A stretch of 64,000 nt of DNA, from assembly GCA_013215375.1 (NCBI GenBank), contig JABSRB010000016.1:1-64000 (forward strand). Reading direction: 5' to 3'. The notes under the pieces were generated by a model. That model saw only the letters and a list, made by a program, of their open reading frames with translations. It had not been told where the DNA came from and searched no databases. The first letter of the stretch is position 1. Each line of letters opens with the position of its first letter. Positions 1 through 64,000 of this stretch are shown here, one piece after another. The DNA comes from Oceanospirillaceae bacterium (GTDB taxonomy: Bacteria > Pseudomonadota > Gammaproteobacteria > Pseudomonadales > Balneatricaceae). A program made the translations under genes and the position numbers.

Positions 1-2
1 TG

Positions 3-956
3 GTAAGTGATTTCCTACCCGGAATTACTCTGATCGGGCCGTCCATTAAAAACTGTGATGCCGATGATGGGGGGTGGGAAATGGGCATGATTGAAGTGCA
101 GTTTAGGTTGGCTTTTGAAGTTGATATTTTGCTGGCTTCTTTCAGTATCGATGCCTATTTCACTATAGGTTTGGATACTGAGCGCACGGGCGGCAGCCAA
201 GTTTTATCAAAAGGAAAGGATAGCTCGAAAGGATATGTTTGGAGCGCAGCAGATGGTGCGGGCCTTGGTTCTGAATTTACAGCGGGAATAGAAGTTTGTG
301 GAGAAGTTTTGGGTGTTGGTGATTGTTGGGAGGAGGATGCTGAATTTGAAACGCCAAATGTCCCTTTCGGAACAGCCATAGGATACGCAAATACTGAACC
401 GAATTTGTCCAATGTCCCAACCGGAAAGAGCGGCCGAGATGCCACTTATGGTCAATTGCCGAATGATATATTAACTTGGGAAATGGTTAAATCACCTGTT
501 CCGCCTACCCCATCTTTTAATGTACTTAGTAGCTATAAACTAGCACCGGGTGGTTATCAAAAGGTCAATGATATCCCAGGGATTTTAGAAGATGGAAAGT
601 ATTTTTCAGGGATGGAGGCACCTTTTATCTTAATTGGGTTGGTGGGTGAACTAGACCCTAATTCAGCGCTGAAAACTCCCACAGGTAATTTTGCATTGCA
701 AGATGCGGCCACCGAGATAGCGGTGATAGGTAAAGCGCAAGTTTATTATAGCCAGCCGCTGATAACAGAGAGTCGCCCGGGAGGCGAAAATGGTTTTAAT
801 CCATACTGGGGTGCCAGGCTGGTGGATACAAGCTATCTTGATCGTGTGGCGGCGTTGACCTTTCAGTCGGGGCAGCTACCTCTACCAGGTGAAGTTGACG
901 ATATGCTAGCGGCTTTAGAAAGTTTAAAAGAGAAGCTATTGGGATTACTTAAATGA
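3..956 (+). CDS. Tad-locus associated protein, 5' truncated by the window edge
   Basis: The frame of ORF 81..956 is open upstream to base 3 (VSDFLPGITLIGPSIKNCDADDGGWE-MGMIEVQF...), so the true start is probably outside the window. Stop overlaps the next TadE-like gene. Confidence 0.6.
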   Translation, partial: VSDFLPGITLIGPSIKNCDADDGGWEMGMIEVQFRLAFEVDILLASFSIDAYFTIGLDTERTGGSQVLSKGKDSSKGYVWSAADGAGLGSEFTAGIEVCGEVLGVGDCWEEDAEFETPNVPFGTAIGYANTEPNLSNVPTGKSGRDATYGQLPNDILTWEMVKSPVPPTPSFNVLSSYKLAPGGYQKVNDIPGILEDGKYFSGMEAPFILIGLVGELDPNSALKTPTGNFALQDAATEIAVIGKAQVYYSQPLITESRPGGENGFNPYWGARLVDTSYLDRVAALTFQSGQLPLPGEVDDMLAALESLKEKLLGLLK

Positions 957-1867
957 AGAGGCAAGCCGGGCAAGCCATGACTGAAATGCTGGTCGCATCG
1001 GCCTTTGTATTAGTCCCTTTGTTTTTGATAGTGCCCTTGGTTGGGAAATACATTGATATGAAACAAGCGACTGTGAGTGCCTCGCGCTATGTCGTATGGC
1101 AGGGGACGGTTGGAGATTACCCCAATGCGAAAGAAATGGCTGCTGCCATCTACTCCGAGGCAGATGAAGGACTAGTAAGCTCTCAAGGTTGTGCAGGTAG
1201 GAACTTGTGGCGCAATCATAGACAAGAGCCAATGTTCGAAACCACGGGAATAGACAACGATGGTGGAGGATGTGGAAGTGGTGACTCAGCAAAGGATAAA
1301 ACAATCCACGATGAATCTTATGTAGCCAGTGAAGTTGTAGGTGCCGTAGGGGATGTGTTTGAGTTTTTATCGAATTATCTTCCCGGTAATTTTGATGTGT
1401 TGAATACCGAGGGAAGAACAACGGCAACAGTCACCCTCAATGCTACTGACTCACCTACCTATACCGATATGCATCAATCCAGTGAAACGCTATTGAGCAT
1501 TAGTGGTTTGCAATTTACCGTTTCCGGTGAGGTGTACTCTGATAGCTGGTCAACGCCAAATCAAGATGATGTTAAAGAGAAGGTAAAAGCGTTAGTCCCG
1601 ACAAATATTATTACTGCCGGCTTTGATGTTATCTCGGATTTGATTGGCAGTGTGATTCCTGGTGTCGATCTTGATCTGCAGAATGTTATTGCAGCAGTGA
1701 CGCTGTCACCTGAAATTGAAAGTAGCCAATTAGAGTTTGGCAAAATTGATTTAGATATTTTGCCCAGAGATAAGTATTTGGACCCCTCGGACCACAAATT
1801 ACGTCAATACAGTACAGCAAACCCAGGGCCTGATTTATGTACTAGTGAGGGGTATTGTCGTGAATAA
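953..1867 (+). CDS. TadE/TadG-like pseudopilin
   Basis: N-terminus MKRQAGQAMTEMLVASAFVLVPLFLIVPLVGKYIDMKQATVSASRYVVW: TadE-like prepilin motif GQAMTEM plus hydrophobic segment. Confidence 0.7.
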   Translation: MKRQAGQAMTEMLVASAFVLVPLFLIVPLVGKYIDMKQATVSASRYVVWQGTVGDYPNAKEMAAAIYSEADEGLVSSQGCAGRNLWRNHRQEPMFETTGIDNDGGGCGSGDSAKDKTIHDESYVASEVVGAVGDVFEFLSNYLPGNFDVLNTEGRTTATVTLNATDSPTYTDMHQSSETLLSISGLQFTVSGEVYSDSWSTPNQDDVKEKVKALVPTNIITAGFDVISDLIGSVIPGVDLDLQNVIAAVTLSPEIESSQLEFGKIDLDILPRDKYLDPSDHKLRQYSTANPGPDLCTSEGYCRE

Positions 1868-2540
1868 ACTACTGTTTACTTTGGCTTGTCTTATTTTTAG
1901 TACATTTTGTGCAGCGAGTGATTTCCCTGCACCCCCTAAAGCGGTTGTTATCAATGTCAGTGCGCAAGCACAAGTCATGGGAATGACAATGAGCATCCGC
2001 AAGTTTGAATCTGTTAATAGCCCGCGATCTGTGATTGATTTTTATCAATCTCTCTGGGAAGGCGAATTTGTTGTAACGGATATGCCGCCATGGCGCATGA
2101 TTGGTCACAGTAGTCATGGTAAATTTTATAACGTACAAGTTCAAAATGGCAATGGTCGGGGAGCTGTTGGTTACTTGAGTGTGAGTGATGCGCCCCAGAG
2201 GTTGGATGCGGGTACTCTTCTCGCACCGAGTTTTGGCAAGTTTCCAAGTATGGGGGGGAGTGAGTTGCTGGATCGTCAACGCCACCAAGATTTATTAACC
2301 AACAGTGATACCTATTTACTTAAGAATGGCTTCTCAGTGCATGGTAATAGCCAGTTCTATATAAATCACTATCAAAACCATGGATGGTCAATACGCCGGG
2401 ATACCAATAATGCATCGCCCAATGTGCGGGTTATTTTGTTAAGTAAAGGCAACGAGCAGCTTAATCTAAGCATTCGTAAGGTTGGACGCGGCAGTGAAAT
2501 TGTCGCAAATATGACACAGGGAAAGGTGCTGAATGACTAA
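1845..2540 (+). CDS. Exported protein of unknown function in the Tad cluster
   Basis: 231-aa ORF with signal peptide (MNKLLFTLACLIFSTFCAAS); true start may be GTG at about 1860; overlaps both neighbours. Confidence 0.55.
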   Translation: MRGIVVNKLLFTLACLIFSTFCAASDFPAPPKAVVINVSAQAQVMGMTMSIRKFESVNSPRSVIDFYQSLWEGEFVVTDMPPWRMIGHSSHGKFYNVQVQNGNGRGAVGYLSVSDAPQRLDAGTLLAPSFGKFPSMGGSELLDRQRHQDLLTNSDTYLLKNGFSVHGNSQFYINHYQNHGWSIRRDTNNASPNVRVILLSKGNEQLNLSIRKVGRGSEIVANMTQGKVLND

Positions 2541-2985
2541 ATCACCTGGAAGAAAGCGTTATCAGAGTGGCCAGTCAATGATCGAGTACACGGTGATCTT
2601 AATGGCGTTAACGGTTCTTTTAGTTAATGTGACAGGTGAACCAGAAGAGCCGACACTCGGCCTGAGTCGTGTCGATGAGAATACTTTAATGTATGCGGTG
2701 CATCAGCGATATACCGCTCAAGATTTTGGTTTGAGGATAAGCGAGCTTCCCGTAAGAAGTAACCTTGCGGACATCACTGATTATTACGATGAGCTTGAAA
2801 AATTCCCCCATCTGAGTAAAAAACTCGATGGTGTGGCCAGTAGTATCAATAAGGTCACAGAAGCGGTGAATAGTATTGAAAGTAGTATATCGACATTAAC
2901 TGATTACGATCTTGATGCTGTAAAAGATAAGGTGAAAGATCTTGCCGAAGAACAGTTTAAAGATGCATTAACGGATTTCTTTTAA
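2533..2985 (+). CDS. Small TadE/Flp-like prepilin
   Basis: N-terminus RYQSGQSMIEYTVILMALTVLLVNV: prepilin-type GQSMIEY plus hydrophobic stretch. Confidence 0.6.
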   Translation: MTKSPGRKRYQSGQSMIEYTVILMALTVLLVNVTGEPEEPTLGLSRVDENTLMYAVHQRYTAQDFGLRISELPVRSNLADITDYYDELEKFPHLSKKLDGVASSINKVTEAVNSIESSISTLTDYDLDAVKDKVKDLAEEQFKDALTDFF

Positions 2986-3057
2986 CCTAATAAAGGGTGT
3001 CGCGCATTGTAAATGGGCAGGCCTGCTAATAAATAGAAAACATTCGGAGATCAAATT

Positions 3058-4446
3058 TTGACTAGTAATAATACTAAAAAATATACCCTGCTTATTATTG
3101 CAATAGGTTTAGGAGTACTGGGAGCGTTCCTGGCAATGCTGTATTTAAACGCCAGAGAATCTTCGCTTCGAGACTTATTGAAGCCAAAATCGCAACCGAT
3201 AGCGGTTGTGGTCGCAAGCAAGGACTTGTTAAAAGGGGATGTGTTGGATGGCAGTACATTGTCAGTGCGTAAAATCCCCAGTGAGTTTGTTGATAACAAT
3301 GCGATTAGGCCTAATCAGTTTGATGAGATTGAAGGGAAGGTATTACAGCAAAATTTAGCGCAAGGTAAAGCATTGATACGTAGCTATATTGGAACTGATT
3401 TTCCCTTAGATTTCTCTGATACTTTAGCGATAAAACGCCGTGCTATGACCATCCAAGTTGATGAAATGAGTACTTTTACCGGCCTTTTAAGGCCGGGTAA
3501 CCGTATTGATTTGTTTGTAAATAGCAGTATCGGTGGGGGAAAAGAGAAAAGTATTATGCCGGTGCTGGAAAACGTAGAAGTACTAACAACTGGCCGCGAT
3601 AGTGCTTATGACTATACGGAAAAAGTCCGTTTCTTGCGCGGTGGAGTCGACAGGGGTATTAACCAAAGCTTTACTACTATTACCTTAAACGTGACAGCTA
3701 AAGAGGCGGCAATATTAGCGACGGCACGTGATCAAGGAGAATTGCTGGCACTTTTACGTAACCGTAAAGATAAATCAGGTTCTGGATTTAGTGTTGTCTC
3801 CAGTGGTGAATTACTAGCAAATGCACAAAAACTGGAAAAACAAGAGCAATTACGTCGCAGTACTGAAAAGTTAAGCGACAGTATCGTGGTCGGTGAAGAT
3901 GGTGTGCTACGCGATAAAAACGGTGTGGCGCTAGTTAATCAAAATATAGTGATAGGTAAAGACGGCAGCATCAGAACTAAATCAGGGATTGATTTATCAA
4001 GTCGCGGTTTAAGCTTGAACGAGAAAGGTGAAATTGTTGATAAAGATGGCAATGTTATCGATCCAGATAGCTTAGTGATCGCAGCAGATGGCACTTTGAT
4101 GACAGGGGATGGAAAAGTCATTGGCGGTGCTAAAGTGCAAAGTTTAGCGGGGATCAAGCAGCTAGCCGATGGCAGCGTGGTATTGGCTGATGGCTCAGTT
4201 ATTCAAGGTGCTACTTTAGATGAAAACGGTCATTTAGTATTGGCAGATGGCACCGTCATTGATCCTAAGGATGTACGTATTAATGCGGATGGCAGCATTG
4301 TCAATAAAGCAGGGCAAGTGATCGCTAAAGTAAAAATTAGACGCGGCGATAATGTGATTAGCTTTGGTACTACCGTTGATTATCTAACGGGCGGTTTGAG
4401 TAAAGATGGTGTGTTGATTGTACAAAAACTACCAGTAGCTAAGTGA
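3058..4446 (+). CDS. cpaB: Flp pilus assembly protein CpaB/RcpC with an internal DG-repeat region
   Basis: TM segment then SAF-like region (VVVASKDLLKGDVLDGSTLSVRKIP, MTIQVDEMSTFTGLLRPGNRIDLFV), typical of CpaB; upstream of the secretin. Confidence 0.85.
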   Translation: MTSNNTKKYTLLIIAIGLGVLGAFLAMLYLNARESSLRDLLKPKSQPIAVVVASKDLLKGDVLDGSTLSVRKIPSEFVDNNAIRPNQFDEIEGKVLQQNLAQGKALIRSYIGTDFPLDFSDTLAIKRRAMTIQVDEMSTFTGLLRPGNRIDLFVNSSIGGGKEKSIMPVLENVEVLTTGRDSAYDYTEKVRFLRGGVDRGINQSFTTITLNVTAKEAAILATARDQGELLALLRNRKDKSGSGFSVVSSGELLANAQKLEKQEQLRRSTEKLSDSIVVGEDGVLRDKNGVALVNQNIVIGKDGSIRTKSGIDLSSRGLSLNEKGEIVDKDGNVIDPDSLVIAADGTLMTGDGKVIGGAKVQSLAGIKQLADGSVVLADGSVIQGATLDENGHLVLADGTVIDPKDVRINADGSIVNKAGQVIAKVKIRRGDNVISFGTTVDYLTGGLSKDGVLIVQKLPVAK

Positions 4447-4447
4447 G

Positions 4448-5851
4448 TTGGGGAATAAAATGAAGAATATGTTTAGAGTATCTTTAACACTTTTGGTATT
4501 AAGCCTCAGTATTACAGTGCAAGCAGATAACTTTCGTTTGTTTGTAGGGCAAATGAAGACATTGGCGCTACCTGGCATTGATCGAGTGGCAGTAGGTAAT
4601 AGTGGCTTAGTCAGTACCTCTATTATGGACAATGGCGAGTTATTAGTACTTGCTGAAAATGCCGGCGATACTGAAATTCAGATCTGGCTCAAAGATGGCG
4701 AAGTCATTGCACATAAGTTTTATATCATCCCCGCTAATACGGCACGTAATGTTGCAGAAATTCGTTCAATTGTCGGGCGAGTAAAAGGTTTAAGTGTGCG
4801 TCAAGTTGGCAGCAATATTATTCTCAAAGGTGCCATCAGTCACCAGGCATCTGCAATCATTAAAAAGGTAAGCTCCGTCTATACCAATGTACTAGATTTG
4901 ACAACGGCAACTGCGAGTAGTGATTTAGCGGAGGTCTTTAAAAACATGCCTAACGTTATAGTCCGTAATGCTGGTAACAAATTGGTGGTGTCAGGAGACG
5001 TGAGTGACGAAGATAAAGCTTATATTGAGGCGGTGAAAAGCTCTTATCCTGAACTGTTAGATTTAACTAATTCAAATGCCACCAAACCCATGGTGTATCT
5101 GAACGTAAAAATCACTGAGTTTAGCAATAAAGCGGCTGAAAACTTAGGAGTCGCTTGGGCGGGTTCTGCACAGGGACCAAGTTTGCACAGTAATACTTTT
5201 AATGGAGATGCCTATAACCCTGATGGTTTGCCCGATTTAACTTATGGGATTGTATCTTCTTTAACCAGTATCTTGAATTTTGCCATTTCATCGGGTGAGG
5301 CGTTGATATTGGCTTCACCTACTTTAAGTGCCTTGAGTGGATCTGAAGCGGAGTTTTTGGCCGGTGGTGAATTCCCTGTCGCTGTACCAGATGGGAATGG
5401 AGGCACTGCAATAGAGTATAAAGAATACGGGATTATTTTAAAAATAAAACCAGTAGTAGACTCCCAGGGTAGAATTATTGCCAGTATAGACATTGAAATT
5501 AGCAGTATTGATTCATCGGTCACTGTCAATGGTGCCCCAGGTTTGAAAAAACGGAAAACCACGACAGAAGTGAGTTTAAAGCAAGGGCAAACCTTTGCTA
5601 TTAGCGGTTTGGTCAATCGTGAGATAAGTAAAGATATTTCTCGATTCCCATTTTTAAGTAAAATACCGGTTTTAGGGGCTTTATTTAGATCGAAGAACTT
5701 TGCCGATAACCGCTCTGACCTCATTATCTTTATCACCCCTAATATTGTCGATGCCGATAGTAAACTCAATACTGAACAGCTGGCGGAAGCCGCGGCGATA
5801 GAAACAAAATTCTTTACCAATAATGAATTTAACTTGGAGATCATCGAATAA
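4448..5851 (+). CDS. cpaC: Type II/III secretion-like secretin CpaC/RcpA
   Basis: Signal peptide, BON-like and secretin domain (ALILASPTLSALSGSEAEFLAGGEFPVAVPDG...RSDLIIFITPNIV). Confidence 0.85.
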   Translation: MGNKMKNMFRVSLTLLVLSLSITVQADNFRLFVGQMKTLALPGIDRVAVGNSGLVSTSIMDNGELLVLAENAGDTEIQIWLKDGEVIAHKFYIIPANTARNVAEIRSIVGRVKGLSVRQVGSNIILKGAISHQASAIIKKVSSVYTNVLDLTTATASSDLAEVFKNMPNVIVRNAGNKLVVSGDVSDEDKAYIEAVKSSYPELLDLTNSNATKPMVYLNVKITEFSNKAAENLGVAWAGSAQGPSLHSNTFNGDAYNPDGLPDLTYGIVSSLTSILNFAISSGEALILASPTLSALSGSEAEFLAGGEFPVAVPDGNGGTAIEYKEYGIILKIKPVVDSQGRIIASIDIEISSIDSSVTVNGAPGLKKRKTTTEVSLKQGQTFAISGLVNREISKDISRFPFLSKIPVLGALFRSKNFADNRSDLIIFITPNIVDADSKLNTEQLAEAAAIETKFFTNNEFNLEIIE

Positions 5852-7563
5852 TGTTTGAAGTCGTAGTGATCACTGACAAAGGGGCCAATGTGGAGCGGGT
5901 GCGTTGTACTTTACGCCACTGCACTATTGGAAAATCCAGAGACAATTTAGTTCAAATTCGCGGCTGGCGGGTAGCGCAAGTACATTGCAAAGTAGAGCTG
6001 ACCGATAAGGGCTTGTACGTTGAGGATGTCAGTGAGGGATCTGGTATCAGCGTCAATGGTAATAAAGTGCCATTTTACGGGCCGATACGCAGCTCGGATG
6101 TGATCAGTATTGGCAGTTATGACTTTCGCTTAGGCGCCGTTGAAGACAGTAAAGACGCCGGCAATGGCATCACTGCATCTACGCCTGAAAAGCCAGTGGT
6201 GCAAAAAGTCGAAGCTGATGAAGACTGGACCATGCAGACGTTTATTGGCGGTGCGTTAGATGATAAAGCGCCCGAGGATCGCGCTGGCGAGATAGAGCGT
6301 CAGCGGATGTTTATGTGGCGCAATCGTATCCATCAGGAAGTGTTGCGCATGATGGATCTCAAACGCACTGATGTAGGTGCCATGGATGCGGACGAGTTAA
6401 AACAAAAAGTGGAGGGCATGATTGATGATGCCCTTGAAACCATGGCCAAAGAAATCCCCGATAATATCGATGTCGCAGAGCTGAAGACCTCGGTACTCAA
6501 CGAAGCGGTGGGTTTGGGGCCAATAGAGGCATTGCTAGAAGATGATGATGTCACTGAAATCATGGTCAATGCCTTCGATGATATCTATGTCGAAAAAAAT
6601 GGAAAATTAACCCGCAGTGATATTGCCTTTAGCTCGGATGCGGCGGTGATGTCTGCGATTGAACGTATAGTGTCACCACTGGGGCGGCGTATCGATGAAA
6701 GCTCGCCGATGGTGGATGCACGTCTACCAGACGGATCGCGAGTCAATGCCATTATCCCACCGTTAGCACTGCGTGGACCTACCTTAACGATTCGTAAATT
6801 CTCCAAAAAGAAATTAAACGTCGACGATTTACTGGGCTTTGGCACTATTAACCCAGCCATGGCGCAGTTTTTACAAATGGCCGTTGAGCAGCACTGCAAT
6901 ATTATTATTTCAGGCGGTACTGGTTCTGGTAAAACGACCTTGCTCAATATCATGTCTAATTTTATACCTCAGACAGAGCGGATTATCACAGTGGAGGATG
7001 CCGCTGAGCTTAAACTAGTACAGCCACATGTAGTCTCACTTGAATCGCGCCCGGCTAACCTAGAAGGTAAAGGAGCGATACCTATTCGCGACTTAGTGAG
7101 AAACTGCCTGCGAATGCGCCCCGATAGAATAGTCGTCGGTGAGTGTCGCGGTGGTGAGGCGCTGGATATGTTGACGGCAATGAATACCGGACACGATGGC
7201 TCGTTAACCACCGTGCATGCCAATACGCCGCGCGATGTGATTTCGCGCTTAGAAGTAATGGTGATGATGGCGGGCATGGATTTACCGGCGCGCGCCATAC
7301 GCGAGCAAATTGCTTCTGCAGTGCACGTGATTGTGCAACAGAGCCGCCTGGCCGATGGCAGTCGTAAGATTACCCATATCTCTGAAATTACCGGGATGGA
7401 GGGCGACACCGTACAGCTCAATGACATTTTCCTCTATAAGCAGGAAGGCTTTGATGAAAAGGGTAATGTAGTGGGGCAATATGTGGCGACAGGGCAAGTG
7501 CCACACTTCTATGAATCATTGCGCTCGCGCGGTATCGGCGTTGATATGAGTATCTTTGGATGA
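5851..7563 (+). CDS. cpaF: Tad secretion ATPase CpaF/TadA with N-terminal FHA-like domain
   Basis: Walker A IISGGTGSGKTTLLN, VGECRGGEALDMLTAMNTGHDGSLTTVHANTPRD; the first ~100 aa resemble an FHA fold. Confidence 0.92.
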   Translation: MFEVVVITDKGANVERVRCTLRHCTIGKSRDNLVQIRGWRVAQVHCKVELTDKGLYVEDVSEGSGISVNGNKVPFYGPIRSSDVISIGSYDFRLGAVEDSKDAGNGITASTPEKPVVQKVEADEDWTMQTFIGGALDDKAPEDRAGEIERQRMFMWRNRIHQEVLRMMDLKRTDVGAMDADELKQKVEGMIDDALETMAKEIPDNIDVAELKTSVLNEAVGLGPIEALLEDDDVTEIMVNAFDDIYVEKNGKLTRSDIAFSSDAAVMSAIERIVSPLGRRIDESSPMVDARLPDGSRVNAIIPPLALRGPTLTIRKFSKKKLNVDDLLGFGTINPAMAQFLQMAVEQHCNIIISGGTGSGKTTLLNIMSNFIPQTERIITVEDAAELKLVQPHVVSLESRPANLEGKGAIPIRDLVRNCLRMRPDRIVVGECRGGEALDMLTAMNTGHDGSLTTVHANTPRDVISRLEVMVMMAGMDLPARAIREQIASAVHVIVQQSRLADGSRKITHISEITGMEGDTVQLNDIFLYKQEGFDEKGNVVGQYVATGQVPHFYESLRSRGIGVDMSIFG

Positions 7564-8441
7564 TGGGCTTTCTGGAAAATCTGGCTACAGATAGCATTTT
7601 TTGGTTATCGCTACTTGCCATTTTCTCGGCCGTGGCAATTATTGCCTGGTTGATTGTGCGCCGTGCAAATGTGTTCCTGGGTGAGTATCAGTCAGTCTTT
7701 AAAGAAACCGCCACCGGTAATTTAGAAGACATGTTCCTGTTCATCGATCCCCAGCAGTTGTTTATTGCCAACATGGTTGCCCTAGTCATTGCGCCAATAT
7801 TAACCTATCTGATAACTGGTGATTTTGCCATCGCGCTGCTGGTCTTTGCACTACTCATTATTATTCCGCTGTGGGCCTACAAGCAAATGCGTAAAAAGCG
7901 TTTGAAGAAATTCGAAAATCAATTGCCCGATGTTTTGATCATGATCAGTGGTGCATTGGCTTCGGGTTCAAGCTTAAATATGGCGTTGCAATCGGTCATG
8001 TTAGAGCAAGAGGCTCCTATCTCTCAAGAATTTATGCTGTTTGTTCGCGAGCAGCGGATCGGTGTCGATTTTGATACCTCGCTGCGTAATATGGAGCGAC
8101 GCATCCCGCTGTTAGATTTTTCTATGTTTACTGCGGCAATGCGCATTTCCCGTGAAGTGGGTGGTGACTTGGGCGAAGTCTTATCGACTTTAGCCGATAC
8201 ATTACGCCGTAAATCTTCGATGGAGGGAAAAATAGATGCTCTCACCGCCCAAGGTAAAATGCAGGGGGTGGTGATGACGGGGCTGCCCGTTTTACTCGGT
8301 GGTTTGTTATACATTTTAGAGCCAGAGGCGATGAGTAAACTATTCACTACGCCCATGGGCTGGGGGGTATTATCGGTGATTGTAGTGATGGAAGTACTGG
8401 GTTACATCTTTATCAATAAAGTGACCAGCATTGATGTGTAG
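7560..8441 (+). CDS. tadB: Tad inner-membrane protein TadB (T2SSF family)
   Basis: T2SSF-like sequence (LPDVLIMISGALASGSSLNMALQSV) after cpaF; overlaps the cpaF stop. Confidence 0.85.
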   Translation: MMGFLENLATDSIFWLSLLAIFSAVAIIAWLIVRRANVFLGEYQSVFKETATGNLEDMFLFIDPQQLFIANMVALVIAPILTYLITGDFAIALLVFALLIIIPLWAYKQMRKKRLKKFENQLPDVLIMISGALASGSSLNMALQSVMLEQEAPISQEFMLFVREQRIGVDFDTSLRNMERRIPLLDFSMFTAAMRISREVGGDLGEVLSTLADTLRRKSSMEGKIDALTAQGKMQGVVMTGLPVLLGGLLYILEPEAMSKLFTTPMGWGVLSVIVVMEVLGYIFINKVTSIDV

Positions 8442-8470
8442 TCAAATGCGCTGTTACAGGAACCTAACCA

Positions 8471-9361
8471 ATGTTTGAAATGACCTTAGAACTTGTTTAT
8501 CTGACAGCTATTGTAGCCATTGGCGTTAGCATTATGTTGCTGTTTTATTTGCTGCAAAATGCGGTTCCCGAAACTCCTGAAGATGTACGTACTTACATGG
8601 ATCCATTACCTGGCGGCTTAAAATTGATTTGGCCGTTAGTTTTGCTCTGTTCAGTGCTGGTGGAAATGCTCTATTCGAATGGCTATTTAGACAAAATGGA
8701 AAAAAAGCTGCAGCACACCGGTGTTAGCTACATATTAACGGCGGAGCAGTTTATCGCTCTGCGTTATGTCTCTGCGCTGATCTGTACCTTGCTAACAGTG
8801 TTGGTGTTGTTTTCACTGAAAAATGTGCAAGATATTTGGTTATTTGTGTTATTAGCAGCCATGGGTGGATTTATGTTCCCGTTGGTCTGGCTATCAGACA
8901 CTCGTAAACGTCGCGAGATGCAGGTAATCAGAGCATTACCTATCTATTTAGATTTTACCACTATGGCCGTTGAGGCGGGTTTGAATCTATCTGGTGCCAT
9001 GCAGCAAGCGCTTAATAAAGGGCCTAAAGGCGCGTTGCGTAATGAATTTAGTATTGTGATGCGTGATATGCGCTCTGGGGTTACCCGTGCGGATGCGCTT
9101 AAACGCATGGATGCACGTTTGCGTGTGGATGATATAACCCGTTTTGTAAACGCTATGATTCAAGCGGAAAAAATGGGCTCCAGTATGGCAAAAACACTCA
9201 GAATTCAGTCTGAACAGCGCCGTACTGAACGCTTTCAAAGGGCAGAGAAAAAGGCCATGGAAGCGCCGGTAAAACTGGTGTTCCCGTTAATTGTGTTTAT
9301 TTTCCCCGTGACTTTTATGGTATTGGGTTTTCCTATCGCCATGAAATTTATGTCGATGTAA
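8471..9361 (+). CDS. tadC: Tad inner-membrane protein TadC (T2SSF family)
   Basis: T2SSF-like sequence (LPIYLDFTTMAVEAGLNLSGAMQQAL) after tadB. Confidence 0.85.
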   Translation: MFEMTLELVYLTAIVAIGVSIMLLFYLLQNAVPETPEDVRTYMDPLPGGLKLIWPLVLLCSVLVEMLYSNGYLDKMEKKLQHTGVSYILTAEQFIALRYVSALICTLLTVLVLFSLKNVQDIWLFVLLAAMGGFMFPLVWLSDTRKRREMQVIRALPIYLDFTTMAVEAGLNLSGAMQQALNKGPKGALRNEFSIVMRDMRSGVTRADALKRMDARLRVDDITRFVNAMIQAEKMGSSMAKTLRIQSEQRRTERFQRAEKKAMEAPVKLVFPLIVFIFPVTFMVLGFPIAMKFMSM

Positions 9362-9376
9362 CAACGGATTAAATAG

Positions 9377-9715
9377 ATGCTAGAGCGAGTAATGAATTTT
9401 GATGGGCGCGTGCAATTATCGGTCAAAGTGACTGAAAACTTTAAAGAGCGCAATCGCGGCTTGTTAGCATTAGATAAGTTAGAAAATGGTCAGGGATTGT
9501 TAATCACTCCTTGTCGCAGCGTGCATACCTTTGGCATGCAATACCCTTTGGATTTGCTCTATCTAAATAAAGCGTTAAAAATTGTAAAAATAATAGAAAA
9601 CTTGCAACCCCTTCGTATGTCCATGGCGCTGAGAGGGCACAGTACTCTGGAGCTTAATAGCGGTGAAGTACAACGTTTGGGGCTTAGCTTAGGCATGCAA
9701 GCGAGCTTACATTAA
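9377..9715 (+). CDS. DUF192 family protein
   Basis: Short ORF with DUF192-like features (RNRGLLALDKLENGQGLLITPCRSVHTFGMQYPLDLLYLN). Confidence 0.7.
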   Translation: MLERVMNFDGRVQLSVKVTENFKERNRGLLALDKLENGQGLLITPCRSVHTFGMQYPLDLLYLNKALKIVKIIENLQPLRMSMALRGHSTLELNSGEVQRLGLSLGMQASLH

Positions 9716-9732
9716 TAAACATAGATACCTTT

Positions 9733-10215
9733 TTGGAGTGTTTAATGAAAATCAGTAAATTGGCAATAGTCCCACTTGTTTTAATCTTGAGTGCCTGTAA
9801 TTCAATGCCGCAAAAACCAGCCGCTGAGGCCAATGTTAAACCAGTACAGCAGCCTATTATAAACGCAGAGCAAGGAGATGCTTTGTATGCCAAAAAAGAG
9901 TATCGCCAAGCGCTCGCTATCTATAAAGGGTTACACGAAAAAGCCCCCAAAGATACACATGTATTGTTTCGCATCGCCAATATCTATTCACATCTGAAGG
10001 TGCATAAATTAGCTATTAAGCATTATGAGCTGGCGTTGAACCAAGATAAACACTTAACCAAGGCCTGGTATAACTTGGGTGTAGTGCATATGAAAGAAGC
10101 GGCGAAAACCTGGGGGAATATGAGTAAATATACCAACAAGGATGAACCTTTAGCGCAATCGGCTGAGCATTACCATCAAGGGCTAGTGGCGCTGATCAAT
10201 CCAGAGAAACGTTAA
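9733..10215 (+). CDS. TPR lipoprotein, TadD-like
   Basis: Lipobox (LILSACNS) and TPR repeats in Tad context. Confidence 0.7.
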   Translation: MECLMKISKLAIVPLVLILSACNSMPQKPAAEANVKPVQQPIINAEQGDALYAKKEYRQALAIYKGLHEKAPKDTHVLFRIANIYSHLKVHKLAIKHYELALNQDKHLTKAWYNLGVVHMKEAAKTWGNMSKYTNKDEPLAQSAEHYHQGLVALINPEKR

Positions 10216-11223
10216 TTGATGATCCACTGTAAACAGAGAAGGAGCTTGTCCGAGAATAGCGATCGTAGCGAGGGCTTGGATAATTTAGGTAAATTTAACG
10301 GTCATTTGAGGCGAATAAATTGTCTGGAACAATTTATAATGCCAGCCCCGAAGGGGAGAGGCATAGGGACATGCCGAATAATAGCGTGCTATTTAACGAA
10401 ATTGAGCGTTGGATTTAACAAAATAGACGAATCCGCAGTAGATCAGTCTGTTCTCGGACAGGCTCCTAGTAAGCAAAGTGGCCAGGCAATGGTAGAGATG
10501 ATTGTCATCTCTTTTACGGCGCTGTTATTACTTTTTGGTATTATTCAATTCGCACTTTTATACAATGCAAAAACGGTATTGAATTATGCTACTTTTGAAG
10601 CGGCGCGAATCGGCGCATTGAATTATGCACACCCTGACGCTATGCGCTTGGCGTTAGCACAAAAACTTGCTGTTTTAGAGCCGGTAACACCATTAGAAAA
10701 ACTAAGTTTTGTCCCTACAATGGTGTGGGATAAAACCAAGGATTATCAGCAATTGGTTGCACAACAAGAGGGCTTCTTGGAGGAATTTGATTCTATTGCA
10801 TGTATTAAGAGGGTCAGTCCAACTGATAATTCTGGACATTGGCAAAGTGCTATAAAAGCCCCTGGTGGCGTAGACAGTATTCCAAATGATCATTTGTTAC
10901 ATAGAGATAGAGACCTTGATAGTGAAGGTCTTTCAATTCAAGATGCTAACCTTTTAAAAATATCTGTGAGTTACTGTCCAAAAATGATAGTGCCTATTGT
11001 GTCCTCTGTGGTTAAAAATTTGATGCTGCTTGATCGATATAATGAACTCCCAGTCAGCGGCAGTTTTATGGAAAACCAACTTGAGGGCTATCTGCCTCCT
11101 GATAGCTTGACTGAGTTTCAAACGTCTTGTTATGAAAACAATCGATTTCCAATGGTTGCCCAAGCGTTAATTCGTATGCAAACGCCTGTTGGAAAGTATT
11201 CGTTTTCGGACTGTGGAAGTTGA
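10216..11223 (+). CDS. TadE-like pseudopilin with an anomalous N-terminal extension
   Basis: KQSGQAMVEMIVISFTALLLLFGIIQFALLYNAKTVLNYATFEAARIGALN is canonical TadE; the ~90 upstream residues are encoded largely by an inverted-repeat element (10240-10467). True start uncertain. Confidence 0.65.
   Translation: MMIHCKQRRSLSENSDRSEGLDNLGKFNGHLRRINCLEQFIMPAPKGRGIGTCRIIACYLTKLSVGFNKIDESAVDQSVLGQAPSKQSGQAMVEMIVISFTALLLLFGIIQFALLYNAKTVLNYATFEAARIGALNYAHPDAMRLALAQKLAVLEPVTPLEKLSFVPTMVWDKTKDYQQLVAQQEGFLEEFDSIACIKRVSPTDNSGHWQSAIKAPGGVDSIPNDHLLHRDRDLDSEGLSIQDANLLKISVSYCPKMIVPIVSSVVKNLMLLDRYNELPVSGSFMENQLEGYLPPDSLTEFQTSCYENNRFPMVAQALIRMQTPVGKYSFSDCGS
10240..10467. repeat. MITE-like element with terminal inverted repeats (element 1)
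   Basis: GGAGCTTGTCCGAGAA (10241-10256) versus TTCTCGGACAGGCTCC (10451-10466), 15/16 as inverted repeat. Internal hairpins: ATAAATTGT/ACAATTTAT (10315-10337), CCCC-GAA-GGGG (10346-10356), GGCAT/ATGCC (10360-10375), AATAGC/GCTATT (10380-10393). Confidence 0.75.
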
Positions 11224-11269
11224 CTTCCATGCAATCGAATAGTGGTTAGGTTTACAATTGGGGTGAGCA

Positions 11270-12058
11270 TTGTCTGAAGAGATTAAACATTTCAAGTTCG
11301 CCAGCTGTACAGACATAGGTCCTAGCTATAGCGTTAATCAAGATAGCCTTGAATATAACCAGGGGAATAAAAGTTTTGTATTGGCCGATGGCGTAGGCGG
11401 ACATCAGGGCGGGGAAATAGCCAGCCACTTTATCGTTAAAAATTTAATGGCGGGTCAGTCGATTATCGGCCAGCAGATAACTAATCCGGCGATGCTCAAG
11501 CAAGTGCTCAAGTTATTGGTGATTCAGGCGGACAGCCAATTAAAAGACTTAGGTATCACTAAAGAACTTGATATGGGAACCACGGTAGTGACTGGGTTAG
11601 TGGTAGGCCAGCAACTGCATTACACTTATGTTGGCGATTCACGTTTATACTTGCTGCGCAATAACCTACTGGCGCAGCTAACTACAGACGATACTTTAAA
11701 GCAGCAGGTGATGGACAGTACGCAGTTATTTAACTCCCCCGTAAACATTGCCGTGCCAAGTAATATAGTGACTCAGGCCCTAGGTTTAACCTCGCCAATA
11801 AATGTTCACTACGGCTACTTGAACTTAAAGCCTGGGGATATATTGCTCTGCTCTACCGATGGCCTACACGATGTTTTGAGCTTGGCGCAGCTACAAAAAC
11901 AACTAAATACGTTGACCACTTTGCAACAGTGTGCCGATGATTTAGTCGCTAAGGCACTGAAACTAGGTAGTCGAGATAATATCAGTGTTTTATTAATGGA
12001 GTACCCACAACCACTCTACGAATCACTGGTGAACAAAGTGAAACAATGTTTGGCCTAA
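11270..12058 (+). CDS. PP2C-family protein serine/threonine phosphatase
   Basis: TTG start; PP2C motifs (SVNQDSLEY, LADGVGGHQGGEIAS, VGDSRLYLLR, STDGLHDVL, GSRDNISVLLMEY). Confidence 0.88.
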   Translation: MSEEIKHFKFASCTDIGPSYSVNQDSLEYNQGNKSFVLADGVGGHQGGEIASHFIVKNLMAGQSIIGQQITNPAMLKQVLKLLVIQADSQLKDLGITKELDMGTTVVTGLVVGQQLHYTYVGDSRLYLLRNNLLAQLTTDDTLKQQVMDSTQLFNSPVNIAVPSNIVTQALGLTSPINVHYGYLNLKPGDILLCSTDGLHDVLSLAQLQKQLNTLTTLQQCADDLVAKALKLGSRDNISVLLMEYPQPLYESLVNKVKQCLA

Positions 12059-12205
12059 CGAACGCTTAGTATTTCTTTTCCTGTCGCTTAAGATCAGGTT
12101 GTGTATTGTGCCGTTATCGGCGAAAATAGCCGTCATTCAATATATGCCTCGCTTTATACTCTGCCTAGAGTGCCAAAGAGGCCCCCAATTTAGAAGAAAC
12201 TAACC

Positions 12206-13792
12206 ATGTCAAATACTGCTACTGCGCTGCAAGTTGCCAAGCGTAGAACTTTTGCTATTATCTCTCACCCAGATGCTGGTAAAACGACCATTACTGAGAA
12301 GCTATTATTACTCGGTAACTTGATTCAAAAAGCCGGTACGGTAAAAGGCAAAAAAAGTGATAGGCACGCCACATCAGACTGGATGACCATGGAGAAAGAG
12401 CGTGGTATTTCCATTACCTCTTCGGTGATGCAATTCCACTGGAATGACAAAGTAGTCAACCTACTTGATACTCCCGGTCACGAAGACTTCTCTGAAGATA
12501 CCTACCGTACACTGACAGCTGTTGACAGCGCGTTGATGGTGGTTGATGGGGCTAAAGGGGTCGAGGATCGTACTATTAAGTTGATGGACGTTTGTCGCTT
12601 GCGCGATACGCCTATCTTCTCCTTTGTCAATAAAATGGACCGCGATATTCGCGATCCTATCGAGCTGTTAGATGAGATAGAGAGCGTGCTTAAAATTGCC
12701 GCGGCGCCGATTAACTGGCCGATCGGTATGAGTACCTTTTTTAAAGGTGTCTACAATTTAGTCACTGGCGAGATTCATGTATATACCCCAGGGCGAGGCG
12801 CGGTATTGCCTGAAGATATCCGTATTAAAAGCTTGGAATCGGATGAGGCAAAAGCGTTACTCGGAGATCTTTACGATGATTTTGTCGAAGAGATCGAGCT
12901 GGTGCGTGGTGCCACCAATGAATTTGATCGCGAGGCGTTTTTAGCCGGTAAATTGACTCCGGTATTTTTTGGTACAGCGCTGGGTAATTTTGGCGTCAAA
13001 GAAATGCTCGATGGTTACACAGACTTTGCTCCAGCACCTATTGCTCGCTCTACTGTGAGTCGAGTGGTTGAGGCTGATGAAGAAAAGTTTTCGGGCTTTA
13101 TCTTTAAAATTCAAGCTAACATGGACCCTAAACATCGCGATCGTATCGCCTTCATGCGCATCTGCTCTGGCAGTTATTCTAAGGGCATGAAAATGCGTCA
13201 CTGTCGTATTAAAAAGGATGTCAAAGTTGCCGATGCGGTAACCTTTTTAGCCGGTGATCGCGAGAGCGTTGAAGAGGCATGGTCGGGTGATATCATCGGC
13301 TTGCACAACCACGGTACCATCCAAATAGGCGATACTTTTAGTGCGGGTGAAGAGCTAAAATTTACCGGTATCCCCCACTTTGCGCCGGAGTTATTTAAAA
13401 AAGTGCGCCCGGTTGATCCGCTAAAAGCCAAGCAGCTACGCAAAGGTTTGCAGCAATTGGCTGAAGAGGGTGCGGTGCAGTTGTTTATGCCTAAGCGAAA
13501 TAATGACATGATCTTAGGCGCGGTTGGTGTACTACAGTTTGAGGTGGTTATGTTCCGCCTAAAAGATGAGTACAAGGTCGAGTGTCTGTACGAGACCATT
13601 TCAGTGCAAACTGCTCGTTGGGTGGAGTGTGATGACGCTAAAATACTTGAAGAGCTCATTCGCAAAGCGCATGATAATTTGGCAATAGACGGCGGTGGCT
13701 TACTCACGTATTTGGCGCCGACCAGAGTTAACTTGATGCTGACTGAAGAGCGTTGGCCAGATGTGCAGTTCAGAGCTACACGTGAGCACTAA
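12206..13792 (+). CDS. prfC: Peptide chain release factor 3
   Basis: GTPase [59 protein letters not shown]; full-length RF3. Confidence 0.97.
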
Positions 13793-13801
13793 TTGACACA
13801 A

Positions 13802-13827
13802 ATCTATGTGGCGCTAGTCACATAGAT
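13802..13827. terminator. Hairpin between convergent prfC and adhesin genes
   Basis: ATCTATGTG-gcgctagt-CACATAGAT perfect 9-bp stem; weak U-tract. Confidence 0.45.
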
Positions 13828-13849
13828 CTCCCTCCCTTACGTTTATCCT

Positions 13850-16800
13850 TTAAAGCACAATACTGGAATTGCGCAGCGCATCGTCATTAGCGCTAGTATC
13901 TAGCACTTCTACATTGGCCGGTGTATTTTCAATAACACTGTGTATTAGCTTGCTGCTATTTGTTGATGTAAAGGCAGGTGCTGTTTGCGTTTGGCTTATC
14001 TGCTGTGAAAATAACAGCTCTACACTGTTAGAATGGCTGCTCAACTCAATAGAAAACTGACTTAATGCTGCATCATCTTGCTCGGTAAAATTAAGCCAGA
14101 CATCCGCCATTTGATGGCTGTCGCCACTGCTATCTGTCCACTGTGATTGCTTGCCAATTAAGTTGTCGTTTTGCCATTCATTGGTATCGCTGGCCAGTAA
14201 ATTGAGCTCGGCGACATTGCTGTCTTTTAAATAGGTGAGCTCCCCCTCTTGGACTATGGCGTCGCTATTTCTATCTTGCCAGGTCTGTAATTCATTAAAC
14301 AGTTCATCAAAGGCATTGATCACTCCGTCGTGGTTGCTGTCTAAATCTGCTAAAGCAGCGTATCCATCCTTGGCGTTACTGCCGTTATTAAGTCGGGTTG
14401 CGCTGCCGAATAGCTCGTTGGCGGCGTTTATTTGACCGTCTCCGTTGATGTCGCGGACTAGCAAAGCATCGTCATTGGCTACCCATGCGGTATGCTCTTT
14501 GACACCATCCCCGTCGATATCGAAGCTGACGCCAGTTGCTAAGGTGGTAGTTTCAATACCGTCGCCGTCGAGATCGAGGATGATGGGTGTCGCTAAAATA
14601 AGTTCGGCGGCGCGCACTTCTAAGATGGTGAAACCGTTGCCTAAACCATTTAATATTGAATCGTGGCCGATAATACGAAATTTGGCGATAGTATCTGAGT
14701 CGTTAATTTCAGCGGATAAAGCTTGGGTGATATTGACCCTAAGGTGAGCTTGAACGTTGTCGGGTATGGCTAAATGTTCAATAGTACCTAGTAGCGTATC
14801 AGAGGCATCAAAGACTTGAATATCAAAATCATTGTCGCGAGTTAAATTTGTATCTCTGCCGTATATATCGATGACCAATGCATTGTTATTAGCTGATTGG
14901 GTGTATTGAGTATTTAGATCGTAGTTTAAAACGACGTCAACACCATCGAGCTCATCTCCGTGAAAGCCCGCATTGCTTGAATAAGTTTGATTGGGAGCAG
15001 GCGATGCAGGGTTTAATGCCTGATAATTAAATGCATCGCTCAAAGTTGCTTCTAAAGAGCCACTAAAGCCACTCACAGAACTGCCGGTATTATTGGCGGT
15101 TAAAGTGATTTCGTTGGATGTATTTACCAAGTCGGCAGCGCGAATTTCCATTAAAGTGAAGTAGTTGTTAGGGTTGCTTGTTGTTGAGTCGTGGGCGATT
15201 ATCCTAAACGCACCAATAGTATCGCCGTCCGCTAGGACGGGCGATAATAATTCACTGACATTGACTCTTAAATGGGGTGCAGTTGTATTGGGCAGTGCTA
15301 GATTTTCTATACTGCCTAGTAGTGCTCCATTGTGGTCAAAGATTAAAATGTCGAAATCGTCATCGGTGGTGTTATAACTATCTCGACCATAGAGGTCGAT
15401 GACCAAGGCATTATTATTAGAAAATTGCGTATAAAGTGTATTCAAATCGTAGTTTAAAACAGCGTCGTTGCCAGGGGCTTCTACGCTGTGGAAACCAACA
15501 TTGGTCGGCTGGTAGTGGTGATTTGGTGATGCTGAAATTGGGTTCAGTGGCTGATAATCAAAATTATCCGTCAAAGTTGCCTCCATAGACCCACTAAAGC
15601 CACTCACGGAACTGCCGATATTATTGGCCGTTAAAGTGATTTCAGTGGATATATTGATGATATCAGCGGCGCGAATCTCCATTAAAGTAAAGTAGTTGTT
15701 TGGGTTGCTAGTCGTTGAATCGTGGGCGATTATTCTAAACGCACCGACAGTATCGCCATCCAATAGAGGGGGGGATAATAAATCACTTACATTCACCCTT
15801 AAGTGGGCTGTGCTTGTATCGGGCAGCGCTAAATTTTCGATGCTGCCCAGTAATACCCCACTGCTGTCAAAGATTAAAATATCGAAATCGTTATCAGTGG
15901 TAAAATAGTTATCTCTACCATAGAGGTCGATGACAAAAGAATTATTATTAGAAAATTGTCGATAGTGTGTATTCAAATCATAGTTTAAGACAGCGTCGTC
16001 GCCAGGGGCTTCTACGCTGTGGAAACCAACATTAGTCGGCTGGTAGTGGTGATTTGGTGAAGATGAAATTGGATTCATTGGCTGGTAATCAAAACTATCC
16101 GTCAAGGTCGCCTGCAAAGACCCACTAAAACCACTCACAGAACTGCCAGTATTATTGGCGGTTAACGTTATCTCAGTAGGCAGAGCTAGTAACTGCAGGG
16201 TAGTTGTCACAGGCTGTGAATCGTCGATGCCGTCATTAATTCGCCAGCTAATATTACGATCAGTAGTGTCGGGATTAATACTGTTGATGTTGGTATAAGT
16301 GACACTGCGCAGGGCAGCTTGGTACTGCGTTATCGAACCGCTGCCAGTCAAAGTCAGCACGCCGCTGCTAGCATCGTAATTACCGTTAATGTTGGCTGTA
16401 TTGGTAAAACTGAGTAAGTCTTCATTAGCTATAAAACCAGCATCGATGTTAATAGATGCAGAGACCAACATGGTGTTATCAGCGTCAGCCAGCATGATTT
16501 TATCGGCAATAGTAGCTCCCATGCCTCCAATTGCAAAAGAGCTGAAAGAGCTGATAGATGCAGGACTACCAAAGGCGACAGCATCATTGTTGTTAATTGA
16601 TTGATCTGCTAGTGGATCGCTGCCATCAAAGGCGTAGTTGAAAATAGTGGCGCTATCTTGATTGAGGTCTGAATAGTCGCCGCTGGCGAGGGTCGTTATT
16701 TCGGCCTGTGACAAGGTTCTAGCCAATACCGCAACGTTATCCATACTGCCTTTAAATGGATGGGTGCCCACACTAGAGTTACCAATAAGATTATAATCGC

Positions 16801-19800
16801 GAGTGATATTATCGGGGGTGTGGATAACTAATGGGCCTGTTTCAACAACGCTATTAATAGTGACAGTAATAATAGAAGGGTCTATGGCAATGCCATTTTT
16901 ATAGATAGTCACAGTGCCATCAATGGCGTGATTGATGACTATATTGATAGTCTCGTTCTCTGTGAAAAAGTCTGCTACTTTAATTGTTTTCGCGATGCCG
17001 CCAACCCGTACGGCATAATGTAAAGTGGTTGTTGCAGCAGAATTAGAGAGCCTTATGTTGTCTGTTACGCCTCCCGCTTTTGATAAATCTAAGATATGCC
17101 CAAAATTTTGCAGGGTTTCTATGGTGACAGTGGCCGCGATCGACATCCCTAAGAAATTACCGCTGCTGTCATGCAGGCCTTGATTCGCCATAATATCTGG
17201 CAGTGCTAAATGATCATCGATCCCATCGAAAGACATTTGTTGCTGGCCGCTAAAAACGAGTGGAATTTGGTTGGGAACTAACTCGACCAAGGTATTTACC
17301 ACCGCTGAGTCATCAATACCATCATTGACGCTCCAGCTAATAGTGCGATCAGCAGTGCTGGGGTTCACACTATTACTATTTGAGTAAGCCACACTGCGCA
17401 GTGCATCTTGGTACTGCTCAACAGTGGCACTACCTGTTAGAGTCATAACACCTGTGCTGGGGTTGTAGATACCGCTGATAACTGCGGTGTCGGTAAAAGA
17501 CAGTGAATCTTCAGTGCTGTCAAAACCTGTGTTAATACTAATAGTGGCGGAAGAGAGATGGGTGTTATCTGCATCAATCAACAGTATTTCAGCGCCGACA
17601 ATAATTTCAGATCCGCCAATAACGAAATCCACAGCATCGGTAATTGTTTGAGGAGCGCCAATAGCAGTTGCATCATATCCATTGCCACTTTGATCGGTGA
17701 GCGGATCGCTACCATCAAAAGCATAGTTAAAAATAGTCGCGCTGTCTTGATTGAGAGCGGAATAATCGCCGCTGGCGAGTGTGGTTATTTCGGCCTCTGA
17801 TAAGGTTCTGGCCACTAAGGAGATATTATCCATAGAGCCTTCAAAGAAAGCGGTGCCAGCGGCATGGGATTTTCCAATCAGGTTAGTGGTACGGGTCACG
17901 TTAACAGGGGTTAGGATAATTATTGGATCAGGAGCTGGTGAGTTATTAATAGTAATAGCATTAACAGCGGGATCAATTTCAATGCCATTTCTATAGATAG
18001 TCACCACGCCATTACTGGCGTGATTAATCACTAAGTCGACGTTTTGTCCGAGAGTGAAGAAATTTTGGACGTCGACGGCAAAGTTACTAGTACCGTCATT
18101 TATTTCGTAGCGTAATGTGGAGGTTGCCCATTTATTGGATATATATATATTATGGTTATTAGCCCCACCAGCAGATAAATCGATAATACGATTGAAATGA
18201 TTAAATGCATCCATGGTGACGCTTGCCGCTATCGACATGCCTAAGAAGTTACCGTTAGAGTCGTGCAAACCTTGATTTTGTAAAATAGTGGGGAATGTTA
18301 AATAATCATCGTTGCCATCAAATGCCATTTTCTGCTGGTTGCTAAAAACGAGTGGAACTTGGTTGGGAACTAACTCGACCAAGGTATTTACCACCGCTGA
18401 GTCATCAGTTCCATCATTGACGCTCCAGCTAATAGTGCGATCAGCCCTACTGGGATTCGCACTATTGCTATTTGAGTAAGCCACACTGCGCAGTGCATCT
18501 TGGTACTGCTCAACAGTGGCACTACCTGTTAGAGTCATAACACCTGTGCTGGTGTTGTAGTTACCGCTGATATTGGCAGTATTGGTAAAAGACAGCGAAT
18601 CTTCAGCGCTGTCAAAACCTGTGATAATGCTAATAGTGGCGGAAGATACATGGGTGTTATCTGCATCAATCAACAGTATTTCAGCGCCGACAATAATTTC
18701 AGATCCGCCAATAACGAAATCCACAGCATCGGTAATTGTTTGAGGACCGCCAATAGCGGTTGCATCATATCCATTGCCACTTTGATCGGTGAGCGGATCG
18801 CTACCATCAAAAGTGTAGTTGAAAATAGTGGCGCTATCTTGATTGAGTACGGCATAGTCGCCGCTAGCAAGATCGTCTATCTCACTTTGAGATAAAGTTC
18901 TTCCCAGCATAGCAATATTATCTATTGAGCCATCGATGTAGCGGCGGGTGGCAGAACTTGATGTTCCAATTAAATTATCGATGCGGGATTCATTAGGGGG
19001 AGGATTGACGTAAGTAGGTCCGGCAACTAATGTACCATTTTGATAAATACTAACCATACCATCACTAGCGTGATTAATAGTAACAGCGACGCTTTCCCCA
19101 AAGGTGAAGAAATTGGCGATATTAAGTGTATCTGGAAGGTGGCTGTCATAGACCAGATATTGAAATTCCCCAGGAACTGTGGTTAAACCCGCCATAATAT
19201 TTTTGTTAACGGCACCCCCTGCACCAAAATCGATAATCTTACCGTAGTGTTGATGTGCATCCATAGTTAGGGTGAATGCAATCGATAACCCCAAAAAATC
19301 ACCATTGCTGGCGTGTAAGCCTTGGTTGGCCATGATATTGGGTACTTCAAGATAATCATTAACACCATCAAAGTTCATTTGTTGCTGAGCGCTAAATAAT
19401 AGTGGAGCATCATTAATTGGATTGATATTGATAGTGGATGTAGCAGCTATTGAGTCTGAGTTACCATCATTAACCCTCCAGCTGATGATGCGATTATCGA
19501 CACTTGGGTTTAGGTGGTTATTGTTTGTATAAGTGACGCTTTGCAAAGCGCTCTGATACTCGCTAATAGTTGCGCTTCCGCTCAAGCTTAATACACCCGT
19601 CGCTGTGTTATAGCTTCCTGTGATTGCTCCTGAGTCTATAAAACTTAATAAGTCTTCAGTATTGTTAAAACCGCTGCCAATACTAATACTTGCACTCATT
19701 AACAGGCTGTCATCAATATCTGATAAGTTCAAACTGGCATCTATTATTTGCGCACCATCACCTTCTGTATAAATAAGCGTATCGTTGGCGCCTTCCATAA

Positions 19801-20602
19801 TCGGAGCATAGTTAGTATTGATCACGTAATTGGCAGAGAAAGCCTCGCTGCCGATGTTACCTAAAATGTCTGTATAGCTAGCGCTGACTGTAACTATATT
19901 GGTGGTATCTAATAAGTGTGCGGTGGGTGTTAATGTGGCCCTGTAAACCTTTGCATCGCCAGTGACTGCTAAGTTGCTGATAATGGCATTGTCGGCATTG
20001 ATATCGGCTAAAGTGAAATCGACGGGTGGCTGGTTAAAGGTAAAAGTAATTAGCGTTGTTTCACCTGCACTGAGATTATTATCGGCAATATAAATACTCA
20101 GGCTAGGCTCCAATTGATCAACAAGAATGCCTGACGTTTCAATGGGGCTTTTGATGTCCGCAATATCAATGTTAGTTGTGCCTGCCGGAAAGTCTGCTTT
20201 TATTAATTGATTATTAGCGATTGATTGATCGAGTAATTCTGAATAATTAGTGTCATCTGTCATGAATATATTGGCTTCAACAATGGACCCTAATGGTTCA
20301 TCGATAATGGTCTCTTCAATGTTAAGAGAGAGCAGTGCGTCTAATTCTTGGTTTTCTAACACTAAACGACAGGGGTTTTCCCCGGTACAGTTGATGAAGT
20401 AATCTTGCATGGTAATGCTGGTGCCATCAGCAAAACTCACTATCAAGCTATCACCTTGACGTACTGCTTTTGTAACAGGCGCTGAAGTGGTGGCATCGGG
20501 CTCTGGAATTATTTGGTAGGAGGCGTTTGGGTCAGTGGCAATAGATAATACTTGGCCGGGTAATACCTTGAGTAAACTTAGGCCGCTGCTGATATATAAC
20601 AT
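13850..20602 (-). CDS. Giant type I-secreted adhesin-like protein with LamG-like and other tandem repeats
   Basis: 2250 aa; repeated cadherin/BIG-like and LamG-like units; C-terminal DLDGDGIETT...DINGDGQINAANELFG...DSNHDGVINAFDELF calcium-binding region typical of RTX-type proteins; adjacent T1SS genes. Confidence 0.85.
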   Translation of the reverse strand: MLYISSGLSLLKVLPGQVLSIATDPNASYQIIPEPDATTSAPVTKAVRQGDSLIVSFADGTSITMQDYFINCTGENPCRLVLENQELDALLSLNIEETIIDEPLGSIVEANIFMTDDTNYSELLDQSIANNQLIKADFPAGTTNIDIADIKSPIETSGILVDQLEPSLSIYIADNNLSAGETTLITFTFNQPPVDFTLADINADNAIISNLAVTGDAKVYRATLTPTAHLLDTTNIVTVSASYTDILGNIGSEAFSANYVINTNYAPIMEGANDTLIYTEGDGAQIIDASLNLSDIDDSLLMSASISIGSGFNNTEDLLSFIDSGAITGSYNTATGVLSLSGSATISEYQSALQSVTYTNNNHLNPSVDNRIISWRVNDGNSDSIAATSTININPINDAPLLFSAQQQMNFDGVNDYLEVPNIMANQGLHASNGDFLGLSIAFTLTMDAHQHYGKIIDFGAGGAVNKNIMAGLTTVPGEFQYLVYDSHLPDTLNIANFFTFGESVAVTINHASDGMVSIYQNGTLVAGPTYVNPPPNESRIDNLIGTSSSATRRYIDGSIDNIAMLGRTLSQSEIDDLASGDYAVLNQDSATIFNYTFDGSDPLTDQSGNGYDATAIGGPQTITDAVDFVIGGSEIIVGAEILLIDADNTHVSSATISIITGFDSAEDSLSFTNTANISGNYNTSTGVMTLTGSATVEQYQDALRSVAYSNSNSANPSRADRTISWSVNDGTDDSAVVNTLVELVPNQVPLVFSNQQKMAFDGNDDYLTFPTILQNQGLHDSNGNFLGMSIAASVTMDAFNHFNRIIDLSAGGANNHNIYISNKWATSTLRYEINDGTSNFAVDVQNFFTLGQNVDLVINHASNGVVTIYRNGIEIDPAVNAITINNSPAPDPIIILTPVNVTRTTNLIGKSHAAGTAFFEGSMDNISLVARTLSEAEITTLASGDYSALNQDSATIFNYAFDGSDPLTDQSGNGYDATAIGAPQTITDAVDFVIGGSEIIVGAEILLIDADNTHLSSATISINTGFDSTEDSLSFTDTAVISGIYNPSTGVMTLTGSATVEQYQDALRSVAYSNSNSVNPSTADRTISWSVNDGIDDSAVVNTLVELVPNQIPLVFSGQQQMSFDGIDDHLALPDIMANQGLHDSSGNFLGMSIAATVTIETLQNFGHILDLSKAGGVTDNIRLSNSAATTTLHYAVRVGGIAKTIKVADFFTENETINIVINHAIDGTVTIYKNGIAIDPSIITVTINSVVETGPLVIHTPDNITRDYNLIGNSSVGTHPFKGSMDNVAVLARTLSQAEITTLASGDYSDLNQDSATIFNYAFDGSDPLADQSINNNDAVAFGSPASISSFSSFAIGGMGATIADKIMLADADNTMLVSASINIDAGFIANEDLLSFTNTANINGNYDASSGVLTLTGSGSITQYQAALRSVTYTNINSINPDTTDRNISWRINDGIDDSQPVTTTLQLLALPTEITLTANNTGSSVSGFSGSLQATLTDSFDYQPMNPISSSPNHHYQPTNVGFHSVEAPGDDAVLNYDLNTHYRQFSNNNSFVIDLYGRDNYFTTDNDFDILIFDSSGVLLGSIENLALPDTSTAHLRVNVSDLLSPPLLDGDTVGAFRIIAHDSTTSNPNNYFTLMEIRAADIINISTEITLTANNIGSSVSGFSGSMEATLTDNFDYQPLNPISASPNHHYQPTNVGFHSVEAPGNDAVLNYDLNTLYTQFSNNNALVIDLYGRDSYNTTDDDFDILIFDHNGALLGSIENLALPNTTAPHLRVNVSELLSPVLADGDTIGAFRIIAHDSTTSNPNNYFTLMEIRAADLVNTSNEITLTANNTGSSVSGFSGSLEATLSDAFNYQALNPASPAPNQTYSSNAGFHGDELDGVDVVLNYDLNTQYTQSANNNALVIDIYGRDTNLTRDNDFDIQVFDASDTLLGTIEHLAIPDNVQAHLRVNITQALSAEINDSDTIAKFRIIGHDSILNGLGNGFTILEVRAAELILATPIILDLDGDGIETTTLATGVSFDIDGDGVKEHTAWVANDDALLVRDINGDGQINAANELFGSATRLNNGSNAKDGYAALADLDSNHDGVINAFDELFNELQTWQDRNSDAIVQEGELTYLKDSNVAELNLLASDTNEWQNDNLIGKQSQWTDSSGDSHQMADVWLNFTEQDDAALSQFSIELSSHSNSVELLFSQQISQTQTAPAFTSTNSSKLIHSVIENTPANVEVLDTSANDDALRNSSIVL
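14605..16175 (-). repeat. Three tandem ~531-bp intragenic repeats
   Basis: EITLTANN(T/I)GSSVSGFSGS(L/M)xATL...EIRAA(D/E) motif three times; matching DNA landmarks at about 15165 and 15696. Confidence 0.85.
16200..19420 (-). repeat. Tandem ~1.09-kb intragenic repeats (LamG-like unit plus linker)
   Basis: LSQAEITTLASGDYS-LNQDSATIFNYAFDGSDPL and VEQYQDALRSVAYSNSNS recur; near-identical DNA at 17558 and 18650, related copy near 16467. Confidence 0.85.
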
Positions 20603-20656
20603 GGTGATGTTCCCGGTTGTGGATAGCCTTGAAGATGAGCCTATCCCATTAATAGC

Positions 20657-21901
20657 TTACTTTTCAGTTAAGGCACCGCTAAAAGCTCGGTATACAGGTT
20701 TGGCTAGATATTTAAGCACTGTGCGAGTATTGGTTTTAATATCAACACTGGCGGTCATGCCTGGTTTTAAATCAATGTTAGAAAAATGTTTACTGTTATT
20801 TTGATAATCCGGATCCACTTTTATTTTGGCAAAATAGTAGGTGCTGGGATCACCTGAGTTGCTAGGTTGGGTGAGTGTGTCGGAGCTGATGTAGTTGAGT
20901 ACGCCATCGATAGAGCCGTAAATAGAGGGATCAAAAGCGTCTAGCTTTATTTTTACCTGCATGCCCGTTGATAAAAACCCAATGTCTACTGGGTTTACCT
21001 TCACTTCGATCAGCATCTCGCTCTGGGTGGGGGATATTTGCAATAACTCATCTCCTGGGCGCAGTACACCGCCCAAAGTATTGAGTTTTAGATATTTAAC
21101 CACGCCATCAACAGGTGCCTTTAACTGGGTGTGAGATTGAATGTTGGCCTGCTCTTGTAACTTAAAGCGGCTAGTATGTAAGTCTGTGGTTAAGGTGCTT
21201 ATTTCTTTGCGAATATCTTGCATAAAAGCGTTGTCGAGTTGACTGATCTCGCCTTTTAGCTCGTTTACTTGGCGTCTGCCACGCATCACTTCCAGACGAC
21301 TTATATCACCGGCTTTGAATAGAGCTTGGTTCATCGCTAGCTCTTCTTGCACTAGCGCTAAGCTGTGTTTAAAGGTGTTGGTTTTATCTTCTAGACTGCG
21401 TTGACGCTGTTTGAACAAACGCATTTGCAGCGCGACAAAGTCGGGGTAATCTTTAAACTGATCGCCAAAAATAGGCACTTGATCTGAACTCTCTGCGCGG
21501 GCGCGGATTAGTGCAGCATCCAGGGCTGCGACACTAGAACGGGCCTCTTCAAAATTAGCATTGACTCTATCGCGCTCCAATATTGCTAAGAGTTGGCCCT
21601 TGCGCACGACACTGCCCTCTTTTACCAGTAACTGTGCCAGTATGCCGCCATCTGCGGTCTGAATTACTTGGGTGCGTGCACTGGCAATGATCTGCCCTTG
21701 GACGCGCACGCTCTGATCTATTTCGAAAAAATACGCCCAGCCAATAAAGGCGGCTAAGCCTATAAACAGCACCATGCTCATAGAGATGAACGAGCTATCC
21801 GTGTCGTGATATAGGTTACTTTCAGAGGCATAAGTTGAGGAATAAACTGCTGTATTAGCATTTTGCAACTTTTCAGCAACTGTTGAATTAGCGGCTAACA
21901 T
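20657..21901 (-). CDS. Type I secretion membrane fusion protein, HlyD family
   Basis: Single N-terminal TM, FFEIDQSVRVQGQIIASARTQVIQTADGGILAQLLVKEGSVVRKGQLLAIL. Confidence 0.92.
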   Translation of the reverse strand: MLAANSTVAEKLQNANTAVYSSTYASESNLYHDTDSSFISMSMVLFIGLAAFIGWAYFFEIDQSVRVQGQIIASARTQVIQTADGGILAQLLVKEGSVVRKGQLLAILERDRVNANFEEARSSVAALDAALIRARAESSDQVPIFGDQFKDYPDFVALQMRLFKQRQRSLEDKTNTFKHSLALVQEELAMNQALFKAGDISRLEVMRGRRQVNELKGEISQLDNAFMQDIRKEISTLTTDLHTSRFKLQEQANIQSHTQLKAPVDGVVKYLKLNTLGGVLRPGDELLQISPTQSEMLIEVKVNPVDIGFLSTGMQVKIKLDAFDPSIYGSIDGVLNYISSDTLTQPSNSGDPSTYYFAKIKVDPDYQNNSKHFSNIDLKPGMTASVDIKTNTRTVLKYLAKPVYRAFSGALTEK

Positions 21902-21936
21902 TCATGATCTCTCTAGTTAAGTTAACGGTAGGCATC

Positions 21937-24060
21937 TTAAGTAACCTTGATTGAACGGCTAATGTTGGCGACATTATTGGCTACGCTAGTGCTGTGTTTT
22001 AGTTTGTCGATTACTTGCAGTTTAGGACCATCCATGACAATTTTTTGGTTGGCAATAACAATGATCCTATCGACTAAATCCAGCATTTCAGGTTTGTGGG
22101 TAACCAGCATTAAGGTGTCTTCAGGGCGGATGTGCTGATAGAGAGATTGGATGATATGCACTTCTAAGTTTCTATCCATAGCTGCGGTAGGCTCATCCAG
22201 CAACCAGATGTTGGGCTTTAATAAAAAAGCGCGGGTCAAGTTCACTAATTGTTTTTGACCGCCAGATAATCCTGTACCACCTTCAAAAATAGGTTGTTGC
22301 AGACCTTGTGGATTGGGGGTGATGACACTGTTGAGTAAACCGCTTATTTTCGCCGCCGCCAAAATAGCCTCATCCCCTGGGTCAATCATGCCCAGAATTA
22401 GATTATCGCGCAGTGTTCCGGAAAATAATCTTGCCTCCTGTTGCACATAACCTACAGCTTCCGCTAAGTTAGGTTTGGCAATATGTGCCAAGTCTACATC
22501 GTCTAATAATATTCGACCTTGCTGGGGTTTATACAAACCGGCCAAGAGCCTTAATAAGCTGGTTTTACCCGCGCCAACTGGGCCTAAAATAGCAATTTTT
22601 TCACCGGGTTTTATGCTTAGGTTAGCAATGCACAACGCTGGGGATTCACCGTAACTAACCTCGACATCGCGCAGCTGATAACCGCCCTTGATATGATTGA
22701 GAACAACAGGCTGTACAACACCGTGATGGTCGTCTTCTAGCTCCCAGAGTGAATCTAGCCCTTGTAATGCCGCTTTAGCATGGGCCCATTGCATTAAGTG
22801 ATTGGGAATAGTGGCAACTGGAGCCAAAATTCGCCCTGAAAGAATAGAGCAGGCAATTAACCCGCCCATGGTCAGCTGCGCATTGGTGATCAATAGCGCG
22901 CCACTGGCCACCATCAGAATATAAGAGAGTTGCTGAAAGCTACTGACGAGATGTTGCGAGTGCTCACTGATGCGGCGCATTTTTAGCTCATAAGAGCGCG
23001 CTTCATCGGTGGTATTCATCCAGCGCGAGAGCATTCGCCAGCCGCCTTGGCCGGCTTTAATCGTCTCGGCCCCCTCCACAGTTTCAACCAATAATCCTGT
23101 TTTAAAGTTTACTGCTGCAGTGGTTTGTTGCGCCAGGTGCATCACTTGTTTTTTATAAAACAAACCGATGCTTAAGCTGATGAAGAAGAATGTTAGCGGG
23201 ATTAGTGCCAATGACCCAGCGATGGCATAGATCACCGTGCCAAAGAGTAGGGCGAAAGGCGCATCAACCAATAACTGTGTAGTGACACCGGTTAAAAATG
23301 AGCGCACGGTCTCGTAGCCGCGCATTTGCGACGCAAGCCCGCCGACACTTTGCGGTAGTTGGTCAATGCGAATGGCTAAAAAACGTAGATAAATGCTCCG
23401 TGCCAAGCGTTTATCGACAGTATCTGAGAGCTTATCAAATAATTTAGAGCGGACTTTTTTGGCGAGTAACTCGTACAAAATAGCTAAAGTTACACCGATA
23501 GAAAGTACATATAAGGTCTGCGTAGAACCGGTGGGCACCACTCTGTCATACACTTGCATGGTATAAAATGAGCTGCCCAATGCCACCAAATTGATCACAA
23601 TGGCTCCTAGTATAATATTAAACAGCACTTTTTTATGGGAGAAAAACTCAGAGAAAATCAATTGATAAACAGGGCTGGTACTCGATGAAAAAACGGCTTT
23701 CATATCTACTTTGAACAGCAAATATTGATCTAAGTAAGGTAGCGCCTGCTCATTCCATTGATGCTCATCTTCGGCCCACCAGTGTACCACCCAGTGTAGC
23801 GCTGCATTTTGGCCTAACACCACCCCCCATTGACCACTTTGATCAAAGATAAGCGCGGGTGTGATAGAGGGATCGGCATGTTTTATTTGGCGCGGTTTTT
23901 TAAGTCCTAAAGCCCTTAATACGCCACACAGCTTATCTTTTGGACTGGCGGTGATGTTTTGCTGGTAACACGCTTCCTGTAAATTTAGCTTGTCGAAAGC
24001 GCAATGTTGCAGTGCGCAAAGCTTCAATAAACAGGGATGTAGCGAGCCCAAGTCATTCAT
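21937..24060 (-). CDS. Type I secretion ABC transporter/permease (LapB/HlyB-like)
   Basis: N-terminal C39-like domain, ABC TM domain, Walker A LGPVGAGKTSLLRLL, signature LSGGQKQ, LLDEPTAAMD. Confidence 0.92.
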   Translation of the reverse strand: MNDLGSLHPCLLKLCALQHCAFDKLNLQEACYQQNITASPKDKLCGVLRALGLKKPRQIKHADPSITPALIFDQSGQWGVVLGQNAALHWVVHWWAEDEHQWNEQALPYLDQYLLFKVDMKAVFSSSTSPVYQLIFSEFFSHKKVLFNIILGAIVINLVALGSSFYTMQVYDRVVPTGSTQTLYVLSIGVTLAILYELLAKKVRSKLFDKLSDTVDKRLARSIYLRFLAIRIDQLPQSVGGLASQMRGYETVRSFLTGVTTQLLVDAPFALLFGTVIYAIAGSLALIPLTFFFISLSIGLFYKKQVMHLAQQTTAAVNFKTGLLVETVEGAETIKAGQGGWRMLSRWMNTTDEARSYELKMRRISEHSQHLVSSFQQLSYILMVASGALLITNAQLTMGGLIACSILSGRILAPVATIPNHLMQWAHAKAALQGLDSLWELEDDHHGVVQPVVLNHIKGGYQLRDVEVSYGESPALCIANLSIKPGEKIAILGPVGAGKTSLLRLLAGLYKPQQGRILLDDVDLAHIAKPNLAEAVGYVQQEARLFSGTLRDNLILGMIDPGDEAILAAAKISGLLNSVITPNPQGLQQPIFEGGTGLSGGQKQLVNLTRAFLLKPNIWLLDEPTAAMDRNLEVHIIQSLYQHIRPEDTLMLVTHKPEMLDLVDRIIVIANQKIVMDGPKLQVIDKLKHSTSVANNVANISRSIKVT

Positions 24061-25472
24061 ATTTCAGTACCAGTGTAATCACTAACGCCATTGGTCACAG
24101 TGGCTAATCGCCAACTAGCGACTAAGTTAGCAGCCTTTGCATCAGCTAGTATTAGGCGCTGATTGACTAAGTCTCTGGTGGCATTTAATACATCTAGCCA
24201 GCTTTTGTGACCGGCTAAAAATTGGCGCTTATAAGAGCGTGCGACACTGATGGCGGTTCTTAGGGAGGTATCTAATGCCTTGATCCGTTGTGTGTAAGAG
24301 CGCACCGCGATGTGATCGATAATAACTTGTACTTCTATGGCTTGTCTTTCAACTTCTAATTGAGCGCCGGCTGCTAATTGTAAGGATTTGGCCTCTTGAA
24401 TATTGGAAAGCATCGATAAACCCGCACCAAACTGGCTGTTTAGCTGTAGGAAAATGCGGCTTTCATCATCTTGATCTGCGTTGTCAAAATCTCCTATTTG
24501 ATGCTCTAATCTCAGACTGATTTGCGGTTTAAAGGCAGCGCGTTGCTGCTGAGTTTGCGCGTTAGCCATATTGATTTTGGCATGGGCGTAATCTATATCT
24601 GGGTTTAATTTTTTCGCTCTGAGTAGCAGCTCTGCACGACTAGAGTGCACCTTGATAGACTTTGACATAACCTCAATGAGGTTTTTACTGGTTAAGGGCC
24701 TGCGGATGAATGCACTGAGTTTAATCAAGGCTATCTGTTCTTGGGCTTCAATCGCTTCAAGCTCTGCTAAGCTAGAAGCTAAGCGTCCGCTAGCGAGTGC
24801 TCTATCGCTTTTGGCGGATAAACCTAATTTGACCCGGCGATTAACTAAATTCAGCAGACTTTTATGGGTACTAAGGCTTTTCTGCCAGGCATCTTTTTTT
24901 AAAGCTGTTGCCAGCCATTGACCGTAATCTTGAATGACCCGCAGGCCTATATCGCGTTTACCTTGGTCTAACTGCGCAGAGGCCGCATCACTGTTACTCC
25001 TTGCGTAATTAAGTCCGGCGCTGAGCTTGCCCCCAGTCCATAGTGGTTGGGTAATGCTCAATACAATTTTGTGTTTGTCTCCCTGGAAAGAGGGAGAGTT
25101 ATTAGCGCTAAAGACACGTTTAGCATCAAGGGCGATAGTGGGATAGAACTGCCACTTAGCACTCTTTTGTGCAGCTTTTGCAGCGGCAGAGCTAAACTGT
25201 AAAGATTGAATTGAGGGCCCATGGCTTAATGCCAAATGGATTAAATCGCTCAAAGTAAAATTTTCTAATGGCAGCGGCGTTTCAAGTTTGGCACTCTCCT
25301 GCGTAAAAATACTTTGGTACTCTTGCTGTCGTTTATTTTGCTCAGTAATGTTTAACTGTGTCTGGGCTAAAGTAGTAGCAAAAATAGCCGCGCTAAATAA
25401 AGTTAGCGTTATGGTTGATATAGCGCTATTTAGTGCGCGATGTAGATAAGTCGTCCTTAAAGGAGTGGTCAC
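24057..25472 (-). CDS. TolC-family outer membrane protein
   Basis: TolC-like repeats; first gene of the T1SS operon, stop overlaps the ABC gene start. Confidence 0.88.
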   Translation of the reverse strand: MTTPLRTTYLHRALNSAISTITLTLFSAAIFATTLAQTQLNITEQNKRQQEYQSIFTQESAKLETPLPLENFTLSDLIHLALSHGPSIQSLQFSSAAAKAAQKSAKWQFYPTIALDAKRVFSANNSPSFQGDKHKIVLSITQPLWTGGKLSAGLNYARSNSDAASAQLDQGKRDIGLRVIQDYGQWLATALKKDAWQKSLSTHKSLLNLVNRRVKLGLSAKSDRALASGRLASSLAELEAIEAQEQIALIKLSAFIRRPLTSKNLIEVMSKSIKVHSSRAELLLRAKKLNPDIDYAHAKINMANAQTQQQRAAFKPQISLRLEHQIGDFDNADQDDESRIFLQLNSQFGAGLSMLSNIQEAKSLQLAAGAQLEVERQAIEVQVIIDHIAVRSYTQRIKALDTSLRTAISVARSYKRQFLAGHKSWLDVLNATRDLVNQRLILADAKAANLVASWRLATVTNGVSDYTGTEI

Positions 25473-25688
25473 GGTATAGGTCCTTTATATATTAAATATT
25501 CCATTGCCATTAAATATAGTTAAGAATCTGTGCTTTACCAATATAATTTAACAATACTTCTACTTACTTGAAGCGTTAGAGAAAGCTGAAAGCTTTATTA
25601 TTATGTAATGCTTTGGAGACGTAATTTTTAATCTTCAGGCAGGTGTTTATATAAAATGTAGAGTAATAGAGACCTGAATGAGTCCCAG

Positions 25689-26507
25689 TTGGGGGTGCAT
25701 AAAGCTAAATCGATTAATACTAGGAATAAATATATGCCATTTATAGACAGTCACTGCCATTTAGATTTTGCGCAGTTCAGTGATGATTTTGCCGGTATCT
25801 TAAGTGCGGCAAATGCACTTAATGTCATGGAATTTGTGGTGCCCAGTATCGCGGTAAACAATTTTGATAAAGTGTTAGCGCTCGCGAATCAATATCCTGC
25901 CATACATCATGCCTTTGGGATGCACCCTTGTTTTATGGCACAGCACCAAGGGGATCATGTACAGGTACTTGAGCAATATGCCGACAAACACCAGCCTTGT
26001 GCTATCGGTGAGATAGGGCTCGACTATTTTATAGAGAAGGATGCACAGGGGAGGCAAGCGCAATTAGACTTGTTTGAGGCACAGATTTCACTGGCTGATA
26101 GTGCTGACCTACCAGTGCTGCTACACGTGCGTAAAGCCCATGATCAAGTACTTAGTGTGTTAAAAAAGTCCAAATTTCAAGCCGGTGGCATAGTGCACGC
26201 CTTTAATGGTAGCTTTGAGCAAGCCGCGCGTTATACCCAAGAATTTGGTTTTAAGTTGGGTTTTGGCGGGGCGATTACCCACACTCGTGCCACTAAATTG
26301 AGAGATTTAGTCAGCAAGCTTGCGCTGAGCGATATAGTGTTAGAAACGGATGCGCCAGACATGCCACTGGCCAATATGAGCCAAGCATTTAATCAGCCAG
26401 CGAATATAAAAGTTATAGCAGAAGTGGTGTTTGCATTGCGCAGTGAAAGTGCAGCGCAGATAGAGCGGCAGCTGACGCAAAATACTCGCAGCTGCCTCAA
26501 TATTTAG
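25689..26507 (+). CDS. tatD: TatD family hydrolase (start probably at MPFIDSHCHLDF, about 25734)
   Basis: FIDSHCHLDF, AIGEIGLDYF, LLHVRKAHDQVL, VLETDAPDMPL motifs. Confidence 0.9.
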   Translation: MGVHKAKSINTRNKYMPFIDSHCHLDFAQFSDDFAGILSAANALNVMEFVVPSIAVNNFDKVLALANQYPAIHHAFGMHPCFMAQHQGDHVQVLEQYADKHQPCAIGEIGLDYFIEKDAQGRQAQLDLFEAQISLADSADLPVLLHVRKAHDQVLSVLKKSKFQAGGIVHAFNGSFEQAARYTQEFGFKLGFGGAITHTRATKLRDLVSKLALSDIVLETDAPDMPLANMSQAFNQPANIKVIAEVVFALRSESAAQIERQLTQNTRSCLNI

Positions 26508-26516
26508 TGTTTTATT

Positions 26517-26679
26517 TAGTTCCCATCCAGAAACAGATGTCTACTGCGAAAGCCCCACTAGCTCGATCTGCTCACTACTAGATGTAGTTATTTGGAATGA
26601 CCAAACGCCAACATCTAGTATCGTTCATCTCAAGCAATTGGGTCTCCCTCGCTACGACCCCGTTTCTGGATGAGAACTA
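26517..26679. repeat. MITE-like element with terminal inverted repeats (element 2)
   Basis: TAGTTCCCATCCAGAAAC (26517-26534) versus GTTTCTGGATGAGAACTA (26662-26679), 17/18 as inverted repeat; nested stems ACTAGATGT/ACATCTAGT (26577-26619), TTTGG/CCAAA (26591-26605), GGGTC/GACCC (26640-26660). Confidence 0.75.
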
Positions 26680-27123
26680 GTTAGCGTAGGTATCGTGCTC
26701 AATTTTTTTCAGAGTACGCCACACAGTATTAGTCTGCTGGTTTACCGGTACGCTGTACAGGCCACTGTCTAACAGTTGTGCACGATAATCTAAATGCTCA
26801 CCGCGGGTGATCATCTTAATCGCACTGGATACTCGGTTAGGTCCTTCAATTTGCTGCTGATAGATATTCTCAATCACTTTTGATTCAACAATATTGATAG
26901 CGAGGCTGATTAAAGACTGGCACTGACCTTTATATTCAGTATCAGCATAGCCAAGACAAAATGCCCCTGTTTGAGTGTTGACTAAGTAATGGGTGACTGG
27001 CGTGGTGTTTAAGCCAAGATTAGCCGCGCAACCCGCTAACAGAATGCTGCTGCCTATCATCACTTTCGCTAAAATATTCGCCGGTTGGTAAACACTGAAA
27101 TTTTTACGCATAGCTTTCATCAA
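26677..27123 (-). CDS. Lipoprotein of unknown function
   Basis: Lipobox ILLAGCAA; 148 aa. Confidence 0.6.
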   Translation of the reverse strand: MMKAMRKNFSVYQPANILAKVMIGSSILLAGCAANLGLNTTPVTHYLVNTQTGAFCLGYADTEYKGQCQSLISLAINIVESKVIENIYQQQIEGPNRVSSAIKMITRGEHLDYRAQLLDSGLYSVPVNQQTNTVWRTLKKIEHDTYAN

Positions 27124-27140
27124 ATTTATCCTAAACAGGT

Positions 27141-29057
27141 TTATTTACAATAATCATCGAACGGATTAGCTTGGCTAATATCGATGCTATTTTTATAGCC
27201 AGGAATATCTATCTGACTATCGGTGATGGTTAAATCATCACCTTCAAGTACATTGTGATTAAATTTGTAACTAGGTTTTACTTCACCGCGACAGGCGCTG
27301 GCATCATAAGCTTGCGCTTTAGCATCGACCTGTACGTTCAGTGTTTGCCATTGCTTAAATTTCTCTGCACCGTGTTTATTCAATAACATGTCTTTAACGA
27401 TATGCGGACTGAGTACTGGGGCGCTGGCATTGTTGCCACCAAAGCCTTTGGAATTCAAGATGACAGAATCCATACCCGTAACACCTACATTTAAATGCTC
27501 TCTAGAGAGTAGTAAATTACTTTGGTGTACATCATCGGCAAAACTCTCGCTAGTAGCGATGCCTGGAATATAACCGTAGGCCCAAGTTCCCAGTGAAGAT
27601 GCTAACTGGTCACCGCCTGCAGTGCCTTGAGAGTGCCCCAAGTAACATTTTATCGCTGCTACAGGCCACTTGTCGATTGCAAAAGCTTTGGCTACTTGGT
27701 TGATAACATGAGATTCAGTCACTCTGTTTTGTGGGGTGCTAGTGCCGTGTGCCTGTACAAAAGAGCGTTGTTGCAGTGATTCTTTACCGAGTATCGCGCT
27801 GATCAGTGCCGCTGATTTACTCAAGGTAATATAGTTGCCAATACCCGGTGCTGAAATAGATTTTTTGTGGCCATCTGCGTTGACAAAAACATCGGGAACC
27901 GCACCGTGAATTTGTGCACCTAACTCAAGGGCCAGTTCATCGTTCATCAACAGTACAAACTGGCTGGACTCGCCAATGGTGAAACCACAGTTTTCAGCAA
28001 AGGGGCGGCAAGAGGTGCGATAGTGCTCATCGGTCAATTCGTCAACGTTATTGAGCGCTTTAAGATCTTTGTCTTCTGCGAGCGCACCCATAGTGCGAAA
28101 GCCTTCGATAATTTCCGGGGTAATAGGTGCATCACTGCCGCCCACTAGCACCACTTTTTTACGTCCCTCGCGGATATCTTGTACGCCGTTACGCAAGTTA
28201 TATAAAAAAGTGGCGCAGGCACCAAGTGAACCGCCTGTGCTGCCAACATTACCTATAACATAAGCGTTGACAAAATCTGCGGGCATTTGCGCGTAGCCCA
28301 ATGGCATTTGCTTGGAGGTAATGCGCTTGCCGATGCTGGGGTATTTAGTGAGACCGCCAAAGCCTAAATCATCTAACTGGCCAATAGAGTTGCTGGCGTA
28401 GACCGCAATGTCATCGGGGGAGACTGCATCTGCAATATCTTCAAAGGGAATACCGCAGGAGCTAATGGCATCGGAGGCAGCGTAAATCGTCATTTGTAAA
28501 TTGCGCGGATGGTTACGCGATTGATAAAGTTTGCCCGGCTCAAATCCCGTGGGTAATTGCCCCGCTGTTTTAACGGCCGCCTCTTTCGTATCCGGTAAAA
28601 TAACCGGTAACTCGCCGGTAACGGTGATTTTAAATAGGTTATCGGCGAGTTCTTCTAACTGCCAGTTTTCGGGGATTACATTGGGTAGTTGGCGTTTAGT
28701 TAATGAAAAACATAACGGCTCGATCGCTTTAAGCGCGGTGGCTTTGTTAAATGTCATGGCGTTGACATCAAAGTGCTGCTTATCGATTTTACGAATCAGT
28801 GAGTTTTTAAGAACTTGCTCGCTAATGGACTCCACTAAACTTGCAAGGGAGTGGAACTCGCCTAATTCAGTCTGATAGTGCTCTTGGTCTTTAGTGACAG
28901 TGACCAGGTTACTGATAGTAGCGAGAGATAAAAGGGTTGCAGCGCGTGCCTCGGGAGTGAGCTTTTCAATAATTAAACGTCGATAACTGTGGTGAAAGGA
29001 GCTTCTTCCTGCTGGATTGATACCACCGAATCCAACAATAACGGGTAGATGTGACAA
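27141..29057 (-). CDS. fabY: Beta-ketoacyl-ACP synthase, FabY-like
   Basis: 638 aa; MSHLPVIVGFGGINPAGRSSFHHSYRRLIIEKL resembles Pseudomonas-type FabY as recalled; KAS motifs GACATFLYN, VQAHGTSTPQNR, KCYLGHSQGTAGGDQ. Confidence 0.75.
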   Translation of the reverse strand: MSHLPVIVGFGGINPAGRSSFHHSYRRLIIEKLTPEARAATLLSLATISNLVTVTKDQEHYQTELGEFHSLASLVESISEQVLKNSLIRKIDKQHFDVNAMTFNKATALKAIEPLCFSLTKRQLPNVIPENWQLEELADNLFKITVTGELPVILPDTKEAAVKTAGQLPTGFEPGKLYQSRNHPRNLQMTIYAASDAISSCGIPFEDIADAVSPDDIAVYASNSIGQLDDLGFGGLTKYPSIGKRITSKQMPLGYAQMPADFVNAYVIGNVGSTGGSLGACATFLYNLRNGVQDIREGRKKVVLVGGSDAPITPEIIEGFRTMGALAEDKDLKALNNVDELTDEHYRTSCRPFAENCGFTIGESSQFVLLMNDELALELGAQIHGAVPDVFVNADGHKKSISAPGIGNYITLSKSAALISAILGKESLQQRSFVQAHGTSTPQNRVTESHVINQVAKAFAIDKWPVAAIKCYLGHSQGTAGGDQLASSLGTWAYGYIPGIATSESFADDVHQSNLLLSREHLNVGVTGMDSVILNSKGFGGNNASAPVLSPHIVKDMLLNKHGAEKFKQWQTLNVQVDAKAQAYDASACRGEVKPSYKFNHNVLEGDDLTITDSQIDIPGYKNSIDISQANPFDDYCK

Positions 29058-29436
29058 ATAATGCTCCTTAAAACTATTAGATAGGGGATGAACTTAAATA
29101 GATGAAATGTTGTTCAAACCGCGAATAGAAACTTAATACAATTATCGTTGCGTATTCTAGCGATTGCGGCTAAAAGAGGCTAGGTTTTTGACCAGAATTT
29201 ACCAACAAATTATCCACTGCGCGTTTTAATTATATAAAGTAGTTGGGTGTGAGCTTTTGCATATTTAAAGTAGCGCCGATAAAAACCTTAGCAAAGGTAG
29301 GAATTTGGTTAGCTTTGTGTTTTTATGCTGTAATCTACCGGTTGTATGCTATTGCAAGTATCAAAAAATAGCTCGGTAATTAATTGCTACCTATATGCAT
29401 TGAATCCTCTGGTAAAGAGAAAAAGGAATCCTTTTT

Positions 29437-30096
29437 ATGAGTAAAAAAATAGCCGCCTTAGTACTGCCTCTCATTCTTTTAACCGGGTGTGCCGCGACTC
29501 AAGGGCCCAATGGTAAAACTACCTATGGCGCGATAGGCGGAGCACTAGTAGGCGCCCTTTTAGGTAGCCAAATGGATAATGATGGTAACCGTGATACCGG
29601 TATTATAGTCGGTGCGTTAGCAGGCGCTGCAGCCGGTGGCGCTATTGGTAATTATATGGATCGTCAAGAGGCGGCCATGCGCGCCCAGCTTGAAGATGAA
29701 AGACGTCGCAATGCCATTGAAATAGAGCGCATTAAAGATGACACGTTAAGACTAGTGTTAAACGATGATGTCTCCTTTGATTTCAACTCTGCGCAAGTTA
29801 AGCCTTCTTTTCACAAGTCATTAGACAAAGTGAATCAAGTTTTAGGACACTACAGCAGCTCTAGAATCACCATTGTCGGTCACACCGATTCAAAGGGTTC
29901 AGAGAGTTACAACCAGTCACTTTCAGAGCGACGTGCCAGTGCGGTAAAAAACTATTTATCAGGTGGCGGTGTAGTGGTGAGTCGTTTAAATACCTTAGGT
30001 CGTGGCGAACTACAGCCTAGAGATACCAACGATACTAGTGCCGGTCGCTCACGTAACCGTCGTGTAGAATTATTAGTACAAGCGATAGGTAGTTAA
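29437..30096 (+). CDS. OmpA-family lipoprotein with glycine-zipper region
   Basis: Lipobox LLTGCAAT; GAIGGALVGALLGSQ; OmpA C-terminal VGHTDSKGSESYNQSLSERRASAVKNYL. Confidence 0.9.
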   Translation: MSKKIAALVLPLILLTGCAATQGPNGKTTYGAIGGALVGALLGSQMDNDGNRDTGIIVGALAGAAAGGAIGNYMDRQEAAMRAQLEDERRRNAIEIERIKDDTLRLVLNDDVSFDFNSAQVKPSFHKSLDKVNQVLGHYSSSRITIVGHTDSKGSESYNQSLSERRASAVKNYLSGGGVVVSRLNTLGRGELQPRDTNDTSAGRSRNRRVELLVQAIGS

Positions 30097-30122
30097 GGCT
30101 AGCTAAAAAGCTAGAAGCTAAG

Positions 30123-30158
30123 AAGCCGCTGATCATTTGCATGCTCAGCGGCTTTTTT
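30123..30158 (+). terminator. Rho-independent terminator
   Basis: AAGCCGCTGA-loop-TCAGCGGCTT followed by a T run. Confidence 0.85.
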
Positions 30159-30385
30159 ATGTGCGGTCAGTTTTATTTCGACAAATACCAGTTACTAAGT
30201 TGAAAAACCATGTAGGCGAAAGATATTCGTATCTGTGATCCAGATCTCGGTTAACGTATCCAACCAGTCTTCTTTATTTTACCTTCCAGATTAAAATAGC
30301 CTCCGAGAAATTTAAGAATTAGCGTATTATTTTCAAAAATTATAAAAACTCTAGTTTCGTTAGTCTTTATCAGGGTCTTTTTTCT

Positions 30386-32290
30386 ATGTTAAAAATACAT
30401 TGGTTGGGCATTCGCGGCCGTTTATTGCTGGCCTTCGCAGTATTAAGTGCCTTTACCATTTTTTCTAGTGTGGTCGGTTGGCTATCGCACAATCGACTTG
30501 AGCAAGAGCTGACTCGAGTGGTCGAGGGCAACTTATATACCTTGCAACTAGTGGCGGATATCAAAGAGCGCGCCGCAAAAATCACCATCATAGCCCCGAG
30601 CTTGTTGCAGGCAAAAGATGATGCCGCACAAGATGAAATTTGGCAGCTGCTAAATGCTAACATCGCGGCGATCGCGAAATTACTGCCAAGGGTAGTGACG
30701 CTTTCATCTAGCCCACAACTCACCATTACTCCTTCTGCGCAGTTGGAGAAACTGAATAAAACCTTGGCGCAGCTTGATGAGAATGTGGTTATCAGGCTCA
30801 AAGTAGTTAAAGCCAAAGAAGCGCTCAACCAGCGTTTGCGCTGGGCAGGTGCCGCCTTTTTGAGTGATATCGACAGTTTGGAGCAACAGATTGAAAATGA
30901 TCAGTATCAACGTTTTAGTCAACATCTACCGAGTGCAGCCCTGTTTAATAACCAAGATACTCAAAGACTTTATCGTTTAAAAGCGGATGTGAATTTACTG
31001 ATAAATTTGCTCGAGCGTGCCCAGCACTTACCAGATATTAATTCTCTTATTGCGATTCATATCCACTCGGATCAACTGATCGATCAGATAAATACTGACT
31101 TGCCAAAATTAAAGGTGTTTCGCAGCCAGGCAAAGCTAAGACAAACCTTGGAAAATATCGTGCGCTTAGCCCAAGGAGAAGGCAATATTTTTAGTATTAG
31201 ACGCGAGTTACGTGCCATAGGAGATCAGGGACAGTTGCAGGTAAATAAGACTCATCAAGCGCTTGATAGCTTAAATATCAAATTGGGCGAACTCGCCTTA
31301 GGTGCGCAGCAAGCGTCGCAGCTCGCGGTGAGAAATGCCCGCGCCACGATTCGACGCGATCGTGTTTGGATGGTGTCATTAGTAGCGGCTAGTCTGTTGT
31401 TTTCGCTATTGTTTGTCTGGCTGTACGTCGGTCGTAATATGGTGGCGCGTATCACCGCTTTAGATTCAAGCATGCGTGCCATTGCCAACGGTAATTTAGA
31501 GCGAGAAGTTGCTGTTAAAGGTCGCGATGAAATCGGGGCGATGGCAAGGTCGCTGCTGAGTTTTCGCGATCAGCTAGCAACGTTACAAGAAGACTTAGTA
31601 CAGGCGGGTAAATTGGCGGCGCTGGGGCAATTGTCGGCGGGTATTGCCCATGAAATTAATCAACCGCTCTTTGCTATTAGTCACTATGCGCGCAATGGTA
31701 TAAGACTGATAGAGTTAGATCGAAAAGAAGAGACACAAAAGAATTTACAGCAGATATCCAACTTGACCAAACGCGCCACAGCCATTATTACGCGACTTAA
31801 ATATATGGCGCGCGATCAACAGGCAGTGCTGCTTCCCATTGAAATGTCTGCAGTAATACACAATGCGGTTAAAATGTTGGTGGGTGATGAAATACGAGAT
31901 CAAACTCACATAGAGATCAATATAGAGCAGCGCAGTAATCTGGTACTCGCCGATCAAATACAATTGGAGCAAGTGCTACTCAACTTATTAACTAACGCTT
32001 TAGATGCACTGCGTGATGCGCCGCAAAAAAACATTGTTATTAATTGTATGCACAGCGCCGATTATATTGAAGTGCGTGTCATGGATACAGGACTGGGTAT
32101 CAGTGAGGAGATGTTGAAGAAAATTTTTGATCCCTTTTTTAGCACCAAACGTCGCGGGCAAAATTTGGGTTTGGGACTGTCTATTTCTTTTAATATTATC
32201 AAAAGTTTTCAAGGTAAACTCAGTGTCGAGAACAGCGCGCACAGCGGCGCCATTTTTTGTATTCAGTTACCCCATCGAGGCAAGGTATGA
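30386..32290 (+). CDS. Membrane sensor histidine kinase, DctB-like
   Basis: HAMP region, LSAGIAHEINQPLFAISHYARNGI H-box, VLLNLLTNALDAL N-box, GLGLGLSISFNII. Confidence 0.88.
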   Translation: MLKIHWLGIRGRLLLAFAVLSAFTIFSSVVGWLSHNRLEQELTRVVEGNLYTLQLVADIKERAAKITIIAPSLLQAKDDAAQDEIWQLLNANIAAIAKLLPRVVTLSSSPQLTITPSAQLEKLNKTLAQLDENVVIRLKVVKAKEALNQRLRWAGAAFLSDIDSLEQQIENDQYQRFSQHLPSAALFNNQDTQRLYRLKADVNLLINLLERAQHLPDINSLIAIHIHSDQLIDQINTDLPKLKVFRSQAKLRQTLENIVRLAQGEGNIFSIRRELRAIGDQGQLQVNKTHQALDSLNIKLGELALGAQQASQLAVRNARATIRRDRVWMVSLVAASLLFSLLFVWLYVGRNMVARITALDSSMRAIANGNLEREVAVKGRDEIGAMARSLLSFRDQLATLQEDLVQAGKLAALGQLSAGIAHEINQPLFAISHYARNGIRLIELDRKEETQKNLQQISNLTKRATAIITRLKYMARDQQAVLLPIEMSAVIHNAVKMLVGDEIRDQTHIEINIEQRSNLVLADQIQLEQVLLNLLTNALDALRDAPQKNIVINCMHSADYIEVRVMDTGLGISEEMLKKIFDPFFSTKRRGQNLGLGLSISFNIIKSFQGKLSVENSAHSGAIFCIQLPHRGKV

Positions 32291-33660
32291 GCGAGAACAG
32301 CAACATTGAAGTAATAGTGATCGACGATGAGGAAGTGGTACGCGAGGCTGTAATGCAGACTCTAGAGTTAGAAGGTTATAGTGTCTGGGGGTATGAAAAT
32401 CCGCTAGAGGCGATCGAGCGTTGCTCTATGTCTTTCAGTGGCGTGATTATTTGCGATCTACGTATGGATATTATGGATGGCATTGCAGTGTTAAAGCGGA
32501 TATTGGCTATCGATGCGCAAATACCGGTGATTATGTTTAGCGCGCATGCGGACATAGCCACCGCGATTCACGCTATCAGGCTAGGTGCTTATGATTTCCT
32601 GGAAAAAACAGATGACCCGGAACAGCAGCTAAACAGTGTGCAGCGCGCCTGGAAAAAAAGGCAATTAGTACTGGAAAATCGACAGCTCAAACAGGTCATT
32701 CAAGGGCATCACCAAATCAATGATCGATTAGTGGGCAGTAGCGCGCTAATAAAACAATTACGTCAAAGCGTGTTGCAATTAGCGCAAGTGAATGTCGATC
32801 TTATTATTGTCGGTCAGACCGGCACTGGCAAAGAAGTGGTGGCGAAATGCCTGCATGATTTTAGTCCGCGCGCCAAGCAGCCTTTTGTCGCCCTAAACTG
32901 TGGTGCCTTAGCTGAGTCAGTGATGGAGAGCGAACTGTTTGGTCACGAGGCGGGTGCCTTTACCGGCGCGCTTAAAAAACGCATTGGCAAGCTAGAGTTC
33001 GCCAACGGCGGTACTTTATTCTTAGATGAAATAGAGAGCATGCCCGCGGCCTTACAAGTGCGTTTGCTTCGTGTATTACAGGAGCGCAGCCTACAGCGAG
33101 TCGGCGGCAACCTAGATATAAAAGTGGATATTAGAGTGGTAGCGGCGGCTAAAATAGATTTGCTAGAGGCGGCTAACAAAGGTGAATTTAGAGAAGATCT
33201 TTATTATCGATTAAATGTAGCCAGGGTCGATATTCCCTCGCTGGCACAGCGCAAAGACGATATTGGACAGTTGTTTAAACATTTTGTCGCACAAAGTGCT
33301 GAGCAATATGAGCAGGAAGAGAGGGAGGTTCCTGCCAGTTTGTTACAGCAGCTTAAGCAACAGCCGTGGCCTGGCAATGTGCGTGAATTGCGCAATGCCG
33401 CGCAGCGCTGGGCGATTGGCCTACCGTTAAATATAGCCGGGTTGGCTTTTGAGGCGCCATTAACGTCTGCGGATGATTTAGAAACTAAGCTTGGCAGCTA
33501 TGAGTGTGATCTGATCAGCACGGCGCTGGCTGAACAAAATGGCCAGATCGAACTAACCGCAAAAGCGCTAGGTATACCGCGTAAAAAGCTCTATTTAAGA
33601 ATGAAGAAATACCAGTTGGAAAGAAGAGACTTCTGTAGTGGCGAAGGGGATAACGGCTGA
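32287..33660 (+). CDS. Sigma-54-dependent response regulator, DctD-like
   Basis: Receiver domain VIVIDDEEVV...; AAA+ GQTGTGKEVVAKCLH, GAFTGALKK; Fis-type HTH at the C-terminus. ATG at 32287 overlaps the kinase stop (ATGA). Confidence 0.9.
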   Translation: MSENSNIEVIVIDDEEVVREAVMQTLELEGYSVWGYENPLEAIERCSMSFSGVIICDLRMDIMDGIAVLKRILAIDAQIPVIMFSAHADIATAIHAIRLGAYDFLEKTDDPEQQLNSVQRAWKKRQLVLENRQLKQVIQGHHQINDRLVGSSALIKQLRQSVLQLAQVNVDLIIVGQTGTGKEVVAKCLHDFSPRAKQPFVALNCGALAESVMESELFGHEAGAFTGALKKRIGKLEFANGGTLFLDEIESMPAALQVRLLRVLQERSLQRVGGNLDIKVDIRVVAAAKIDLLEAANKGEFREDLYYRLNVARVDIPSLAQRKDDIGQLFKHFVAQSAEQYEQEEREVPASLLQQLKQQPWPGNVRELRNAAQRWAIGLPLNIAGLAFEAPLTSADDLETKLGSYECDLISTALAEQNGQIELTAKALGIPRKKLYLRMKKYQLERRDFCSGEGDNG

Positions 33661-33706
33661 GTCACTTGTGACACTTTTGGTGGGTTTTATAGGAGTCAAA
33701 AGTGAC
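33661..33706 (+). promoter_or_regulatory. Two palindromic sites, candidate DctD-like UAS
   Basis: GTCAC-TT-GTGAC (33661-33672) and GTCA-AAAG-TGAC (33695-33706), upstream of the sigma-54 promoter match. Confidence 0.45.
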
Positions 33707-33781
33707 CTAAAATAGCAATGGATTAAATGTCTATATTTGTTAACTTGTTGATGTTAAAAGTTTAATTATATTTTCTGGTAT

Positions 33782-33797
33782 TGGTATGTGTATTGCA
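33782..33797 (+). promoter_or_regulatory. Sigma-54 (-24/-12) promoter
   Basis: TGG-tatgtgta-TTGC-A: GG and GC separated by exactly 10 bp, upstream of dctP and downstream of a sigma-54 activator gene. Confidence 0.7.
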
Positions 33798-33845
33798 GTT
33801 ATCTGCTCAGCGATTAGCTAACATCTACCCATACGGAGAATAATA

Positions 33846-34841
33846 ATGAAATTTTTGAATGTTAAAAACGCTGCTTTTTGTGCATCCATCATCACCGCCA
33901 CTGCTTTTACCGGCCTGTCCAACTTAAGCGCAGAAATTCGCTGGGATATGCCGCTGCCATACGGTGACGGTACCCACCAGACGCAAGTGGCGCGCAGTTT
34001 TGCCGAGGAAGTTAATAAAAATGCGCAAGGCAAATTGACCATAAAAGTTCACTCGGGCGGCTCGCTGATCAAACACCCTGAAATTCATCGCGCGGTAAAA
34101 TCACGCCAAGTACAACTCGGTGAAGTGTTTATCGGCCGTTTAGGCAACAATGATCCCATCTTTAAATTGGATAATATCCCCTTTTTAGCCACAGATTTTG
34201 ACAGCGCTGAAAAACTTTACCAGGCCTCTAAAGGTGAAATTACCAAAGCACTGGCAAAAGATCACCTGACATTACTTTATACCTCGCCTTGGCCTGCTCA
34301 AGATCTGTATTCAAACAAACCTATTAGCAGCTTGGCGGATTTAAAGGGGCTTAAAATGCGCTCTTACAGCCCGACTACTTCTAGATTGGCTGATTTAATG
34401 GGGACTACCCCAGTGAATATTCCCTTCTCCGATGTCGCTCAGGCATTTACCACTAACGCTATCGACGCCATGGTGACGTCTCCAAGTACTGGGGTGAACG
34501 CGCAGAGCTGGGATTACATCTCGCACTTCTCCACCATCCATGCCTGGATTCCAAAGAACATGTTGTTCGTCAATACTAAGATTTTTAATCGCTTAGATAA
34601 GGATCTGCAGCAAGTAATTTTAACGGCGGCGAAAAATGCAGAGCAAAAAGGTTGGGCACTTGGGCGTAAATTGGCGGTAGAGCACACCGACATGTTACGT
34701 GATAAAGGCATGATCGTTTCCGCTCCTACTGAACAGCTACAGAGTGAACTACAAGCTATTGGTCAAACGATGATTGCCGAGTGGTTAGAAGAGGCGGGTG
34801 CCTCAGGTCAAAGTGTATTAGATGCTTACCAAGCGCAATAG
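33846..34841 (+). CDS. dctP: TRAP transporter substrate-binding protein DctP
   Basis: Signal peptide; DctP-family features (ADLKGLKMRSYSPTTSRLADLMGTTPVNIPFSDVAQAFTTNAIDAMVTSPSTG). Confidence 0.9.
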   Translation: MKFLNVKNAAFCASIITATAFTGLSNLSAEIRWDMPLPYGDGTHQTQVARSFAEEVNKNAQGKLTIKVHSGGSLIKHPEIHRAVKSRQVQLGEVFIGRLGNNDPIFKLDNIPFLATDFDSAEKLYQASKGEITKALAKDHLTLLYTSPWPAQDLYSNKPISSLADLKGLKMRSYSPTTSRLADLMGTTPVNIPFSDVAQAFTTNAIDAMVTSPSTGVNAQSWDYISHFSTIHAWIPKNMLFVNTKIFNRLDKDLQQVILTAAKNAEQKGWALGRKLAVEHTDMLRDKGMIVSAPTEQLQSELQAIGQTMIAEWLEEAGASGQSVLDAYQAQ

Positions 34842-34948
34842 CGCTTTTTAGATAAGCAGTACATTGCGTCACTGCTCGTACTAAGCGTCGTTATGAGCCC
34901 TAATCTTAGGCTGATAGCGGCGCTGCATTTTTTGATAAGAGATACCTT

Positions 34949-35464
34949 ATGCAAACACTTAAACGCTATTTCTATCAGTGCTCGTTGATTTTATCGGGTA
35001 GTTGTCTGGTGATGATGGCCCTGCTGATCCTTCTGCAGATAGGGGCTAGAACCTTGGGAGTGGTGATTCCCTCCTCGGAAGATTTCGCCGGATGGCTACT
35101 CTCGGCCACCGTTTTTTTTGGTCTGGCTTACACTTTTAACAGTGGCGGACATATCCGTGTCACTATTTTATTAACCCGCTTGGGGGGCGTTAAACGCCGA
35201 TACATCGAAAACTTTAATGTAACAGCGGCTCTGCTGATCAGTGGTTATATGATGTTTTACTGTCTATACACTGCCTATGAATCATACGATTATCAAGATG
35301 TTACTGATACTTACCTAGTGATGCCACTGTGGTTAGTGCAAGCGCCTATGGCCCTGGGGACGCTGTTTTTATTCCTTGCTGTTTTCGACAGTTTTTGCAC
35401 TGCATTGTCGGGGAAAACGCCCAATTATATTACCCATGAAGATAGTTTAGGTAACCAGGAGTAA
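34949..35464 (+). CDS. dctQ: TRAP transporter small permease DctQ
   Basis: Four-TM small protein between dctP and dctM. Confidence 0.88.
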   Translation: MQTLKRYFYQCSLILSGSCLVMMALLILLQIGARTLGVVIPSSEDFAGWLLSATVFFGLAYTFNSGGHIRVTILLTRLGGVKRRYIENFNVTAALLISGYMMFYCLYTAYESYDYQDVTDTYLVMPLWLVQAPMALGTLFLFLAVFDSFCTALSGKTPNYITHEDSLGNQE

Positions 35465-35467
35465 GTT

Positions 35468-36772
35468 GTGGATATTATTTTAATAGGGGCGATTTTGTTC
35501 GTCTGCTTACTACTCATGCTGACCAGTGGTATTTGGGTGGCATTGACCCTTACAGGTGTTGCCATCATAGGTTTGAACTTGATTGGCAATACCAGTATAG
35601 GTTTGTTACTGGGTACCTCTTCCTGGAGCGCGATGACCAATTGGTCGCTGACCGCATTACCGCTGTTTATCTGGATGGGTGAAATACTGTTTAGAACGCG
35701 TCTATCCCAAGATTTATTTGAGGGACTAGAGCCGTTATTGTCTAAATTACCCGGCAAACTGCTACACGTCAATATCCTTAGTTGTGGCATCTTTGCCGCA
35801 GTTTCAGGCTCATCGGCGGCCACCGCGGCGACGATAGGGCGGATGACTTTGCCTGAACTAAAAAAGCGCGGCTATGACGAGATGATGGCCATCGGCACTT
35901 TGGCTGGCTCTGGAACTTTAGGACTGTTGATTCCCCCCTCCATTATTTTGATTGTTTATGGCGTCTCTGCCGAAGTATCGATTGCCCGGTTGTTTTTGGC
36001 TGGCGCTTTACCTGGTTTGGTACTGATAGTGATGTTTATGGGTTATACGATCGCCTGGAGTTTGCTCAAAGGTCAATCTAAAAAAGGTGATGAAGCGCGC
36101 GTCTACAGTTTTAAAGAAAAGGTATCCTCGCTTAAAAAGCTAATACCTATCGTTATCTTAATAGGCGGTGTGCTCGGTTCCATCTACAAAGGCGTCGCTA
36201 CCCCCACTGAAGCGGCGGCAATAGGAGTGGCCGGCGCTCTATTGCTCTCTGCAGTATTGGGCAGCTTTAGCTGGTCGGGGCTGCTTGGCAGCATTGAAGG
36301 AGCGGTTAAAAACTCTTGTATGCTGGGGCTTATCTTAGTCGGAGCACACTTTTTGACTTTGGCGATGGGCTTTATTGGCATCCCCAATGCGCTGGCAGAA
36401 TGGATAGCCACACTTGGCTTGTCGCCGCTAGAGTTGATCATTTATTTGACGGTGTTTTTTGTCATAATGGGTTGCTTCCTCGACGGTATCTCAGTGATAG
36501 TGCTCACCACTTCCGTGGTGCTACCGATGGTTACCCAAGCGAATATTGACCTTATCTGGTTTGGTATATTCCTGGTGCTGGTGGTCGAAATGTCGCAGAT
36601 AACCCCTCCGGTAGGTTTCAACTTGTTTGTCATTCAAGCGTTGACCGGTAAGAATATATTGTACATTGCAAAAGCGGCACTGCCGTTCTTCCTTATCATC
36701 GGTTTTGCTATCGTACTGATTACTGCCTTTCCGTCACTTGCGCTCTATCTGCCTAGTTTGATGTCTTCCTAA
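35468..36772 (+). CDS. dctM: TRAP transporter large permease DctM
   Basis: DctM features (GSSAATAATIGRMTLPELKKRGYD, LGLLIPPSIILIVYGV, QITPPVGFNLFVIQ). Confidence 0.92.
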   Translation: MDIILIGAILFVCLLLMLTSGIWVALTLTGVAIIGLNLIGNTSIGLLLGTSSWSAMTNWSLTALPLFIWMGEILFRTRLSQDLFEGLEPLLSKLPGKLLHVNILSCGIFAAVSGSSAATAATIGRMTLPELKKRGYDEMMAIGTLAGSGTLGLLIPPSIILIVYGVSAEVSIARLFLAGALPGLVLIVMFMGYTIAWSLLKGQSKKGDEARVYSFKEKVSSLKKLIPIVILIGGVLGSIYKGVATPTEAAAIGVAGALLLSAVLGSFSWSGLLGSIEGAVKNSCMLGLILVGAHFLTLAMGFIGIPNALAEWIATLGLSPLELIIYLTVFFVIMGCFLDGISVIVLTTSVVLPMVTQANIDLIWFGIFLVLVVEMSQITPPVGFNLFVIQALTGKNILYIAKAALPFFLIIGFAIVLITAFPSLALYLPSLMSS

Positions 36773-36847
36773 ATCAGTGATTTTGTCATTAAATCCTGTC
36801 ACAAATAAGGTACTTAATGGCATGCTTGCTAGCTAGATAAGGTAAAT

Positions 36848-36887
36848 AAAGTTACTCTCAGTTTTAAAAAATTGAGCGTAACTTTTT
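36848..36887 (+). terminator. Intrinsic terminator after dctPQM
   Basis: AAAGTTACTCTCAG / TTGAGCGTAACTTTTT hairpin with T run. Confidence 0.7.
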
Positions 36888-36903
36888 ACTTTGGAGCTTT
36901 ACC

Positions 36904-37992
36904 TTGGGTCAGTGCGTCATAAAAATAATAATCCAGCTAACTCTATTTCCTCTCTTGGCATTTTTTGCAGGCGGCGCCAGTGCGCAATCGAGCGAAACAG
37001 AGAGTGTGAAAAAACCTGAAACAATCATCATTAAAGCGGTGGGTACTTGGGGGTATTTCACTAACTACCAGAAACACGAGGGACCTTTTTGGAACCAGCG
37101 TATTGCCGCCGTTACCAATCGGCAAATTGTCGGTGAAATCAAACCCCAGACTAGTTTAGATTTAAGCGGTGCTGAGATCATGCGCTTGGTCAAAAGCGGC
37201 GTGTTTGACTTTGCCTTTGGCCTGCCGGGTTATGTGGCCCCAGAGAGCGCTATTTTTGAAGGTGCCGATCTGTCATCTCTAGTGCAGGATATATCCGTAC
37301 AAAGGCAAGTGGCCGATGCATATTTTCCGACCATGGCACGCGCCTTTGAAGAGAAATATCACGCAAAACTGATGACCTTGTATCCCTTCCCGAGCCAGAT
37401 GATTTGGTGCAAAAAAGAGCTGCATAACATCACGGATTTACAGGGCAAGAAAGTGCGGGTTTATCTATCGACGCTGGCAGATTTTGTCGAGAGTGTCGGT
37501 GCTATACCGGTTAATGCCCCTTTCAAAGACGTAGTCTCCTCACTTAAAAACGGTGCTATTGACTGTGCCATTACCGGCACAATGTCAGCTTATACGGGGG
37601 AGCTGTACAAAGTAGCCAGTTTTGGTTTTACCTTGCGGGTAGGTTGGGGGCTAGCGTTTGGCGCAATGAACTTATCAAAATGGCAATTGTTCAGTAAAGA
37701 GCAGCAGCAATTGCTGGAGCTGGAGTTTGCCAAACTCACCGAGCGGATGTGGCAGGAGACCGCCACGGAAGATGCAATAGCTCTTGCCTGTCTCAGTGAT
37801 GGTCCATGCAACATCGGGCCCAATGGCAATATGACCTTGATTGCCCCTTCACCGAGCGACTTGGCCATCCGCGATCGACTAGCTCAGGAGGTTATTTTGC
37901 CACGCTGGGCCGCTCGCTGTGGGCCTGAGTGTGCGGCTAATTGGAATCGAAGTGTCGGTAAACTACTAAAGTTGTATGCAAAAGCACCTTAA
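36904..37992 (+). CDS. DctP-like periplasmic substrate-binding protein
   Basis: Signal peptide; DctP-like (LQGKKVRVYLSTLADFVESVGAIPVNAPFKDVVSSLKNGAIDCAITGTMSAY). Confidence 0.8.
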   Translation: MGQCVIKIIIQLTLFPLLAFFAGGASAQSSETESVKKPETIIIKAVGTWGYFTNYQKHEGPFWNQRIAAVTNRQIVGEIKPQTSLDLSGAEIMRLVKSGVFDFAFGLPGYVAPESAIFEGADLSSLVQDISVQRQVADAYFPTMARAFEEKYHAKLMTLYPFPSQMIWCKKELHNITDLQGKKVRVYLSTLADFVESVGAIPVNAPFKDVVSSLKNGAIDCAITGTMSAYTGELYKVASFGFTLRVGWGLAFGAMNLSKWQLFSKEQQQLLELEFAKLTERMWQETATEDAIALACLSDGPCNIGPNGNMTLIAPSPSDLAIRDRLAQEVILPRWAARCGPECAANWNRSVGKLLKLYAKAP

Positions 37993-38162
37993 TCCTAGAT
38001 TCGGCGATTGAGCGCGAAAAGGGAGTGCAAGATATTGGTGTGCATAGGAAATTAGAAAAATTTGTGGTCACCTTATTGGTGATGAAAATATTTTCTGGTT
38101 TTCTAGGTGCATCAAGAGCCTGTGCTTACTTTCGTGATTCAACTGCCGAATTTAGGTTAATA

Positions 38163-38615
38163 TTAAGCCAGATACTTCTGCCAATGCAATGAGTTAGCTT
38201 GGGTATCTTGCTCATCTTTAAAACCAAAAGTACGGTATAACTGTTGGGCGCTATTATTTTGTGTTTTAACTTCTAAAGTGATTTTAAGATAATCCATTGC
38301 CCGGCAGTACTCTTCAATTTCAACTAATAACAACCTTGCATAACCCATTCCTCGATGATTCTTAGCGACCATAAAGTCATGGATGTTGAGTACTTTTTTG
38401 CACTGGTAAGTGGAGAATGATTCATAACAAACGGCAAAGCCTGCAGGCTGTGAATCCAAATAGAGCAGAAAGCCATGAAAGTAAGCCAAGCTATGCAGTT
38501 TATTCACTAAGCGCTGATTAACCAGGCTGCCCGATATAGCGAAATACTCGGTAAATAGACTCTGCAAATCATGTAGGTGTTTATCAGAGCTTACTTTTTC
38601 AATAATAGCCGGCAA
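38163..38615 (-). CDS. GNAT family N-acetyltransferase
   Basis: VAKNHRGMGYARLLLVEIEEYCRAMDYLKITLEV, NNSAQQLYRTFGF. Confidence 0.85.
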   Translation of the reverse strand: MPAIIEKVSSDKHLHDLQSLFTEYFAISGSLVNQRLVNKLHSLAYFHGFLLYLDSQPAGFAVCYESFSTYQCKKVLNIHDFMVAKNHRGMGYARLLLVEIEEYCRAMDYLKITLEVKTQNNSAQQLYRTFGFKDEQDTQANSLHWQKYLA

Positions 38616-38648
38616 TGTTTAATCCTGTTCTCTGTGCTTGAGTCATAT

Positions 38649-39137
38649 TTATGCCTTGGCAAAATTAATCAAAGTATCGCCGCTCATGCGATACCCAATC
38701 CATTCGCTCTGGGCAATCGCGCCGATAGATTCGTAGAAATCACGCGAGGGCTGGTTCCAATCTAGGCAGCTCCATTCAAAGCGTCCACAGCCTTTATCGA
38801 TGGCTATATTTGCCATCTGTTGCAGTAGCATTTTACCGGCGCCGATACCGCGATGGGCTGCCGATACATAGAGATCTTCCAAATATAGCCCGGGCTTTGA
38901 CAGCCAAGTCGAGTAGTTGAAAAAATAAATGGCTATACCGATGGCTTGTCCATCTAACTCACAAATAAGCGCATGCACGTGGCTATTGTCGCTAAAAATA
39001 TTGGCTTCAATACTGGCAGTAGTGGCTAACACTTCGTGCTCGGCATTTTCGTAAATGGCCAGTTCCTTGATGAAATGTAAAAGTATAGAGGCATCTGAAA
39101 TAGTGGCGGGTCTGATTTGAATATTTGCTTTTGGCAT
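38649..39137 (-). CDS. GNAT family N-acetyltransferase (diamine acetyltransferase-like)
   Basis: IRPATISDASILLHFIKELAIYE, LYVSAAHRGIGAGKMLLQQMANIAIDKGCGRFEWSCLDWN. Confidence 0.88.
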   Translation of the reverse strand: MPKANIQIRPATISDASILLHFIKELAIYENAEHEVLATTASIEANIFSDNSHVHALICELDGQAIGIAIYFFNYSTWLSKPGLYLEDLYVSAAHRGIGAGKMLLQQMANIAIDKGCGRFEWSCLDWNQPSRDFYESIGAIAQSEWIGYRMSGDTLINFAKA

Positions 39138-39222
39138 GGGTCACTGCTCCAAAGAGTGATTTAATAAAGGCAATGATAGCTTGATTGCTCATATGCTGCT
39201 AATGCATATCTGGCATTGATCT

Positions 39223-40136
39223 ATGTATAATATTCAGATGAAATTACATCAGCTTGATCTCAACTTATTACTCTTATTTGATGCACTGTATCGACACCGT
39301 TCAGTCTCGCGCGCCGCCAACGAAGTGTGTCTTTCACAATCCGCTTTTAGTCATGCTTTGGCCAGGCTTAGAACCCGCCTGCAAGATGAACTATTTATCC
39401 GTATCGATAATGTCATGCAACCAACCCATAAAGCCGAGTTGATAGCGATTCAACTAGGTAGAGCGCTGCCTTTGATGCAACAGGCCCTCAATGAGACCTC
39501 AGAGTTTGATCCTGCCACTAGCTCCCTTGAGTTAACCTTTACCGCCACTGATTTTACCCAGTTTAGCTTGTTGCCAAAGCTAATCGCAGCGGTACAGCGC
39601 CAAGCCCCCTATCTAACTTTAAATGTACTGCCCGCCGCTCAAACGTCGGCGCAAAACATGTTGGAGAAAGGCGAGTTAGATTTTGTATTGGGTTTTAGCC
39701 ATGTTATGCAGCAATCAAAAACCGTGGCGTATCAGACTTGGTACACTGGTAGTTACTGCACTATTGCACGGGTTAATCATCCTGCGTTACAAGACGGATT
39801 GAGTTTGGAGCGGTTTCTTCAATTATCCCATGTATTAATCGCGCCCTGGGAGAGAAGCAGGGGATTGTCGATGATAGCTTAGCCAAGTTAGGGCTGGTGC
39901 GGGATATCGCATTGACGATGCCGAGCGTGATGGTGGCGCCTTTCACTATTGTTGATACAGACCTTCTATTAACAGTGCCAAGGGTGGTGGCTGAGCACTG
40001 TGCGCAGTTGGCGGATATCGCAATTTATGAGACGCCGATAGCGGTGGCGGATTATCAGTTGGATATTTATTGGCATAAGTTGAATTCGGCAAATGCGGCA
40101 CAACGGTGGGTTTGTGAGGTGATTGAAGGGTTGTAG
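39223..40136 (+). pseudogene. LysR-family regulator interrupted by a single-base frameshift
   Basis: ORF 39223-39882 has LysR HTH and half of the effector domain; ORF 39897-40136 carries the C-terminal part in another frame. Adding one G in ccctggg|agag (~39850) restores ...LIAPWGEKQGIVDDSLAKLGLVRDIALTMPSVMVAPF.... Confidence 0.8.
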
Positions 40137-40243
40137 TTATGATTTTAAGTTCAAGAGATTTTAGAGGATTTGTTTTTTTATGTTTAAAATCTTGAGATTA
40201 AAAGCAGTTTAGTCTTCGACGAGAGACTTTCTTCTGACGTGAT

Positions 40244-40625
40244 AAAGAAAATATCCAAAGACAGCTATCGACATCCTTATCTTCGCTGCATAAGAACATC
40301 CATGTTCAAAAAACACGCGCCATATTGCCGATAAAAATCCTCCGCAATTTACTAAATTTAAGGCCGTTCAGATAGACCATCCTTGTCCTTGCTAAGCTCT
40401 TCGCGACGTTACCTACATGGATGTACTTAGACTTTGCCGGGAGCATAAAGTCTACCTGTCGCTGCGCTTCGCCAATTTCGTAAATTACTCCGGCATAATA
40501 CCAAGAGATTTAGTGGCTCCGTAGTGTGACTTAGTTGGGGTTTATTGCTGTATTAAATCGATAAAGTGACTGTGATTATTGGCAGTTTAATAGGTTGGAA
40601 TACCGCGGTGTTGTTTGACGGAAGA
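40244..40625 (+). repeat. Intergenic repeat copy A, with an apparent insertion
   Basis: Shares aattactccggc..aataccaa.gag, ttaaatcgataaagtga.tgtgattatt..cagttta..aggttggaatac with 43890-44080; ~200-bp extra segment at about 40270-40475. Confidence 0.7.
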
Positions 40626-40822
40626 TTCTTATGTTCTCAGGCTAAGGTTGTTACAGAAGAGCTCGTGAATCTTTGAAAAATAATGTTAATATCGAGTTAA
40701 AATCAAATACATGGGAGACGGAAAGTTTGTATTGAAGCACGGGTTTTTTCCGCCTATGTAGCTATTATCAGCCCTTAAATCGAGCACAACTCAAAGTATT
40801 ATATGAAATAAGGTGGAAGTAT

Positions 40823-41296
40823 TTGAAATATGAGTCAGTGAAAATCAATGATTTTTCCGTATATGGGATAACAGCTGAATTAACCACTTCTCAGACTGAA
40901 AACTCTAAGATTATTTCCCGACACTGGCGGAAATTTAACCGTCATTTGCGAAATAAAAATTTGTGGCAAGGGAAAGGCTGGGTAAAATATGGCATTACTA
41001 AAAAAGTCGAAGATAAATATTTTTACATGGCTGCAATAGAGTCAAACGTAACGATCGCTAGTTTAGAGATAGATACAATTAATACAGGTGAATTTATACG
41101 TTTTCAACATGTAGGAAGTTTAGAGCGAATAAAATTAACCATCAGTGATATTTATAGAAATGTGATTCCAGTACAAGGCATTAAAATAAATTCTAATAGA
41201 GCACTGGTACACTATGAACGTTATGATTATCGATTCAACTGGAATGATCAAAATTCAATAATAGATATTTATGTTCCTGTTGATAATAGGAAATAG
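40823..41296 (+). CDS. GyrI-like/effector-binding-domain protein
   Basis: 157 aa; overall layout and C-terminal WNDQNSIIDIYVPVD resemble AraC-type effector-binding (GyrI-like) proteins. Confidence 0.55.
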   Translation: MKYESVKINDFSVYGITAELTTSQTENSKIISRHWRKFNRHLRNKNLWQGKGWVKYGITKKVEDKYFYMAAIESNVTIASLEIDTINTGEFIRFQHVGSLERIKLTISDIYRNVIPVQGIKINSNRALVHYERYDYRFNWNDQNSIIDIYVPVDNRK

Positions 41297-41383
41297 TGCA
41301 TGGATAAAATCACATAATAACCAGCAATCTGCCCGCCAGTTAGCTCCGCAGTTGTGGTTGGTGTTAACGCTTAGAGAGAATGT

Positions 41384-42706
41384 ATGCTGAAAGGAATATT
41401 GTCTAAAATTAAACGTTCGAAGCTTAATGTGAATAAGATTACTTTAGGCGAGAATATGGATATTGGAAAAAATGGCATCCTACAAAAAACTTTTGGTTTA
41501 AGAATCAATGACGATTCAATTGCCCCATTTTCAAAGGTTGGTGAAAGTTACCCAGCTAAAGGGTCATATACTTTTAGCACTAGTGAAGATAACCAAGATC
41601 ACATTACATTAGAGTTTCATTGTAGCTCAGAAAATTTTGCGTCTAAAGATAGTTTCGTCGGTGCTGTTAGAATTTCAGGCTACAGGTTAGAAGCGGCAAA
41701 AGAGCCTATGATAAGGATTCACTATGAAATTAGCAGTAATAAAATAATTGTCTGGGCCACAAATGAAAAAGTAAATGGCCATGTAAGCCTTGCTATCATT
41801 GATAATTATAAGCTTAAATCTGACGAAAATACCGAGACCGAATCAGTAAGTGTCTTCGATAAAGAGGGGAATCGGCATAACATAAGAAAAGATGAATACC
41901 GCAGTAATATTTTACCCGGTATTTTTGAACGCAGCTGGGATGACCCTCAAAAGCTATATAACGTAATTATTTCGGCCATCAATGATGGTTTTAATGCTGA
42001 AGTTATAGATCCCGCTAAGCGCCTTTTTGAAATCGATAAAAACCATGAGCGAAGCTCTACAATTCTTGGTATATCGTTATTAAAAAATGAATATTACAAT
42101 GAAGCGCAAAAGCATTATGAAAACTATATGCTCAAGAATGGAAAATCCGGTGTAATACTTACCAATCTTGCAAAAGCTTATTCATTTCAGGGAAATGAAA
42201 CAAGAGCTAAAGAAGTTTTATGGGAAGCTATAGAGCTTTATCCAAACTTAGATAATGCAGTTCAATGGCTAGCTGCTATTGCACGCGACTCTGGAGGTGA
42301 AGAGGATTACCTACAAACATTAGAATTAGTATCAAGGATTGATGGAAGTTGGTACGCAGATTTATGGCTAGCTAGAAATGATTTAGAAAAGAACAACAAA
42401 TGCGAAGCTATTGTCCGCTACAAAAAAATACTAGCATTAGCTTCAGATTCAACAGATGCTCTATATATGATCTCAGGTGATTTAGGCAAGCATGGTGCCC
42501 TAGAGGAAATCATTAACCTAATCTATCCCGTTTACTGTTTAGAGAAGCATGGTACTGATCCGGCAATGAATGTATTACAGGCATTGTTGGAACTTGGATA
42601 CTCTGACCAAGGAAAATCTCTCCTTTCAAAGCTTAAAAAATTAGATCGACCAGATCTTGTTGAGCATATTCATTACTATGATGATGCATTTACTAAATGC
42701 GTATAA
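41384..42706 (+). CDS. TPR-containing protein of unknown function
   Basis: 440 aa; TPR pattern in the C-terminal half (LLKNEYYNEAQKHYENYMLKNGKSGVILTNLAKAYSFQGNETRAKEVLWEAIELYPN). Confidence 0.65.
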   Translation: MLKGILSKIKRSKLNVNKITLGENMDIGKNGILQKTFGLRINDDSIAPFSKVGESYPAKGSYTFSTSEDNQDHITLEFHCSSENFASKDSFVGAVRISGYRLEAAKEPMIRIHYEISSNKIIVWATNEKVNGHVSLAIIDNYKLKSDENTETESVSVFDKEGNRHNIRKDEYRSNILPGIFERSWDDPQKLYNVIISAINDGFNAEVIDPAKRLFEIDKNHERSSTILGISLLKNEYYNEAQKHYENYMLKNGKSGVILTNLAKAYSFQGNETRAKEVLWEAIELYPNLDNAVQWLAAIARDSGGEEDYLQTLELVSRIDGSWYADLWLARNDLEKNNKCEAIVRYKKILALASDSTDALYMISGDLGKHGALEEIINLIYPVYCLEKHGTDPAMNVLQALLELGYSDQGKSLLSKLKKLDRPDLVEHIHYYDDAFTKCV

Positions 42707-42878
42707 CAAGCGACTACGCTTGCGAAAAGAAACGGGCTGAACTTTACCCATAGCACACTATTTTCATTAGAGACAAAGAGGACTAAATATCGATATCGAA
42801 AGTTTCTCATTAGCTTGGCGATGGACAAACTCATCACATGCAAAGCTACCTATAGACGCGCTTAGCGCACTGATACCA

Positions 42879-43196
42879 TTGACTACAGAATCGGCATTAC
42901 TTCTAGCATTAACTCAAGTGAAGCATTTTCCTGCGGGCGCCACGAGATTTGACTCGACAGATGGAGTTGGCTCTACTCGACAGTGGTTAAAAAGGCTTAA
43001 AGTTTCAGGGCAACAAGTGACTATCTTATGGGACGGTGAAACGGCACTCTGTCTGCCTTGGTCGGTTTTTTGTGAGTATTGGAATGATTTTTGTTACCCA
43101 TCAAGTGATGATGCCGATGTCTTTCTTGAAGATGGGCAGTTTTTTTTACGTTGGAATCACTATGAAGTCTTTGAGCATGATCCCTATACTCTCTAA
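42879..43196 (+). CDS. Small conserved-looking protein, N-terminus unclear
   Basis: The frame stays open upstream to 42771 with protein-like sequence (NIDIESFSLAWRWTNSSHAKLPIDALSALIPLTTESALL), but there is no standard start codon there. Confidence 0.55.
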   Translation: MTTESALLLALTQVKHFPAGATRFDSTDGVGSTRQWLKRLKVSGQQVTILWDGETALCLPWSVFCEYWNDFCYPSSDDADVFLEDGQFFLRWNHYEVFEHDPYTL

Positions 43197-43281
43197 TAGG
43201 CTTAGCGATTTATCGCAGTTACGCGCTCCAAAATCGTGAGTTTGTAGGCGTTAATCCCCCTGTATTTAAAAAGGACTTAAA

Positions 43282-43650
43282 ATGAAATTTGGAAAAGTCA
43301 CACCGATACTTCGCGTTTTCGATGAAGCTAAGACACTTGAGTTTTATATTAACTTCCTTGGCTTTAGTGTGGATTGGGAACACCGATTTGAAAAAGATTT
43401 GCCATTATATATGCAGGTTTCAAAAGATGACTGTGTTTTGCATTTATCTGAACATCATGGCGATTGTTGTCCGGGTGCTGCAATGAGAATTGAAGTTGAA
43501 GAGATTGATGCCTTTCAGAAAGAACTGCAAGAGAAACAGTATCAAAACTTTCAGCCTGTAATACAGGACATGTCTTGGGGAAGTAGAGATATGTCAATTA
43601 CCGATCCATTTGGCAATAAATTGGTGTTTACTAATGCCATCAGTACTTAA
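43282..43650 (+). CDS. VOC/glyoxalase-like (bleomycin-resistance family) protein
   Basis: VTPILRVFDEAKTLEFYINFLGFSVDWEHRF ... DMSITDPFGNKLVFT. Confidence 0.9.
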   Translation: MKFGKVTPILRVFDEAKTLEFYINFLGFSVDWEHRFEKDLPLYMQVSKDDCVLHLSEHHGDCCPGAAMRIEVEEIDAFQKELQEKQYQNFQPVIQDMSWGSRDMSITDPFGNKLVFTNAIST

Positions 43651-43735
43651 TCACAGGTTAAACAATCTGAAACACCCAAGCCACGAGTTTTGTAAAAAAT
43701 ACCAAACCGAGCGCTGTTAAGTAGTTGTTACCAAT
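43588..43735 (+). repeat. Direct repeat, left copy (VOC gene 3' end plus downstream)
   Basis: tcaattaccgatccatttggcaataaattggtg...gttttgtaaaaaataccaaa matches 47677-47825 imperfectly. Confidence 0.7.
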
Positions 43736-43889
43736 ATCGGAAGTCTTGGAAAGTAAATGGAAGGTGTTATCAAACTCTACATGAACCAGTAAGGCCTTTC
43801 GGCATAGCGTTCTTGTTTGAGACGTGAAATTAAAACACCGGGGATCAATTTATAAATCGAGCAGGAAATTAATGTTGATTTTATTGAGG

Positions 43890-44080
43890 TGTGGAAGAAA
43901 CTATTCAAAGACAGCTCTCGATATTGCATATTGTCACGATTCAACTAATTACTCCGGCGGCAATACCAAAGAGGTTGGTAGCTATGTAGTGTGGCTTGTA
44001 GAGCTTAATTAAATCGATAAAGTGAATGTGATTATTTACAGTTTAAAAGGTTGGAATACGGTTGTTTTGTTAGACGGAAA
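43890..44080 (+). repeat. Intergenic repeat copy B
   Basis: Partner of 40244-40625 (see that feature). Confidence 0.7.
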
Positions 44081-44160
44081 ATTTCCGACTATATAGCTGT
44101 TAGGCGCAATAGAATGACATTACATGTAATCATTTATTCAGAAGTGAAATTTATCGATAT

Positions 44161-45279
44161 TTATTTAGTTATTACGAAGTATAAAGCACTAACGATGCTG
44201 ATTTTTATACAAAATGAATAGTGTGTTAAAAAACTTGCTGCAAAAATATTTTGTTGACTGTTTTTAGCTGCAAGTATGCTATTTAAAGAAACAGGGGACA
44301 GGAGTTGTGAGTTAACTAACATTACTATCCAGATACAGTAAATTGCGATAGTTGTAAATCCACCCTCTGCAAGTAGAGGGGAGATTATCGGGCTTAATAT
44401 AATAAAAAGAACTAGTGGATGTATAAAAAAAATGCTCAGAATAGGGATTAGGACTATTGGGATAAATAAAATTAGATTAGAGTTTGAAAAATAATCTAAG
44501 TAACTTAAATCTAAATCTTTAATCAATGGTATTGATGAACTTCCTAATAATCCAATACATAAAAAAAAAGTGATTTGTTCTCTAGCATCGTAAATAATAC
44601 GGTGGATTTTTTTAAGTGATAAAGGATAGAAGTATATTGATAATAAAATAAAAAACAAAGATTGTTTGAAGAGAAAATTACTTTCAATAATTAAAGATGT
44701 CGTCCACATGTAACACGCGTTAATAATAGCCAATACAACCACGGTAAATAAAATTTCAGAACGTATTATATTGTTAATTGAATTGGATTTTAGTGATATT
44801 ATCATCACAAAAGAAATAGGTAGGCCATAAATAAGAACGCTGATCAGTGATGTTATATTAAAATAATCAATAAGAAAAGCTGAAGCTAAAGTTGTTGGGA
44901 ATATTAACATGCTGGCGGTAGTGCCTTGTGAAATATCGCTGGTTTTTAAAGGTTCACTAGACACACCTCTTAAAAATGAAGATACTCCAAGACCAAAAGG
45001 AAATGCACATACGAGTGAGAGTAACTTTATTTCAATATTATTATAGTTGCATTGATTAAATTTAACTTTCAACTTTGTAGTCTGCCTGTTGAGGGAGTGT
45101 TTTAGGAGTTCTAACGATAATAAATAAATAATAGCAGATTTTAAAAAAAGAAATCCTTTGAAAAAATCTAAAACAGCATTGCTATTAAGTTTTGTTGATA
45201 GAGTAAGAATGATCATTGATAAGATTAAAAAAAATACTGACATTATAATTAAATATTTCTTTAAAAGTAAATTTATCAT
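44161..45279 (-). CDS. Polytopic membrane protein, transporter-like
   Basis: 372 aa, about ten hydrophobic segments, apparent two-fold internal layout; very AT-rich. Confidence 0.65.
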   Translation of the reverse strand: MINLLLKKYLIIMSVFFLILSMIILTLSTKLNSNAVLDFFKGFLFLKSAIIYLLSLELLKHSLNRQTTKLKVKFNQCNYNNIEIKLLSLVCAFPFGLGVSSFLRGVSSEPLKTSDISQGTTASMLIFPTTLASAFLIDYFNITSLISVLIYGLPISFVMIISLKSNSINNIIRSEILFTVVVLAIINACYMWTTSLIIESNFLFKQSLFFILLSIYFYPLSLKKIHRIIYDAREQITFFLCIGLLGSSSIPLIKDLDLSYLDYFSNSNLILFIPIVLIPILSIFFIHPLVLFIILSPIISPLLAEGGFTTIAIYCIWIVMLVNSQLLSPVSLNSILAAKNSQQNIFAASFLTHYSFCIKISIVSALYFVITK

Positions 45280-45328
45280 TATATGTCGGTCTCATGGGTT
45301 ATTATTACGAGGATATAAGTTTTTAATA

Positions 45329-47005
45329 TTATACAGTGTTTGTTTTTTGGTTTTTATTGCGTAAAGAGTTTTTTAGTTTTTCTATGATATCATTAGCTAC
45401 TAAATTACTATCGAATAAAAAGGTTGATATTATGTTGGGTCTACCCAGTACCAAAGTAAAGTATTTTGAGCCTTCGCAAGCTAAACCTAAAGCGTAAATG
45501 TTTATATTGGATTTGTTGTTTTTGCTTTTTATGTTATGTTTTTTGTCGATTTCAAGGCCTCCATAAATAAAATCACCATTATTAAATATTTTGTATTTTT
45601 TGGTTAATGACTGAATGAAAAAATCTTGACTTTTATTGTAATCTAAGGAAGGTGTTTGAGCTTCGATGTGGGTATCAAATATAATTTCAATTGACTCATT
45701 GATATAAGAGCAAGTCATTTTATACTTGTCTCCTTGCTTCTCAATGCTTGGATTGTAAGCATAATCTACTGAGCATATTCCTGCTTTTATTAGTGCCTGA
45801 AGCTGCATAAGACGAATATAAGGTGGCCCTACACATATTCTATTCATCCTAGGTTGCCATTTGTTAATAAATGTTTGATGACTCTCTTCAGTTAACCCTT
45901 TGAAATCGACGGCATAACGAATTGTGTCTCGCAAGTCCCTGATTGTATCTTGGCAAAACTTATAAGGGCTATTGAATTTACCGATCAAACTTTCTTTTAC
46001 ATCCCAACTAAGATAGTCATTAAAGCTATCAATGAAAGTCTGTCTAGAAGAAATATCTAGCCTTTTCTCCTGCGCGAAAAAAGACCTCACATCAAGTTGT
46101 TGGCCATTACTGCGTGAGTAATATGCACACTTTAGTTCTTTAATTAGTAATGGCAGGACATCTTCTTCGAAATCAAGCAACTCTTTATTACTTCTTAGTT
46201 TATCAATAGCAGCAATCGTAAAAAATTTCGCTTGATATACGAAGTCTGGGTGGGCATTGTGGGAACGACTGGATAAAAATAAGCCGGTTCTAGAATATAG
46301 ATATAGTTTTGGTTCTTTTCCTGAGGCTATATACTTAAGCGGTTTATTGTTTTCACTTACGAAGTTTCCTCCTCTTCCTTCTGTGAGTTGACTAATAATA
46401 TCAAAAGAAGTTAGCCCCATTCCTTTAATAACGACGTTATGTTGAGCAGGAATGTCATTTATAAAGCTTTCATTAAAACCAATATTAGGTGAAGGTGATT
46501 TTTGATGGCCGGTGCAAATAGCAATTGTATTTGACTTATATAATTCAGAGGTTGTAATAATGTCTGTGATATCATTACTTTCAACTATATCTATGACTTC
46601 ATCAGATACCTCTAGAAATGAAATTTCATTCTTAATTAGTCGTTTTATTTGTTCTTTATAAAAATAGGACAGGTATTCACCAAGAGATTTTCTAGATAAA
46701 TAATCGGTCGGTTTAACCATTTTTGTTTTGTTATTATAATACCAATCAAAAAAAGTAGGACCATCATGAATAGGCCCAAATTTTGACATTTCATCACCCC
46801 AAAACATTGTCATTTGACCTGCAATAGTATTTAACAAAAGGTGTTCTGGTGTATGGGTTGGATGGGAGCCTGAACCAAACTCAACTGATTTTTCGAAAAG
46901 AATGATTTTTATTTTATTTTGTAAATTGTGGTTGATAGTATATGTGATAATTCTTTCTAATAAAGAGCAACCTCTTGGGCCCATACCGATAATAGATATA
47001 ATCAT
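45329..47005 (-). CDS. FAD/NAD(P)-binding protein (FAD_NAD_binding_9-like)
   Basis: ISIIGMGPRGCSLLERI, EKSVEFGSGSHPTHTPEHLLLNTIAGQMTMFWGD, IAICTGHQK. Confidence 0.75.
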   Translation of the reverse strand: MIISIIGMGPRGCSLLERIITYTINHNLQNKIKIILFEKSVEFGSGSHPTHTPEHLLLNTIAGQMTMFWGDEMSKFGPIHDGPTFFDWYYNNKTKMVKPTDYLSRKSLGEYLSYFYKEQIKRLIKNEISFLEVSDEVIDIVESNDITDIITTSELYKSNTIAICTGHQKSPSPNIGFNESFINDIPAQHNVVIKGMGLTSFDIISQLTEGRGGNFVSENNKPLKYIASGKEPKLYLYSRTGLFLSSRSHNAHPDFVYQAKFFTIAAIDKLRSNKELLDFEEDVLPLLIKELKCAYYSRSNGQQLDVRSFFAQEKRLDISSRQTFIDSFNDYLSWDVKESLIGKFNSPYKFCQDTIRDLRDTIRYAVDFKGLTEESHQTFINKWQPRMNRICVGPPYIRLMQLQALIKAGICSVDYAYNPSIEKQGDKYKMTCSYINESIEIIFDTHIEAQTPSLDYNKSQDFFIQSLTKKYKIFNNGDFIYGGLEIDKKHNIKSKNNKSNINIYALGLACEGSKYFTLVLGRPNIISTFLFDSNLVANDIIEKLKNSLRNKNQKTNTV

Positions 47006-47645
47006 ATTTACAATGATTAACCTCTCTTAACAAAAAAAGGATAAAACAGGATTATTCCTTTTGTTTGGATTTAGAGTATAGTAAAAATATTTCATTAATG
47101 TTAATTAGTGAAAATGTATTTCAAATAGATAGTGTTAAGGAATGAATATCGGCTTTTAATGAGAGTGGGATGTTAACTATAGTGTTAATTTAATTACAAT
47201 TATTACTCATTATACATTAGTTTAAAAAATATAGATTATTTTGAATATATAGATTGTTAATTGTCGTGATCGATATGTTTTTTAATTCATTGTTATCTGT
47301 TTATGACAATGTAATATTATTATGTATATAAATGTTTTTAATCCAGATAAAGCTGGCTTTGCAATACGTTTTTAATAGTTTATTAAAGAGGTGTTCATGA
47401 ATCAGGAAAATATTCTATAAAAAGAGACTTGATGGTTTTGTTGAAGACCTTAATAGAAGCAAAAGTAGATGTTATGAATAAAGAATACCTCAATAATTAA
47501 CGAGATGATCTACAGCAACAACTGGATCAGCTTCTAACTGATGCGAACGTAGATATTCATTTTATCTTGTAAATGCAGTTCAACAGGTTAGTAGGGAATT
47601 CAAATCGTCACTTAAGTAGCATCCGAAAAATAGAGACATCAGAAG

Positions 47646-47668
47646 GTGGTTAGTATTAGACTAACCAC
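47646..47668. other. Perfect inverted repeat/hairpin at the edge of the decayed VOC copy
   Basis: GTGGTTAGT-ATTAG-ACTAACCAC. Confidence 0.6.
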
Positions 47669-47676
47669 AAGCTCAA

Positions 47677-47825
47677 TACTTCAATTATAGATCCCTTTGG
47701 TAATAAGTTGGTGCACGACCTACCATCCCATAAGTATTTAATGACAGACCAAACAATTTGACATTCCTAAGTCATCTTTTTTGTAAAAATACCAAATAAT
47801 ATGCGCTGCGATTATACCGTTGTTA
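47677..47825 (+). pseudogene. Decayed copy of a VOC gene 3' end and its downstream sequence
   Basis: tcaattatagatccctttggtaataagttggtg... aligns to 43588-43735; no intact ORF. Confidence 0.65.
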
Positions 47826-47996
47826 GCAGTATTATGAGTAACTAAATTTTGACCACTACCCCCATGCCTCTACGGAGAAAGTGTACGATTTGAACATTGT
47901 TTTTATAGGCTGCTCTGTAGGAAAGTATGTGACAGCCATGAGGTTTTTTGGTAGCTCTTTTAAATATAATCGCAGTATTTAGGTTTAGGAGGATAG

Positions 47997-48506
47997 TTGG
48001 ATATTCTTAAGTGGTCAGAAAAATTGATGGTGATGGATGATGAAACCTGGAGCAGGCATTCCAATCCTTGGAGTGTTTACACTAGGTTTACAACTCTACC
48101 ATTGATCTCTTTTGCTTTTTATTCCAGAGAGTGGGTAGGCCTATATTCGGTCATATTAATTGCGCTTTCTTTTTTATGGGTTTGGCTGAATCCTCGTTTA
48201 TTCAGCGCGCCAAAAAGGACCAATAATTGGGCTTCGATGGGTACCTTTGGGGAGCGGATGTATTTAAATCGAGCACATGTGGTTATACCTAGTCATCACC
48301 TTAGGGCATGCAGAGTACTTCTGGCTTTATCTGCTATGGGTCTACCATTTTTTTTGTATGGACTTTACTCCTTAGATATTTGGCTATTAATACTAGGTAA
48401 TCTTTGGGTAACAGTCTTTAAAGCATGGTTCGTTGACCGAATGGTTTGGCTGTATATGGATCTCAAAGAATCAGATTCTCTCTATCAATCATGGTTTAAA
48501 ACATAA
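47997..48506 (+). CDS. DUF6653-like membrane protein
   Basis: TTG start; MDDETWSRHSNPWSVYTRFTTLPLISFAFYSREWVG...WLNPRLFSAP...NNWASMGTFGERMYLNR. Confidence 0.65.
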   Translation: MDILKWSEKLMVMDDETWSRHSNPWSVYTRFTTLPLISFAFYSREWVGLYSVILIALSFLWVWLNPRLFSAPKRTNNWASMGTFGERMYLNRAHVVIPSHHLRACRVLLALSAMGLPFFLYGLYSLDIWLLILGNLWVTVFKAWFVDRMVWLYMDLKESDSLYQSWFKT

Positions 48507-48518
48507 CAAGAAAACCCG

Positions 48519-48636
48519 ATGAAAAAATCGCTGGTTTGCTTTAGTGCCGCTTTTTTTAGGAGGCTATTTTTTGGCTGTAATGTTTGGTGTTCAGTCTAGG
48601 TATACAGATACTAGGCCCTGTAATAATATAATTTGA
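48519..48636 (+). pseudogene. Small membrane-protein ORF disrupted at an A homopolymer
   Basis: ATGAAAAAATCGC: removing one A gives MKNRWFALVPLFLGGYFLAVMFGVQSRYTDTRPCNNII*. Confidence 0.5.
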
Positions 48637-48652
48637 AATAGGAAATATAAAG

Positions 48653-49276
48653 ATGACGGAAATTAATTATCTATTGATTATCACTGCTGTTTTTTTATCA
48701 ATTGTCAGCCCAGGGCCTGCAACGATTGCTATTGCAAGTGCCTCTGCAAATAACGGCCATCGGCATGGATCTACTTTAGCGTTTGGGATTGCCACAGGTG
48801 GATTTGTTTGGTCTTGTGCTGCTGCATTTGGCTTGAGCGCAATTTTATATACCAATACTTGGCTCTTTGAGCTGATGCGCTATTTTGGCGCAGGGTATTT
48901 ATTGTACTTAGCGTACAAGTCGCTTCGTTCTGCCTGTAGTCACAAGGACGAAAAACTACAGATATCCGCCAAAACGAGTTTAAAGCTCGTTTATATTAAA
49001 GGTATGGCTTTGCAGCTATCTAATCCTAAAGCCATTCTTACTTTTGCATCCGTATATGCAATATTTCTACCGGCAAATACTAGCCCTGTAGAGTTGATAA
49101 CCGTTATCGTTTCAATCAGTATCATGGCGAATATGGTGTTTCAGCTGTATGCATTCTTATTTTCTACGCCAAAAGTTCGCCATGCATACTTTCGTCTGCG
49201 CCGATATTTTGAGGCTTTTTTTGCTTTCTTTTTTGGAGTCGCAGGCTTTAAAATTTTAACCTCCAATCTTGAGTGA
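48653..49276 (+). CDS. LysE family translocator
   Basis: SPGPATIAIASASANNGHRHGSTLAFGIATG; QLSNPKAILTFASVYAIFL. Confidence 0.9.
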   Translation: MTEINYLLIITAVFLSIVSPGPATIAIASASANNGHRHGSTLAFGIATGGFVWSCAAAFGLSAILYTNTWLFELMRYFGAGYLLYLAYKSLRSACSHKDEKLQISAKTSLKLVYIKGMALQLSNPKAILTFASVYAIFLPANTSPVELITVIVSISIMANMVFQLYAFLFSTPKVRHAYFRLRRYFEAFFAFFFGVAGFKILTSNLE

Positions 49277-49323
49277 TTTTCACTGATTGTCTAACATCCG
49301 CCTAAAACAAAAAAAGTAGAAAA

Positions 49324-50412
49324 ATGCCATTACAGGGAGAAGTAAGTCGCATGTCATCGTCAACAAAAATATTTAATACGGTTCTCATTGGTTTGGGGAT
49401 GGTCGCTGATACTCACCTAAAAGCGATAGCTGGGCTCAATGGTAAAGTAAGGCTAAAAGGTGTTTACGCACGCACCGCACAAACGGCGCAGCAATACGCT
49501 GCTAAAGCGACGGCTATCTGTGGTGAATCTTGTACCGCGTACGCCTCGATTCAGCAAATTACCGATGATCAGGAACTGGATTTTGTCATTATTGCCACGC
49601 CACCTAATGCACGCTTGGCGTTAGTTAAATTATTTACCCAAGCTAAATTGCCTATATTGATGGAAAAACCGATAGAGCGCACCTCAGGAGCAGCGCTGGA
49701 AATTGTCACTTTGTGTGAGGCAAGTAATACGTTATTGGGTATGGTGTTCCAGCATCGCGCTAGGGTTGCATCAATCAAGTTGCAGCAGATGATTAAAGCG
49801 GGGGAGTTAGGTCAGCTCGGCATGGTCAATGTTGCAGCGCCGCTATGGCGAGCGCAATCCTATTATGATGAACCTGGGCGTGGCTCATACCAGCGTGATG
49901 GTGGTGGGGTGTTGATCTCTCAGGCAATACATACCTTGGATCTGATGCTGAGCCTCACGGGTGAGGTGACAGAAGTGCAGGCGATGTCGCGTACGAGTAT
50001 GTTCCATCAAATGGAGTCAGAAGATTTTGTCAGTGCCGGCATGACCTTTAAAAATGGTGCAATCGGCTCTCTACTTGCCACTACTGCTAACTATCCTGGG
50101 GGGAGCGAGTGCATTACGCTGCATTTTACAAAAGCGGTGGCTAAACTTGAGCGTAGTATCTTGGAAATTTTCTGGCGTGATGGGCGCACTGAATCCTACG
50201 GTGAAAGTGAGGCAATTATTGCATCAAATGATCCGATGGCTTATAAGGCAAGTTGGCATGGCTCGGTTATTACTGACTTTATAGAGGCTATTGCAGAGCA
50301 ACGATTGCCGATGGCAACAGGACGTGAAGGATTGAAAGTACATCGATTAATCGATGCGTTAATGGCATCTTCCGAACTGCAAAAAACGGTTGCTGTGAGT
50401 GGAGAGGCCTAA
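49324..50412 (+). CDS. Gfo/Idh/MocA family oxidoreductase
   Basis: NTVLIGLGMVADTHLKAIAGL, LDFVIIATPPNARLALVKLFTQAKLPILMEKPIERT. Confidence 0.92.
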   Translation: MPLQGEVSRMSSSTKIFNTVLIGLGMVADTHLKAIAGLNGKVRLKGVYARTAQTAQQYAAKATAICGESCTAYASIQQITDDQELDFVIIATPPNARLALVKLFTQAKLPILMEKPIERTSGAALEIVTLCEASNTLLGMVFQHRARVASIKLQQMIKAGELGQLGMVNVAAPLWRAQSYYDEPGRGSYQRDGGGVLISQAIHTLDLMLSLTGEVTEVQAMSRTSMFHQMESEDFVSAGMTFKNGAIGSLLATTANYPGGSECITLHFTKAVAKLERSILEIFWRDGRTESYGESEAIIASNDPMAYKASWHGSVITDFIEAIAEQRLPMATGREGLKVHRLIDALMASSELQKTVAVSGEA

Positions 50413-50524
50413 AGTGGAGAATAATTAGTACCCAATACAGCAGTGTTGTACTCATTAGAAAACTTTTATCACTTAGATAATTATCACAGACAAAAAACAC
50501 AGCAAACGTTGCAGGGAGCTATAG

Positions 50525-50773
50525 ATGGTTTCATGGCTAATTATTATTGTCGGTTTAATTTATAGTTGGATTTTTATTGATACAGACTCTACTTCAGGTC
50601 TGAGAAATTCATTTGCTCCCGTCGTCTTCGGCATACTTGTCATTGTGGCTATCATTAAAATAGTAAATCCTTGGTCTGAAACAAATCGCAGTAACTCTAA
50701 AAATGGTGACTGTGGTAGCTTTTGGAGTGGTAATGATTCAGGAGGAGATGGCGGCTGGGGTGGTGGAGACTAA
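50525..50773 (+). CDS. Small membrane protein with Gly-rich tail
   Basis: Two TM segments, tail SGNDSGGDGGWGGGD. Confidence 0.5.
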   Translation: MVSWLIIIVGLIYSWIFIDTDSTSGLRNSFAPVVFGILVIVAIIKIVNPWSETNRSNSKNGDCGSFWSGNDSGGDGGWGGGD

Positions 50774-50928
50774 AGCTCTGATAACTTTTTTTATATAAAA
50801 ACTATGAAATATAGACTCCGAGAGTATCAATAATAGTATTTTTATCGCTGTAGAATTGTTGTTGCAGCCGTCACTCCACCTCCATTCGTTATATCCATCG
50901 CTGTGAGCCGTTTTAAAAAGCAGATCGA

Positions 50929-51450
50929 TCAGCTACTGCGGCTCAACAGTGCGCGTTTTATAGTGGCCGGCACAATCAATTTATGTAACGGGGTAATCGC
51001 CGTCATATAAAACTTGCCGAAGAAGTTATGTACGTGAACCACGCTAGAGATAGTCACCAATCGACTGTCATCAGCTGCTTGAAAGATCGATATTTGCACA
51101 TCTAAATGCTTGTCACTGTCGATTAAAATCACTTCCTGTTCACTGATTGCTTTTATGGAAAAAATCCCAACGCTATCGCCAACTTGGTAGTCGCTCGCTG
51201 CTTTGCTTTTATCAACATCACCAATGTGGCCTAAATGTTTTAAACCTAAGCGGGATACAATGCTGTTACGCGTCGCCATTAACAGGTTGACCCAGTTGGG
51301 GATGGTCGCAACTTGAGCTAACCATATTTGCATAGCGGTGCTAGTACTTTGCTCAGTGTAGCTATAGGCATCGCTGTAATAAGCACCTTTTAATTGTGTG
51401 AATATTTGGCTTTGTGCTGGGATGTTAGAGGGCTGAACTACTACTTTCAT
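50929..51450 (-). CDS. DUF2867-like protein
   Basis: YYSDAYSYTEQSTSTAMQIWLAQVATIPNWVNLLMATRNSIVSRLGLKHLG; family recalled from sequence style. Confidence 0.7.
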   Translation of the reverse strand: MKVVVQPSNIPAQSQIFTQLKGAYYSDAYSYTEQSTSTAMQIWLAQVATIPNWVNLLMATRNSIVSRLGLKHLGHIGDVDKSKAASDYQVGDSVGIFSIKAISEQEVILIDSDKHLDVQISIFQAADDSRLVTISSVVHVHNFFGKFYMTAITPLHKLIVPATIKRALLSRSS

Positions 51451-51848
51451 TGTTATATATCATCCTTAATAAAGGTTGCAAAATTCAATCCGACACTTAG
51501 AAAAATGGTTAATCGTTTGATCGTAAAGCTATTTTCTACAGAGCCATTAAACGCCAACTTTTATTTAATGACAAGTAGAGTTGATGGCGATTGAGCAGCG
51601 CTTAGCAATCGGTAAAGCCTCATAAAATGACATTGTTCATGCATTAGAGTCCCTTTTTTATTTATAGTGTCATAAAGCTGGGTATTGGATTTGCTAAATC
51701 GCACTGTGATTTCGTCATGATTTTTATAAAGGAGACAACCATTAACTGCCAATCAAGCCGAGTGATAATGCTATTTTATTGCGCTTAGAATGATGCCCAA
51801 CTGGGGAATCTAAGTCGAAAGAGTTGCATTTTATAGTTAGATCTGAAA

Positions 51849-51867
51849 TCATAATGAGAATCATTAC
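51849..51867. promoter_or_regulatory. Fur-box-like site upstream of the ECF sigma factor
   Basis: tcATAATGAGAATCATTac; about 15/19 to GATAATGATAATCATTATC; 34 bp upstream of the sigma gene start. Confidence 0.65.
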
Positions 51868-51900
51868 TAATAAGCTCTTGTATAGAGGTTTCAGATTAAC

Positions 51901-52410
51901 ATGGCCTATGATATGCAAACGGATCTCTCCCAACTCTATGAAATGCATCAAGGTTGGTTGGCTAACTTCCTAAAAAAGCGGCTCAATTGTTCCCACCGTG
52001 CTGCAGATCTAGTGCAGGATACCTATTTAAAAATACTGATCAATGGCAAGCTCCCCCCAACAGCTTATGCCAGGCAGTATTTGAGCAGAGTCGCTAAGGG
52101 GTTGATGGTTGATCATTATCGGCGCTGGCGAATAGAGCAAGTCTATCTTGAGAGCCTGCAGCATTTATCAGAGGCAGATCATGGCTCCCCTGAATATCAT
52201 CTGCAAATTATTGAAACCTTGATTGAAATTGATACCTTATTACATAACCTATCCGATAGAGCGCGAGAGGCCTTTTTGTTAAGAAGGCTTGAGGGGTTGT
52301 CTTATCAGGCAATTGCGCTGCAAATGAATGTCTCTGTCTCCTCAGTTGAAAAGTATGTTGCTAAAGGTCTGCAAGTTTGCGCGGTGGCGGTCATGGAACA
52401 TGCTTTGTGA
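51901..52410 (+). CDS. ECF sigma factor, FecI-type
   Basis: YEMHQGWLANFLKKRLNCSHRAADLVQDTYLKIL; LSDRAREAFLLRRLEGLSYQAIALQMNVSVSSVEKYVAKGL. Confidence 0.93.
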   Translation: MAYDMQTDLSQLYEMHQGWLANFLKKRLNCSHRAADLVQDTYLKILINGKLPPTAYARQYLSRVAKGLMVDHYRRWRIEQVYLESLQHLSEADHGSPEYHLQIIETLIEIDTLLHNLSDRAREAFLLRRLEGLSYQAIALQMNVSVSSVEKYVAKGLQVCAVAVMEHAL

Positions 52411-53357
52411 GTGCATCGCGCAGGGCAGATTTAGAGCGTATCCAGCAGGCGGCAATTTGGATGGCGCGTCTATGGTCAGATGAGCCAACACAGCAGCAGC
52501 GAGTAGCTTGCGAAGCGTGGCGCAATGCTGATCCAGATAATGAAAAAGCTTGGCAGTGTACGCTCAATGCGCAGACTCGTTTAGCCATGGCGCCAAAGAA
52601 TAGCACCCACTTAATTACCCGCAGCCGGACAATGTCGCGGCGAAATATGTTGGGATTGGCTGGTTTCGGTGCGGGTGGCTTGATGTTTGCGGGAGGGTAT
52701 CAGCTGCATGATAATAAGCCCCACTGGGCGGGCTACTTAACCAGCGCTCAACTGAGTACCCAGACCGGTGAAATAAAGAAGCTTCGTATGCACAATGGTG
52801 CTCAGCTAGCGGTGAATACTGCGACGGATATCTCAATGTCTGCTGCTGATTCGCTAGTGCTGAATGACGGTGAAATTTGGCTGGAAAGCCGTAGTGAAAC
52901 TCCAGTGTACATTGATACTCCAAACGGCAGAATTACTCACCGCGGTGGACAGTTAAGTGTCCGCCATACCAATGCCCACAGCAAGGTGAGCTTGTTTTCA
53001 GGCAACGCAGCAAAAATTAAGGGCAGTAACATGGCGGATGCAATGTTATTGCATCCCTTGCATAAAATAGATTTTAGGGCGTCGGAGGTTGGGCCACTGC
53101 ACTCTGCCAATATCAACGATATCGGCTGGGTAAAGGGTAAGCTAGTGGTACAAAATATGCCATTGGCTGACTTTATCGCTGAGCTGAGTCGCTATCGAAC
53201 AGGCATGTTACGTATCTCTCCAGAGTTAGCTGATTTGTCGGTGACGGGAGTGTTTACGCTCAGCAATACTGATCTTATTTTGCAGCAATTACGCGCGAGC
53301 TTGCCAATTAAAGTGCAGCAATTGACTCGTTATTGGGTAAGCATCTCCGCAGTATAA
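52407..53357 (+). CDS. FecR-type anti-sigma/signal transducer
   Basis: GTG start overlapping the sigma-gene TGA; AAIWMARLWSDEPTQQQRVACEAWRNADPDNEKAW; single TM; FecR domain. Confidence 0.92.
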   Translation: MSASRRADLERIQQAAIWMARLWSDEPTQQQRVACEAWRNADPDNEKAWQCTLNAQTRLAMAPKNSTHLITRSRTMSRRNMLGLAGFGAGGLMFAGGYQLHDNKPHWAGYLTSAQLSTQTGEIKKLRMHNGAQLAVNTATDISMSAADSLVLNDGEIWLESRSETPVYIDTPNGRITHRGGQLSVRHTNAHSKVSLFSGNAAKIKGSNMADAMLLHPLHKIDFRASEVGPLHSANINDIGWVKGKLVVQNMPLADFIAELSRYRTGMLRISPELADLSVTGVFTLSNTDLILQQLRASLPIKVQQLTRYWVSISAV

Positions 53358-53596
53358 AAGTCATTAGTAAACGCAATCCCAGTCACAACAGAGCAGCTAA
53401 ATGACTGTTGTCTGCTTATAAAACGTCCATGTCCCCTTTCAGTCAGCTTTTAAAAGAGAGCTGATCTAGCACTCGTATCAATTTTTAATCTCAAGTATTA
53501 GAAAAATAATACAAATATTAATTTTTTCTTTACGGGTTTTTAAATCTCATTCGTTAAAGAAGTATAAATCTGAAAATTACTAATGAGAGATAATCA

Positions 53597-56500
53597 ATGA
53601 AGTCCTCGAAGTTTAGTGGCGTATTTAAAGTCTTAGTGTTGGCAGTGCCAGTGAGCACCGTTTGTCTAGCAGGGATGGGTCCTAGTGTACAAGCGGCGGA
53701 ACAAATAACGCTCAGTGAAGCGCGTCAATATTCCATAGCGCCAGGGCCGCTGGGCCAAGTATTAAATGAGTTTTCGCTGCAGGCTGGGATTGATTTTTCC
53801 ATGGATGCGTCTCTCACGGCGCAACAGAAAAGTACTGGTGTGTCTGGTACTTATCGGGTGAATGAGGCCTTAGATGTTTTATTAAAAGGCACCGCTCTGG
53901 TGGCGCAGAAAATGGCTGCTGGTAGTTTTGTCCTTAAGGTAGCGCCTATAAAATTAGGCCTGCAGACCGTTATTGTGCATGGTAAAAGCGATGTCGATGA
54001 AGATGGCTACAATGCTGTTTTCGATAAAAACACCTCCAGTGCCTTTATGGGTAAACGGGACGTAGAACGCTTTAAAGGCACAAACCCCTCTGATTTATTA
54101 CAAGGTGTGGCGGGTGTCTTTAGTGGAGAGTCACGTAACAGTGGTGCGTTAGATCTAAATATCCGAGGCATACAAGGCCCGGGCCGAGTGCCGGTGAGCA
54201 TCGATGGCACGGAACAGGCATTGACAGTATGGCGTGGCTATAACGGCGCGACCAACCGCAACTATATCGATCCAAACCTTATTAGTAATATCCAGATCTA
54301 CAAAGGCGCGACTAACGAGCGTGACGTGAACAGTGGTGTCGGTGGCGCCATGGTGATTAAAACACTGGCAGCGGATGATATTGTTAAAGAAGGCGAGAGC
54401 TTTGGGGTTGAATGGGTCTTAGAGGGCAGTAGTAATGCGATTAAGCCTCGTGTTCCGCGATTGCATACAGGAGAAAAAGCGAGTGATATTCCAGGGTTCC
54501 CCTCTGGGTTTTACCCCTACACAGATCCAAGCTTGCTGGTGGGCGTTAAGTCTAAATCAGCGAGCGATCAAAACCCACTCAGTGGAGCGGATGCAGCCTA
54601 CCGCCTAGCGGTGGCGAAAAAAACTGAAGACTTTGATTTGTTAGCTGCTTATGCCTATCGCAAACGTGGTAACTATTATTCAGGGTCGAATAATAGCGAT
54701 TATTACAGTCAATCAAGTGATGGAAAAAAAGATTATGTCATCTCTATGGCAAATTTTTGGAAGCCCGGTGATGAGGTAACCAATACATCCAGTGAGATGG
54801 AATCGTTACTGCTAAAAGCAAACTTTCATCTCTATAATGATCAACAGCTGAGTTTTGGTTTTCGCCAGTCTCAATCCAGTTACGGTGAGATTATGCCCTC
54901 CAGAATTAACACCGCTGCTGATAGGGCATCAATTCAGTGGCCTTTAAGTAAAGTGGATGCCAAAGCATATAACATCACTTACAACTACAAGCCGTTGGAT
55001 AATTCTCTGGTAGATTTTAACGCTAACCTATGGCGTACAGATACTGTCAGCGATACTTATAGTGCCGGCGGATTCCCCAATCAGAATTTAGTGTCTGATC
55101 CAGACGGTACTTTGTATAATACTGCAATTGCCAATGCTCGTAACATTCGTGACGGAATCTCTCTGAGTAATAAAATGCAGCTCAGTGATAGCTTGGACCT
55201 TACTTTAGGTGCTAATTTTCAACACGAGAAACTCTCATCTGTTGATGAATATGAGCCAAGACTGGTCGCTGGTCGCTCGTATCCAAGAGCTGGGCGTCGC
55301 GAAGAGTGGCAAACTAATTTTGATTTGTCTTTTCAGCCAGTGGATAAATTTAAAATAAATGCAGGTATGAGTTATTCCGCCTACTGGGCTTATGATGATT
55401 TCCTCGCGGCTCATCCTGATGAGTTTGACTCAGTACTCACTGAATATTTCAAAGTTGTGTATAGCACAGAAACGTGGCACACCGATTCAGATACAGTGCA
55501 CCTAGCCAACATAGCTTCGACCACCTCTAGCCTGGAAGATGTTAGAGACTTATTGTGGGATCCCACTGACCCTTTGTATATTCCCGTTTTTAAGGCGATT
55601 GCCGATGGGTGGTTCGCTGCGAACCTCGCTACGGCATTGGTACAAATCGAGGCGGATCGCACTCGTTTAATCAAAGAAACCAACTCCGATCTTACTTGGA
55701 AACCCGATGAGGAAGGCAATTATTCGCGGGAGGATTTCGCTTGTCTTAACGGAGAGCTGGATGATTTAAATGTGACCAGTTGCAGAGCGGATGGTGTTGA
55801 AGTGACTCAAAAAATGAAGGCTGAAAAAAAATCAGATCACGGTTGGGTACCGCATTTAATGGCGAGTTATCAATTCAGTGATTATAGTCGCGCCTATTTT
55901 AAATACAGCGAAACATTACGTTTTCCCAGTATGTTTGAGAGCACTATTGCCTTTTCTGCCTCGCAGTCCCTTTACGATCTTAAACCAGAACACGCCTACA
56001 ATTGGGAATTAGCTTATGTGCACGATCTTACCCAGTGGCTCCCCAATGCCGAATATGCTGATATCAAACTGGCATATTACGAGAACCTGACTCGTGATGT
56101 GATAGAACGAGACAGTAAATTTAAGTTTAACAATATTGATAAACAAAAAATTAGGGGCTTAGAGCTAGATTTTCGCTACGATAACGGCCGGTTTTTCACT
56201 GGGTTAGGCGTCAATTACAATTTACAAAATGAAATATGTGATGAAGATACAGCCGCCATGCTCTCAAGAAATAACACCGTGGTATCTTTGGCGAACCCTA
56301 TGCCTGACTGTTTTAAATACGGCTTCCCCAATGGCTATCAGCTAGCGCAAGCTACTCCGGATCTATCTGCTAATTTGTCTTTAGGCGGGCGCTTTTTAGA
56401 GCGCCGCTTAGAGGTTGGAGGGCGAGTGACTTATTACAAAGGGTATGACAATGAGGATTTGGATTGGTATGCGCAACACACTAATCCAGGTTATGTCTAT

Positions 56501-56695
56501 TTCTACAACACTCCCTTTAGCTGGGGCGAAACACTGCTTTTTGATGCCTACGCCCGTTATAAAATCAATGATGGACTCGATGTAGAGTTTGTCGGTACTA
56601 ACTTAACGGATCAATATTATGTAGATCCCTCCACGAGAACCGCTATCGCAGCGCCTGGGCGCACGGTAAAACTGAGTTTAACGGGGCGTTTTTAA
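53597..56695 (+). CDS. TonB-dependent receptor with N-terminal STN signalling domain, heme/hemoprotein receptor-like
   Basis: STN region SIAPGPLGQVLNEFSLQAGIDFSMD...TALVAQKMAAGSFVLK; plug LLQGVAGVFSGESRNSGALDLNIRGIQGPGRVPVSIDGTEQ; barrel ending TVKLSLTGRF. Confidence 0.92.
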   Translation: MKSSKFSGVFKVLVLAVPVSTVCLAGMGPSVQAAEQITLSEARQYSIAPGPLGQVLNEFSLQAGIDFSMDASLTAQQKSTGVSGTYRVNEALDVLLKGTALVAQKMAAGSFVLKVAPIKLGLQTVIVHGKSDVDEDGYNAVFDKNTSSAFMGKRDVERFKGTNPSDLLQGVAGVFSGESRNSGALDLNIRGIQGPGRVPVSIDGTEQALTVWRGYNGATNRNYIDPNLISNIQIYKGATNERDVNSGVGGAMVIKTLAADDIVKEGESFGVEWVLEGSSNAIKPRVPRLHTGEKASDIPGFPSGFYPYTDPSLLVGVKSKSASDQNPLSGADAAYRLAVAKKTEDFDLLAAYAYRKRGNYYSGSNNSDYYSQSSDGKKDYVISMANFWKPGDEVTNTSSEMESLLLKANFHLYNDQQLSFGFRQSQSSYGEIMPSRINTAADRASIQWPLSKVDAKAYNITYNYKPLDNSLVDFNANLWRTDTVSDTYSAGGFPNQNLVSDPDGTLYNTAIANARNIRDGISLSNKMQLSDSLDLTLGANFQHEKLSSVDEYEPRLVAGRSYPRAGRREEWQTNFDLSFQPVDKFKINAGMSYSAYWAYDDFLAAHPDEFDSVLTEYFKVVYSTETWHTDSDTVHLANIASTTSSLEDVRDLLWDPTDPLYIPVFKAIADGWFAANLATALVQIEADRTRLIKETNSDLTWKPDEEGNYSREDFACLNGELDDLNVTSCRADGVEVTQKMKAEKKSDHGWVPHLMASYQFSDYSRAYFKYSETLRFPSMFESTIAFSASQSLYDLKPEHAYNWELAYVHDLTQWLPNAEYADIKLAYYENLTRDVIERDSKFKFNNIDKQKIRGLELDFRYDNGRFFTGLGVNYNLQNEICDEDTAAMLSRNNTVVSLANPMPDCFKYGFPNGYQLAQATPDLSANLSLGGRFLERRLEVGGRVTYYKGYDNEDLDWYAQHTNPGYVYFYNTPFSWGETLLFDAYARYKINDGLDVEFVGTNLTDQYYVDPSTRTAIAAPGRTVKLSLTGRF

Positions 56696-56795
56696 ACGTA
56701 CTGTTCTACAAGGCAGAGTTTGGCTCTGTTATTGAAAAGCGTGTTTATTTAATTGTTTAGTTAATAGTTTAGTTTATAAAATGAGGAGTAATACC

Positions 56796-57563
56796 ATGAA
56801 ATATTTACCTTTAATTGGGGTCGTTACAGTCGCTGTTAGCATGGCAACCAGTATGACTCAAGCGGCGGGGTTTGCCGGTGAAACCACTAACGCAACTTAT
56901 GTGAACGTGGATGTCTCCAATGTTTATTATCCTGGATCGCCACATACAGTTGGTTTGGCAGGGATTTCTGTAGAAGTAACCGGTGTCGATGATTACGTTG
57001 ATTTTGCCGGTTTAACCACTTATGGCTCTTATGCCAATGGCGTTTATTCTCTAAACTTTCCCTATACTGGTGCGCCAGCAAGTCATAGTGATTTAGGGGT
57101 GTTTCATTTCGCAGAAGTAGGTAGCAGTGACGTATGGTTTGGCGAGTGGTCTAACGATGGCAGTCTTGGTAATACTACCCGTACGGTTTACTACTCTGGG
57201 ATGAATGCAGACAGCTCGGTTCCCTCATCCGGAACAGCGTCTTATACGGTAGTGGGTATCAATAACTATGATGGCAGTGCGGGTAGCTTACTCAACGGAA
57301 CTTTGAGTGCTGATTTTGGTGCAGCAACGCTGAGTGGCACTTTGTATAATGCTGACTTTAGCAGCATTGTAAATCTTGGCAGCACTACTATTAACAGTGA
57401 TGCCTCGGTAACCGGTTCATCTGCCCTAGGGTTATTTAGCGGTACTTTAGTGACATCAGGAGCTGTCTCTGCACAGTTCTACAACGGTCAAACGGATCTT
57501 GCTGGTCTGGTTGATTTCGCAGGGGCCAATTATGATGTGGCCTTTGGTGGTACTAAGAACTAG
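56796..57563 (+). CDS. Hemophilin-like secreted protein (candidate Slam/T11SS cargo)
   Basis: ATG at 56796 preceded by GAGGAG; cleavable signal peptide without lipobox Cys; C-terminal barrel-like GTLSADFGAATLSGTLYNADF...AVSAQFYNGQTDLAGLVDFAGANYDVAFGGTKN resembles TbpB/hemophilin C-terminal domains; next to Slam. Confidence 0.75.
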   Translation: MKYLPLIGVVTVAVSMATSMTQAAGFAGETTNATYVNVDVSNVYYPGSPHTVGLAGISVEVTGVDDYVDFAGLTTYGSYANGVYSLNFPYTGAPASHSDLGVFHFAEVGSSDVWFGEWSNDGSLGNTTRTVYYSGMNADSSVPSSGTASYTVVGINNYDGSAGSLLNGTLSADFGAATLSGTLYNADFSSIVNLGSTTINSDASVTGSSALGLFSGTLVTSGAVSAQFYNGQTDLAGLVDFAGANYDVAFGGTKN

Positions 57564-57578
57564 TTAGTTCTGTGATAA

Positions 57579-57604
57579 GCCGAGCACCTGTCAAAGTGCT
57601 CGGC
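57579..57604 (+). terminator. Stable hairpin between cargo and Slam genes (attenuator or mRNA-stability element)
   Basis: GCCGAGCAC-ctgtcaaa-GTGCTCGGC perfect 9-bp stem; T-rich tract begins ~15 nt later. Confidence 0.6.
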
Positions 57605-57630
57605 ACTTCTCTTCTCTCTTTTTTATTAGA

Positions 57631-59133
57631 GTGTCCCTGATGTTTTTATTTATGCAGAATCGATGTTTGTGTAGCTGTCTGTTGCTGGTATTGACGATAG
57701 TGTTTATCAGTGCGTCTGCTGATGCCAGCGATATCGATACTCAATTGCGTATCGAGCAAAATATTGAAAAAAATAGTCACCATCAAGAGTTAGATATTCT
57801 CAAGGATGAAGATTATCTAGGGCATAAACATCCAGAGCTGATCCTAGAAGGTAAGTCTTATCCCGTAAAACATAATGTTAATGATCTTGGACGAGCACTC
57901 TATGTGTCACTGCAAGAGAAAAACTGGAGTGCTGCACAGTATTTTCTCAGTCAATATCAAAGCTTGCACAACCCGGACCCACAATTATTGGCTTATGCAA
58001 AAGGGTCGCTGGCGAGGATTAAAGGGGATTTGCAATCATCCATTAAAGAGTTCCAGCATTTATTATCCCTCAACGCCCATTTTTTACCGGGGCAGTTGGC
58101 GCTCGCTAGGGTGTTGTTTGAAGACCATCAAGATAGAGCAGCGAGTAGTGTGTTTGCAAAAATAGCGAAAAAATTAAATGCCGATAATAAGCAGCAGAAA
58201 GGGGTAGGCCGCACGGTCACCAGCTTTAGCAGTGCGCTGAAAAAACGCGGCGACTGGGCACGGACTGTCATTGTGGGTGGGGTATGGAAAGATAATCTCA
58301 ATCAATCTTCACAGAGCGAAACTTGCCTGCTCAGCTATCAGGGACAATGTATTTATACACGCACTCTTCCTGAGGCTATATCAGCTGCTGGTCTAGATTA
58401 TCAGCTTACTGCCAGTAAAAAATGGTCCTTTGCTAAACATCATGGGCTCTACACTAAATCACTATGGTATGGCCAAAGATATGACGAATATTCCCAGTAC
58501 AATCAAAGTACTTTCAATAGCCAACTCGGCTATCGGTACCAAGATATAGATACTCAAATACGTCTGGCACCGCTGTTTGAATTCTCCAGTTACGGCACTG
58601 AATCTTTATATAGTGCCTGGGGGCTGCATGGCGAATGGACAGAGAATATTTCTAGGCAGCGTATGTTCAAATTTAATGTCGACTACAAAGAACTGCGATA
58701 CAAAAAGGACAACTACCAGCGTTACGATGGGCCCTCTTACTCGCTCAATGCCACCCTTTGGCAAGGTTTTACTGATAATTGGACAGTATTTGGCGGGGTG
58801 GATTGGTTAAATAGGCTGGCAGAAGATCGGCCTTATGCCTATCGTCAGGTAGGCATGCGCATCGGTGTTTCTAAAATCTTTACCAATAAGCTCAGCACCA
58901 CGTTATTTGGTGCTGTTCGACAGCAGTCGTATCATGAGTTTAGTAACCTTTTAGGGGAGCGGCGTGAGGATAATGTGATAAATATCACTCTAGTGGTTAA
59001 AGCGCCTAATCTTTCGCTGTTTGGGGTGACTCCCAGTCTGACGCTGTCACATTTTGATACTCGCAGTAATGTTGATTGGCTATACAGCCAGCGAAGCAAT
59101 GAGATCAGTCTAAAAATAGAAAAGAGCTTTTGA
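57631..59133 (+). CDS. Surface lipoprotein assembly modifier (Slam/DUF560), T11SS outer-membrane translocator
   Basis: N-terminal TPR region (SAAQYFLSQYQSL...GQLALARVLFEDHQDRAA) then outer-membrane barrel ending NVDWLYSQRSNEISLKIEKSF, typical of DUF560 proteins. Confidence 0.85.
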   Translation: MSLMFLFMQNRCLCSCLLLVLTIVFISASADASDIDTQLRIEQNIEKNSHHQELDILKDEDYLGHKHPELILEGKSYPVKHNVNDLGRALYVSLQEKNWSAAQYFLSQYQSLHNPDPQLLAYAKGSLARIKGDLQSSIKEFQHLLSLNAHFLPGQLALARVLFEDHQDRAASSVFAKIAKKLNADNKQQKGVGRTVTSFSSALKKRGDWARTVIVGGVWKDNLNQSSQSETCLLSYQGQCIYTRTLPEAISAAGLDYQLTASKKWSFAKHHGLYTKSLWYGQRYDEYSQYNQSTFNSQLGYRYQDIDTQIRLAPLFEFSSYGTESLYSAWGLHGEWTENISRQRMFKFNVDYKELRYKKDNYQRYDGPSYSLNATLWQGFTDNWTVFGGVDWLNRLAEDRPYAYRQVGMRIGVSKIFTNKLSTTLFGAVRQQSYHEFSNLLGERREDNVINITLVVKAPNLSLFGVTPSLTLSHFDTRSNVDWLYSQRSNEISLKIEKSF

Positions 59134-59134
59134 C

Positions 59135-60448
59135 ATGTCTATCAAGTTAAACACCATGATTCCCTTCGCCTTAAGTGCGCTATTGGCCTGTACCTTGTTG
59201 CAGGGAGCTGGCAATTGGCAGGTACATCAAGACAAAGCGATGTCGTTGTATCAGGCAGGTTTAAATCTAAAGGCCGAACGACAGGTAAGGCAGGCACTGA
59301 GTATCGCTAAAAAGGCGGGTAATGGGGCTAAATTTACCGCGAGTAGCCTCAATTTACTCGCTTTTATCCAAAGCTCCAACGGCGATTTTGCTAAGTCCAT
59401 TAACAGCATACAACAGGCGATTATACTGAGTAAAAAACACTACGGTAAACGCCATTCGCAAGTGGCTGTGCTGTTATTCAATAAAGGTGGTTTTTTAGAG
59501 CAATTGAATAAAGAAAGCTTAGCGTTTACTGCTTACAGTGATGCTTGGGAAATACAACGTATTGATAACAACTTGGTTGTTGAGGATTCGCTAAAAACGA
59601 TTAGTGCCTGGGTGCGATTAAGTAATCAAAAGCAACAATATTCGGCGAGCATAAAACAAGCTGCATCCTTTTTAGAAGCGCAGCAGCAGTTAAAAACAGC
59701 TAAGTTTAGTGAGGGATTGCGTTTACTAAGCTACGCTTTGGCTCACGCTTACCTTGCGCAGCAACAACCAGTCATGGCACAGCAGATATTAAATCGAGAG
59801 TTAAATGTCGAACGAAAATTATTGAGCAAAAATGATCTGCGTATTGCCGCAACGCTCGAGCGGCTCGCTAACACACATGATATAGACGACAGCGGAGAGA
59901 AAGCAGTATCACTGCGGGAGCAGGCGCTTAATATCCGAGCGAACTCTAATCAAGTGACATTGATTAATGCGATGAACTTAAATGAAGTAGCACTGCTTAG
60001 CCAAACAAAAAAAGATTATAGAAAAGCGCAGCAACTCTACCAAAAAGCATTGCAAACACTGAGTGAATTACAGCGGGATAAAGGAATAGAACAAGCGCTT
60101 ATTCTGGCAAATTTTGCTAGTTTGCAAGCGGCAAAAGGTGATGAGCAGCAAGCATTAATACTCTATAAAAAATCTATTCAATTACACAAAGTGCTCAACG
60201 CCAAACCAGTACAAGCAGCTTTTACCGCCGCGAGAGCAGGCTCAATTTACTATGGACGGCATCAATACAAACAAACAGAAGCACTCTTTTTACAATCTTT
60301 ACATTGGATAGAGGGGGCTGACCAATCCGCTGCCGACAATGACTTTCATAAAGTGGCTTTAGATAATTTAGTCGCGCTTTATGCTGCGTGGCATAAAAAC
60401 AGCAAGAGAGCGATATACCTTAAAAAGCTGAAATCATTAGGTAAGTAA
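59135..60448 (+). CDS. Exported TPR protein
   Basis: Signal peptide; multiple TPRs (kinesin-light-chain-like); starts 2 bp after the Slam stop. Confidence 0.75.
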   Translation: MSIKLNTMIPFALSALLACTLLQGAGNWQVHQDKAMSLYQAGLNLKAERQVRQALSIAKKAGNGAKFTASSLNLLAFIQSSNGDFAKSINSIQQAIILSKKHYGKRHSQVAVLLFNKGGFLEQLNKESLAFTAYSDAWEIQRIDNNLVVEDSLKTISAWVRLSNQKQQYSASIKQAASFLEAQQQLKTAKFSEGLRLLSYALAHAYLAQQQPVMAQQILNRELNVERKLLSKNDLRIAATLERLANTHDIDDSGEKAVSLREQALNIRANSNQVTLINAMNLNEVALLSQTKKDYRKAQQLYQKALQTLSELQRDKGIEQALILANFASLQAAKGDEQQALILYKKSIQLHKVLNAKPVQAAFTAARAGSIYYGRHQYKQTEALFLQSLHWIEGADQSAADNDFHKVALDNLVALYAAWHKNSKRAIYLKKLKSLGK

Positions 60449-60562
60449 GCAGCTGTAAAATTGCTAAAAAAGGGGGGGGGTAGTAATGAATATTTGTTTT
60501 TGTGCATCGAATACTGAAACTACACAGCGTAGCCCCAGTATTTTATAGCTATTGAAAAGCTG

Positions 60563-61021
60563 TTATTGACTACAATTACCCTTTTTAGCCATTTCTAATT
60601 TACCAATCGCTTTTTGTCCTTTTTCTAAGCTAACTTGTTCTACCCCAGCACCACCAACAAATAACCCCATTTTAATAAACTGTCGAACGAAATAGTTTTT
60701 TCCGCTATCTGTTTGTATGTTCAAGTCATTAGGCGAAAACTCTGATTCTGTTGAAACTTTATGCATTTCATCGCCGTTAACTTCTTCATAAAAGAAAGTA
60801 TTTGGTGCTGATTCACCAATGCACTTACCATCTACCCATAAATCCTTTTTGAGAGCGGCGCCAAACACTCCTGATCGGTAAATGTACAGACCAGCCTTGC
60901 CATCTGCCGGGGGGTTAAACTGTTTTGCTTGTTCACTGAGCTCACTGCTCTCCATCGTGACAGAGGCGCAGCCTGTAAATAAAAGAGAGAGAAGTGCAAC
61001 AGTGAGTAGTTTTTTGAACAT
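60563..61021 (-). CDS. DUF2846-like lipoprotein
   Basis: Lipobox LLFTGCAS; GKAGLYIYRSGVFGAALKKDLWVDGKCIGESAPNTFFYEEV. Confidence 0.75.
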   Translation of the reverse strand: MFKKLLTVALLSLLFTGCASVTMESSELSEQAKQFNPPADGKAGLYIYRSGVFGAALKKDLWVDGKCIGESAPNTFFYEEVNGDEMHKVSTESEFSPNDLNIQTDSGKNYFVRQFIKMGLFVGGAGVEQVSLEKGQKAIGKLEMAKKGNCSQ

Positions 61022-61465
61022 TAGAATTCCTTTTCAATAGAGGTGAATTTGCCCGCGCCTAAAGCAACATAAGTTGCTTATTATTCGTTGACAGCTGAAT
61101 CATTAAAGTGACACGGGGCTTTTATAACAGAGTTAGAATAAATAAGTACATTGGAATATGGATAATATTAAGTTAAATGTCTTTAAATGGATGCGGATGA
61201 AAAAGGAAAGGGTAGTCATTATGTTGCTGAAAACAAAGTTTTGGAGAAATCACTCGTCGCAAATAGTCACGCACTTAGTACTTAACGATTTGTTATTCGG
61301 GTAGTTAGGTGATCTTCTCAGTCAATGACGACTCGACTAGTGACGCCACAGTTATCAGTATTTACTGCACCTATCAAAGCCACTGTAATGGCCGCTTTTA
61401 TTAAAGCGGCTTGGTGTTAGGTGCTTGCATCTTCATGGTGATTTTAAGGTTGATAGTGGATATGA

Positions 61466-62395
61466 CTATCTCCTTCTTTTGTACCAAGAAAAGTGAATGT
61501 TGGTATGCACCACGATAGCGCCAACACTAACAGCGACTAACCCTATTACTAAGGTGGTGGTTAAAGTTTCATCGAACAGATAAACAGCAGCTATCCCAGA
61601 AATTAGCGGCACTATGGCCATCATCGAACCCATGGCGCTAGGGCCAAGCAAACGCACTGCTTTTACGTAGAAGATCATCTGTATGATGGTGGCTAAAAAA
61701 CCTTGATAAAATGCCTGTAAAGCAATGTCTTGCCATAAATTGAAGGCGAGATTCTTGGGCAGTAATGTAATATAAACGGGTAGGTAGAGCATGCAGGTTA
61801 GCATAGCTAAACTCACTGTCGCCTGCCACGGGGTGATTTCCCAGCGCTTGATTAATACTGAAAATAGCGCCCAGCAAAAAGCCCCAGCCGCCAAATAATA
61901 ATGTCCTGCGTTAAGCCCTGGACCTGTGCTGAATAATGGCCAAATTAAAGAGGCTACTCCAGCGCTGATTAAGGCAAGTCCTAGCCATTTGTTGACGGGG
62001 ATTTTATCGGAGTCAAATAGCGCGGCTAATAAAATAATAAACAGTGGAATTAAGCCCACTAATAACACTGCGGCATGTGAGGCACTAGCCAATTGAAACC
62101 CTTGGAAAGTGAACAGTGCATAAGCTAAACCCCCGATTAAACTGGCGGCGATGAAACGCGGCTCAAATAAATTAAAGCGAAATTTAAACCACCAAATTGG
62201 TAGTAGCAGTGCACTGCATGTTGCATAGCGAATAGCGATCACATCAAAACCGTTTAAGGCACTCACGCCTCCCTGCCTTGAAACTAATATAAACCCTGAC
62301 CAAATTAATGCGGCCGCTAAGGCGTACATGACGCCATGATTGATAGAGGATTTATTCCATAAATTGCTGAGCATGGTGAATTTTCGCGCTAACAT
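61466..62395 (-). CDS. EamA/DMT family transporter
   Basis: Ten hydrophobic segments; two EamA-like repeats. Confidence 0.9.
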   Translation of the reverse strand: MLARKFTMLSNLWNKSSINHGVMYALAAALIWSGFILVSRQGGVSALNGFDVIAIRYATCSALLLPIWWFKFRFNLFEPRFIAASLIGGLAYALFTFQGFQLASASHAAVLLVGLIPLFIILLAALFDSDKIPVNKWLGLALISAGVASLIWPLFSTGPGLNAGHYYLAAGAFCWALFSVLIKRWEITPWQATVSLAMLTCMLYLPVYITLLPKNLAFNLWQDIALQAFYQGFLATIIQMIFYVKAVRLLGPSAMGSMMAIVPLISGIAAVYLFDETLTTTLVIGLVAVSVGAIVVHTNIHFSWYKRRR

Positions 62396-62513
62396 ATTTA
62401 TATATATTCCTTAAATACTAATAATTTCAGTAGAGTCTAAAGCACTGTTGCATTCATTAAAAATGAATTATTATGAATGATGTATTCGTAAATTGTGAAT
62501 ATGTATAATCTAA

Positions 62514-63419
62514 ATGATGGGTTGTGTTGCTATGGAATTATCAGATCTAAGAATATTTACCCAAGTTGTTAATTCAGGCGGTATCACCGCCGCTGCAGAA
62601 GCGCTGCATCGGGTGCCCTCTAACGTGACAGCCAGAATAAAAAAGCTAGAGAAAAACTTAGATAAAACGCTGTTTATTAGAGAGAAGAATCGCCTGCGTA
62701 TCTCTCCAGCAGGGGAGCAGTTATTGCCTTATGCGCAGCAATTGCTGGCCTTGGCGCAAGAGACGTTAACGGCGATGGGCGATACGAGAGTGAGCGGGAC
62801 GCTAAAGCTGGGGGCGATGGAAGCTGTGGCAGCCACACGTTTAGTGGATCCGGTGATGCAATTTCATCAGCGCTATCCAGATGTTGATTTAGAGATAAAA
62901 ACGGCACCTACTGGGGAGTTAATCGCCCGCGTTTTAGAGGGCGAAATAGACTTGGCGCTAGTTGCGGATCCACCGCCGGATAGCCGTCTGCATGCCAGTG
63001 CAGTGTTTGAAGAGCAGTTGGTGATTGTGTCTTGCCTGAGTCATCGTGATATAAAAGAGCCGCAAGATTTGTGTGATTCGCCCACTTTTATGGGGTTTAG
63101 TGCCAGCTGTGCCTACCGCAACCGGCTAACTCAGTGGATCAAGCGCAGTGGCAATATCAGTAAAGTGGTTGAAATTAGCTCTTATCATACGTTGCTAAGT
63201 TGTGTGGCGGCGGGTATGGGTATTGGTCTTGTACCCGTGGCGTTACTGGCGGATTACCCCTTTGCCAACAGCTTAAAAGTACATCAGCTACCGGAGCAAT
63301 GGTCGCGTTCAACTACGCATTTCATTTGGCGATGTAACAATGAGAAGTCAGCTATTAAAGCCTTTATGGATAGTGTGGAGGGGAATATAAGTAAAGAGCA
63401 GGTAACTGATAGTATGTAA
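62514..63419 (+). CDS. LysR-family transcriptional regulator (start likely 62532)
   Basis: MELSDLRIFTQVVNSGGITAAAEALHRVPSNVTARIKKLEKNLDKTLFIREKNRLRIS; divergent from the DMT gene. Confidence 0.93.
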   Translation: MMGCVAMELSDLRIFTQVVNSGGITAAAEALHRVPSNVTARIKKLEKNLDKTLFIREKNRLRISPAGEQLLPYAQQLLALAQETLTAMGDTRVSGTLKLGAMEAVAATRLVDPVMQFHQRYPDVDLEIKTAPTGELIARVLEGEIDLALVADPPPDSRLHASAVFEEQLVIVSCLSHRDIKEPQDLCDSPTFMGFSASCAYRNRLTQWIKRSGNISKVVEISSYHTLLSCVAAGMGIGLVPVALLADYPFANSLKVHQLPEQWSRSTTHFIWRCNNEKSAIKAFMDSVEGNISKEQVTDSM

Positions 63420-63448
63420 GAGCACAATGGACATGGATGGAGGTGGCT

Positions 63449-64000
63449 ATGACTGAAACGATTGAATGGGTGATGTTGGTCGAGGTAGAGAAAGCTCAGC
63501 GGGTGCGCTGTGACTACCCCAATTGTCATCACAGTGTTTATCGGCGTATCCACATCCTTAAATATCCTGATGGTAGTTTTCAGTGTATCGGTTCAGGCTG
63601 TTTTAAAAAGCTAAGTCACGAAGTTGGGGTTAATATTTTTAAAGCAGCCAGTGTTACGTACTTTTCTGGCAGTAAAGCGCTGACCAGTGCACAGCGCCAG
63701 CAATTGATAGATAATCGCAGTGCATTGTTAGAAAAGTTATTAGCCGAGGGCTTGCAGCAACAACAGTCTATTGCCGTGATAAGGAGAGGCGATCTCACAA
63801 CAGATATAACGGTTAAACAGTTGGAGCCCGAAACTGCGAACGAGGTTGAGAGCGAGGCAACTCCCAAGCTAGTGATTATGCCAAAGCCCGTCAATATTTC
63901 TCAAGCTAGCCCGGTAGAAAACTATCATTTGTTGCGAAAATATCAGAAATTTAATCCATTAATTAACTACGCTAGTTTTCCTCAGGGAGAAAAATACTCA
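63449..64000 (+). CDS. Unknown protein with putative four-Cys zinc-binding motif, 3' truncated by window end
   Basis: MTETIEWVMLVEVEKAQRVRCDYPNCHHSVYRRIHILKYPDGSFQCIGSGCFKKLSHEVGVNIF...; frame open to base 64000; absent from the supplied ORF track. Confidence 0.65.
   Translation, partial: MTETIEWVMLVEVEKAQRVRCDYPNCHHSVYRRIHILKYPDGSFQCIGSGCFKKLSHEVGVNIFKAASVTYFSGSKALTSAQRQQLIDNRSALLEKLLAEGLQQQQSIAVIRRGDLTTDITVKQLEPETANEVESEATPKLVIMPKPVNISQASPVENYHLLRKYQKFNPLINYASFPQGEKYS

Follow-up and report, generated by a model that had tools for sequence, protein, structure and literature searches.

Fusions of bacterial MITEs in frame with host genes are already known, from the RPEs of Rickettsia (PMC10969869) and the QMITEs of Coxiella (PMC5896051). 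RPEs are small palindromes of about 150 bp that lie in frame in protein genes and are apparently translated; nearly half of them are found in open reading frames (ORFs), with a conserved peptide per family (PMC10969869). QMITE1 and QMITE2 are gammaproteobacterial MITEs with about 50 copies, some of which overlap ORFs or lie in frame, as in a C-terminal extension of enhC (PMC5896051). The element described here lies in a predicted prepilin leader. Such leaders are cytoplasmic and of variable length, with Gly or Ala as the last residue, and are removed by prepilin peptidase, which cuts on the cytoplasmic side just before the hydrophobic stretch (PMC10191384).

Here we describe a MITE that lies in frame in a TadE-like pseudopilin gene, within a 64,000-nucleotide stretch of an Oceanospirillaceae genome (hereafter the window). 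It shares with the RPEs its small size, palindromic structure and in-frame position, and with the QMITEs its gammaproteobacterial host and a similar copy number. However, the frequent in-frame ORF insertion and conserved peptide of the RPE type were not found in this family: only 1 of 62 mapped copies is coding, most copies have a stop in the frame used here, and the coding segment lies in a predicted cleavable leader. Compared by target and extension sites, the family also differs from the QMITEs, whose extension sites are different and whose direct repeats vary in sequence and measure 2-3 nt or 7-11 nt (PMC5896051), whereas the window family duplicates TA in CTAG. What is unusual about the window insertion is its location in a disposable leader, not the in-frame fusion.

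A palindromic repeat in a TadE-like gene

The host gene (10219-11223, + strand) encodes 334 aa, 76 of them MITE-derived. Judged by its TadE domain, its G/xxxxE motif and its place in a tad locus, the product qualifies as a TadE-like pseudopilin. The domain (PF07811, residues 88-130, E=9e-10) follows directly after the leader and is untouched by the insert, and the prepilin-peptidase motif G/QAMVE (residues 88-93; 10480-10497, + strand) is intact, with G88, Q89, A90, M91, V92 and E93 invariant across the window protein and all orthologues. From this motif we infer cleavage after an 88-aa leader (10219-10482, + strand) that comprises native MIHCKQR, the 76 MITE-derived residues and native SKQSG. 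Upstream lies a TPR (TadD-like) lipoprotein gene (9745-10215, + strand), whose stop is 3 nt before the pseudopilin ATG; other neighbours encode RcpC, a secretin, T2SSE (a TadA-like ATPase) and two T2SSF proteins. Two further ORFs in the locus, 953-1867 and 2533-2985, have no Pfam matches and carry the pilin-like leader motifs GQAMTEM and GQSMIEY, with leaders of 6 and 13 aa.

The element itself is a long-form copy of 226 bp (GGAG...CTCC; 10241-10466, + strand), its ends placed by reference to copies that stand between CTA and TAG. Its left terminal inverted repeat (TIR; 10240-10259, + strand) and right TIR (10448-10467, - strand) are complementary at 18/20 positions, and at 15/16 in the outer 16. 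The duplicated TA brings the addition to 228 bp (10240-10467), which is open in the pseudopilin frame and joins MIHCKQR to SKQSGQAMVEM. Thus the inverted ends around some 228 bp, or 76 codons, and the stop-free frame described in an earlier, sequence-only reading of this DNA are both confirmed; indeed, all of its factual statements hold except the position of one TTG codon, discussed below. On the right, the target TAG is present (10467-10469, + strand). On the left, the flank is GAA (10238-10240) rather than the CTA of the family, reflecting either decay or an atypical target. Within the element, about 66 bp (10318-10383, + strand), bordered by GAATA direct repeats within which the exact ends are ambiguous, form the additional segment that marks the long copies.

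The stretch at 10240-10467 belongs to a palindromic MITE family of which the same genome holds about 60 copies, usually 160 bp long with a few of about 226 bp. The TIRs of the family are 20 nt long. The 228 bp have 74 BLAST matches in their own assembly, so the element is not single-copy, and the TIR pattern gave 51+51 matches in this genome, against 4+3 for a reversed control. Its status as a mobile repeat is far beyond chance. Profile searches of fetched loci mapped 62 merged copies or fragments, including 44 full-length short copies, mostly of exactly 160 bp. Most full copies are flanked as CTA-GGAG...CTCC-TAG, which makes CTAG the target of the family, with TA duplicated. The segment between GAATA repeats is present in the window copy and in five others (L055-L059), the canonical 160-bp copies being without it.

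The RNA of the window copy is predicted to fold with an energy of -88.6 kcal/mol (z = -8.6 relative to dinucleotide-shuffled sequences), and the hairpin is conserved across 38 copies, with double compensatory changes in 16 of the 47 predicted pairs. Within the window, the element had no Rfam match, and neither a promoter nor a terminator was found inside it. The 66-bp segment of the long copies has hairpins of its own and may have been either gained or lost; a congeneric genome (G004; L118, L119) has long forms too, in degenerate state.

Empty-site orthologues and the site of insertion

Three congeneric genomes (G001, G003 and G006) and one Pseudomonadales assembly from further away (L054) have orthologues of the pseudopilin without the MITE. 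The leaders of these proteins measure 6-16 aa, and none shares the long N-terminus. The closest orthologue, G003, reads MIGMIPR-SKQSGQAMVEM where the window protein reads MIHCKQR-[76 codons]-SKQSGQAMVEM, and its length equals that of the window protein minus the 76 inserted residues. As the sequences on either side, the gene upstream and the TadE body, are both orthologous to their counterparts in the empty-site relatives, the insertion lies within leader codons. The sequence-only reading had suspected that the original leader was split by a MITE-like element; the matching junction residues in G003 bear out the split, and the multi-copy state, the target-site signature and the empty sites together bear out the element. 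Apart from the MITE, the window pseudopilin has an 11-aa insertion (FVPTMVWDKTK region) and does not have a C-terminal tail of about 12 aa that is present in the congeners.

We also considered an assembly artefact, in which a repeat copy from another place was wrongly joined to this locus or collapsed with it. Such an artefact is conceivable for a high-copy repeat in a fragmented assembly of 96 contigs, and the left flank does not have the canonical CTA. However, the flanking genes match those of the empty-site orthologues, and the window copy is complete at both ends and distinct from all others (the closest is 93% identical), which makes an artefact highly improbable.

An open copy in a family rich in stops

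Most copies of the family have several stops in most frames, and of the 62 mapped, only the window copy overlaps an ORF of at least 100 aa by half its length. Overlaps of other copies involve short frames only, plus a remnant of 57 bp that precedes the start of an ABC-transporter gene. This remnant (L099) was considered as a second coding copy and rejected, because the transporter gene has its own GTG and Shine-Dalgarno sequence downstream of it. In the frame used by the pseudopilin, stops are found at the codon of 10285 in 40 of 48 other copies, at that of 10357 in 4 of 5 long copies and at that of 10444 in 34 of 49 other copies; all three codons are sense in the window copy. The gene remains a single ORF because the added 228 bp are divisible by 3, came in the right phase and carry no stop. 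A closely related short copy (L060:1669) is likewise free of stops in the pseudopilin frame and shares two of the three sense codons, while L059:1509 carries the third, and therefore selection for openness cannot be claimed. On these sequence comparisons, the openness of the window copy may have been inherited rather than selected.

We also weighed whether the insertion damages the gene, with the hairpin and the long leader blocking expression or processing and the open frame being accidental and transient. The hairpin is very stable and lies beside the start codon, the insertion may be fairly recent (the closest copy is 93% identical, and 1 base in 160 is private to the window copy), and the two other genes with pilin-like leader motifs, at the start of the locus, might compensate for a loss. 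Against this, all 334 codons including the insert are intact, with no frameshift, stop or raised dN, and this copy lacks all three of the stops that are common among its relatives. The dN of the mature part relative to an outgroup is 0.52, within the 0.47-0.59 of the empty-site genes, although a loss of function might not yet show in dN if the insertion is recent. We consider damage to be unlikely.

Translation start and probable fate of the leader

Only 3 nt separate the native ATG at 10219 from the stop of the upstream gene, and the corresponding starts in the congeners are 6 nt (G001) and 4 nt (G003) after their own upstream stops or further off (G006). The window gene and its orthologues in the three congeners all have weak Shine-Dalgarno sequences; together with the closeness of the ATG to the upstream stop, this suggests translational coupling.

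A different possibility, raised by the sequence-only reading, is that translation starts at a TTG or ATG inside the MITE, with the element supplying a new N-terminus. In-frame candidates do exist, at 10246, 10276, 10306, 10339 and 10402; the last is the TTG that had been placed near 10399, which is real but lies 3 nt further on. The TTG at 10246 is preceded by AGGAG, but at a distance of 1 nt, which is too close, and the TTG at 10402 has no Shine-Dalgarno sequence (dG +0.1 kcal/mol). The other candidates within the MITE are unremarkable and lie within the hairpin, and an ATG just beyond it, at 10489, would drop the cleavage glycine. As the native ATG still stands in its place behind the upstream gene and no internal start has a better usable Shine-Dalgarno sequence, the proposal that the element provides a new start finds no backing, and we regard an internal start as quite improbable.

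We therefore favour, as the probable course, translation from the native start with an 88-aa leader that is cut after G88, so that the ancestral mature start is kept; the start used, the processing and the function of the mature protein are what we infer here. In this reading, a non-autonomous palindromic element entered the leader codons at a site resembling CTAG. Translation from ATG 10219, in coupling with the TPR gene before it, would then yield a prepilin with a hydrophilic, unstructured 88-aa leader (junction MIHCKQRRSLSE). Prepilin peptidase would cut between G88 and Q89 on the cytoplasmic side, the whole MITE-encoded segment would be lost with the leader, and the mature pseudopilin would keep its ancestral start. 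An AlphaFold2 model, of low confidence overall (mean pLDDT 48.6), has residues 1-86 unstructured (pLDDT <50) and a helix from residue 86. A disposable leader would also explain why the only gene-borne copy sits where it does. Counting against this long-leader explanation, the predicted leader is far longer than the 6-16 aa of the orthologues. The earlier objection that about 90 aa would be unusual for a prepilin-peptidase substrate is correct, but such a length is not forbidden, as prepilin leaders vary in length (PMC10191384). Additionally, an mRNA hairpin of -88 kcal/mol just after the start codon could depress translation, and the non-canonical left target flank also speaks against this explanation.

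More generally, cleavable prepilin leaders might be safe landing sites for coding MITEs, with prepilin peptidase acting as a protein-level eraser, an idea that we put forward tentatively and hold to be somewhat doubtful. If it is true, a mobile palindrome is translated within an 88-aa leader while the mature pilin is unchanged. With its empty-site relatives, the locus offers a clean case of a bacterial mobile palindrome turned into coding sequence at a place where host signal processing would remove it. It bears on the leader length tolerated by prepilin peptidase and the secretion route, and on whether signal or leader regions are favoured refuges for in-frame mobile elements.

Distribution of the family and search for a partner element

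Beyond the genus, the TIR was found at <=1 mismatch in 18 of 397 genomes of the order, and two genomes of another family carry about 80 or more TIRs per orientation (<=2 mismatches). Among viral contigs, plasmids and phages, the search returned one informative match, a MITE copy on plasmid pMPC6-328K of Pseudomonas sp. MPC6 (L209:2502-2666). This copy aligns over its full length at 78% identity, with 165 bp between the outer TA ends, and the TIR TAGGAGNCTGWCCGAGAA is common to it and to MITEs in other families of the order; unlike the window copy, it is in a different host and has no annotated gene beneath it. This conjugative plasmid of an Antarctic Pseudomonas is a possible vehicle between genera. 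Within the literature covered, a search for the family TIR sequence gave no relevant match.

The search for an autonomous partner IS covered a subset of the loci of two transposase families, PF01609 and PF13358, in the window's own genome, congeneric genomes and order-level genomes, and none of those examined was such a partner; searches for TIR pairs in the same genomes gave no IS bounded by the family TIRs (TAGGAGNCTGTCCGAGAAC). Two candidates were rejected: that in L134 has different TIRs (GAGGCTGTAGAAAAAC) and does not lie at CTAG, and in L231 an IS630-type gene has MITE copies and a stretch of N next to it but does not form an IS bounded by the TIRs.

Some copies are arranged in tandem and share a TA (L060:1507-1828, L073:1348-1670, L080:1506-1806 and L092:1507-1762); regeneration of the CTAG target at both ends of an inserted copy would explain such arrays. 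At the other extreme are very short elements that amount to hardly more than two fused TIRs, of 28 bp in two cases (L152:1492-1519 and L178:1492-1519) and of about 53 bp in one (G000:C15:31476-31528). Finally, near the tad locus, the window contains a 2250-aa ORF (13850-20602, - strand) with long internal sequence repeats.
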